Source: Gemmatimonadales bacterium
GTDB taxonomy: Bacteria > Gemmatimonadota > Gemmatimonadetes > Gemmatimonadales > JACORV01
Length of the DNA: 36,855 bases
Assembly (NCBI GenBank): GCA_030697825.1
Contig: JAUYOW010000147.1
Span: 1-36,855, forward strand
Reading direction: 5' to 3'
The notes beneath the pieces were generated by a model that saw nothing but the letters and a program-made list of their open reading frames with translations, ran no database searches and had not been told where the DNA came from. The position numbers and the translations under genes are program-made. Positions 1-36,855 of this stretch are shown piece by piece. Position 1 is the first letter of the stretch. Every line of letters starts with the position of its first letter.

Positions 1-1
1 G

Positions 2-70
2 GTGCGGGAGTATGGAGCGGAGTTGATGGGCGAGAGGTATTGCGGGCTGTATGAAGAGGCGATGGGGTGA
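2..70 (+). CDS. C-terminal fragment of a truncated gene (unknown)
   Basis: One frame is open from the window edge to a TGA at 68-70 and ends in ELMGERYCGLYEEAMG. The composition is charged and aromatic, like the last helix of a cytosolic enzyme; a GT4 glycosyltransferase tail would fit the neighbourhood. Only 22 codons are visible, so neither reading nor function is secure. The stop codon lies inside the first unit of the tandem repeat array that follows. Confidence 0.35.
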   Translation: MREYGAELMGERYCGLYEEAMG

Positions 71-186
71 GTAGGGTGAGTAAGGGTGAGTAAGGGAAGT
101 AAGGGGAGTAAGGGAAGTAAGGGGAGTAAGGGGAGTAAGGGGAGTAAGGGGAGTAAGGGGAGAGAGGGGAGAGAGGGGAGAGAGGG
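65..186. repeat. 9-bp tandem repeat array, about 13 units
   Basis: Consecutive units read GGGTGAGTA, GGGTGAGTAA (twice, 10 bp), GGGAAGTAA, GGGGAGTAA, GGGAAGTAA, GGGGAGTAA (four times), then GGGGAGAGA (three times). The units drift gradually from GTGAGTA through GAGTA to GAGAGA, as expected from slippage duplication. Each has a run of 3-4 G on the plus strand, so the array could form G-quadruplexes. It exactly fills the gap between two convergent genes, overlapping the stop of the first and ending 2 bp before the stop codon of the next. Confidence 0.95.
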
Positions 187-188
187 TC

Positions 189-1409
189 TTACGCCGAGGG
201 GCGGGGGAGGCGGCGGCGCGATTCTTCCGGCCTGACGGGCACCGACAGGAAGTGTGACGCCGCGAGCACGCCGACGAAGGCCGCGTGCCGCAGATTGAGG
301 AACGCGCGCCGCATCATCGCGAAGACTCCCGTGCCCGGCTCGGCTTCGGGGATGACACGGAGGGTGCGCTCGATGAGGGGGCCCCAGCCTCCGAAGCGCC
401 GGGCGCGGTCGAGGCTCGCGCCCCACGCGATGGCCTCGGCGATCCGCTCGGTGCGCCAGTGCCGCCGGCCGAGCGAGTCGCGCCACCGGGCGAGCCTCAG
501 GTAGCGCGGCTGCGGGGACGGCTCCACTTCCGCGGCCAGAGCGGGCGAGAGGCTCGCCGCGTCCGCGATGGCCTCGAGGAGTGGCTCCGGACGCGGGTCC
601 TCGCGCAGCCGGGCGGTGACCTCCGCGAGCGTGAAGCCCGTGGTACGCGCGCAGAGGGCGAGGTCGAGCGCGGCGCGCAGCGAGCCGGACGACCAGGCGT
701 GGTTGCGCGCGTCGTGCAGCAGGAAGTGCCAGAACAGGTCCGCCGTGGCCGGGACCAGCAGGCCGGCCATCGCGCCGGGCTGCGCGCGAGCGAACCATTC
801 ATCGGCCGCCGCGGCGCGTCCCCAGCGCGACGGGCCGAGCCGCCAGTGCAGCTCCACCACGCGGCCGTCGGGGCTCGCGAAAGTCTCGTGGTATGGCCGA
901 AACACTTCGGGCCCTTGGGGATCCCGGGCATAGCCGCGCCCGTACTCGAGCGACTCCAGTATCCATGCGGCCGGCTCGACCTGCGATTCGGGGACCAGGA
1001 TGTCGATGTCGCTCATCCAGCGGATGCCGGGCGCGGGAGCGACGTTCGCGGCGAGCAGTGCCGAGCCCTTGAGGGCGATGGCGGGGATGCCCATCGCCTC
1101 GAACTCCGCGCCGAGGCGCAGGAGGTCCGCGGAGAGTTGAACGCTTTGCTGGCGCGCTTCCTCGAAGGCGTCGGCGGCGACGATGTCGAGGGCGGGCGGC
1201 GCGACGTGGCGCAGGTCGAGCGTGGCGAGCGCCCAGCCCACCGCCGCGCCGATGCCGTCCCAGGTGATCGCCGCGATCCAGGAATCGTCCGGCGCCTCCG
1301 CCGCGGCCCAGCGGTCCACCAGCTGAGCGGCCGCGGGCCCGCCGTCCAGGGCCATGCGCAGGGTGCGCGCGAGGAGCCGGCGGATCTGTACCGGGTTCAG
1401 CGCGGGCAT
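189..1409 (-). CDS. Nucleotidyltransferase family protein (PF14907-like)
   Basis: A 406-residue protein resembling the uncharacterised nucleotidyltransferase family often found in capsule and exopolysaccharide loci. The signature is LKGSALL at about 113-119, followed by RWMSDIDILV at about 130-139. The DID pair would be the metal-binding acidic residues of the Pol-beta-type fold, and ELHW (186-189) may supply a further acidic residue. The substrate is unknown. The ATG lies 2 bp downstream of the T-tract of the tRNA-Val terminator, so the gene needs terminator readthrough or a promoter I cannot see. No clear ribosome binding site is present. The start is the first ATG of the frame and gives a full-length family member. 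Confidence 0.8.
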   Translation of the reverse strand: MPALNPVQIRRLLARTLRMALDGGPAAAQLVDRWAAAEAPDDSWIAAITWDGIGAAVGWALATLDLRHVAPPALDIVAADAFEEARQQSVQLSADLLRLGAEFEAMGIPAIALKGSALLAANVAPAPGIRWMSDIDILVPESQVEPAAWILESLEYGRGYARDPQGPEVFRPYHETFASPDGRVVELHWRLGPSRWGRAAAADEWFARAQPGAMAGLLVPATADLFWHFLLHDARNHAWSSGSLRAALDLALCARTTGFTLAEVTARLREDPRPEPLLEAIADAASLSPALAAEVEPSPQPRYLRLARWRDSLGRRHWRTERIAEAIAWGASLDRARRFGGWGPLIERTLRVIPEAEPGTGVFAMMRRAFLNLRHAAFVGVLAASHFLSVPVRPEESRRRLPRPSA

Positions 1410-1411
1410 AG

Positions 1412-1439
1412 AAAAACACCCCCGTCCAACCGGCGGGGG
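1412..1439 (-). terminator. Rho-independent terminator after tRNA-Val
   Basis: On the minus strand, CCCCCG (1439-1434) pairs with CGGGGG (1424-1419) around a 9-base loop. This is followed by TG and five T residues (1416-1412). It lies about 10 bases past the tRNA 3' end. The next start codon (1409) follows the T-tract by only 2 bases. Confidence 0.75.
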
Positions 1440-1440
1440 C

Positions 1441-1461
1441 GTGGGCAGTGGGCGGTGAGGG
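1441..1461. repeat. 7-bp tandem repeat, three units, overlapping the tRNA 3' end
   Basis: Units are GTGGGCA (1441), GTGGGCG (1448) and a degenerate GTGAGGG (1455). The second and third units are part of the acceptor and T-arm side of tRNA-Val, so the flank looks like a heptamer copied from the tRNA end. The copy number is low, so chance is possible. Confidence 0.4.
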
Positions 1462-1522
1462 ACTCGAACCCCCGACCTCTGGTATGTGAGACCAGCGCTC
1501 TAACCAGCTGAGCTAACCACCC
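1449..1522 (-). tRNA. tRNA-Val(CAC)
   Basis: The minus strand folds as a complete 74-nt cloverleaf. The acceptor stem is GGGTGGT paired with ACCGCCC plus discriminator A, with one G-U pair. The D arm contains TTAGCTCAGCTGGTTAGAGC. The anticodon stem CTGGT/ACCAG holds loop CTCACAT, giving anticodon CAC (Val, codon GUG). The T arm contains GGTTCGAGTCC. The terminal CCA is not encoded. A TATCTTTG promoter element lies upstream (1561-1554) and a terminator follows. Confidence 0.96.
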
Positions 1523-1532
1523 TTTCGCTGTG

Positions 1533-1551
1533 GCCGTCGCGCGGCGACGGC
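1533..1551. other. Perfect inverted repeat upstream of tRNA-Val
   Basis: GCCGTCGC (1533-1540), loop GCG, then GCGACGGC (1544-1551). It sits between the predicted tRNA-Val promoter and the mature 5' end (1522), so it may be part of the tRNA leader or an operator. No function can be assigned. Confidence 0.5.
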
Positions 1552-1553
1552 TG

Positions 1554-1561
1554 CAAAGATA
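1554..1561 (-). promoter_or_regulatory. Predicted promoter -7 element TATCTTTG for tRNA-Val
   Basis: The minus strand reads TATCTTTG, an exact match to the Bacteroidota-type TAnnTTTG core element, 31 bases before the tRNA 5' end. Twenty bases further upstream is TGG, one mismatch from the expected TTG. The same spacing occurs before rpsU and rex. Confidence 0.5.
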
Positions 1562-1659
1562 GAAGCGCCGCGAGGCGCGCGCCACCGAGGCCCCGCTCTC
1601 TGCGATTGCGCCCGTGCGGTCCGCCCCTAAGCTTCGCCCGAGACCACCGGGAGGTCCAC

Positions 1660-2325
1660 GTGCCGACGAGCTACGCCCGCTCGATATCGCCGATCCTCGA
1701 AATCGTCCTGCAGCTGCGACCCGCCAGCGTGCTGGACGTCGGCACCGGCAGCGGCAAGTTCGGCGCCCTGTGCCGCGAGTACCTCGACCAGTGGCTGGGT
1801 GGATCGCTGCAGCGACGCGCACGCATCGACGGCATCGAGGCCCACGCGCCGTACGTGACCGCTCTGCATCGGGCGGTCTACGACGAGGTGCTCATCGGCG
1901 ACGCGGCGGAGATCGTGCGGCGTCTCGGCCGGCGGTACGATCTCGCTCTGCTCATCGACGTCTTCGAGCACCTGGAGCCGGCGCGGGGACGCCGCCTCCT
2001 CGCCGACCTCGCGCCGAACGCGGCGAGCGTCCTCGTCTCCGTTCCCGTGAGCTTCTGGCCCCAGGGTGCCGAGTTCGGCAACGAGTTCGAGCGGCACCGC
2101 GCTCACTACTCGCCGCGCTCGCTGCGCGAGCTCGGGTTCCGACAGGTCTGGCGGGTGCATGGGAGCTACCTTGCGCTGCGGTCTGCCACGCCGGTCAGGC
2201 TCCGCGGTCTCTTCCTGCGCTATGCGCTCGACGGACTGCCCCCGGTCTGGCTCCACGAGCTCTGGCGGCGCCTGATGCGGAGGGATGTAGGCGCGGGTGG
2301 CACGCCTGAGGGAGCGCAGGCATGA
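1660..2325 (+). CDS. Class I SAM-dependent methyltransferase
   Basis: A 221-residue methyltransferase. Motif I is VLDVGTGSGKFG (about residues 24-35), followed by an acidic strand end (IDGIEAH) and a DVFEHLE motif typical of methyltransferase domain 11/12-type folds. The substrate is unknown; the setting suggests a glycan or surface-polymer target. I chose GTG 1660 because GGGAGG (1649-1654) lies 5 bases upstream. An upstream ATG at 1606 would add 18 residues of no family character. The stop lies 1 base from the 3' end of the opposing tRNA gene, and a small hairpin (2304-2321) falls in the last codons. Confidence 0.8.
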   Translation: MPTSYARSISPILEIVLQLRPASVLDVGTGSGKFGALCREYLDQWLGGSLQRRARIDGIEAHAPYVTALHRAVYDEVLIGDAAEIVRRLGRRYDLALLIDVFEHLEPARGRRLLADLAPNAASVLVSVPVSFWPQGAEFGNEFERHRAHYSPRSLRELGFRQVWRVHGSYLALRSATPVRLRGLFLRYALDGLPPVWLHELWRRLMRRDVGAGGTPEGAQA

Positions 2326-2326
2326 A

Positions 2327-2400
2327 TGGGCCCTGCAGGGCTCGAACCTGCGACCAACGGATTATGAGTCCGCCGCTCTAACCAGCTGAGCTAAGGGCCC
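2327..2400 (-). tRNA. tRNA with CAT anticodon, probably tRNA-Ile2
   Basis: A 74-nt cloverleaf on the minus strand. The acceptor stem is GGGCCCT with AGGGCCC and discriminator A. The D arm contains TTAGCTCAGCTGG, the anticodon loop is CTCATAA (CAT), and the T arm contains GGTTCGAGCC. A CAT anticodon can be Met or Ile2, which reads AUA after lysidine modification by TilS. The GGGCCC acceptor and the overall similarity to E. coli Ile2 tRNA favour Ile2. Encoded CCA is absent. It is not the initiator, because the first acceptor pair is intact. Confidence 0.9.
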
Positions 2401-2409
2401 GGGACTCGC

Positions 2410-2440
2410 GCAATCTCGCGTCGCCCGCGAAACGGGTCAA
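2410..2440 (-). promoter_or_regulatory. Predicted promoter for the CAT-anticodon tRNA
   Basis: On the minus strand, TTGACC starts at 2440. Its TTG is followed by 20 bases and then GAGATTGC (2417-2410), a partial match to TAnnTTTG. The predicted start would be a few bases upstream of the mature 5' end at 2400. Read as a classical sigma70 promoter, it is a good -35 (TTGACC) with 17-bp spacing and a weak -10 (GAGATT). Confidence 0.5.
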
Positions 2441-2460
2441 GCAACACCTGGGCCGATCGG

Positions 2461-3669
2461 TCAGGCCGTCGGAGCTCGACATGCCGATTCCAGGATGGGC
2501 ACGAGCACGGCGAGATGTTCCTCCATGCCGAAGCGCCTCGCCATCCGCCATGCCCCGAGGCGCAGCCGCGCGTGGTGCGCGGGGTCCGCGAGCGCGCGGA
2601 CGATCGCGTCGGCGAGGCCGGCCGGCGTAGGCGGCTCGCCGGGAGCGAGTTCACCCGATTCGCCGGGAACGAGCCAGTCGGGAATGCCGCCGACCTCGTA
2701 CGCCACGGCGGGAAGCCCCACGCAGCCCGCCTCGATGCCCACCAGCCCGAACGGTTCGGGCCAGAGACTGGGTACCACCAGCAGGTCCGCCGACCGGAAC
2801 AGCTCCAGCCGCTGGTCGTCCTCCACCCACCCGAGGAACTCGGTGGTGACGCCGCGCCGCGCGGCAAGCGAACGCCAGCGTTCGAGCTCCGGACCGGTGC
2901 CCGCCACGAGCAGCGACAGCCGGCGCCCGAGCGCAGCCTCCGCCACCGGGAGCGCCTCGATCGCGTGGTCGCCACCCTTGAGCTTGGTGAGCCGTCCTAG
3001 CAGCAGCACCCGCCCGCTCGAGGGACGGGCTGCGGGCGGGTGCACATCCGGCGTGACCGACGTGGTCGGCAGCGGCACAAGATGCAGCTGTTCGGGGGCG
3101 ACCCCGTGCCGGGAGAACTCGGACACCATGTGTCGGCTCGCCACGAGCACCGAGCGGAAGCGCGGGAGCAGCGCGAGCCGGGCGGCCTCGCGCCGGTACA
3201 TGCCCGCCAGGGTGAGGGGGTTCAGTCCGCCGCAGCGGCGCGCGTAGTTGATCGGCAGGCACGCCGGTCCGAACGTCCGGTGACACATCTCGACGCCGGG
3301 GAACGCGTGCCTCTTGGTGCCGGTCGCGCAGGTTCCGTAGTAGCCGTGCGCGAAGAGGATGGCGGGGAAACGCTCGGCGAGGCCCGCTTCCAGCGCGCTG
3401 GAGAGGAGACCCTGCACGTAGACGACGTCGGGCTCCCACGCGGCTACTTGCCGCAGGCAGGCCGCCACATCGTCGCCGGCACACCAGCGCTGGCTGACCG
3501 GCCCGGTCGCGTCGATCGTCGGCTCGCCCGGGTGCTCGGATCGCTCGTACAGGAATCCTATTTGGTGGCCGCGCTCCGCGAGCCGCGGGATGAGGCTTCC
3601 GACGTACTGTTCCATGCCGCCGACGATCTGGCGGTAAGCGGTAGCGATCGCGACGCGCAAGGCGGTCAC
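2461..3669 (-). CDS. Glycosyltransferase family 4 (GT-B fold)
   Basis: A 402-residue GT4-type glycosyltransferase, expected at the inner face of the cytoplasmic membrane in polysaccharide assembly. The N-terminal domain opens with VGGMEQYVGSLIPRLAERGH (about 16-35). The C-terminal nucleotide-sugar domain begins VLLLGRLTKLKGGD (221-234). It carries the EX7E motif EPFGLVGIE (E305 and E313) in the usual context before GLPAVAYEVGGIPD. It is the last gene of the minus-strand operon, 27 bp after the FkbM gene. The GTG start at 3669 lacks an obvious ribosome binding site, but no better in-frame start exists. Donor and acceptor are unknown. Confidence 0.9.
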   Translation of the reverse strand: MTALRVAIATAYRQIVGGMEQYVGSLIPRLAERGHQIGFLYERSEHPGEPTIDATGPVSQRWCAGDDVAACLRQVAAWEPDVVYVQGLLSSALEAGLAERFPAILFAHGYYGTCATGTKRHAFPGVEMCHRTFGPACLPINYARRCGGLNPLTLAGMYRREAARLALLPRFRSVLVASRHMVSEFSRHGVAPEQLHLVPLPTTSVTPDVHPPAARPSSGRVLLLGRLTKLKGGDHAIEALPVAEAALGRRLSLLVAGTGPELERWRSLAARRGVTTEFLGWVEDDQRLELFRSADLLVVPSLWPEPFGLVGIEAGCVGLPAVAYEVGGIPDWLVPGESGELAPGEPPTPAGLADAIVRALADPAHHARLRLGAWRMARRFGMEEHLAVLVPILESACRAPTA

Positions 3670-3696
3670 GCGGCAGCCATCGGAGGGCGCAAGTAG

Positions 3697-4533
3697 TCAG
3701 CTCCCGCCCGCGACGGGCTCCAGCGCGACGATCCCGTACTCGCCCAGCGCGTCGCGCTGTCCGGTGAGGGGGACCGGCCGCAGCTCGAGTTCAGCGAGCA
3801 GCGACTCCAGTTCCGCGCGCGAGGTGCCGGAGGCTGCCCACAGCGTTGGGTGCATCTCGACGATCAGCCTCAGGCGGCCCCGTCCGGATCCGATCGTATC
3901 CCGCGCTCCGCGCAGCGCCGCCACCTCGTAGCCCTCGATGTCGAGGACGATCCAGTCAGGCGCGATCCGCTCGCCCGCGCAGAACGTGTCGAGCGTCGTC
4001 ACCGGCACGGTGATGGGTGTGCCGCCGGGAAGGTCGGGATTCTCCACGCCCAGGCGGCTGTAACCCTCGATGCCCGCTGCGTTGAACGTCGCTTCGCCGG
4101 CCGCGTCGCTGATCGCCGCCCCGACGACCGTAACCCGGTGCGCGAACCCGTTCAGCGCGACGTGCTTCTCCAGCACGGCCCTCGCCGCGGGGTTCGGCTC
4201 GAAGGCGAACACCCGTCCCCGCGGGCCGACCCACTCGGCCAGGCACAACGCGTAGATGCCCAGGTTGGCGCCAACGTCGAGCACGACCGACCCCGGCTGC
4301 ACACGCTCCCGGAGGAAGGCGTGGACCAGCGGGTCGTACTCGGGCTGGAAGTACTGCCGCAGGAAGGGATCGATCCGGTAGCGCTCGCGACCGTTGACCG
4401 TCCACCAGATGCCGCGGCCGAACGTCGCGACGTGCAGCGCCCAGTTGTACGCGGGCCGCAGCGCGCGAATGACCGCGCTCTCCCGGCCCAGCCTTCCGCT
4501 TACCGCGCGGGCGAGCCGCCGGACGGCGCTCAC
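3697..4533 (-). CDS. FkbM family methyltransferase
   Basis: A 278-residue FkbM-type SAM methyltransferase, probably O-methylating a sugar of the surface polymer. Motif I is VVLDVGANLGIYAL (about 83-96), followed by FEPNPAARAVLEKHVALNG. The family hallmark WIVLDIEGYEVAALRG is near residue 200. The open frame runs far upstream, but that part is antisense-free shadow of the GT2 gene. The proper start is GTG 4533, which overlaps the GT2 stop as GTGA and has GCGAGG a few bases upstream. The overlap implies translational coupling with the GT2. Confidence 0.88.
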   Translation of the reverse strand: MSAVRRLARAVSGRLGRESAVIRALRPAYNWALHVATFGRGIWWTVNGRERYRIDPFLRQYFQPEYDPLVHAFLRERVQPGSVVLDVGANLGIYALCLAEWVGPRGRVFAFEPNPAARAVLEKHVALNGFAHRVTVVGAAISDAAGEATFNAAGIEGYSRLGVENPDLPGGTPITVPVTTLDTFCAGERIAPDWIVLDIEGYEVAALRGARDTIGSGRGRLRLIVEMHPTLWAASGTSRAELESLLAELELRPVPLTGQRDALGEYGIVALEPVAGGS

Positions 4534-5468
4534 GCTGACCTCGCCGAGCCGAACGACGCGCCCGCGGTCCGCACGCCCAGCTTGAGCAGCGCGAACGCGA
4601 AGCCGCGGCGCAGAGTGAGCGGGAGGCTGGCTGGCGGCAGGCGCCGCCACCAGGTGCGGCGCGGGCGTGAACGCTCCGTGCGGATCGTCTCGTCCCAGCG
4701 TTGATGGAACAACTGGCCCTTGGGCAGCACCATCGCCTTGTGCTTCTCGGACACCATGCGGCCGAGGGTGCTGCTCCCCAGGTGCGTGAACGCCCCCAGG
4801 CGCTCGTAGCCGTGCGTGGCCACCTTCCAGCCGCCCTGCGCGCGGACGCGGTAGCAGAGGTCCGCCTCGTCCCATTCGATCGGCGCGAAGGCCTCGTCGA
4901 GCGGGCCGACCTTGTCCAGGCACGCGCGGCGCACCATCCACGGCCGCACCACGATGTCCACCTCGGCGAGGCGGAACCAGTTGAGAGCGAGGCCCGGGCC
5001 CAGCGTGCTTACCAGGTGCTTCGGGTCGTGAAGATGCTCCCACTGCGTGATCGGGTACGCGAGTGGGAAACAGTACAGCCCGCGGATCAGGCTGAGGAGG
5101 CCGAGCTCCGGGTACGCGCGAAAGGTCGCGAGCAGCTCGGGCACGAGCCAGTGGACCTCGAGGAACATGTCGTCGTCCCAGACCAGGAACAGCGGTGCGC
5201 GCGCCTCGCGGAAGCCGCGATTGTTGCACTTGAGCTGGTTGACGTTGTCTTCGTGGAACCAGCGCAGGAACCGCGCGCCCCACGGCGTCGCCGCGACCTC
5301 GCGCAGGTACCCCACGGTGCCGTCGAGACAGCCGTCCTCGATGACGAGCAGCTCCACCGGCTGAGCCGCGGCGTACCGTTGCCAGCTCTCCAGGCAGCGC
5401 CGCAGCACGGCGACGTTGTTGTAGGTCGGGATGATCACCGAGAGCGCGGGGTCGGGTGCCTCAGCCAT
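4530..5468 (-). CDS. Glycosyltransferase family 2 (GT-A fold)
   Basis: A 312-residue GT2 enzyme. The N-terminus is LSVIIPTYNNVAVLRRCLESW (from residue 9). It has an ED pair in VIEDGCLDGT (about 42-51) and the metal-binding aspartates in LVWDDDMF (D98-D100). A later IEWDEADLCYR segment matches the catalytic E/D-D region of rhamnosyltransferase-like members. It starts 1 base after the epimerase stop and overlaps the FkbM start, so it is an internal operon gene. The sugar transferred cannot be read from sequence. Confidence 0.9.
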   Translation of the reverse strand: MAEAPDPALSVIIPTYNNVAVLRRCLESWQRYAAAQPVELLVIEDGCLDGTVGYLREVAATPWGARFLRWFHEDNVNQLKCNNRGFREARAPLFLVWDDDMFLEVHWLVPELLATFRAYPELGLLSLIRGLYCFPLAYPITQWEHLHDPKHLVSTLGPGLALNWFRLAEVDIVVRPWMVRRACLDKVGPLDEAFAPIEWDEADLCYRVRAQGGWKVATHGYERLGAFTHLGSSTLGRMVSEKHKAMVLPKGQLFHQRWDETIRTERSRPRRTWWRRLPPASLPLTLRRGFAFALLKLGVRTAGASFGSARSA

Positions 5469-5469
5469 C

Positions 5470-6507
5470 TCAGAAGGTACCCTGCCGGATCTCCTCGCTG
5501 ATCCACGCGATCACCTCGTCGAGCATCGTGTCGAGCGAGGTGGAGGGCGCGAACCCCAGGACCTCGCGCGCCTTCCTGGTGTCCGGGACGCGCCTCTGCA
5601 CGTCGTGACGGAACGGCTCGTCGCTCACCCAGCGGAACGGCTTCTGCCCGTGGTGGATCTTCTCCCAGACCAGCTCGGCAAGCTCGAGCACGGTCGTGGA
5701 CCGGTCGTTGGAGATGTTGAAGTCCTCGTTCAGCGCCAGCTCGCTCTCCATCGCGATGCGGACGCCGCGCGCGATGTCTCCGCCGTAGGTGTAGTGTCGC
5801 ACCTGCTTGCCGTCGCCCAGTAGGTGGAGCGGGTCCTGGCCCTTCAAGACCTTCTGCACCAAGTCCGGGACGACGTGCGACAGCGCGAGCTCCACGTTGC
5901 CGCTCTTCACGGCCCGGCCGCCCACCGCCTTCCGTTCTCCGATCCCGACGCAGTTGAACGGTCGCACTATCGTGTACGGCAACGAGTACTGGTCCCAAGC
6001 GGCCCGCGCGAAGTACTCGCAGGCCAGCTTCTGGAATCCGTACGAGCTGGAAGGCGGCGGGCAGGCATGCTCGTGGCCTTCGGGGGTCGGGAAGACGGTC
6101 GCATTCTCGAAGACCATGCTGCTGGACATGACCGTGATCTTCTTGAGGCGGCGCTCGCGGTGCGCCCAGATCGCCGCGTCGAAGGTCGCCGCGACGATGC
6201 GCTCGTTGTCCGCGAGGAGGTCGTAGGCGAACTGGTGGAAGTAGGAGATGCCTCCGATGCGCGCCGCACCGGCCACCAGGTGATCGCAGTCGGCCACGAG
6301 CTCCTTGAGCAGCGCCGGGTCGCGGCAGTCGCCCTGGCGGAAGGTGTAGCGCGGGTGCGCGTCGTAGCTGCGCGCCACGCGGCCGTACTTGGAGTGGTTG
6401 TCCACGCCGGCCACGTCGTAGCCGTGGTCGAGAAGCTCTTGAACCAGGTAGCCGCCGATGAACCCGGACGAGCCGGTGACGAGTACGCGGACCGGTCGCT
6501 CGCTCAC
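5470..6507 (-). CDS. NAD-dependent epimerase/dehydratase (extended SDR)
   Basis: A 345-residue extended short-chain dehydrogenase acting on a nucleotide sugar. The NAD-binding GSSGFIGG lies at 12-19. The catalytic set is MSSSM (128-131) with YGFQK (Y156, K160). RPFNCVGIGE and the HYTYGGDIARG segment are typical of UDP-sugar epimerases and GDP-mannose epimerases or dehydratases. I place the start at GTG 6507, which overlaps the dehydrogenase stop as GTGA; the frame extends upstream only as a shadow. The adjacent dehydrogenase suggests that this pair makes or epimerises a uronic-acid or related nucleotide sugar. Confidence 0.9.
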   Translation of the reverse strand: MSERPVRVLVTGSSGFIGGYLVQELLDHGYDVAGVDNHSKYGRVARSYDAHPRYTFRQGDCRDPALLKELVADCDHLVAGAARIGGISYFHQFAYDLLADNERIVAATFDAAIWAHRERRLKKITVMSSSMVFENATVFPTPEGHEHACPPPSSSYGFQKLACEYFARAAWDQYSLPYTIVRPFNCVGIGERKAVGGRAVKSGNVELALSHVVPDLVQKVLKGQDPLHLLGDGKQVRHYTYGGDIARGVRIAMESELALNEDFNISNDRSTTVLELAELVWEKIHHGQKPFRWVSDEPFRHDVQRRVPDTRKAREVLGFAPSTSLDTMLDEVIAWISEEIRQGTF

Positions 6508-7706
6508 ACCAGGTACCCCCGCCCGAGCAGGTTCCAGACATCGACCACGGTCTTGCCGTCGGGCACCGCGAGGCCGCGGTACTCGGGGTGCGGCGCCCCG
6601 ATGAACACCACGTCCGATTCCGCGAGGACACTTTCCAGCGGCACGAGGTCCTGGTCCTTCACGTGCGGGTCCGAGCAGAGCACGCGCGCCGCCTCGGCTC
6701 GGAGGATGTTCTTGAGCTTGTAGGAGAGACTGCTCCGCTTGTCGTCGCTCCCGGCCTTGAACGCCATGCCGAGGATGCCCGCGGTCTTTTCCGTCAGCGT
6801 GGTCTTCGCCTTCACCTGCTGCACCAGGAAGTCGGGCAGTCCTTCGTTGATCAGCATCGCGGCGTGGCCGAGGTAGAACTGGTTGTGGCCGAACGCGGCG
6901 AGCTGCATCGTGTCCTTGAAGAGGCAGGGCCCCGCCGCGAACCCCGGTCCCGGCATCCCGGCCAGGCGCGGATAATTGAACCGGCTGCCCTCGAGGATGC
7001 GGTGGAAATCCAGCCCCGCGCTCTGCGCCATCATGAAGAACTGGTTCGCGGTCGCGAACTGGACGTAGCGCCACGCATTGGTGAGCAGCTTGGCCAGCTC
7101 CGCCTCCATGGGCTGCATCTCGACGAGATCACTCGTGAAGAGCCCGAAAAGCTCTCGCGCCTCGGCGAGCCCCCGCTCGTCGAAGGCGCTCACGATCTGC
7201 GGCAGCTCGGCGAACTCGCGCAGGCTGTGGCCCTGCGCGACGCGCTCGGGGCAGAACGCCACGCTTATGTCCAGCCCCTGGTCCCGAACCCACCGCTGCA
7301 CCCGTGCACTCGTTCCGGGGAAGACCGTGCTGCGCAGCACCAACAGCTGCCCGTCGCGCAACGAGGGGCGGCACGCTTCGAGGGCGCGCGGAATGGCGTC
7401 GAGCGCGGGGTTCAGGTGGTCGTCGACCGGAGTGCCGATGATGAGGATGAGCGCGCGGCACGACGCGAGCGCTTCAGCCCGGTGCGTGCACTCGAGCCGG
7501 CCCGCTTTCAGGACGCGCGCGAGCATCTCCGGCGCGCCCTGCTCCTCGAAGGGCATTGACCCGCCGGCCACCAGGGCCAGCGCGCGCTGGTCGATGTCGT
7601 AGATGACGGTGCGCCGGCCCTTGTCGGCGAAGTTGAGCGCCAGCGGCAGGCCTACGTGGCCGCAGCCGCCGATCACCCCAACGTCCCTATCGAATGCAGT
7701 CGTCAT
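6504..7706 (-). CDS. UDP-glucose/GDP-mannose dehydrogenase family protein
   Basis: A 400-residue NAD-dependent nucleotide-sugar dehydrogenase (two-step oxidation of a C6 alcohol to a carboxylate). The Rossmann motif is GVIGGCGHVGLPLA (10-23). STVFPGT (126-132) and FCPERVAQG (151-159) are family segments. The catalytic cysteine is C261 in GPCLFKD, and LLTNAWRYVQF (207-217) is the helix with the conserved asparagine. FCPERV resembles the WecC/UDP-ManNAc dehydrogenase branch. I chose ATG 7706, which starts 4 bases after the flippase stop; the upstream extension of the frame is a shadow. Confidence 0.92.
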   Translation of the reverse strand: MTTAFDRDVGVIGGCGHVGLPLALNFADKGRRTVIYDIDQRALALVAGGSMPFEEQGAPEMLARVLKAGRLECTHRAEALASCRALILIIGTPVDDHLNPALDAIPRALEACRPSLRDGQLLVLRSTVFPGTSARVQRWVRDQGLDISVAFCPERVAQGHSLREFAELPQIVSAFDERGLAEARELFGLFTSDLVEMQPMEAELAKLLTNAWRYVQFATANQFFMMAQSAGLDFHRILEGSRFNYPRLAGMPGPGFAAGPCLFKDTMQLAAFGHNQFYLGHAAMLINEGLPDFLVQQVKAKTTLTEKTAGILGMAFKAGSDDKRSSLSYKLKNILRAEAARVLCSDPHVKDQDLVPLESVLAESDVVFIGAPHPEYRGLAVPDGKTVVDVWNLLGRGYLV

Positions 7707-7710
7707 GTCG

Positions 7711-8994
7711 TCATCCAATATGCGTGGCCAGGGCGTCCCCGCCACGGCGGCGCAGGGTGAGCGCGATCCCCGCGGCAAGGACGCCGGCGCCGGCGACGTG
7801 CATGAGCAAGGTGGCCGCGGCGCTCCCCATCGCGCCGTACCGCGGTATCCAGAGCAGGTCGCCGCCAAGGTTCACCGCGAACTCGACCACCCCGACCATC
7901 GCCACCAGGCGGGTGTGACCGAGCCGCAGCCCGACCGGCACGAGCAGCAGGTTCACCGACCCGATGACGTTGGCCGCGAGCAGGACGCGCAACACGCCGG
8001 CGGCGGACGTGTACCGCGTGCCGTAGAGGACTTCGACGATCCACGGGGCCAGCCAGATGCCGGCGGCGGCCGCCGCCGCCAGCACCAGGGCCCCGTTCCG
8101 CACCAGGCGAAGATAGCGCTTCAGCTGCTGGTGCTCGATGATCGCCGTGGCGTAGGGAAGCGCCACCGACCACGCGGCGCCCGACGCGAGCAGCAGCACT
8201 CCCGAGACCCGCGCCGCCGCGTTCCATATCCCGGTTTCCGTGACGCCTGACAGCGCGGATAGCAGCAGCGTGTCGCTCTGCCCGACCAGGGCGTACGCCA
8301 CCGCCGGGACCGCCATCCACACCGAAAAGGTGAGCCATTCCCCGGGCGGCTTCCGGAGGATGGGAGGCCAAAGAGGTACGGTGCGGTGGGAGGTCCAGTA
8401 CATCGCCCCCGCCTCGGCGGCGACGGCGATCAGGGTCACCGCGAGCGCGGCGGTGATCGTGAGGCCGCCGGCAACGGCGAGCGTGGCGTAGGTCGCGAGC
8501 CGCGCCGCGGCGAGTCCCGAGCGGGTGACCGCGAGCGAGCGCTGGTCGCGCACGACCTGTAGGACGGAGACGTAGTGGGCGCCCGCCGCCATCGCGACGC
8601 CGCACGCCGCCGCCGCGGCGGCCAGCCAGGGCATGCCCGGGGGGAGTTGGAGCGATGGCAGGATCCACCGGCCCGCGAGTGTCACCCCGAGCGCGATCGT
8701 GAGGGCGACGCCGACGCGCAGGCCCAGGAAGATCGTGTGGAGATGCCGGATGTCGCGGCCGCCCATGATCTCGGGGCTGCCGAGCCGCACGAAGGCGACG
8801 GAGAACCCTAGGTCCGAGAGGCCGGCGACGGTGAACACGATGGCGAGGGCGACGGCGACCGTGCCGAATCCTGCGGGGCCGAGGCTGCGCGCGAGCAGGA
8901 TGGTGGTACCGACCCCGAGCGCGGCGGTGGCGACGGTGCCCGCGAGCGACCAGCCGGCGTCGCGGGCGCCCCGGCGGGCGGTGAACGCCAGCAG
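7711..8994 (-). CDS. Polysaccharide flippase (Wzx-like, MATE/MVF superfamily)
   Basis: An integral membrane protein with about 12 hydrophobic segments, from WSLAGTVATAALGVGTTILLA to the last near LMHVAGAGVLAAGIAL. LARSLGPAGFGTVAVALAI followed by LSDLGFSVAFVRLG is characteristic of O-antigen/teichoic-acid flippases. It would move the lipid-linked repeat unit across the inner membrane. The start is unresolved. The first helix is preceded in frame only by CTG codons (8994, 8991) downstream of the rfaE1 stop. The next conventional start upstream is GTG 9228, which would overlap rfaE1 by 184 bp. The next inside is GTG 8838, which would delete the first helix. The G/C homopolymer stretch at 9011-9040 makes a sequencing frameshift possible. 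Confidence 0.85.
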   Translation of the reverse strand: MLAFTARRGARDAGWSLAGTVATAALGVGTTILLARSLGPAGFGTVAVALAIVFTVAGLSDLGFSVAFVRLGSPEIMGGRDIRHLHTIFLGLRVGVALTIALGVTLAGRWILPSLQLPPGMPWLAAAAAACGVAMAAGAHYVSVLQVVRDQRSLAVTRSGLAAARLATYATLAVAGGLTITAALAVTLIAVAAEAGAMYWTSHRTVPLWPPILRKPPGEWLTFSVWMAVPAVAYALVGQSDTLLLSALSGVTETGIWNAAARVSGVLLLASGAAWSVALPYATAIIEHQQLKRYLRLVRNGALVLAAAAAAGIWLAPWIVEVLYGTRYTSAAGVLRVLLAANVIGSVNLLLVPVGLRLGHTRLVAMVGVVEFAVNLGGDLLWIPRYGAMGSAAATLLMHVAGAGVLAAGIALTLRRRGGDALATHIG

Positions 8995-9044
8995 GGACTG
9001 GAGCCACGCGCCTCGGGGGGCGCCGGGCGGGGGCGGGGGCGCCG

Positions 9045-10061
9045 CTACAGCACTCCCCCCCGCCGGAACATCCCCACTTCGTCGAACCGCCGCTCGTACA
9101 GCTCGAGCACCTCTTCGCGCGTGACGACGGCGACGCCCGCCTTGCCCACCTCGATGCCGGCGGCGTAGTTCGCGAGCACCGTCGCCTCGCGCATGGTCGC
9201 TCCCGCGGCTAGCGCCGTGCCGACCCACGCTGTGACCGTGTCGCCCGCGCCGGAAACGTCGTACACCTCGCGCGCGTGGGTAGGGAATCGCGTTATGGCG
9301 CCGTCCTTGGCGAGCAGCGCCATGCCTTGCGGCCCCAGCGTGAGGAGGAGGTTGTCCACCTCGAGTTGCGCCATCACCATGGGCAGCGCATCGGCGTGCT
9401 CCAGGTCCACGGCGGCGCCGAGGGCCGCTTCCAGTTCGCGCCGGTTAGGCTTGAAGACGGTGGCGCCCTTGTAGTTGAAGAAATGCTTGTACTTGGGGTC
9501 CACGACCGACGGGATGCCGCGCTTGCGTGCTCCCTGGAGTGCCGCCTCGATGACGGTCGGCGCCAGGGTGCCCTTGTTGTAGTCCTCGAGCAGGATCGCG
9601 TCGGCGTTCTTGAGGGCGCGCTTGAGCCGGTCCTTCAGCTCCTCCAGCGCTTCGCCGTCGAGGAGCGTGTCCTCTTCTTCGTCGATCCGCACCAGCTGCT
9701 GGCTGCGCGCCACGACGCGCGTCTTGGACGTGGTGGGCCGCGCGGTCACTACGATGACGCCGTCGTCGCGGATCCCCGCGGCCGCCAGCTCGGTACGCAG
9801 CTGCTCACCACGCTGGTCGTCCCCGATCGCGCCGACGAACGTGACCTCCGCGCCGATCGCGGCCACGTTGGCCGCCACGTTCGCGGCCCCGCCGAGGGCG
9901 TACCGCCGCTCCTGCACCGTGACGACCGGGACCGGCGCCTCGGGGGAAATGCGCTCCACGTCCCCGATGAGATAGATGTCGAGCATGGCGTCGCCGACCA
10001 CGACGATGCGGCGGCCCTTCATTGCGTCCAGCAGGGCGATGATGCGCTCGCGAACGATCAC
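9045..10061 (-). CDS. rfaE1: D-glycero-beta-D-manno-heptose-7-phosphate kinase
   Basis: A 338-residue PfkB-family sugar kinase. It phosphorylates heptose 7-phosphate at C1 in the ADP-heptose pathway for LPS or S-layer glycans. VVGDAMLDIYLIGDVERISPEAPVPVV (about 21-47) is specific to RfaE1/HldA. The PfkB signatures are GGAANVAANVAAIGA (57-71) and DVSGAGDT (268-275, catalytic D274). There is no C-terminal cytidylyltransferase-like domain, so the adenylyltransferase (HldC/RfaE2) must be a separate gene outside the window. I place the start at GTG 10061, which overlaps the LhgO-type stop as GTGA; the longer frame adds 17 residues of no family character. Confidence 0.92.
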   Translation of the reverse strand: MIVRERIIALLDAMKGRRIVVVGDAMLDIYLIGDVERISPEAPVPVVTVQERRYALGGAANVAANVAAIGAEVTFVGAIGDDQRGEQLRTELAAAGIRDDGVIVVTARPTTSKTRVVARSQQLVRIDEEEDTLLDGEALEELKDRLKRALKNADAILLEDYNKGTLAPTVIEAALQGARKRGIPSVVDPKYKHFFNYKGATVFKPNRRELEAALGAAVDLEHADALPMVMAQLEVDNLLLTLGPQGMALLAKDGAITRFPTHAREVYDVSGAGDTVTAWVGTALAAGATMREATVLANYAAGIEVGKAGVAVVTREEVLELYERRFDEVGMFRRGGVL

Positions 10062-11182
10062 GACGGGCGCTCCAGCAGGTTGCCCACGAGTTCGCCGATG
10101 GCCAGCGAGCACGTGAGTCCGGGCGATTCGATGCCGATCAGGTTGACCCAGCCTGGACGGCCACTATCCGACTCTTCACTGATCACGAAGTCACGGAAGC
10201 CTTCGCCGGGCCCCTGCAGCTTGGGCCGGATGCCGGCCAGATCGGGCGAGAGATCCTCCGGCTCCAGGCCTTCGAGATACCGCGATGCCGCCGCGTGAAA
10301 CGTCTCGCGCAAACCCTCGGCGACCCCGTAGTCCTGCACCCGAGCGGAAAGGTACTCGACGTCGGGACCCAGCCGGATACCGCCTGCCAGGTCCAGCGTC
10401 ACGTGGATCCCCAGCCCGGCCGGTTGCGGCGTCGGGTAGATGAGGTGGCTCGCCAGGTGCCGCTTCCGCGGGTGCACCCGAAAATAATGCCCCCGCGCGA
10501 AGTGCACCCGGTAGCCGCACGCCTCCACGTCGAACCCCGCGAGCGCGGCGACCCGGTCCGCTTCCAGGCCCGCCGAGTTGACCACCCAGCGCGCCGTGAC
10601 CGCGGTGCAGGCGCCATCGTTTGCGCGCGCGGTCAGCCGATACCCGCCCTCCATGGCATCGACCCCGGCGAGCGTGTGCCGCCAGGCCACCGTGCACCCA
10701 TGGCCTCCGGCGTCGGCGAGCAGGCTGGCCATGAATGCGTGCGAGTCGACGATCCCTGTGTCCGGCGACCAGAGCGCGGCCGTCGCCCGCACCCGGGGCT
10801 CGAGGGTGCGGGTCTCCACGGCCGACAGCGTACGGAGCGATCGCACCCCGTTGGCTTCGGCGCGTCGCCCGATCTCGTCGAGCCTCGGCTCCTCGTCGCT
10901 CGAGGTTGCGACGATGAGCTTGCCGATCCGGCGGTGCGGCACGTCGTGCGTCTCACACCAGGCGTAGAGGCTGCGGTTGCCGCTCGCACACAGCGTGGCC
11001 TTGAGGCTGCCGGGTGGGTAGTAGATGCCGGCGTGCACGACCTCGCTGTTCCGGCTGCTCGTTTCCACCCCGAAGCGCTCGTGCCGCTCCACGACTATCA
11101 CCTCGTGCCCGCGCGCGGCGAGCTCCCGGGCGCACGCGAGGCCGATGACCCCGGCGCCGATGACCATGGCGTCAACGTCCAT
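10058..11182 (-). CDS. lhgO: L-2-hydroxyglutarate oxidase-like FAD oxidoreductase
   Basis: A 374-residue FAD-dependent oxidoreductase of the DAO family. The FAD Rossmann motif is MVIGAGVIGLACARELAARG (6-25), followed by VVERHERFGVETSSRNSEVVHAGIYYPPGSLKA. TSSRNSEVVHAGIYY is typical of LhgO/YgaF, which oxidises L-2-hydroxyglutarate to 2-oxoglutarate and passes electrons to quinone. The C-terminal GIESPGLTCSLAIGE completes the FAD site. I chose ATG 11182; a TTG at 11209 would add 9 residues. It lies between a Wzi-like barrel and a heptose kinase and overlaps the kinase start, so it is cotranscribed with polysaccharide genes, an unexpected place for this enzyme. Confidence 0.85.
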   Translation of the reverse strand: MDVDAMVIGAGVIGLACARELAARGHEVIVVERHERFGVETSSRNSEVVHAGIYYPPGSLKATLCASGNRSLYAWCETHDVPHRRIGKLIVATSSDEEPRLDEIGRRAEANGVRSLRTLSAVETRTLEPRVRATAALWSPDTGIVDSHAFMASLLADAGGHGCTVAWRHTLAGVDAMEGGYRLTARANDGACTAVTARWVVNSAGLEADRVAALAGFDVEACGYRVHFARGHYFRVHPRKRHLASHLIYPTPQPAGLGIHVTLDLAGGIRLGPDVEYLSARVQDYGVAEGLRETFHAAASRYLEGLEPEDLSPDLAGIRPKLQGPGEGFRDFVISEESDSGRPGWVNLIGIESPGLTCSLAIGELVGNLLERPS

Positions 11183-11233
11183 GCCAAGCGCCGCGCGGTG
11201 GCCCGTCAACCGGCTCGGCCGCGCCCATCCGCG

Positions 11234-12763
11234 TTACCAGCGCAGCGCTCCGGACAGCCGCCGGCGCAGCTCGACCCGCACCCTCCACACCCACCGGCCG
11301 TCGCTCGCGCCGTCCACGTGCTCCGCATTGCGGACGAAGTGCCGCCCGATCTCCGCGCTCAGGCTCGCGCCATCGCGGGGCGTCCACGCCACCTGGCCGG
11401 CCACGCGCGCCGTGCGTTCCACCACGCCTTCGAAGAGCGTGGGGGTCGTGGCGAACAGCGACTCGGCGGGGTAGCGCACCCGGAAGTCCCCTTCGCCCTG
11501 GCGCAGCCACGTCAGCTCCGCGCCGACCAGCAGGCGCGGCGCGGCGATCGCCGTGACCCGGGCCGTGGCCTGGTCGTAGTCGGCGTAGCTCCGCCCGATG
11601 CCGACGCCCCGGAGCGTGTACTGCTCCTCGTTCGCGGGGGTACGGTAGGCCAGGTTCGTCACCCGCGTGTAGAAGGCCGACCAGCTCACGGCTCCGCCGC
11701 CGGCTCCGCCGGACGCCGAGAGCGTGTAGCCGTACCCGTTAGGCTCCTTGTCGCCCTGCGCCTTCTCGTCCACCTGTGCGTCATCTAGGTAGAGCTGCGC
11801 GAACAACCTCACGCTGCCGCCCGCCTGCCACGAGACGTCCGCGCCCAGCAGCGCGTTGGAGGTCGGCACGTCGTTGTATTGGGCCAGCAGGAAAAGGTTG
11901 AGGGGGTTGACGTACCACGGCTCGAAGGAGCGGGGGATCCCCCCCGTCTGGGCGTAGAGCGCGGCCTCGGAGAGAGAGAACGCGAAACGGGAAGACGGCT
12001 GGACCACCAGTCTATGGAGCGACAGGTAGCGGTTCACCGGCTGGATCGTGTTGAACAGCGGCAGCGGGTCCAGTTGGGTGGCCAGAAGTTCGAGCCGGAG
12101 CCGCCGCGGGCCCAGGCGCAGCATCAGGTGGTCGAAGGCGTACGGGCTGGTTGAGAGCAGCAGGCCCTCGACCTCGGGAGATCCCCAGTTGCGGTCCATG
12201 ATGCCGAAGAACAGGTCGGCGTAACGCCACGACGCGGTGAGGTACGCCTCGTCGTTCCGCCCCGCCACGATGCGGTCCTTCTTGCCCGTGTAGTCGGGAT
12301 CGAACCTGAGGCGGTTGTCGATGCGCGGATGGGTCACGAGCGCGAAGTGCGGCAGCTCGAGCGATGCCGAGAGACCGGCCTGCGGGTAGATGCCGGTCGA
12401 GTCGGCGGAGGGGCGCAGCGCCCACCGCCGTGCATCCGACGCGCCGAGCGCACCCACACTGGCGTCCAGCGTCCAGCGCACGGTGTCGGCGCCGTCATCC
12501 AGCTCGTGCGCGAGTTCGCGGAGCATGCTCAGCGCCGACGCGCCGACGGCCGTCGTGTCCACCGCGGCGATCGCCCGCGCCACGTCGGCGCGGCGGAGCG
12601 GCCGGGTGAGCGGATCCAGCCCGCGAAGGACGCCGGCCCGCGACAGGTGGTCTACGTAGGGTGTTGCCCAGGAAGACATGGGCAGGTAGCGGTTGCTTTC
12701 GACCTGGGCCGCCAGTGGCGCGGCGCCTGCCGCAACGAACGCGGTGACGAGGAGAACGCGCAT
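11234..12763 (-). CDS. Capsule assembly Wzi-like outer-membrane beta-barrel
   Basis: A 509-residue exported protein. The N-terminus MRVLLVTAFVAAGAAPLAAQ is a signal peptide, with likely cleavage after AAQ near residue 20. The mature part opens with a helical segment (YVDHLSRAGVLRGLDPLTRPLRR) and then alternating aromatic beta-strand sequence. It includes MDRNWGSPEVEGLLLS and PWYVNPLNLFLLAQYND, which recall the capsule assembly Wzi family (PF14052), and ends WRVRVELRRRLSGALRW, a plausible terminal strand. Wzi is an outer-membrane lectin that anchors capsule. It appears to be the first gene of the polysaccharide operon. Its ATG is only 4 bases after a TATATTCG promoter element, so the mRNA may be leaderless. 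Confidence 0.82.
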   Translation of the reverse strand: MRVLLVTAFVAAGAAPLAAQVESNRYLPMSSWATPYVDHLSRAGVLRGLDPLTRPLRRADVARAIAAVDTTAVGASALSMLRELAHELDDGADTVRWTLDASVGALGASDARRWALRPSADSTGIYPQAGLSASLELPHFALVTHPRIDNRLRFDPDYTGKKDRIVAGRNDEAYLTASWRYADLFFGIMDRNWGSPEVEGLLLSTSPYAFDHLMLRLGPRRLRLELLATQLDPLPLFNTIQPVNRYLSLHRLVVQPSSRFAFSLSEAALYAQTGGIPRSFEPWYVNPLNLFLLAQYNDVPTSNALLGADVSWQAGGSVRLFAQLYLDDAQVDEKAQGDKEPNGYGYTLSASGGAGGGAVSWSAFYTRVTNLAYRTPANEEQYTLRGVGIGRSYADYDQATARVTAIAAPRLLVGAELTWLRQGEGDFRVRYPAESLFATTPTLFEGVVERTARVAGQVAWTPRDGASLSAEIGRHFVRNAEHVDGASDGRWVWRVRVELRRRLSGALRW

Positions 12764-12767
12764 CGGC

Positions 12768-12775
12768 CGAATATA
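12768..12775 (-). promoter_or_regulatory. Predicted promoter element TATATTCG for the polysaccharide operon
   Basis: The minus strand reads TATATTCG, followed by 4 bases and then the ATG of the Wzi-like gene. It matches TAnnTT and also a -10 hexamer (TATATT). There is no TTG at the spacing seen before rpsU and rex. Transcription would begin within or next to the start codon. Confidence 0.5.
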
Positions 12776-12838
12776 GGGCAGGCGCCGCGGGGCAGACAGA
12801 CCGCGGCCGCCGGAGAGACGCCGCCCCCTCCCACCGGT

Positions 12839-12846
12839 TAGCTTTC
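12839..12846 (+). promoter_or_regulatory. Predicted promoter element TAGCTTTC for the asparaginase unit
   Basis: TAGCTTTC is one mismatch from TAnnTTTG and is followed by 7 bases and the ATG at 12854. It shares a 90-bp intergenic region with the divergent Wzi-like gene. No upstream TTG is present. The short distance suggests a leaderless message. Confidence 0.45.
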
Positions 12847-12853
12847 CCCCGAC

Positions 12854-13870
12854 ATGACCTCCACCGTTGACGCCGTCCGAGGCCACGTAGTCGAGTCGCG
12901 CCACCGGGTCTCCATCGCGGTCGTTTCGAGCGACGGGGCACTGGTCGCGCGGAGCGGCGATCCCGGCCTCGTGACCTTCTGGCGCTCCGCGGCCAAGCTT
13001 TTCCAGGCGATCCCGCTCGTGTCCGACGGCGCGGCCGACGCCCTGGGCGTGGACGACGAGGAGCTGGCCCTCGCCTGCGCCTCGCACAACGGCGAGGCCA
13101 GGCACGTGGAAGTGGCGCGGAGCTTCCTGGGCCGCTCCGGATCGAACGAGGGCGATCTCGTCTGTGGGCCCCATGAGTCGCTCTCCGAACCGGTCGCCCG
13201 CGCCATGGCCGAGCGCGGCGAGAAGCCGACCCGGGCGCACAGCAATTGCTCGGGGAAGCACTCGGGGATGCTGGCACTCGCGCGATTCCACGGTTGGGAG
13301 AAATCGGGCTACGCGCTGCCCGACCACCCGGTGCAGCGGCGCTGCCTGGCTGAGGTCGCATCGTGGACCGGCCTCGGAGAATCGCAGATCTCGCTCGCGA
13401 CGGACGGATGCGGCGTGCCGAGCTTCGCGCTCCCGATCCGGTCCATGGCGCTGGCGTTCGCGCGTCTCTCGGTCGTCGCCGCGGGCGAGGAGGGAGCCCC
13501 GGTATCGAACGGCGCGAGCGCGGCGGCGCGGCGCATCGTTGCGGCGGTACGCGCCGACCCGTTCCTCATCGCGGGCACGGGACGCCTCGATACCGAGCTC
13601 CTCGAAGCCGGCGGCGGCAAGATCCTGGCCAAGGTGGGCGCCGAAGGCGTCTACTCGGCGGCGCTGACGGAGCAGCGGCTGGGCGTCGCGATCAAGGTCG
13701 AGGATGGCGACATGCGATGCCTGGCGCCTGCTCTCCTCGCGGTGCTCGACCAGCTCGCGCCCGGCGCGGCGCGGGTGAGCGAGTCCCACCGCGAGCCCCC
13801 GATCCGGAACAGCGTCGGCGCCGTGGTCGGTCGCTTGGTCGCCACCGTCAATCTCGAACGGCCCACATGA
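12854..13870 (+). CDS. L-asparaginase, Rhizobium etli type (Asparaginase_II)
   Basis: A 338-residue member of the asparaginase family PF06089, which hydrolyses asparagine to aspartate and ammonia and is unrelated to E. coli AnsA/AnsB. From structural work on the R. etli enzyme, the expected residues are an S-x-x-K tandem, a second serine, and a C-x-x-K zinc/lysine site plus a distant cysteine. All are visible: S45/K48 in RSAAKLF, S77 in ASHNG, C132/K135 in NCSGKHSGM, and C186 in DGCGVPS. There is no signal peptide, so it is cytosolic. It begins the plus-strand transcription unit leading to obg. Confidence 0.9.
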   Translation: MTSTVDAVRGHVVESRHRVSIAVVSSDGALVARSGDPGLVTFWRSAAKLFQAIPLVSDGAADALGVDDEELALACASHNGEARHVEVARSFLGRSGSNEGDLVCGPHESLSEPVARAMAERGEKPTRAHSNCSGKHSGMLALARFHGWEKSGYALPDHPVQRRCLAEVASWTGLGESQISLATDGCGVPSFALPIRSMALAFARLSVVAAGEEGAPVSNGASAAARRIVAAVRADPFLIAGTGRLDTELLEAGGGKILAKVGAEGVYSAALTEQRLGVAIKVEDGDMRCLAPALLAVLDQLAPGAARVSESHREPPIRNSVGAVVGRLVATVNLERPT

Positions 13871-13873
13871 CCC

Positions 13874-13895
13874 GTCCGGCTGTCCGTTTGTCCGC
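13874..13895. repeat. 8-bp tandem repeat, about 2.75 units
   Basis: GTCCGGCT (13874), GTCCGTTT (13882), GTCCGC (13890), lying 4 bases after the asparaginase stop. Units are degenerate and few. It is listed because similar short-period repeats occur at several other gene junctions here. Confidence 0.45.
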
Positions 13896-13954
13896 AAGGG
13901 AATGATCCGCCCTGCCTTCAATTCGATGACACGTCGTCGCGATTCGGTGCTATC

Positions 13955-14496
13955 GTGAGCGCGCTCGACCCGTCGACCGCCGGCCTGGTACGCGTCGCCC
14001 TCGCGATCCCGGACGCGGAAGAAGCGGCGTCGCGGCCGCCGCGCTGCGCGCCGTCGTGCCCGCGTCCGGGGAGGGCGCCGACGCCGCGGACTACGATCGT
14101 TGGAGGGAGTGGCTCTCGCGTGGAGAGGAAACCGGCCGCCGCATCTACGGCCCGCAGTTCGACCAGCTGCGGCGCAACGTGGCCGCCCTGCACCCGGCGC
14201 TCGATCTCTGGATCGTCGTGGACGGGTACGGGCGTACCATCAGCCGGCCGGCGCTCGACATGACCAGGCGTGAGCTGTGCTCGATCGCCATGCTCGTTCC
14301 CCAGAACGCGCCCCGGCAGCTGCACTCGCACCTGCGTGGCGCGCTGAACGTCGGTGCGACGCCTGACCAGGTTGCCGCTGTCCTGGCGCTCGCCGGAGAG
14401 GTCGGACTTCCGGGCTCGCGAGTGGACGCTGCACGCGCCCTGTGGCACGACTTCGCTGCTTCCGCCAACGGCCAACGGCCGACGGCCAACGGCTGA
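13955..14496 (+). pseudogene. Carboxymuconolactone decarboxylase family gene, frameshifted
   Basis: The C-terminal part (14056-14496, up to 146 residues from GTG 14056) has the AhpD/CMD-like signature LDMTRRELCSIAMLV...QLHSHLRGALNVGATPDQVAAVLALAGEV. A plausible N-terminus, GTG 13955 encoding MSALDPSTAGLVRVALAIPDAEEA, lies in another frame. Restoring one base near 14030 joins it to VAAALRAVVPASGEGADAADY. This looks like a one-base deletion or a sequence error. Compared with my memory of relatives, a segment resembling VEEVLLQSYLFAGFP is also missing between the halves. Whether the short downstream product is made is unknown. It lacks the usual Cys-x-x-Cys peroxidase motif. The next gene is obg. 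Confidence 0.7.
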
Positions 14497-14498
14497 CC
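14464..14498. repeat. 7-bp tandem repeat, four units plus a degenerate fifth
   Basis: Units are GCCAACG (14464), GCCAACG (14471), GCCGACG (14478), GCCAACG (14485), then GCTGACC (14492). It encodes the tail SANGQRPTANG of the preceding gene, and the TGA stop is formed in the fifth unit. obg starts 1 base after the array. Confidence 0.85.
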
Positions 14499-14499
14499 C

Positions 14500-15495
14500 A
14501 TGTTCATCGACCAGGTCTTCGTGGATGTCCGGTCGGGACATGGCGGGTCCGGGATGGCGGCGTTCCGGCGCGAGAAGTTCGTGCCCAAGGGCGGCCCGTC
14601 GGGGGGTGACGGCGGGCGCGGTGGCAGCGTGTACGTCGTGGCCGAACCCCAGCTCTGGACGCTGCTCGACTATACCTACAAGAAGCGGTGGATCGCCGGA
14701 TCGGGGGAACCCGGCGGAACGTCGCAGCGCACCGGCCGCTCCGCCGACGACCTGGTGCTGCCGTTGCCGCCCGGTACGGTCGTGCGCGACGCGGACACCG
14801 GGGAGCCGATCGGCGAGGTCGTGAAGCCCGGCGAGCGCCTGCTGGTCGCCAAGGGCGGTCGCGGCGGTCTCGGCAACCAGCACTTCGCTACGCCGACCCA
14901 TCAGGCGCCCACTGAATACCAGCCCGGGGAGGACGGCGAGAAGCGGCGAATCGAGCTCACGCTGAAGCTCATCGCCGACGTCGGTCTTCTAGGAGAGCCG
15001 AACGCCGGCAAGAGCACGCTCCTCGCCGCGGTGACGGCCGCGCGGCCCAAGATCGCTGACTATCCCTTCACCACCCTCGAGCCCAACCTCGGCGTGGTGC
15101 AGCTCTCGCGTCACCGCAGTTTCGTCATCGCCGATATCCCGGGCATCATCGAAGGGGCGCACGCCGGCAAGGGCCTCGGCCTGAAGTTCCTGCGTCACGT
15201 CGAGCGGACGCGCCTGCTGGTCTACATGATCCCGGTGGACGCGCCCGATACTGCCGGCGCCTACGACCTGCTGAGGCGCGAGGCCGAAGCGTTCTCGGCC
15301 GAGCTGGCCGCCAAGCCGCACTGCGTCGCCTGGACCAAGGTTGACCTCGTCCCCTCGGCTCACGAGCTCGATCTCCCCGAGACGCCCGACGCCTTCGCGC
15401 AGTTCGTGATCTCGGGCGTCTCGCATTCGGGCCTTGAGCCGTTCCTAGAATCGATGTGGAAGAGGTTGAAGGTGGAGCGTGCGGATGGGGATTGA
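14500..15495 (+). CDS. obg: GTPase Obg (CgtA)
   Basis: A 331-residue Obg GTPase, an essential factor in 50S ribosomal subunit maturation and stress signalling. The glycine-rich Obg fold occupies about 1-157 (GGPSGGDGGRGGSVYVV, KGGRGGLGNQHFATPTHQAP). The G domain has G1 GEPNAGKST (165-173), G2 YPFTTLEPNLG, G3 ADIPGIIEGA (211-220) and G4 TKVD (279-282). The C-terminal OCT domain of some homologues is absent. G1 begins GEP rather than the more common GFP. The upstream heptamer repeat carries no clear Shine-Dalgarno. Confidence 0.96.
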   Translation: MFIDQVFVDVRSGHGGSGMAAFRREKFVPKGGPSGGDGGRGGSVYVVAEPQLWTLLDYTYKKRWIAGSGEPGGTSQRTGRSADDLVLPLPPGTVVRDADTGEPIGEVVKPGERLLVAKGGRGGLGNQHFATPTHQAPTEYQPGEDGEKRRIELTLKLIADVGLLGEPNAGKSTLLAAVTAARPKIADYPFTTLEPNLGVVQLSRHRSFVIADIPGIIEGAHAGKGLGLKFLRHVERTRLLVYMIPVDAPDTAGAYDLLRREAEAFSAELAAKPHCVAWTKVDLVPSAHELDLPETPDAFAQFVISGVSHSGLEPFLESMWKRLKVERADGD

Positions 15496-16387
15496 ACCCG
15501 CGCTGCTCCATCCGGACGATCCCGAGTTCCCGCTCGAGCTGCTACGCCTGAAGCGGCCGCCGAAGCTGCTCTACGTCCTGGGTGACGCGACGGTCCTTCG
15601 TGAGCCGATGGTCGCCATCGTCGGAAGCCGGGAGCCGAGCGCCTATGGCATCAAGGTGGCCTACGAGGCGGCGTACGAGTGCGCCAAGGCGGGGCTCGTC
15701 GTGGTGAGCGGCATGGCGCGCGGGCTCGACGCGCGGGCGCATCGTGGCGCGCTCGACGCGGGCGGGAAGACCGTCGCCGTGCTGGGCTGCGGCATCGATC
15801 GTATCTATCCGGTGGAGAATCGGTCGCTGCTCGAGGCCGTGCCGCACCACGGGTGTCTGGTCTCGGAGTACGGGCCCGGCGTCCGCGCGACCCGGTTCAC
15901 ATTCCCGGAACGCAACCGGCTCATCGCGGGGCTGGCGAAGTGCCTGCTGGTCGTCGAGGGCCGCGCCAAGGGAGGCACCAGCAACACGGTGTGGTGGACG
16001 CAGAGCCTGGAGAAGCGGATCTTCGCCGTGCCCGGCCGGATCAACGAGCTGGTCGCTGAGGGGCCGAACCTGCTGCTCCATCAGGGCGCGGGCGTCTACC
16101 TCTCGCCGCGAGACCTTCTGGCCGAGTACAAGATCGCATGGAGCGGTCCGGCCCCCGACGAGTCGGCGACCGGGATGAACGCGCCGGGCGCCGAGCTCGT
16201 GCGGGCCGAGCTCTCCGGCGCCGAGGCGACGGTGTTCGATGTGATCACGCCGGAGCCGGCGCACGTGGACCACATCGCCGAGCGCGCGCAGCTCGAGGCC
16301 GGCCTCCTGCTCGCGGCCCTGTCGTCGCTCGAGCTCCAGGGGCTGGTCCGCCAACTCCCGGGCAAGCATTTCGCCCTGGCGTCGTGA
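15485..16387 (+). CDS. dprA: DNA-processing protein DprA
   Basis: A 300-residue DprA/Smf protein, which binds incoming single-stranded DNA during natural transformation and loads RecA. The Rossmann-like core includes VAIVGSREPSAYG, VVSGMARGLDARAHRGAL, VLGCGIDRIYPVEN, ATRFTFPERNRLIAGLA and FAVPGRI. A C-terminal winged-helix-like segment begins LSGAEATVFDVITPEP. The usual SGSLIT-type motif is GGTSNTVWW here, a clear deviation. The N-terminal SAM-like domain of many homologues is missing. ATG 15485 (GGAG 7 bases upstream) or GTG 15479 could be the start; both overlap the end of obg. Confidence 0.93.
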   Translation: MGIEPALLHPDDPEFPLELLRLKRPPKLLYVLGDATVLREPMVAIVGSREPSAYGIKVAYEAAYECAKAGLVVVSGMARGLDARAHRGALDAGGKTVAVLGCGIDRIYPVENRSLLEAVPHHGCLVSEYGPGVRATRFTFPERNRLIAGLAKCLLVVEGRAKGGTSNTVWWTQSLEKRIFAVPGRINELVAEGPNLLLHQGAGVYLSPRDLLAEYKIAWSGPAPDESATGMNAPGAELVRAELSGAEATVFDVITPEPAHVDHIAERAQLEAGLLLAALSSLELQGLVRQLPGKHFALAS

Positions 16388-17490
16388 ACGCCGAGCACGT
16401 CTACGTACACGTCCCCTTCTGCGCGCGTCGCTGCACCTACTGCGACTTCAGCATCGCCGTGCGCCGGCGGGTGCCGGTCGAGGAATACCTGGCGGCGCTC
16501 GCGCGGGAAGTGGAGCGGGCGGGCATGCCCGAGGCGCCACGCACCGTGTACCTCGGGGGCGGCACCCCGTCGCTGCTCGGCGGAGCCGGCCTCTCCCAGA
16601 TCGCTTCGCTGCTCGGCAGGCGCGGAGATCTGGACGAGTTCACCGTCGAGGCCAACCCGGACGACGTGACCCCGGAGGCCGCGGGCGCGTGGGCGGCGGC
16701 GGGCGTGACGCGTCTCTCCATCGGGGCGCAGTCGTTCGACGACCGGGTTCTCGCCTGGATGCATCGTACCCACGACGCGGCGGCGATCGCCCGGGCCGTG
16801 AAGACGGCCCGTGCCGCGGGCGTCCGGGACATCTCGCTGGACCTCATCTTCGCGCTTCCCGAGTCCCTCGGCCGAGACTTCTCGCGGGACCTGGCTGCGG
16901 CGGTCGCGTGCGAGCCCGACCACATCTCCCTGTACGGCCTCACGATCGAGCCCGGCACTGCGCTCGCCCGGCAGGAGCAGCGTGGCGCGCTCGTCGGCGC
17001 GGCCGAGCCGCGCTATGAAGAGGAGTATCTTGAGGCGCACGCCACGCTCGAAGCGGCAGGGTATCGCTTCTACGAGGTGTCGAACGCGGCGAGGCCCGGG
17101 AAAGAGGCGGTGCACAATCGTGCCTATTGGCGGTTGGCGCCATACCTCGGCTTGGGGCCCTCCGCGCACAGCTTCGACGGGACGTCGCGATGGTGGAACG
17201 AGGCGGCTTACGCGCGGTGGCAGCGGCTGGTCGCACAGGGAGAGAGCCCCATCGCTGGGGGGGAGCTACTCAGCGAGCCCCAGCGCCGCCTGGAACAGCG
17301 CTATCTTGGGCTGCGTACGAGTGATGGGATCGCGGTCACCGAGGCGCTCGCGCTAACGGTCGGGCGATGGATCGAGAGCGGCTGGGCCGAGTGGCTGGGT
17401 GCCGGGGAGCCGGACGCCGCGGCGCGAGGTCGGGCGCGCCTCACGCCGCGAGGCTGGCTGCGGCTGGACGCCCTAGTGGCGTCCCTCTAG
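16384..17490 (+). CDS. hemW: HemW-like radical SAM haem chaperone
   Basis: A 368-residue radical SAM protein of the HemW/HemN-like group, thought to bind haem and deliver it to respiratory enzymes rather than act as coproporphyrinogen oxidase. The cluster motif CARRCTYCDF gives C13, C17 and C20 (CX3CX2C). YLGGGTPSLL, SIGAQSFDDRVLAWMHRTHDA and DLIFALPESLGRDF are family blocks, and there is a HemN C-terminal-type domain after about residue 260. The GTG start at 16384 overlaps the dprA stop as GTGA. Confidence 0.93.
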   Translation: MNAEHVYVHVPFCARRCTYCDFSIAVRRRVPVEEYLAALAREVERAGMPEAPRTVYLGGGTPSLLGGAGLSQIASLLGRRGDLDEFTVEANPDDVTPEAAGAWAAAGVTRLSIGAQSFDDRVLAWMHRTHDAAAIARAVKTARAAGVRDISLDLIFALPESLGRDFSRDLAAAVACEPDHISLYGLTIEPGTALARQEQRGALVGAAEPRYEEEYLEAHATLEAAGYRFYEVSNAARPGKEAVHNRAYWRLAPYLGLGPSAHSFDGTSRWWNEAAYARWQRLVAQGESPIAGGELLSEPQRRLEQRYLGLRTSDGIAVTEALALTVGRWIESGWAEWLGAGEPDAAARGRARLTPRGWLRLDALVASL

Positions 17491-17515
17491 TTTGCGGCAG
17501 GACTTGAGGTTGCCT

Positions 17516-18556
17516 ATGTCGCCGGACATCCTGACCGATCGAGAGCGCAAGGTTCTGGAGGCGGTCGTCCAGAGCTACGTGGAGACCGCCGAGCCGGTGG
17601 GCAGTCGGGTCCTCGCCCGGCGGTTCGGTCTCGGCGTGTCCGCCGCGACCATCCGGAACGCGATGAGCGACCTGGAAGACAAGGGGTACCTGTTCCATCC
17701 GCACACCTCCGCCGGCCGGGTCCCCACCGATCGCGCCTATCGCCTGTATGTGGACGGCCTCATGCACCTGCCGCGCCCGTCTCGGCACGACCAGGATGCG
17801 ATCCGGGAAGGCCTTACCACGGAGGGCTCGGCGGTGCACGCGATCCTGCGCCGCGCGGCGGAGGTGCTCGGCGTCCTCACTCAGGAGCTCGGCGTCGCCG
17901 TCGTGCCGTCGCTCGACGGCGCGGTGCTCGAGCGGCTGGACCTCGTCACGATCTCGAGCGACCGGCTCCTCTTGGTACTCGCTCTGAAGAGCGGCGTGGT
18001 GCGGACGATCTTCGTGGAGGTTCCGGGCACGCTCCACCCGGAGGCCGTCGCGACCGTCGCCGTGGTGCTCAACGACCGGCTGGCGGGTCTCACGCTGGGT
18101 GAGCTACGGCGGACGCTTCCCGACCGATTGCGCGACAGCGCCGTGACCGCGGCCGAGGGCGAGCTGCTCGACATCTTCCTGTCCACCGGCGAGCATATCT
18201 TCGACGTGCCGGCCGGCGAGGCGGGCGACGTCGTGCTTGGCCACACCTCGGTGCTCGCCGACCAGCCCGAGTTCCAGAGCGGCCCCAAGATGCGCCAGTT
18301 GATCGAGCTGACGGAGCAGCGCGACGTGCTCAAGCAGGTGCTGGGCCAGCGCGCCAACGCCGTCGGTCTCACGATCACCATCGGCGGCGAGAACGAGAAC
18401 CGCAGCCTGTCCAACCTCACGCTCGTCACATCACCCTACCGGGCCGGCTCGCTCCAGGGCGTGATCGGCGTCCTCGGCCCGACGCGGATGCCCTACGTGA
18501 AGATCGTGGCGCTGGTCGAGCACACCTCCAAGATGGTGAGCGACCTGCTGCGATGA
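17516..18556 (+). CDS. hrcA: Heat-inducible transcription repressor HrcA
   Basis: A 346-residue HrcA, the repressor of class I heat-shock genes that binds CIRCE elements. The N-terminal winged helix is LTDRERKVLEAVVQSYVETAEPVGSRVLARRFGLGVSAATIRNAMSDLEDKGYLFHPHTSAGRVPTDRAYRLYVD. The C-terminal GAF-like region ends VIGVLGPTRMPYVKIVALVEHTSKMVSDLL. I chose ATG 17516 because GAGG (17506-17509) precedes it by 6 bases; a TTG at 17492 would add 8 residues. No CIRCE inverted repeat is visible upstream. It overlaps dnaJ by 4 bases; grpE and dnaK are not adjacent. Confidence 0.95.
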   Translation: MSPDILTDRERKVLEAVVQSYVETAEPVGSRVLARRFGLGVSAATIRNAMSDLEDKGYLFHPHTSAGRVPTDRAYRLYVDGLMHLPRPSRHDQDAIREGLTTEGSAVHAILRRAAEVLGVLTQELGVAVVPSLDGAVLERLDLVTISSDRLLLVLALKSGVVRTIFVEVPGTLHPEAVATVAVVLNDRLAGLTLGELRRTLPDRLRDSAVTAAEGELLDIFLSTGEHIFDVPAGEAGDVVLGHTSVLADQPEFQSGPKMRQLIELTEQRDVLKQVLGQRANAVGLTITIGGENENRSLSNLTLVTSPYRAGSLQGVIGVLGPTRMPYVKIVALVEHTSKMVSDLLR

Positions 18557-19698
18557 CCGACTACTACTCGCTCCTCGAAGTCCCCCGCGACGCCGCCGAG
18601 GCGGTGATCAAGCGCGCCTACCGCAAGCTCGCCATGCAGTACCACCCCGACCGCAACAACGGCGACAAGGACTCGGAGGCGCGCTTCAAGGAGATCACCG
18701 AGGCGTACGAGGTCCTTCGTGATCCCGGGAAGCGGAGCATCTACGACCACTACGGAGAGGCCGGCCTCAAGGGCCGGGCGGGACAGGCACAGGGCTTTCA
18801 CGCGTTCGACCTTTCCGAGGCGCTCAACATCTTCATGCGCGACTTCGGCGGGTTCAGCGGCTTCGAAGAGCTGTTCGGCGGCGGCCGGCAGGGCGGCCCT
18901 TCGGAACGGCGCGGGAACGACCTGCGCGCGGCCGTGTCCCTCGGGTTGGACGACGTCGCGCGCGGCACCAAGAAGACGCTGCGCTACCAGGTGCTGGTGC
19001 CGTGCGAAGCGTGCGCGGGATCGGGCGCCAAGCGTGGGACCAGCCCCAGGACCTGCGGGACGTGCGGCGGGGCCGGGCAGGTGCGGCGGGCGCAGCGCTC
19101 GGTGTTCGGGCAGTTCGTGACGGTGGGGCCTTGTCCGACCTGCGCCGGCGAGGGCCGCATCATCGCGGTCAGGTGCGACATCTGCCGGGGCGACGGCCGC
19201 ACCCGGGTAGACCGCACCGTGAACGTGGACGTGCCGCCCGGCGTCTCGTCGGAGAACTACATCACCATGCGCGGCCAGGGCCATGCCGGGCCGCGCGGAG
19301 GCACGGCCGGCGATCTCATCGTGATGCTCGAGGTCGAGGACGACCCGCGCTTCGTTCGTCACGGCGACGACCTCGTCTACGACCTGCCGCTGTCGTTCAG
19401 CCAGGCGGCGCTCGGGGCCGACGTCGTGGTTCCAACGCCTTGGGGCGACGAGCCGGTCAAGGTGAGCCCCGGCACGCAGGCGGGCACCACCATGAGGCTC
19501 AAGGGTCGCGGGCTGCCGCACCTCGGCTCTGCTTCGAAGGGCGACGTGCACGTGCGGGTGGGGATCTGGACCCCCGAGCGCCTCACGCCGGAGCTCGAGC
19601 GCGTCTTCCGCGAGCTTGCGAAGCATGAGGGCGAGGCGCCCGCGAGCCGCGACGGACGGTCATTCTGGGACCGTATGAAGGAGGCCTTGGGCGCGTGA
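18553..19698 (+). CDS. dnaJ: Molecular chaperone DnaJ
   Basis: A 381-residue type I DnaJ co-chaperone that stimulates DnaK ATPase. The J domain has HPD at 31-33, followed by a short Gly/Phe-rich stretch (95-115). Four zinc-finger repeats follow: CEACAGSG (151-158), CGTCGGAG (168-175), CPTCAGEG (194-201) and CDICRGDG (208-215). The C-terminal substrate-binding domains begin VDVPPGVSSENYITMRGQGHAG. ATGA overlap with hrcA and GTGA overlap with rsmE indicate cotranscription and coupled translation. Confidence 0.96.
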   Translation: MTDYYSLLEVPRDAAEAVIKRAYRKLAMQYHPDRNNGDKDSEARFKEITEAYEVLRDPGKRSIYDHYGEAGLKGRAGQAQGFHAFDLSEALNIFMRDFGGFSGFEELFGGGRQGGPSERRGNDLRAAVSLGLDDVARGTKKTLRYQVLVPCEACAGSGAKRGTSPRTCGTCGGAGQVRRAQRSVFGQFVTVGPCPTCAGEGRIIAVRCDICRGDGRTRVDRTVNVDVPPGVSSENYITMRGQGHAGPRGGTAGDLIVMLEVEDDPRFVRHGDDLVYDLPLSFSQAALGADVVVPTPWGDEPVKVSPGTQAGTTMRLKGRGLPHLGSASKGDVHVRVGIWTPERLTPELERVFRELAKHEGEAPASRDGRSFWDRMKEALGA

Positions 19699-20438
19699 GC
19701 ACGCGCACCGCACCGGCCCCGGCGCCCGCCGTCATCGTGTTCGCGCGCGGACCGTTCGTGGCGGGCGGCGTCGTGATCCTGGACGACGAGGAATCGCACC
19801 ACCTGCGCGTCCGGCGGGTCGGAGACGGAGCGGCGGTGCGGCTCATCGATGGCCGGGGCGGCGTGGCGACGGCCCGGCTCGCGCTCGACCGTGACCTGGT
19901 CGCCGCGCGAGTCATTGCCGCGACGGTCGTGCCGGCGCCGCCGGTCACGGAAATGTTCGTAGGGTCCGGCGACCGCGACCGTTTTCTCGGCTTGGTGGAG
20001 AAGGCGACCGAGCTGGGCGCTACGCGGATCATCCCCCTCGTCACCGAGCGCTCCCATCAGGTGGCGACCCGTTTCCAGGCGGTGCACGTGGAGAAGGCCG
20101 TGCGCCGCGCGAGGGAGTCGCTCAAGCAGTGCGGCGCGGCCTGGGTCCCCTCGATCCTGTCGCCGGCAGCGCTCAGCGAGGCCGTGCGCATCCCCGGCCC
20201 GGTTCCGCTCAAACTGGTTGCGGACGCCGAAGGCGGGCCACTGCCGCCGATCAAGGAGGGCGACCCAGTGTACTGGGCCATTGGACCCGAAGGGGGATTC
20301 ACACCTCCCGAGCTCGCGACGCTGCGCTCCGCGGGCTTCAAGCCGGTCGCGCTGGGCAGGGCAACCCTGCGCTTCGACACCGCCGCCCTCGCCGCCCTGG
20401 CTCTGACGGCCGCCGCCCGCCTCGGGGGTGGCGAATAG
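19695..20438 (+). CDS. rsmE: 16S rRNA (uracil1498-N3)-methyltransferase RsmE
   Basis: A 247-residue SPOUT-class methyltransferase acting on U1498 of 16S rRNA. An N-terminal PUA-like domain carries HHLRVRRVGDG (35-45). The knotted SAM-binding region has KATELGATRIIPL, then IGPEGGFTPPEL (196-207) and LGRATLRFDTAALAAL (220-235). The last corresponds to the usual LGxRILRxETA, with F-D replacing the more common E. The GTG start overlaps dnaJ. The dnaJ-rsmE pairing is common in bacteria. Confidence 0.93.
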   Translation: MSTRTAPAPAPAVIVFARGPFVAGGVVILDDEESHHLRVRRVGDGAAVRLIDGRGGVATARLALDRDLVAARVIAATVVPAPPVTEMFVGSGDRDRFLGLVEKATELGATRIIPLVTERSHQVATRFQAVHVEKAVRRARESLKQCGAAWVPSILSPAALSEAVRIPGPVPLKLVADAEGGPLPPIKEGDPVYWAIGPEGGFTPPELATLRSAGFKPVALGRATLRFDTAALAALALTAAARLGGGE

Positions 20439-20460
20439 ACGTTGCCGGTGTTTATTCCTT

Positions 20461-20492
20461 CACCCATCACCTATCACCCATCACCCATCACC
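20461..20492. repeat. 7-bp tandem repeat, about 4.6 units
   Basis: CACCCAT (20461), CACCTAT (20468), CACCCAT (20475), CACCCAT (20482), CACC (20489). It fills the rsmE-HIT gap, ending 10 bases before the HIT start codon. It occupies the position where a Shine-Dalgarno would be expected and contains none. Confidence 0.92.
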
Positions 20493-20502
20493 GGTTTTCC
20501 GA

Positions 20503-20841
20503 ATGACCGACTGCATGTTCTGCAAGATCGCCAAGGGCGAGACGAAGGCGGACGTCGTCCTCCAGACGCCGGAGGCGATCGCCATCCGGGACATCAACCC
20601 GCAGGCGCCGGACCACGTGCTCGTCATCCCCAACCGGCACCTCGAGTCTCTCAACGACACCACCGACGTGCCGCTGCTGGGCTCGCTCATGCTCCTTGCC
20701 AAGGAAGTGGCAAGGAAGGTGATGATCGACCACGGCGGCTATCGGGTCGTGCTGAATGTGGGGGCCCACGGCGGCCAGACGGTGCCGCACCTGCATCTGC
20801 ACGTGCTGGGAGGGCGGCGGATGAAATGGCCGCCGGGGTAG
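20503..20841 (+). CDS. HIT family (HinT-like) nucleotide hydrolase
   Basis: A 112-residue histidine-triad protein, a cytosolic purine nucleoside phosphoramidase-type hydrolase. The triad is HLHLHVLGG (H96, H98, H100), preceded by GGQTVPH. CMFC near residues 4-7 is the half-site of a structural zinc found in some HIT proteins. LVIPNRHLESLND and VVLNVGAHGGQ are family blocks. I chose ATG 20503; the frame extends upstream through the heptamer repeat without family similarity. No ribosome binding site is evident. Confidence 0.93.
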   Translation: MTDCMFCKIAKGETKADVVLQTPEAIAIRDINPQAPDHVLVIPNRHLESLNDTTDVPLLGSLMLLAKEVARKVMIDHGGYRVVLNVGAHGGQTVPHLHLHVLGGRRMKWPPG

Positions 20842-20930
20842 GGAGCGGGGAGCAGGGAGCGGTACCTTTTGGCGTGCCGCGATGCCTTCGCGCCGCGCCA
20901 AAGGAACCGCTCCCTCAGGAACCGCTCCCC
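20841..20930. repeat. Palindromic repeat cluster between the HIT gene and rpsU
   Basis: Left side: three heptamers GGGAGCG, GGGAGCA, GGGAGCG (20841-20861). Right side: two inverted copies of AGGAACCGCTCCC (20902-20914 and 20917-20929). The inner arms pair over about 19 bp (20855-20874 with 20896-20914; one mismatch, one bulge) around a 21-base loop that can itself pair. This forms a strong hairpin without a T-tract. It may block readthrough from the HIT gene or protect mRNA ends, but its repeat structure suggests a mobile or slippage-derived element. Confidence 0.85.
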
Positions 20931-20935
20931 ATCCC

Positions 20936-20966
20936 TTGTGATGCGTCCAGAGGCCGGTTAACTTTT
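20936..20966 (+). promoter_or_regulatory. Predicted promoter of rpsU
   Basis: TTG (20936-20938), 20 bases, then TAACTTTT (20959-20966). This is the same architecture as the rex promoter and matches the Bacteroidota-type TTG/TAnnTTTG pattern apart from the last base. The leader to the ATG at 21007 is about 35 nt. It lies immediately after the palindromic repeat cluster. Confidence 0.6.
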
Positions 20967-21006
20967 TCAGGCTAGCTGCTTTAGAGACCCGAACACGAGG
21001 TATGGA

Positions 21007-21195
21007 ATGCCGGAAGTCATCATCCACGAGGATGAGAACTTCGAGCGCGCGCTGAAGCGCTTCAAGAAGAAGTGCGAGAAGGCGGGCATCCTCTCGGATC
21101 TGAGGAAGCACCGTCACTACGAGAAGCCCAGCGAACGCCGCAAGCGGAAGATGAACGCCGCCCGTCGAAAGAGCCGCCGCACCAGGAGTGAGTGA
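21007..21195 (+). CDS. rpsU: 30S ribosomal protein S21
   Basis: A 62-residue S21: strongly basic, with the family core [37 protein letters not shown] and a lysine/arginine-rich tail. GAGG (20997-21000) lies 6 bases upstream of the ATG. The downstream yqeY remnant overlaps its end by 8 bases, so the usual rpsU-yqeY pairing is kept. Confidence 0.97.
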
Positions 21196-21486
21196 CACGC
21201 TCGTCGAGCAGATCCGCGCCGCGCTGAATGCGGCGCGCAAGGACCGCGACAACGCTCGGACGCTCCTCTACTCAACCCTCCTTTCGGACCTCAAGAACCG
21301 CGATATCGAGCTCGGCCGCGAAGTGAGCGAGGCCGAGTCGGTCGAGGTCGTGACGCCGTGAAGGCGGCGATCGCCGCCGGCGCGAAGGACCTTGGCGCCT
21401 TGATGGGGAAGGTGATGCCGCAGTTCAAGGGTCGCGCGGAAGGGCGGGTGATCAACCAGATCGCCCGCGAGGAGCTGGCCGGATAA
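21188..21486 (+). pseudogene. yqeY: YqeY/GatB-like gene with internal deletion
   Basis: From GTG 21188, one frame gives a good YqeY N-terminus (VEQIRAALNAARKDRDNARTLLYSTLLSDLKNRDIELGREVSEAE), then stops at TGA 21359-21361 after 57 codons. A second frame from 21358 to the TAA at 21484 gives the YqeY C-terminus (AIAAGAKDLGALMGKVMPQFKGRAEGRVINQIAREELAG). The family is about 147-150 residues long; the middle of about 50 residues is absent and the two ends are out of frame. The gene therefore cannot encode a normal protein unless the assembly is wrong. The mutS2 ATG overlaps its TAA. Confidence 0.85.
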
Positions 21487-23537
21487 TGACGGGCGGGTCA
21501 TTCGCGGTTCCGGATCTTGCCGCTATCGAGTTCCCCGCCGTGCTCGACCAGGTCTCGCAGTACGCCGTAACCCACCTCGGCGCGGATCGGGTCCGCGCCC
21601 TCACCCCGACGACCGACGCTGCCTGGATCGACCGCGAGCTGACCCTCGTCGGCCAGTATGCCACGCGCCTTGAGGCCGGCGACGATCTCGAGCCCGAGCC
21701 GTTCCCCGACATCGCGGCGGCGCTGGGGCGCCTGGTACTCGAGGGCGCGGTACTCGAGGGTGCCGAGCTGGCGGCGGTCGGGCTGGTTTTGGAGGCGGCG
21801 CGCGTCGTCGGAGGCAGGCTGCGGCGAGTGCAGCGAGACGCCGGTGCCGTCGCTGGTCTCGCCGCGCCCGCGCTCCCCGCTGAGCCGGAGCGCGAGCTCG
21901 GGAAGGCGCTGGAGCCGGACGGCCGGGTGCGCGACGCCGCGTCCAGGGACCTGGCGCGCCTCCGCCGCGAGGTGCTCGAGGCCCGCGACGAGCTGGTGAA
22001 GGGATTGGAACGCGCCCTCGCGTCGCTCGATGCCCGTCATCGGCCGGCGGACGCCACGGTGACCCTCCGCGGCGGGCGGTACGTAATCCCGGTCCGGCGC
22101 GAGGCCCGCACCAGGCTGGGCGGGATCGTCCACGACGAGTCGGCCACCCACGCGACGCTCTTCGTGGAGCCGGCCGAGGCCATCGAACGGGGCAACCGGC
22201 TGCGCGCGCTCGCGGCGGAAGAGGCGCGGGAGGTGCTGCGGGTGCTGCGCACCCTCACGGTGATGCTCCGCCCCCATGCCGACCCCCTCGCGGCCGCGTT
22301 CGAGATGCTCATCGCGGTGGATTCCTGCTATGCGCGAGCCCGCTTCGCGCTCGCGGTGGGCGGGACACGGCCGCGGATCGGCGACGGCGAGCCGCTGGCC
22401 ATCGTGCGCGGCGCGCACCCGCTGCTATTCGCCGCCGGCACGCCGGTGGAGCGCTTCGACCTGGCGCTGGACCAGGGAGAGCGAACGGTGCTGCTCTCGG
22501 GCCCCAACACCGGCGGCAAGACGGTGCTGCTCAAGGCGGTGGGCCTGGTGGCGGCGCTGTCGCAGAGTGGCGTCATCCCGCCCGTGGGGCCCCAGACGCG
22601 CCTGCCGGTGTTCACGGCGCTCTTCGCCGACATCGGTGACCGCCAGAGCATTCGCGAGAGTCTTTCCACGTTCAGCGCCCACGTAGCCGCCTTGCGCGAG
22701 GTGCTCGACCGGGCGGACGCGGGGTCGCTCGTCCTCCTCGACGAGCTGGGCACCGGGACCGATCCGGCGGAGGGTGCGGCACTGGCGGCGGCGACGCTGC
22801 GGCTCCTCACTTCACGCGGCGCCGTCACCTTTGCTACCACGCACCTCGGCGCGCTCAAGCAGCTCGCGGCGCGCGAGAGCGGCATCGTGAATGCGTCGCT
22901 CCAGTTCGACGCGGCCACCCTCACGCCCACCTACCGCTTCGCCAAGGGGCTGCCCGGCCGGTCGTACGGGCTCGCGATCGCGCGGCGCCTGGGGGTGCGC
23001 GAGGAAGTCCTCGCCGATGCTGAGCGAAGCCTGCCGGCGGATGCGCGGCAGCTGGACCAGACATTGGCGACCCTCGAGGCCCGGGCGCAGGAGCTGGAGC
23101 TGCGCGCGGCGGACCTGGACGCGCGCGCTGCCGAGCTCGAGGCGCTACGATTCGAGCTGAGTGCGATGCGGGACCGCCTCGCGGAGTGGCAGCGCGGGCT
23201 TGAGCGGCAGGAGAAGGAGCTGGAGAGGTCGCGCAAGGCCGCGAAGCGCGAGGTACTGCTCGAGTCGCGTGCGGAGGTCGAGCGCGCGATCGCGCTGGCG
23301 CAGGCGGACCAGCCGCGCGAGGCCCGGCGGATCCTGGAGGATTCGATCCGCGCGCTCGCCGAGGCCGAGGAGCAGAAGGAGCGCGACGCGGCGTCGGTTG
23401 CGCCGGGAAGTAAAGTGCGCATCGAGTCGCTCGGTATCGAGGGCGAGGTCGAAAGCGTCCAGGGAGACGATGTGGCCGTCCTGGTGCGCGGCCGCCGCGT
23501 CCGCGTGGCCACCTCCGACGTGACGGCGTTGCCATGA
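21486..23537 (+). CDS. mutS2: MutS2-family ATPase lacking the Smr domain
   Basis: A 683-residue MutS2 (anti-recombination or ribosome-collision rescue ATPase in other bacteria). The MutS-like core has Walker A GPNTGGKT (about 339-346), Walker B LVLLDELGTGTDP (about 415-427) and the switch STFSAHVAAL. A long Glu/Arg-rich coiled coil follows (about 515-640), then a short beta-rich segment GSKVRIESLGIEGEVESVQGDDVAVLVRGRRVRV. Typical MutS2 is about 780 residues with a C-terminal Smr nuclease domain. Here the protein ends before it, and dnaG starts at once (ATGA overlap). The start overlaps the yqeY stop as TAATG. Confidence 0.94.
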   Translation: MTGGSFAVPDLAAIEFPAVLDQVSQYAVTHLGADRVRALTPTTDAAWIDRELTLVGQYATRLEAGDDLEPEPFPDIAAALGRLVLEGAVLEGAELAAVGLVLEAARVVGGRLRRVQRDAGAVAGLAAPALPAEPERELGKALEPDGRVRDAASRDLARLRREVLEARDELVKGLERALASLDARHRPADATVTLRGGRYVIPVRREARTRLGGIVHDESATHATLFVEPAEAIERGNRLRALAAEEAREVLRVLRTLTVMLRPHADPLAAAFEMLIAVDSCYARARFALAVGGTRPRIGDGEPLAIVRGAHPLLFAAGTPVERFDLALDQGERTVLLSGPNTGGKTVLLKAVGLVAALSQSGVIPPVGPQTRLPVFTALFADIGDRQSIRESLSTFSAHVAALREVLDRADAGSLVLLDELGTGTDPAEGAALAAATLRLLTSRGAVTFATTHLGALKQLAARESGIVNASLQFDAATLTPTYRFAKGLPGRSYGLAIARRLGVREEVLADAERSLPADARQLDQTLATLEARAQELELRAADLDARAAELEALRFELSAMRDRLAEWQRGLERQEKELERSRKAAKREVLLESRAEVERAIALAQADQPREARRILEDSIRALAEAEEQKERDAASVAPGSKVRIESLGIEGEVESVQGDDVAVLVRGRRVRVATSDVTALP

Positions 23538-25318
23538 TCGCCCCCGAGCTGATCGAGCAGATCCGCGATGCGGCCGACCTGGTGACCCTGATAGGCGAGC
23601 ACGTCGAGCTCAAGCGCACCGGCTCCGACTTCCGCGGCCCGTGCCCCTTCCACGGCGGCACTCACCGCAACTTCTCCGTGGTGCCGAAGAAGCAGATGTA
23701 CCACTGCTTCGTGTGCCACGAATCGGGGGACGTCTTCACCTTCTGGATGAAGAAGTTCGGGCTCGACTACCCGACCGCCGTCCGCGAGATCGCCGGCAAG
23801 GTGGGCATCGTAGTGCCCGACACCCGCCAGGCCGGGCCGGACCCTAACGAGCCGCTCTACTCCGCGCTCGGGGTCGCCGCCGACTGGTTCGCCCGGCGGT
23901 TGCGCGAGTCCGAGGGCGCCGCGACCGCGCGCGAGTACCTGGCGCGCCGGTCGATCGACGACGTGGTGCGCGACCAGTACCAGCTCGGCTACGCCCCCGC
24001 CCGCGGCGAGGAGATGCTGGAGGCGATGCGCGCCCTCGGCATAGAGGACGGCGCGCTCAAGGGCGCGGGGCTCGTGATGGAGCGGGAGGGCGCGGCACTC
24101 GTCCCACGCTTCCGCGGCCGCCTCATTTTCCCCATCACGGACGCGCGCGGCCGCGTGGTGGGCTTCGGCGGCAGGCTGCTGGGCGACGGCGAGCCCAAGT
24201 ACCTCAACTCGCCCGAAACGGACGTCTTCCACAAGGGGACGCTGCTCTACGGACTCGACCGCGCCCGCGGCGCGATCCGCAGCGAAGGGCTGGCGGTCGT
24301 CGTGGAGGGGTACGTGGACGTCATCCGCCTGCAGGCCGCCGGGATCGGTTTCGCCGTCGCGCCGCTCGGCACCGCCCTCACCGGCGAGCAGGCCCGCGTG
24401 CTGCGGCGCTACGCCAAGAGCGTCGCGCTGGCCCTCGATGCCGACTCCGCCGGGCTCCGCTCCACTTTCCGCGCCGGCGACGAGTTACTGCGCCAGGGCG
24501 TCGCGGTCAGCGTGGTGTCGCTTCCCCAGGGCGAGGACCCCGACACCCTGGTGGCGAAGGGCGGCGCCGAGGCGTTCCGCGCGCTGCTTGGCCAGGCGGT
24601 GGACCTGTTCGAGCGCAAGGTCCAACTCCTCGACCGCAAGGGCCTCTTCGGCTCGCTCGAGGGGCGGAGGCGCGCTCTGGACCGCCTCTTCCCGACCATC
24701 CGCGCCGCCGCCGATCCGATCACGCGCGGCCTGTATCTGGCCCGCGCGGCGGAGCGGAGTGGGGTGTCCAAAGAAGTGCTGGAGCAGGAGGTGGAGCGCG
24801 CGGAACGGCGGAACGCCGGCACGACGGAACGAAGGGGCTCCGAGACGCCGGTGCCCGGCGGAGGCGACGTTCCGCCGTTCCGCCGTTCCGTCGTCCCCCC
24901 CGACATCCCCGCCGAGCGGGACCTCGTGCACCTGATGCTCGCTGATGAGACGTGGGTGGATCGGGTGCGGCGGTCCGTGACGGTCGAGGAGTTCAGGCAC
25001 CCGATGCTGCACGAGATAGCGGCGGCACTCCTCGCCGGCACGCGAGAACCGCCATCGGAGGACGCGGTGACGGCCTGGGAGCGGCTCGCTCGGCCGCGCG
25101 AAGGCAAGTTCGACGCGGAGGCGGCTTTCAACGCGGCGGTCGCCTGGATCGCCGACCGCCCGCGGCGGGAGCGCCTGGTGGAGATCGACCGGCTCATGGC
25201 GCTAGCCGAACGGGACGAGCAGGAGTTGTTGATGGGCGAGAAGATGAAATTGCTTTCGGCGGGCGGCGTTCGGTACGGTCGCAAGTCGATGCAGCCGGAG
25301 AGGGAGCCGAGGTACTAA
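23534..25318 (+). CDS. dnaG: DNA primase DnaG
   Basis: A 594-residue replication primase. The CHC2 zinc finger is C37, H40, C58 and C61 (CPFH...CFVC). The RNA polymerase core includes YQLGYAP and GRLIFPITDARGRVVGFGGRLL. The TOPRIM glutamate lies in VVVEGYVDVIRLQAAG (about 255-270) and the aspartate pair in LALDADSAG. A DnaB-interacting C-terminal domain runs from about residue 460. The linker near 423-455 is unusual: it is encoded by two inverted octamer arrays and reads as Arg/Pro-rich low complexity. The ATG overlaps the mutS2 stop. Confidence 0.96.
   Translation: MIAPELIEQIRDAADLVTLIGEHVELKRTGSDFRGPCPFHGGTHRNFSVVPKKQMYHCFVCHESGDVFTFWMKKFGLDYPTAVREIAGKVGIVVPDTRQAGPDPNEPLYSALGVAADWFARRLRESEGAATAREYLARRSIDDVVRDQYQLGYAPARGEEMLEAMRALGIEDGALKGAGLVMEREGAALVPRFRGRLIFPITDARGRVVGFGGRLLGDGEPKYLNSPETDVFHKGTLLYGLDRARGAIRSEGLAVVVEGYVDVIRLQAAGIGFAVAPLGTALTGEQARVLRRYAKSVALALDADSAGLRSTFRAGDELLRQGVAVSVVSLPQGEDPDTLVAKGGAEAFRALLGQAVDLFERKVQLLDRKGLFGSLEGRRRALDRLFPTIRAAADPITRGLYLARAAERSGVSKEVLEQEVERAERRNAGTTERRGSETPVPGGGDVPPFRRSVVPPDIPAERDLVHLMLADETWVDRVRRSVTVEEFRHPMLHEIAAALLAGTREPPSEDAVTAWERLARPREGKFDAEAAFNAAVAWIADRPRRERLVEIDRLMALAERDEQELLMGEKMKLLSAGGVRYGRKSMQPEREPRY
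24801..24891. repeat. Inverted pair of 8-bp tandem arrays inside dnaG
   Basis: Left array: CGGAACGG, CGGAACGC, CGGCACGA, CGGAACGA (24801-24832). Right array: CGTTCCGC, CGTTCCGC, CGTTCCGT (24868-24891), the reverse complement of the same unit. The 15-base CGGAACGGCGGAACG (24801-24815) pairs perfectly with 24868-24882 or 24876-24890. The reading frame stays open, encoding part of the linker between primase core and C-terminal domain. The mRNA should form a strong hairpin here. Confidence 0.9.
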
Positions 25319-25358
25319 TATAGAAGCGTTCTACGTTCTTCCTTGAAAGGAGCCATCG

Positions 25359-26063
25359 TTGCATCCAGATATAGCAGCCCTGCTCGCGCTCCAGGAGCGC
25401 GACCGGGCCGTGGGGGCGGTCGAGAAGTCGTTCGACGCCCTGATCCCCGAGGAGCAGGCGCTCGACGCGGAGTTAGCCAGCCACACCAAGGCGCTCGAGG
25501 ATGCCGACCGGGGCGCCGCGGGAGCCGAAGCCAGACGCGCCGAGCTCGAGGCGCGCATCGCAGGCTACCAGCGGATGCAGGAGACCAGACGGCAGCAGCT
25601 CGAGTACGTGCGTGGCGCCAAGGAGGCCTCCACTCTGACGGCGGAACTGGACCTCGCACGCAGCGTGCTGGTGAAGGAGGAGGCCGAGTTCATGCGCAGC
25701 GGCGACGCGATCGTCGAGGCGCAGAAGAAGGTGAAGGACCTCCAGAAGGCGCACGACGCGGTGGTGGCGAAGCAGGCCGAGGCGCGGGCGGCGCTAGAGG
25801 CCAAGCGGGCCGAGCTGAACGAGCAGCTCGCGGCCGCCAAGGCGGAGCGGGCCGAAGCTACCAAGGCCGTCGCGTCGGCGCTGCTCGTCCGTTACGAGCG
25901 GATCCGTCGTGGCCGTGCCCCGCAGGCCGTCTTCGCGCTAAGGCAGGACGCGTGCGGCCACTGCAACACGGGGGTCCCTCTCCAGCGGCGCGCCGAGATC
26001 CAGCAGGGCCATTCCATCGAATCGTGCGAGGTATGCGGCGTGCTCCTATATGCGGAGGGGTGA
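25359..26063 (+). CDS. Coiled-coil protein with C4-type zinc ribbon (PF02591-like)
   Basis: A 234-residue protein. Residues about 15-185 are Glu/Lys/Ala-rich coiled coil (LQERDRAVGAVEKS through LAAAKAERAEATKAV). The C-terminus is a zinc ribbon with CGHC and CEVC pairs, and VFALRQDACGHCNTGVPLQRRAEI is typical of the family. Relatives are of uncertain function; nucleic-acid binding is a guess. The start is TTG 25359, strongly supported by AAAGGAG (25346-25352) 6 bases upstream. A weak TACGTTCT element (25332-25339) could be a promoter. recJ overlaps its end by 14 bases. Confidence 0.85.
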   Translation: MHPDIAALLALQERDRAVGAVEKSFDALIPEEQALDAELASHTKALEDADRGAAGAEARRAELEARIAGYQRMQETRRQQLEYVRGAKEASTLTAELDLARSVLVKEEAEFMRSGDAIVEAQKKVKDLQKAHDAVVAKQAEARAALEAKRAELNEQLAAAKAERAEATKAVASALLVRYERIRRGRAPQAVFALRQDACGHCNTGVPLQRRAEIQQGHSIESCEVCGVLLYAEG

Positions 26064-27774
26064 GACCCTCGCGCGCCGCTGGCAGGTCGAGCCCGCTCCC
26101 GACGACGCGGTCGCGAACCGCGTAGCCCAGGGTCTCGGCGTGCCGCTCCCGTTCGCGCGGCTCCTCGTGCAGCGCGGCTGCTCCACGCCGGAAGCGGCGC
26201 GGCGCTTCCTGCGGCCTTCGCGCGAGGAACTCCACGATCCCATGCTCCTCCCCGACATGGACACCGCGGTGGAACGGCTTGTTCAGGCGGTCCGCGGGAG
26301 TGAGCCGGTGCTCGTGCACGGTGATTACGACGTGGACGGGCAGTGTTCGACGGCCATCATGACGCGGCTGCTGGCCCACGCGGGCGGGCGGCCGGTGCCG
26401 TTCCTCCCTCATCGGATCCGTGACGGCTACGACCTGTCCGAGGCCGGAGTGAAGGCAGCCGCCGCGGCCGGCGCGCGCGTCATCCTCACGCTCGACTGCG
26501 GCACGACGGCAGTAGCGCCGATAGCCGAGGCGCGTAGCCTTGGCATGGACGTGATAGTGGTGGACCACCACCTCCCCGGTCCGGAGCGCCCTGACGCCAT
26601 CGCCATGGTGAATCCGCGCCGCCCCGAGAGCCGGTACCCCTTCGCCGATCTCTGCGGCGCCGGCGTGGCCTGGAAGCTCGCCGTCGCGCTGGGCCGCGCA
26701 CTCGGCGTGGCCGAGGGCGTACCGTGGCACCTCGTGGACCTGGTCGCCCTCGCCACCGTGGCGGACCTGGTCCCGCTCGCCGGCGAGAACCGGGCGCTGG
26801 TGCGCCTCGGGCTCAAAGTCATGCGCTCCACCCGATGGCTGGGCCTGGCGGCGTTGATCCGCGAAGCCCGCCTCGCCGACCAGACGCTGCGCGCGGGACA
26901 CCTGGGGTTCCTGCTCGGGCCGCGGCTCAATGCGGCGGGCCGCGTCGGCGACGCCAACGATGGCCTCCGGCTGCTCCTCACCGACGACGCCGAGGAGGCT
27001 GCGAAGCTCGCGGCACAGCTCGAGCGGCAGAACGCGGAGCGCCAGGCGCTCGACCAGCGCACCCTCGAGGAGGCGCTGGCCGTGCTGGAGTCCGACTACG
27101 ACCCGTCACGCGACGTGGGAGTGGTGCTCGCGCGGGAGGGCTGGCATCCCGGGGTCATAGGGATCGTGGCCTCGCGCGTAGTGGAGCGCATCTCGCGGCC
27201 CACGTTCCTGGTGGCCTTTGACGGCGACGTGGGGAAGGGGTCGGGGCGGTCCGTCGGGCGGTGCGACCTGCACGCCGCGCTCGCCAGTTGCGCCTCTCAC
27301 CTGGACAAGTGGGGCGGCCACCGCATGGCCGCCGGACTCACCGTGCGGCGCGACCGGCTCGACGCGTTCCGATCCGCGTTCAACGACGCGTGCGCCGCGC
27401 AGGTCGATCCCGCCGACCTCGTACCAACCCAGCGCGTGGACGCGGTGCTCGGGCTTGCGGACCTCTCCGCTGAGATGGAGCGGCTCATCCGCGCGCTGGA
27501 ACCGACCGGCCTCGGCAACCCGGGGCCGGTGTTCGGACTCGAAGGCGTGCGGCTCGCGGGTCCGCCCAGGCCGATGGGCGAGAAGCACGTGCGGTTCACG
27601 CTCACCGACGGGACTCGCTCCCTGCGCACCGTGGCGTGGAACGTTCGCGACGAGGTCGAGGAGCTGGTGCGCTCGGCCAAGGGTCCGCTGCGCGCCGCGG
27701 TCCGCCTCGAACGCGACACCTATATGGGCCGGGATATGCTCGAAGGGCGCCTGGTCGCCCTGACGGCGGCCTAG
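26050..27774 (+). CDS. recJ: Single-stranded-DNA-specific exonuclease RecJ
   Basis: A 574-residue RecJ, a 5'-3' ssDNA exonuclease in recombination and repair. The DHH-superfamily motifs are VHGDYDVDGQCSTAIM (DYDVDG about 93-98), DCGTTA, and VVDHHLPG (about 171-178). The DHHA1 domain has GSGRSVGRCDLHAAL and WGGHRMAAGLTV, and the OB-like end has RFTLTDGTRSLRTVAWN. The ATG at 26050 lies inside the end of the zinc-ribbon gene and has no clear Shine-Dalgarno, so translation may be coupled. Confidence 0.95.
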   Translation: MRRGETLARRWQVEPAPDDAVANRVAQGLGVPLPFARLLVQRGCSTPEAARRFLRPSREELHDPMLLPDMDTAVERLVQAVRGSEPVLVHGDYDVDGQCSTAIMTRLLAHAGGRPVPFLPHRIRDGYDLSEAGVKAAAAAGARVILTLDCGTTAVAPIAEARSLGMDVIVVDHHLPGPERPDAIAMVNPRRPESRYPFADLCGAGVAWKLAVALGRALGVAEGVPWHLVDLVALATVADLVPLAGENRALVRLGLKVMRSTRWLGLAALIREARLADQTLRAGHLGFLLGPRLNAAGRVGDANDGLRLLLTDDAEEAAKLAAQLERQNAERQALDQRTLEEALAVLESDYDPSRDVGVVLAREGWHPGVIGIVASRVVERISRPTFLVAFDGDVGKGSGRSVGRCDLHAALASCASHLDKWGGHRMAAGLTVRRDRLDAFRSAFNDACAAQVDPADLVPTQRVDAVLGLADLSAEMERLIRALEPTGLGNPGPVFGLEGVRLAGPPRPMGEKHVRFTLTDGTRSLRTVAWNVRDEVEELVRSAKGPLRAAVRLERDTYMGRDMLEGRLVALTAA

Positions 27775-27775
27775 G

Positions 27776-28300
27776 GTGCGAATCGCCGGCGGGATGTGGC
27801 GGAGCCGGCGTATCGAGTCTCCCGCCGACCCGCGCGCTCGCCCCACGACCGACCGGGTACGCGAGGCGTGGATGAACATCCTCGCTGACCGGCTCGCCGG
27901 TGCGCGCGTGGTGGACCTCTTCGCCGGCTCGGGCGCGATGGGGCTCGAGGCGCTCTCCCGCGGCGCCGCCGGCTGCGACTTCGTCGAACTGTACCAGAAC
28001 AACCTGGACGCGCTCGGCCGAAACATCGAGAAGCTCTCGGCTACCGGCTGCAGGTTGTTTCGAGCCGATGCCCTGCGCTTCGCCGCCAAGCTGGAGCCGC
28101 GCGCCTACGACATCGCCTTCGCCGACCCGCCCTACACCACCGGCCACGCGTCCCGGATCGCGGCCCTCTTCCGCGAGCGCCGGTTTGCACGCATTCTCGG
28201 CGTTGAGCACGAGATCCACGAGGACGTCGGTGAGGGCGAGCACCGCCGCTACGGCAGCACGATACTCACGTTCCTCGAGGCGCCCGACCCTGAACCCTGA
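27776..28300 (+). CDS. rsmD: 16S rRNA (guanine966-N2)-methyltransferase RsmD
   Basis: A 174-residue RsmD, modifying G966 of 16S rRNA on assembled 30S particles. It starts MRIAGGMWRSRRIESP and has RPTTDRVREAWMNIL, motif I VVDLFAGSGAMGLEALSRGA and the catalytic ADPPY (about 116-120). The GTG start is 1 base after the recJ stop. Family length is about 180-200, so it is complete but short at the C-terminus, where the last codons lie in a heptamer repeat. Confidence 0.93.
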   Translation: MRIAGGMWRSRRIESPADPRARPTTDRVREAWMNILADRLAGARVVDLFAGSGAMGLEALSRGAAGCDFVELYQNNLDALGRNIEKLSATGCRLFRADALRFAAKLEPRAYDIAFADPPYTTGHASRIAALFRERRFARILGVEHEIHEDVGEGEHRRYGSTILTFLEAPDPEP

Positions 28301-28331
28301 CCACTGCCGACCGCGGCGCGTCTGCGCGTCT
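28287..28331. repeat. Short tandem repeats at the rsmD-coaD junction
   Basis: ACCCTGA occurs twice (28287, 28294), containing the rsmD stop codon and followed by degenerate heptamers. GCGCGTCT occurs twice (28316, 28324). The copy number is low, but the position and period match the other junction repeats. Confidence 0.5.
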
Positions 28332-28346
28332 GCCCACTGAGGTCCC

Positions 28347-28832
28347 ATGACCCGACTGGCTGTCTATCCCGGCTCGTTCGACCCCATCACCCGGGGCCAT
28401 GAGGACCTGATCCGCCGCGGCCTCGTCTTCGCCGACCGCGTGGTGGTCGCGGTGGCGACGCAGATCGCCAAGGAGCCGCTCTTCACCACCGAGGAGCGGG
28501 TGGACCTGGTGCGTCAGACGGTGGGCGGCGAGTCGGGGGTCGAGGTCCGTCCCTTCGACGGTCTGCTCGTCGCGTTCGCCCGGGAGATCGGCGCGTCGGT
28601 GATCGTGCGCGGGCTGCGCTACGTGAGCGACTTCGAGTACGAGTACCAGATGGCGCTCATGAACCGCAAGCTTGCCCCCGAGATCGAGACCGTCTTCCTC
28701 GTGCCGGCGTTCGACCTGACCTACCTCTCCTCGTCGCTGGTGCGCGAGGTGGCGCGCTTCGGCGGAGACGTGAGCGCGCTGGTGCACCCGCTCGTCTCGG
28801 AGGCGCTCGTCCGCAAGTTCCCGCGGCCGTAG
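28347..28832 (+). CDS. coaD: Phosphopantetheine adenylyltransferase
   Basis: A 161-residue CoaD, which makes dephospho-CoA from 4'-phosphopantetheine and ATP, the penultimate step of coenzyme A synthesis. The nucleotidyltransferase motif YPGSFDPITRGHEDLI has TRGH at 15-18. VIVRGLRYVSDFEYEYQMALMNRKL is the substrate loop, and YLSSSLVREVARFGGDV carries the SSSxVR motif. The length is exactly typical. The rsmD-coaD order is conserved in many bacteria. Confidence 0.97.
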   Translation: MTRLAVYPGSFDPITRGHEDLIRRGLVFADRVVVAVATQIAKEPLFTTEERVDLVRQTVGGESGVEVRPFDGLLVAFAREIGASVIVRGLRYVSDFEYEYQMALMNRKLAPEIETVFLVPAFDLTYLSSSLVREVARFGGDVSALVHPLVSEALVRKFPRP

Positions 28833-28843
28833 GCCAGGCGCCC

Positions 28844-29821
28844 GTGAGCCACGAGTTCACGCAGGGTCTCCTCCTCCGGGCCGCCGAGCACGCGCGCCGG
28901 CTGGTGCTCAGCGAGGGCGACGACCCTCGGGTCCGAGAGGCCGCGCGCCGCCTGGCCCTCGAGAGCATCGCTCAGGTCACCCTCCTCGGCGGCGAGGGAA
29001 CCGCATCCTGGGCCGCCGCCGAAGCGCCCGGCGTGTCGGTCCGCATCCCGGGGTCGGACCCCATGCTCGGCGCCGTCGCGGAACTCCTCGCCGCGCGTAA
29101 GCCGGACCAGGTCAGGGGAGCCGCGGCGGCCCGTTCGCTCGCCGCCGACCCGCTCCGGTTCGCCGCCGGTCTGGTCGCACTCGGTGAGGCGCATGCGACG
29201 GTGGGGGGGGCGGCGCACAGCACGGCGGAAGTGCTCCGCGCGGCGTTCTGGGCCGTGGGGCCGGCGCCGGGCATCGTGACCGTGTCGAGCAGCTTCTACA
29301 TGGTGACGGGAGCCTACGGCGTGCTCACGTTCGCCGACTGCGGCGTGGTCCAGTACCCCACACCGGAGCAGTTGAAGGACATAGCGCTCGCCGCCGCCCT
29401 GGACCGCCGGCGCATCGTCGGCGACCAGCCGCGGGTGGCGTTCCTCTCGCACGGCACGCGCGGAAGCGCCGAAGGCGAGAGCATCAAGAGGGTCCGGGAG
29501 GCCCTGGACCGCTTCCGGGAGGCAGCGCCGGACGTGCCGGCTGACGGCGAGCTCCAGGCCGACGCCGCGCTGGTTCCGGAAGTCGCCGGACGGAAGGCTT
29601 CAGGCAGCCCCTTAGCCGGCCGGGCCAATGTCCTTATCTTTCCTGACCTTGACAGCGGCAATATCGCGTACAAACTCGTACAGCGGATAGCGGGCGCGAC
29701 AGCACTGGGGCCGATCGTTCAGGGACTCGCACGGCCCTGCTGTGATCTTTCTCGCGGCGCGTCCGCCGAAGACATCGTGCTGGTCTCCGCGATCGCGGCG
29801 CTCCAGTCCATAACCCCATGA
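28844..29821 (+). CDS. pta: Phosphate acetyltransferase
   Basis: A 325-residue single-domain phosphotransacetylase (PTA_PTB family), interconverting acetyl-CoA and acetyl phosphate. LSEGDDPRVREAARRL, GEAHATVGGAAHSTAEVLRAAF, VSSSFYMV, VAFLSHGTRGSAEGESIKRVREA and ANVLIFPDLDSGNIAYKLVQRI match the family from N to C terminus. The GTG start lies 11 bases after the coaD stop. No acetate kinase gene is adjacent. Substrate specificity (acetyl versus butyryl or propionyl) cannot be fixed from sequence alone. Confidence 0.9.
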   Translation: MSHEFTQGLLLRAAEHARRLVLSEGDDPRVREAARRLALESIAQVTLLGGEGTASWAAAEAPGVSVRIPGSDPMLGAVAELLAARKPDQVRGAAAARSLAADPLRFAAGLVALGEAHATVGGAAHSTAEVLRAAFWAVGPAPGIVTVSSSFYMVTGAYGVLTFADCGVVQYPTPEQLKDIALAAALDRRRIVGDQPRVAFLSHGTRGSAEGESIKRVREALDRFREAAPDVPADGELQADAALVPEVAGRKASGSPLAGRANVLIFPDLDSGNIAYKLVQRIAGATALGPIVQGLARPCCDLSRGASAEDIVLVSAIAALQSITP

Positions 29822-29842
29822 GCACTGGCCCCTGGAGGGTTC

Positions 29843-30178
29843 ATGACGTTCACGGTACGTAGGGATGTGAAGGGTGTGGTGGTCGTCGAGGTGGACGGCC
29901 AGCTCATCGTGGGCAACCGGCATGAAATGAAGGCCAAGGTGCTCGAGGCGCTCGAGGCCGGTGACCGGAAGTTCCTGATCGACTTCACCAAGACCGCCTA
30001 CATCGACTCGTCGGGGCTGGGGGTGCTGGTCTCGCTGTCGAAGAAGATCCGCGACGAAGGCGGCGACCTCAGGCTCGCCGGGCTGAACGAAGACCTCAAG
30101 ACGCTGTTCGAGTTGACCAAACTGGACACCCTGTTCGCGATCGCCGACTCCCCGGCGGAGGCGCTCGGGGCGTTTTGA
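29843..30178 (+). CDS. STAS-domain anti-sigma factor antagonist (SpoIIAA/RsbV-like)
   Basis: A 111-residue single STAS domain. The phosphorylation loop is YIDSSGLGVLVSL, with S56 or S57 as the acceptor serine. Unphosphorylated antagonist binds the partner kinase and releases its target. GGAGGG lies about 4 bases upstream of the ATG. Its stop overlaps the TTG start of the HATPase gene (TTGA), which fixes the two products as partners. Confidence 0.93.
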   Translation: MTFTVRRDVKGVVVVEVDGQLIVGNRHEMKAKVLEALEAGDRKFLIDFTKTAYIDSSGLGVLVSLSKKIRDEGGDLRLAGLNEDLKTLFELTKLDTLFAIADSPAEALGAF

Positions 30179-30648
30179 GCCAGCCCATGCGCGCCGCGCT
30201 CTCGGCCCAGGTAGCCCGCCTCACCGGAGCGGCCGAACCCGGGCTCGAGGCCGAGCTGACCCTGACGGTGCCGAACGACGTGGCGGTCATCGAGGAGGCG
30301 GTGAACCTCGTGGCGCGCCACCTCGAGGCGAGCTTCGTGGACCGGCACAGCATCCGCTTCAATCTGCGCGTCGCCCTCACCGAGGCCCTGGCCAACGCGA
30401 TGTTTTACGGCGCGGGAGGGGCCGCCGAGGGGATAGGCGTGCGCGTTCTCTTCGGCCGGAACGCCATCGAGATGGAGGTCACCGACGCCGGCGAAGGGTT
30501 CGATCCGACCGGCATCCCCGATCCGACGCTTCCGGAATACCGCTCCAGGCCCGACGGCCGCGGGCTCTTCCTCATCCAGCAACTCATGGACGAGGTCCGC
30601 TTCAATGCCAAGGGGAACTGCATCTGCATGATCCTTCGGCGCGACTAG
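30175..30648 (+). CDS. Anti-sigma factor/serine kinase, GHKL ATPase (RsbW-like)
   Basis: A 157-residue HATPase_c_2 protein. The N box is ALTEALANAMFYG (E70, N74), the G1 box is VTDAGEGFDP (about 102-111) and the G2 box is GRGLFLIQQL (128-137). It would phosphorylate the STAS partner and sequester an unknown target. The start is TTG 30175 (overlap with the STAS stop) or ATG 30187. The region after the N box reads MFYG rather than the usual xxHG. No sigma-factor gene is nearby, so the output is unknown. Confidence 0.9.
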   Translation: MSQPMRAALSAQVARLTGAAEPGLEAELTLTVPNDVAVIEEAVNLVARHLEASFVDRHSIRFNLRVALTEALANAMFYGAGGAAEGIGVRVLFGRNAIEMEVTDAGEGFDPTGIPDPTLPEYRSRPDGRGLFLIQQLMDEVRFNAKGNCICMILRRD

Positions 30649-30686
30649 GGAGCCTGGACGCAACGCTCCAAGCACTGCGGCAGCTC

Positions 30687-32237
30687 GTGGGCGGTGAGAT
30701 CCAGGTGTGGCGGGTCGAGGGCGACCGAATACGGGCGCTGTCGGAGGAGCGCGGCGCGTGGTGGCCCAGGTTCGATGGTGACTCCGGCCACGCGATCAAG
30801 ACCCCGAAGGGTGCAGCGTGGCTGGAGCCCGTCCCGGGCGCTGCCGGCACCTGGCTCCAGCTTGGCCCGGATGCCACCCCCGAGGAGGCGCGGCCCGCGC
30901 ACGCGAAACCCGCCGCGGCGCTGTTGAGCGGTATACTGGCCAACGACCGGGAGAACGGACTCGTGGCCGCCGAGCTGGCGACGCGCTACGAGGAGATCGA
31001 CCTCCTCTATACCATCAGCGACATCCTCGGCCGCACCGTGAAGCTCGACGAGGCGGCGAAGACGATCGTGCGCGAGGTGTCGAGCGTCGTCGGCGCCCGG
31101 CGCGCCTCGATCATGGTGCACGATGAGCGGGAGGGTCTCCTGCGCGTCGTCGCCGGCCGCGGGCTCGACCCCACGCAGCTCGCTCCGGTCTCCGTGGATG
31201 ACGATTGCAGCATCGCCGCCCAGGTATTCCGCGAGTGCCGAGCGCTCACCTACGACGCGGCCGGCGGTGTCCCCCACGAGGCCTGTCAGCCGGGCCGTAA
31301 CTACCGCGGCTATTCCTTCCTCTGCGTGCCGATCCTCTACGCTCCGCCGGACGGAGGTCCGCGGCCGGTCGGCGTCATCAACCTCACCGACCGCCTTGGC
31401 GAGGACGTCTTCACCGCCGGCCACAAGAAGCTGGTCATGGCCATCGCCAACCAGATCGGCGCGGCGATCGAGAACGCCCGGCTCGTGGAGGTCGAGCGCG
31501 AGCGGGCGAGGCTCAGCACCGAGCTGACCCTGGCTCGCGAGCTCCAGCTCGCGCTGATGCCGTCGCAGTCCCTGCTGTCCAAGTCGGGAGACATCGGCGC
31601 GCGGTCGCAGCCGGCCGAGTTCGTCGGCGGAGACTTCTACGACCTCATCAGCCTCAGGCGCGACGTCGTGGGCGTCATGATGGGAGACGTGTCGGGCCAC
31701 GGACTCGCGGCGGCGATGTTGATGGCCCACGCCATTTCCGCGGCGGGGATCCTGGCCCAGTCGTCCGCATCCCCCGAGGAGGCCATCGAGCGGCTCCTCG
31801 ACGACATCGGCGAAGAGCTCCGCCGCACCGAGATGTCCATGGCGCTCTTCTACGGCGTGGTGGACCGTCGAAAGAACGTGCTGCGCTACGCCAACGCCGG
31901 CCACCCGCACGCATTCGTCGTGTCGGCGAACGGGAGTGACCTGCAACGCCTTGGCGCGACGGCGCCGCCGCTCGGCCTCGCCGGCGAGAAGGTCGTGCTC
32001 GGCGCCCAGGTCGAGTGGCGCCCGAAGCGTGACCTCCTGTGCCTGTTCACCGACGGCATGGTGGACAGCCGCAACGCCCAGGGCGAGCCGTATGGGGAAG
32101 AGCGTCTGCTCGCCGTCGTCCGCGCCAACGTGGCGCGTCCGGCCCCCCAGATCGTGGCCGCGGTATTCAGCGACCTCGAGGCCTTCTCCGGGGACAAGCA
32201 CGACGACGACCGCTCGCTGCTCGTCCTGCGCCGCTGA
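30687..32237 (+). CDS. GAF-domain SpoIIE-type serine phosphatase (RsbU-like)
   Basis: A 516-residue signalling phosphatase. An N-terminal region of about 100 residues is unassigned. A GAF domain follows (about 100-270; DLLYTISDILGRTVKLDEAAKTIV to NQIGAAIENARL), then a short coiled linker (VERERARLSTELTLARELQLALMP) and a PP2C/SpoIIE domain (FVGGDFYDL near 311, GDVSGHGLAAAML near 332, DDDRSLLVLRR at the end). It should dephosphorylate the STAS protein in response to a signal sensed by GAF. The start is uncertain. GTG 30687 is the first usual start, but 10 upstream codons (LDATLQALRQ) look coding, so CTG 30654 is possible. Confidence 0.92.
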   Translation: MGGEIQVWRVEGDRIRALSEERGAWWPRFDGDSGHAIKTPKGAAWLEPVPGAAGTWLQLGPDATPEEARPAHAKPAAALLSGILANDRENGLVAAELATRYEEIDLLYTISDILGRTVKLDEAAKTIVREVSSVVGARRASIMVHDEREGLLRVVAGRGLDPTQLAPVSVDDDCSIAAQVFRECRALTYDAAGGVPHEACQPGRNYRGYSFLCVPILYAPPDGGPRPVGVINLTDRLGEDVFTAGHKKLVMAIANQIGAAIENARLVEVERERARLSTELTLARELQLALMPSQSLLSKSGDIGARSQPAEFVGGDFYDLISLRRDVVGVMMGDVSGHGLAAAMLMAHAISAAGILAQSSASPEEAIERLLDDIGEELRRTEMSMALFYGVVDRRKNVLRYANAGHPHAFVVSANGSDLQRLGATAPPLGLAGEKVVLGAQVEWRPKRDLLCLFTDGMVDSRNAQGEPYGEERLLAVVRANVARPAPQIVAAVFSDLEAFSGDKHDDDRSLLVLRR

Positions 32238-32238
32238 C

Positions 32239-33006
32239 GTGGGAGCGCGGCTCGGCCAACACTTCCTCTTCGACCCCCGAATCCTCTCCCGCATCGCCGA
32301 CGCGGCGAACCTCACCCCTCGTGACACGGTGCTCGAGATCGGCCCGGGGAAGGGAACCCTCACGAAGATCCTCGCCGAGCGGGCGGGGAGCGTCACTGCC
32401 ATCGAGAAGGACGAACGGCTCGCAGCCCCCCTGCAAGTGCGTTACGCGGGTTCGAAGGTGCGTATCGTGTGCGGCGACGCGCTCGAAGTCGCCTGGCCGA
32501 CGGTGTCCGCCGTTTGCGGGAACATCCCCTACCAGATCACGACGCCGCTCATCGAGAGGGCGCTCACGCCGCCGCGTCCCCGGATCATCGTGTTCCTGGT
32601 GCAGCGAGAGGTCGCCGACCGACTCGCCGCGCCGCCCGGCTCGAAGACATACGGCGCTCTTTCGGTGGGCGTACAGCTCGTGGCCAGTGTTGAACGCCTC
32701 TTCACGGTGCGCGCCGGCGCGTTCCGGCCGCCGCCCAGGGTCGAGTCCGCCGTCGTCAGGATCACCCCGCTCGCCGAGCCGCTGGTGACGGGTGAATCGG
32801 AGGAGAGGCAGGTCCGGGATCTGATCCGCGCGGCTTTCCAACGTCGCCGCCAGCAACTCCAACGCACGCTGCGCGAGGCCTTCGACCTTCAGCCCTCGAC
32901 CGTGGCCGGGCTCCTGGCCGCGGCGGGGCTAGGGCCGGCCGATCGAGCCGAGGAACTGAGTCCGCGGCAGTTCGTCGCGCTTGCCCGCGTCCTTGCCGGA
33001 GCCTAG
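32239..33006 (+). CDS. rsmA: 16S rRNA dimethyladenosine transferase
   Basis: A 255-residue RsmA/KsgA, which dimethylates A1518 and A1519 of 16S rRNA. LGQHFLFDPRILSRIADAA starts at residue 5. Motif I is VLEIGPGKGTLTKIL, the catalytic motif is GNIPYQITTPLI (NIPY in place of NLPY), and FRPPPRVESAVVRI precedes the C-terminal helical domain FQRRRQQLQRTL. The GTG start lies 1 base after the phosphatase stop. The stop codon TAG is part of the predicted rex promoter element. Confidence 0.95.
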   Translation: MGARLGQHFLFDPRILSRIADAANLTPRDTVLEIGPGKGTLTKILAERAGSVTAIEKDERLAAPLQVRYAGSKVRIVCGDALEVAWPTVSAVCGNIPYQITTPLIERALTPPRPRIIVFLVQREVADRLAAPPGSKTYGALSVGVQLVASVERLFTVRAGAFRPPPRVESAVVRITPLAEPLVTGESEERQVRDLIRAAFQRRRQQLQRTLREAFDLQPSTVAGLLAAAGLGPADRAEELSPRQFVALARVLAGA

Positions 33007-33011
33007 CTTTG
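32981..33011 (+). promoter_or_regulatory. Predicted promoter of rex
   Basis: TTG (32981-32983), 20 bases, then TAGCTTTG (33004-33011), an exact match to TAnnTTTG with the same spacing as the rpsU promoter. The upstream half lies inside the end of rsmA. The last three bases overlap the Rex operator, so bound Rex would block initiation. Confidence 0.65.
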
Positions 33012-33026
33012 TGAAATCGTTCACAA
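33009..33026. promoter_or_regulatory. Rex operator (ROP site)
   Basis: TTGTGAAATCGTTCACAA is a perfect 18-bp palindrome (TTGTGAA, 4-base spacer, TTCACAA) and matches the known Rex consensus. It starts 27 bases before the rex start codon and overlaps the promoter, the usual arrangement for autoregulation. Rex binds when NADH is low and leaves when NADH rises. Confidence 0.93.
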
Positions 33027-33035
33027 GGCATTGTC

Positions 33036-33662
33036 GTGCGTCACGTGGCCCCGTCCACCATCCGCAGGCTGTCGCTCTACCTCCAGTTCCTCGACCAGTG
33101 CGAGGGGGAGGGGAAGACGACGGTTTCCTCAAGAGCGCTGGCCGAGCGCGGCGGGGCGACCGCCGCGCAGGTGCGGAAGGACCTCTCGATCTTCGGATCG
33201 TTCGGCAAGCGGGGGATCGGGTACCCCACCTCGCTCCTCGCCGCGCGGCTGCGGGACATCCTCGGCCTGGGGCGGCGGCACCGGGTGATCCTGGTCGGCG
33301 CAGGGCGCATCGGCGCGGCGCTGGCCAACTACCCGGGCTTCGAGGCGCGCGGCTTCGAGATAGCCGCGATCTACGACGCGGATCCGGACAAGGTGGGGGT
33401 GTTGCTCGACGGCAACGTGGTTCGGGCCATCCAGGAGCTGGAGCCGGACCTCTCGGCCAGCCCGGTGGACATCGCGGTCATCGGCACCCCAGCGGCGGCC
33501 GCCCAGGGCGTCGCCGACCGGCTGGTGCGGGCGGGGGTGCGTGCGCTGCTGAACTTCGCCCCGGTAACGCTGGCCGTTCCGCATGAGGTCACCGTCACCA
33601 ACGTGAACATGGCGCTGGAGCTGGAGGCCCTCTCCTTCGCGCTCACCCGGCGGCGCGCGTGA
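33036..33662 (+). CDS. rex: Redox-sensing transcriptional repressor Rex
   Basis: A 208-residue Rex. The N-terminal winged helix is STIRRLSLYLQFLDQCEGEGKTTVSSRALAERGGATAAQVRKDLSIFGSFGKRGIGY, followed by the NAD(H)-binding Rossmann fold (VILVGAGRIGAALANYPGFEARGFEIAAIYDADPDK). LNFAPVTLAVP and VNMALELEALSFAL close the domain-swapped C-terminus. The start is GTG 33036, just after the operator. It overlaps the arginine deiminase start (GTGA), so that gene is under the same control. Confidence 0.97.
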   Translation: MRHVAPSTIRRLSLYLQFLDQCEGEGKTTVSSRALAERGGATAAQVRKDLSIFGSFGKRGIGYPTSLLAARLRDILGLGRRHRVILVGAGRIGAALANYPGFEARGFEIAAIYDADPDKVGVLLDGNVVRAIQELEPDLSASPVDIAVIGTPAAAAQGVADRLVRAGVRALLNFAPVTLAVPHEVTVTNVNMALELEALSFALTRRRA

Positions 33663-34891
33663 AAGCGATCCACGTCACCTCCGAGATCGGTTCGCTGCGC
33701 TCGGTGCTGGTGCACACGCCCGGCAACGAGTTGCTGGGCGTCACGCCAGGCACGCGGGAGGACTACCTCTACGACGACGTGATCGACCTGGAGCATGCGC
33801 GGAAGGAGCACCGGCACCTGGTGGCGGTGCTCGAACGCTTCACCGAGGTGATCCAGGTCCGCGACGCGCTGGCCGAGATTTTCGCGAAGACCGAGGTGCG
33901 TGACCGCCTGGTGGGGCGCGCTCTCGACATCGTGCCCTCCGACGCGCTGGCGCAACGCCTGTCCAAGCTGCCGGTGCGCGAGCTGGTGGACGTGCTGGTC
34001 GCGGGCGCGGTCGAGGAGCCGGGCCCGATCGCGGCGGCGCTGAACGAACAGGGTTACATGCTCCCGCCGCTGCCCAACCTCTTCTTCACCCGGGACGTCG
34101 GGATCGTCATCGGCGGGCATGCGGTGATCGGCTCGATGCGCTACGGGGTGCGCTGGACCGAGGAGCTGCTGGTCTCGGCGCTGTTCCGGTTCCACCCGGC
34201 GTTCGCGAACGCCGGCATCCTCTACGACGGTTCGGAAGAGCGGCGCACCAATTTCAGCCTCGAGGGCGGGGACGTGCACCCGCTGCGTCCCGATCTCGTC
34301 GTGCTGGGATTCTCCGAGCGCTCCTCGCCGGCCGCGCTCGATTACCTCACCGACGTGCTGTTCGAGAAGTGCGGCATCGAGGACGTCATCGTGGTGGTGA
34401 TGCCCAAGGAGCCGACGGCGATCCACCTCGACATGATCTTCACCCAGGTGGACCGCGAGATGTGCGTGGTCTACCCGCCGCATTTCGTGGGCCCGGAGCG
34501 GCTCGCGGTGCTCCACCGCCACAAGGGCCAGGCGGCGGTGAAGGAGATGCCGAACCTGTTCGCCGCGTTGAACGCGGTGCGCCACCCGCTGGAGCCGATC
34601 TTCTGCGGCGGCGCCAGCCGCGCCGACCAGGAGCGGGAGCAGTGGGGGTCGGCGTGCAACTTCGTGTCGGTGCGGCCGGGCGTGGTGGTCGGGTACGACC
34701 GTCACGACGCCACGCTGAAGGAGATGCAGAAGGCCGGCTTCCGTATCGTGCCGGCTCGAAAGTTCCTGGGCGGCGAGGACCCGGTGGACGACGACGCGCG
34801 CGCCGCCATCGTGATCAAGGGCAGCGAGCTGATCCGCGGCGGCGGGGGGCCCCGCTGCATGACGATGCCGCTCCGCCGCGACGATCCGTGA
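33659..34891 (+). CDS. arcA: Arginine deiminase family protein
   Basis: A 410-residue guanidine-modifying enzyme with all the arginine deiminase landmarks: NLFFTRD (140-146), NFSLEGGDVHPL (E202, D205), AIHLDMIFT (catalytic H256, D258) and the nucleophile C400 in GGGGPRCMTMPL. It should convert arginine to citrulline and ammonia. No ornithine carbamoyltransferase or carbamate kinase is adjacent, so the full ATP-yielding pathway is not shown here. The GTG start overlaps the rex stop, placing it in a redox-controlled unit. The 410-residue length is typical. Confidence 0.92.
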   Translation: MKAIHVTSEIGSLRSVLVHTPGNELLGVTPGTREDYLYDDVIDLEHARKEHRHLVAVLERFTEVIQVRDALAEIFAKTEVRDRLVGRALDIVPSDALAQRLSKLPVRELVDVLVAGAVEEPGPIAAALNEQGYMLPPLPNLFFTRDVGIVIGGHAVIGSMRYGVRWTEELLVSALFRFHPAFANAGILYDGSEERRTNFSLEGGDVHPLRPDLVVLGFSERSSPAALDYLTDVLFEKCGIEDVIVVVMPKEPTAIHLDMIFTQVDREMCVVYPPHFVGPERLAVLHRHKGQAAVKEMPNLFAALNAVRHPLEPIFCGGASRADQEREQWGSACNFVSVRPGVVVGYDRHDATLKEMQKAGFRIVPARKFLGGEDPVDDDARAAIVIKGSELIRGGGGPRCMTMPLRRDDP

Positions 34892-35661
34892 GGACGCTCT
34901 CCGAGCGTGCGCTGGTCTACCTCCGCGAAGGCCCGCGGCAGCCCCTCGACATCACCCGCGACGTACTCGGCCTCCAGCGCGCCAACCCTGCGGTGGCGGA
35001 GCGCCTCGTGGTCGCGCTGCTCGGCGCGGACCCGCGCTTCGCGTTCGACGTCGAGGGCTGCTGGAGCGTGGTGCCGGCGCCGGCGTGGCGCGGAGTCCCG
35101 CTGCGCGACATCCGCTTCGCCGTGGTGGACGTCGAGACCACGGGCATGCGCGCCCGCCACGGCGACCGCATCACCGAGATCGCGGTCGTCCACGTGGATG
35201 GCGGCCGGATCCAGGTGGCGTTCGAGTCGCTCGTGAACCCCGGGCGACCGATCCCGCCGCGCATCGTCTCCCTCACCGGCATCACCGACGCGCTGGTGAA
35301 CGGGGCGCCGCCATTTGAGCAGATCGCCGATCCGGTGCTCGCGGCGCTGGCGGGACGCGTGTTCGTGGCGCACAACGCGCGCTTCGACTGGCGCTTCGTG
35401 GAGGCGGAGGTGGAGCGGGCGCGCGATGCGATCCTGCGGCCACCGCGCCTCTGCACCGTCCGGCTCACCCGCGCGCTGGTGCCCGAGCTCGAGCGACGTA
35501 ACCTCGACAGCGTGATCCATTTCTTCGGTATCGAGACCGACCGCCGTCACCGCGCCGCGGGCGACGCCGTCGCCACCGCCCAGGTGCTGCGGCGGCTCCT
35601 TCAGCGCGCCGAGACCAGCGGCATCGCTACCTGGCAGGAGCTGGAGGTGATGGCCGGATGA
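34888..35661 (+). CDS. DEDDh 3'-5' exonuclease (DnaQ-like)
   Basis: A 257-residue protein with an N-terminal helical part of about 75 residues, then a DnaQ-type exonuclease. Exo I is VVDVETTGMRARHGDRITEIA (near 79-99), Exo II is VAHNARFDWRFV (near 160-171) and Exo III is HRAAGDAVATAQVL (near 221-234). This gives the DEDDh set. It could be a proofreading-like epsilon subunit or an RNase T-like processing enzyme. The GTG start overlaps the deiminase stop; the longer frame upstream is a shadow. Confidence 0.9.
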   Translation: MRTLSERALVYLREGPRQPLDITRDVLGLQRANPAVAERLVVALLGADPRFAFDVEGCWSVVPAPAWRGVPLRDIRFAVVDVETTGMRARHGDRITEIAVVHVDGGRIQVAFESLVNPGRPIPPRIVSLTGITDALVNGAPPFEQIADPVLAALAGRVFVAHNARFDWRFVEAEVERARDAILRPPRLCTVRLTRALVPELERRNLDSVIHFFGIETDRRHRAAGDAVATAQVLRRLLQRAETSGIATWQELEVMAG

Positions 35662-36548
35662 GCGGCGCGCTCCAGTTCAAGGTGGGGCGGCTCACCTGCT
35701 GGACGCTGGAGGGCGGGCTCCAGCGGCTGGACGGCGGCGCGATGTTCGGCGTGGTGCCCAAGCCGCTCTGGGAGCGCCGCATCCCCGCCGACGATCGCAA
35801 CCGCATCCCGCTCGCCATGCGCTGCCTGCTGGTGGAGCATCCGGACGGCCTGGTGCTCATCGACACCGGCCTGGGCAACAAGGAGAACGCGAAGTTCCTC
35901 GACATCTACGGGGTCGAGAACGCCGGCGACCCGGGGCCGACGCCGCTCGAGGACGCGATCCGCGAGACCGGGCATCAGCCAGCGGACGTGACGTGGGTCA
36001 TCAACAGCCACCTGCACTTCGACCACGCCGGCGGCAATACGGTGAAGCGGGAGAACGGCGCGGTGGAGGTGGCGTTCCCGAACGCGACCTACGTGGTGCA
36101 GCGTCGCGAGCTGGAGTTCGCCACGATACCTAACGAGCGCATCCGGGCGAGCTACCTCGCGCCCAACTTCGCGCCCATCACCGCCCTGGACCGCTGGCGC
36201 CTGCTGGATGGCGAGGCGGACGTGCTCCCGGGCATCCGCGCGATTCCCACTCCGGGCCACGTGCCCTACCACCAGTCCATCCTGGTGAGCGACTCGGGCG
36301 AGTCGGCCTGCTTCCTCGGCGACCTGGTGCCGACGTCGGCGCACCTGCCGGCGCCCTGGATAATGGGCTACGACCTCGAGCCCCTGGTCACGCTCGCCAC
36401 CAAGAAGGCGCTCCTGCCGCGGGCCGCGCAGGAAGGCTGGCAGCTGGTCTTCGAGCATGATCCGGTGGTGGCACGGGGCAGGGTGGGACGGGACGAAAAA
36501 AAGGGCTGGACGACGGAGTTGGCTGAGAAGGTCGCCGCCGGGGGCTGA
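35658..36548 (+). CDS. Metallo-beta-lactamase-fold hydrolase
   Basis: A 296-residue MBL-fold enzyme. The metal motif SHLHFDHAGG (about 116-125) gives HxHxDH. PTPGHVPYHQSILV supplies the next histidines, FLGDLVPTSAHL the bridging aspartate, and FEHDP the last histidine. AMRCLLVEHPDGLVLIDTGLGNKE is typical of the lactonase/AttM-like group, but the substrate is unknown. The ATG overlaps the exonuclease stop. No signal peptide is seen, so it is cytosolic. Confidence 0.9.
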   Translation: MSGALQFKVGRLTCWTLEGGLQRLDGGAMFGVVPKPLWERRIPADDRNRIPLAMRCLLVEHPDGLVLIDTGLGNKENAKFLDIYGVENAGDPGPTPLEDAIRETGHQPADVTWVINSHLHFDHAGGNTVKRENGAVEVAFPNATYVVQRRELEFATIPNERIRASYLAPNFAPITALDRWRLLDGEADVLPGIRAIPTPGHVPYHQSILVSDSGESACFLGDLVPTSAHLPAPWIMGYDLEPLVTLATKKALLPRAAQEGWQLVFEHDPVVARGRVGRDEKKGWTTELAEKVAAGG

Positions 36549-36569
36549 AAGGCAGGGCAGCCGCGGACC

Positions 36570-36668
36570 TCAGGCCTTCCGGCCGAGAAGGCCGGCCCCG
36601 ATCATCAGCGCGCCGCCGCCGGCCGCAACGACGCCGACCCACATGGGAATGGCGCGCTGTTCCTGCAC
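36570..36668 (-). CDS. Doubtful small membrane-segment ORF
   Basis: A minus-strand frame ends at TGA 36572-36570 and encodes, from GTG 36668, 32 residues: a polar start MQEQRAIPMW, then a glycine/alanine-rich hydrophobic stretch VGVVAAGGGALMIGAGLLG and a basic end RKA. It looks like a single membrane helix. The frame is open upstream to TAA near 36732 but has no ATG, and no ribosome binding site is visible. It converges on the MBL gene with a 21-bp gap. Confidence 0.3.
   Translation of the reverse strand: MQEQRAIPMWVGVVAAGGGALMIGAGLLGRKA
36573..36593. terminator. Hairpin after the MBL gene, possible terminator
   Basis: GGCCTTC (36573-36579), loop CGGCCGA, GAAGGCC (36587-36593): a perfect 7-bp stem 25 bases after the MBL stop codon. 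There is no T-tract on either strand. It may limit transcript readthrough, or simply be part of the small opposing ORF. Confidence 0.35.
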
Positions 36669-36855
36669 CGAGGCTTCGAAGCCGCCACCCTTACCACGCT
36701 GCGGTGCGAGGAATAGCTGATGCCTCTCTTAGAGTGTCGGGGATTACCCCGACCCCCCCCTCGTACAGGGGATTACCCCCCTACCTCAAGAAGCGTACCT
36801 ACTCTCATCCGTTCGTGCGATTGGTGTTCAACCCGATCGTCCCTACTCTCCCTGT
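36594..36855. other. Terminal non-coding stretch
   Basis: Apart from the doubtful small ORF and the twin inverted repeats at 36736-36779, I see no supported gene, RNA or mobile element here. CCTACTCTC occurs twice (36798 and 36842), without clear meaning. Confidence 0.5.
36736..36779. promoter_or_regulatory. Two copies of an inverted repeat GGGGATTACCCC
   Basis: Copy 1 extends to a perfect 18-bp palindrome-like site, GTCGGGGATTACCCCGAC (36736-36753; 7-bp arms, ATTA spacer). Copy 2 is GGGGATTACCCC (36768-36779). Centres are 29 bp apart, near three helical turns. The identical core and spacing look like a double operator for a dimeric regulator. Confidence 0.55.

Follow-up and report, generated by a model that had tools for sequence, protein, structure and literature searches.

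A stop-codon-adjacent heptamer palindrome between HIT and rpsU in a Gemmatimonadales genome: one copy of a miniature element family whose units may be overwritten at shared sites

Introduction

The STRR heptamers and SDR elements of cyanobacteria are intergenic tandem heptamers and small dispersed repeats. Heptamer repeats are over-represented in bacteria, and their role is yet to be elucidated (PMC4692102). In Xanthomonas, GGGAATC heptamers form 70-75 convergent inverted pairs per genome, lie on the coding strand, where they overlap stop codons or directly follow them, and are present at the same place in a sister species in 83% of cases, with varied sequence; four units, the minimum for a G4, are preferred, and a link to mobile elements is absent (PMC4692102). 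The Nostoc heptamer GGGGA[C/T]T has been grouped with the Xanthomonas type, and three Calothrix heptamers are mentioned in the same work (PMC4692102). The TAACTGA repeats of Beggiatoaceae are located upstream of start codons and are inverted in one of 170 sets (PMC4679880). The Rickettsia palindromic elements (RPE) are ~150 bp long and do not contain heptamer arrays (PMC10969869).

The locus described here lies in a window of 36,855 nt, by which we mean the whole stretch of DNA analysed; it is contig 147 of a Gemmatimonadota draft genome (3.37 Mb, 333 contigs), the nearest named relative of which is the MAG NC_groundwater_1_Ag_B-0.1um_70_44 (HIT 85% identical). As in Xanthomonas, this genome has tandem G-rich 7-nt units at many sites, and these form convergent pairs with the G-rich arm first.

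Results

The HIT-family gene (20503..20841, + strand) ends with the stop codon TAG at 20839-20841, the final G of which doubles as base 1 of the first heptamer; the position of this TAG is kept in five family relatives (G001-G005). The left arm (20841..20861, + strand) consists of three tandem heptamers, i.e. GGGAGCG (20841-20847), GGGAGCA (20848-20854) and GGGAGCG (20855-20861), and is followed by a 46-nt core running from GTACC to GGAAC (20862..20907, + strand), which has its own stem-loop (20868-20882/20888-20902). The right arm comprises two inverted 13-mers on the - strand, both AGGAACCGCTCCC (20902..20914 and 20917..20929), the 15-nt spacing of which is that of the AGGTACCGCTCCCCA duplications at other loci. 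These coordinates bear out a sequence-only reading of the locus, which had described three GGGAGCG-type units facing two inverted 13-mers across a gap of 40 nt. The 19-bp hairpin proposed in that reading is real, but the pairing extends beyond 19 bp: an outer stem of 16 nt (20854-20869/20900-20915, 94% paired) runs on into the stem of the core (15 nt, 87% paired, 5-nt loop), with alternative outer pairings at 20835-20848/20922-20935 and 20855-20867/20917-20929. RNA folding gives a single long hairpin of -74.9 kcal/mol vs -47.6 +/- 3.6 kcal/mol in shuffles (z -7.6), a value that 0 of 200 shuffles match. An Rfam search of the window returned only two tRNAs above the gathering score and left the array region unmatched, giving no sign of a known structured RNA.

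Downstream of the element lies rpsU, encoding ribosomal protein S21 (21007..21195, + strand; 92-100% identity across six relatives), preceded by a block extending from CTTGT (20935-20939) to TA (20959-20960) that is kept in seven of seven family genomes (20935..20960, + strand). The element stops immediately 5' of this block, which is probably the rpsU promoter, a label that we infer, since a sigma-70 consensus scan found no site. Beyond rpsU, a yqeY/GatB-like gene (window 21188-21486) looks broken, its 57 codons being followed by another frame that starts near 21358; in the sister genome G001 only ~50 residues of this gene are alignable and mutS2 is 20 nt downstream.

When the genome was searched with a 160-nt query from the HIT-rpsU element, 50 places resembled the query, and the pattern GGGAGCNGGGAGCNGKWNC gave 119 matches compared with 1 for the reversed control. 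About 70 distinct sites have two or three GGGAGCG or GGGAGCC units followed by GTACC, with an inverted copy opposite in most of them; the bases after the units are G-T-A-C-C and T-T, the GTACC positions being 85-99% constant in the GGGAGCG class. Unlike in Xanthomonas, where four units are preferred, the 103 distinct arms carry three units (69 arms), two (33) or four (1). In 39 of 40 paired elements both arms have an identical seventh unit base (34 G/G, 5 C/C), and the listed paired GGGAGC elements are all in + then - orientation. Core lengths range over 26-58 nt, with clusters at 56-57, 44-46 and 26-28 nt; the 56/57-nt cores share one consensus, with identities as high as 91% even where the flanking sequences of the loci are unrelated. 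At the start of contig 308 (L175 1-135) the element flanks are mutually inverted at the contig end, probably as a result of an assembly fold-back.

A search of 437 kb of the genome for inverted pairs of short arrays, as the sequence-only reading had suggested, found 11 pairs of period-7/8 arrays vs 0 in five Markov shuffles. A chance palindrome is excluded by these counts together with the fold z-score, the genomic copies and the pattern control, and the proposal of a defined element class is upheld by the family size, the common GTACC, the copies at unrelated loci and the like arrangement of other units. With respect to distribution, three tandem GGGAGCN units occur patchily, in 37 of 298 Gemmatimonadota genomes; the array with GTACC is found in 13 of 121 genomes of the order, in two families, and GTTGCAGN x3 in 4 of the 121, all from the family of our genome. 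Searches of IMG/VR with GGGAGCSGGGAGCSGTACC and of PLSDB with a 47-nt composite query gave no match, which for these queries argues against carriage by the sampled viruses or plasmids. In another family of the order, GTACC arms face each other ~200 nt apart (G118:C52:44640/44867, G081:C5:3570/3797 and G264:C170:6224/6465); thus, longer inserts between arms exist.

The plan of the GGGAGC family is shared by other units. Periods 7 and 8 dominate, with 23 and 18 arrays, respectively, in the 437 kb of own sequence vs 2 and 2 in a shuffle, and with 30 and 36 arrays in a 480-kb sample of G001, the sister. Further units with an equivalent arrangement include GTTGCAGA, GCGGAACG, CAGACGCG, GGTGATG, GGGAGTG, GTTGAAGA and GGTCTTA; irrespective of the unit, 37 of 43 paired arrays begin with their purine-rich arm, and in the G001 GTTGCAGA elements L201 and L241 the opposing arms match down to unit variants. 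The suggestion that dnaG contains the same plan with another, 8-nt unit proved correct: degenerate GCGGAACG 8-mers (24800..24832, + strand) are followed, after a spacer of 35, by three inverted CGTTCCGC 8-mers (24868..24890, - strand; linker PPFRRSVVPP), both arms being in frame and the array being located in a linker of variable length. A second array in the window, of tandem GGTGATG/CATCACC heptamers, occupies the RsmE-HIT gap (20460..20492, - strand), a gap in which G001 has (CACCTAR)n.

Several other repeats were observed. GTTGCAG 8-mer palindromes are present in G001 (L201 798-922 and L241 3189-3311) and in our genome (L147 14776-14901), the two in G001 being bounded near GTAG/CTAC-like tags reminiscent of REP; a RAYT gene is absent from these genomes. 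A 9-nt unit, AGTAAGGGG, forms longer arrays at window 89-186, adjoining the contig start, and at L137 9147-9216, and a predicted gene (14056-14496) has a 7-nt GCCAACG-type tandem array at its 3' end (window 14464-14493).

The lead of periods 7 and 8 over all other periods, in both the own and the sister samples, is as would be predicted if the arrays were simple repeats produced by polymerase slippage with 7 nt as a favoured length, as Mrazek (2007) hypothesized according to PMC4679880 and PMC4692102. Array length is, however, nearly constant (2-3 units), and the arms of the 8-mer family are matching inverted copies, unit variants included. Moreover, the unit, the non-repeated GTACC and the core recur together at dozens of loci; near-identical arms and cores at unrelated loci imply that the whole unit has been copied, which slippage cannot do, and we consider a slippage origin very unlikely. 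The 'slippage partners' mentioned in the sequence-only reading are not the chief aspect, because the number of units per arm is almost always 2 or 3.

Placement of the arrays is far from random. Of the 64 intergenic arrays whose neighbouring genes were called, 29 (45%) are <=10 nt from a stop codon vs 5.7% expected had they been scattered at random over these gaps, and the purine strand coincides with the coding strand in a ratio of 33:11; many of the stop-adjacent copies are single arms that do not form a hairpin. In addition, 23 of 70 GGGAGC sites are in genes and in frame, a few as terminal extensions, according to gene calls on draft assemblies by a home-made codon model, for which eight genes of the window served as the training set. 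The GGGAGC unit is free of stop codons in all frames of both strands. Both tgt (tRNA-guanine transglycosylase) and alaS (alanyl-tRNA synthetase) carry an element, corresponding to residues 182-219, which do not align to PDB 4e2v despite good blocks on either side, and to residues 187-225, which do not align to PDB 1riq, respectively. In chorismate synthase an array takes the place of loop residues, with net length nearly unchanged.

The RsmE-HIT-rpsU gene order is conserved in six of six family relatives. The HIT-rpsU gap is 168 nt in our genome, 165 nt in the sister G001, whose GGGAGCC element differs in its core, 248 nt in the cousin G003, which has GTGAGAG arrays, and 107-148 nt in G002, G004, G005 and G006, where it is array-free; over the seven genomes, each HIT-rpsU element sits between the stop codon and the conserved CTTGT/TA block. 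Since both genomes hold an element, the gap is not a clean empty site with respect to G001, the closest relative. The outcome named beforehand as contradicting an element, i.e. a hairpin common to all relatives with compensatory changes, was not found, there being a GGGAGCC element in one of six, GTGAGAG arrays in one of six and no array in four of six.

These comparisons bear on the proposal that the feature serves the upstream gene as a terminator or as a hairpin at its 3' end, maintained by selection. A strong hairpin immediately after the stop codon, and the 45% of intergenic arrays close to stop codons, are in accord with such a role. Such a role is nonetheless improbable: the hairpin is not a conserved terminator, as the relatives differ at HIT-rpsU, and there is no U-tract on the + strand, the sole consensus match being a 5-pair stem on the - strand. 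Like elements are also found inside the translated alaS and tgt genes, and the many stop-adjacent lone arms have no hairpin to offer. The case for compensatory pairing in the cores is unconvincing, with arm identity of 0.463 within and 0.429 between elements, i.e. no co-variation beyond family resemblance (p 0.075).

Our in-depth comparison concerns two species, both represented by draft genomes, with the G001 assembly being 71% complete. Among orthologous gaps from stretches not picked for arrays, both species have arrays in 7, our genome only in 3, G001 only in 6 and neither in 77 (Fisher p 2e-5). At the 23 GGGAGC sites for which both flanks were found, in G001 contigs that were partly picked for holding arrays, G001 has an array at ~19, with another unit at 8 of these; its GGGAGC-family arrays comprise 10 sites identified by script plus site 11 by eye, the remainder of the 23 having another unit or none. 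The seventh base differs between the species: G001 has GGGAGCC in 29 of 30 units, and in our genome GGGAGCG predominates (32 G, 6 C, 3 A).

A species-specific last base, the narrow range of unit numbers and the sense-strand purine bias after stop codons might together signify that the arrays bind a protein or adopt an RNA or DNA structure, e.g. as sites for a post-transcriptional regulator or as G-quadruplexes, in a species dialect; G4 and regulator roles have been proposed for other heptamers (PMC4692102, PMC4679880). The functions of the associated genes are, however, unrelated, and copies occur inside genes. A G-quadruplex was rejected as the common feature, because GGGAGCC x3 and GTTGCAGA arrays fall short of four G-tracts. 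Binding arrays are, in our assessment, the least probable of the explanations considered.

Whether the cores are orthologous depends on the unit. Where both species have GGGAGCC, cores are 0.77, 0.94 and 0.97 identical (and ~0.85 by eye at site 8), whereas core identity between GGGAGCG in our genome and GGGAGCC in G001 is only 0.60-0.63, and 0.39 in tgt. At sites where our genome has GGGAGCG elements, G001 has nothing, an array of another unit, or a GGGAGCC element whose core is not orthologous. Change of the unit in situ, one base at a time, is disfavoured, because core orthology holds only where both species have the same unit. At sites 0, 5 and 29 the own/sister core alignment scores are slightly above those of all 200 shuffles, which family resemblance explains, remote orthology being another conceivable reading of these alignments. 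Four loci of our genome (L029, L009, L151 and L015) have both units adjacent; these could be intermediates or, alternatively, degenerate copies.

At one locus there is a clean empty site: convergent genes abut at TAG|CTA in G001, and a 90-nt element lies between them in our genome. In this respect the description of the arrays as inserted elements is supported, but no target site duplication accompanies them (0 of 39 elements at 5-9 nt; matches of 3-4 nt are within the shuffled range) and no RAYT/IS200 transposase was found, Y1_Tnp being detected in 0 of 7 family genomes with controls positive in 5 of 14. Reverse transcriptase (RVT_1) was also found in none of the seven family genomes; REP/RAYT and reverse-transcription models thus lack their enzyme. 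We consider it unlikely, albeit less so than selection for a terminator, that a transposase acting in trans has moved these arrays as MITE- or REP-like elements, with the arms as terminal inverted repeats and with stop-codon junctions and older arrays as preferred targets. In favour of such elements are the discreteness of the palindromes, the fixed arms, the dispersal of copies among unrelated flanks, the empty site and the patchiness across genera; the strongly diverged cores, the missing duplications and the missing Y1_Tnp speak against them.

Discussion

The HIT-rpsU feature belongs to a genome-wide miniature palindromic family, and our results make it somewhat probable that in this family a newer unit overwrote older arrays by copying between elements. 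The element consists of 2-3 tandem heptamers with GTACC, a core of 26-58 nt and an inverted arm, and occupies tolerated positions, i.e. the bases right after stop codons and frame-neutral spots in genes. Arrays would have spread in waves, with the GGGAGCC elements likely being old and inherited and GGGAGCG representing a later wave that took over array-holding sites. From the two species compared, we infer that GGGAGCG was written over both GGGAGCC and 8-mer arrays, copied in each case from another element. The copying could most simply proceed via recombination or template switching between palindromes in replication, and would not need a dedicated RAYT-type transposase. Scarcity of tolerated sites contributes to site sharing, but hardly accounts for the common in-gene positions. 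A broader, more tentative possibility is that some process introduces 7-8-nt arrays and their inverted counterparts into bacterial genomes wave after wave, preferring older arrays, such that sites stay fixed, in-frame ones in essential genes among them, and one unit gives way to another as a dialect of the species.

On this view, the HIT-rpsU copy probably persists because it is harmless there, rather than as a required terminator, an influence on the 3' terminus of the HIT transcript being possible but secondary. The function of the family is probably neutral or selfish, since placement tracks tolerance, the gene functions are unrelated and the in-gene copies cannot terminate efficiently. The sister pair, where old arrays and their cores have been passed on together and a newer unit occupies sites at which the sister has other arrays, recasts the choice between slippage and function as a testable question about copying.

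The family can be compared with several known systems. The likeness to cyanobacterial STRR and SDR repeats, made by description only, lies in intergenic tandem heptamers and small dispersed repeats, with different units. The Beggiatoaceae TAACTGA repeats are similar in being short, intergenic heptamer sets that are patchy over distant lineages, but they lie upstream of starts and are almost never inverted. REP/BIME and REPIN sequences are, as here, small dispersed palindromes located 3' of genes and sometimes in genes (PMC3733652, PMC3116915); they differ in that a RAYT transposase is absent here (Y1_Tnp, 0 of 7 genomes) and in that, on comparison of flanking bases, the edges of GGGAGC elements have no GTAG/CGTC tag consensus, the GTAG at the window element being formed with the HIT stop codon. 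RPE resemble the present elements as in-frame palindromes inside conserved protein genes; they are set apart, by description rather than by sequence, in size and in having no heptamer arrays. The in-frame short palindromes described here add 30-40 residues to housekeeping enzymes (Tgt, AlaRS) outside Rickettsia.

The architecture and stop-codon placement equal those of the Xanthomonas type, and the site context is mostly kept in the sister; as the unit is GGGAGCG/C and not GGGAATC, we regard the two as the same kind of element but not the same family. Unlike in Xanthomonas, the element includes GTACC and copied cores, a single genome contains several units of 7 and 8 nt, about a third of the GGGAGC sites are called in genes, and units differ between sister species at shared sites. 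Xanthomonas had already provided the layout, but the replacement of one array by another at fixed sites appears to be new. Also new are the combination of short arms with GTACC and a copied core, the use of several 7/8-nt units in one genome and the many in-frame copies in conserved genes.
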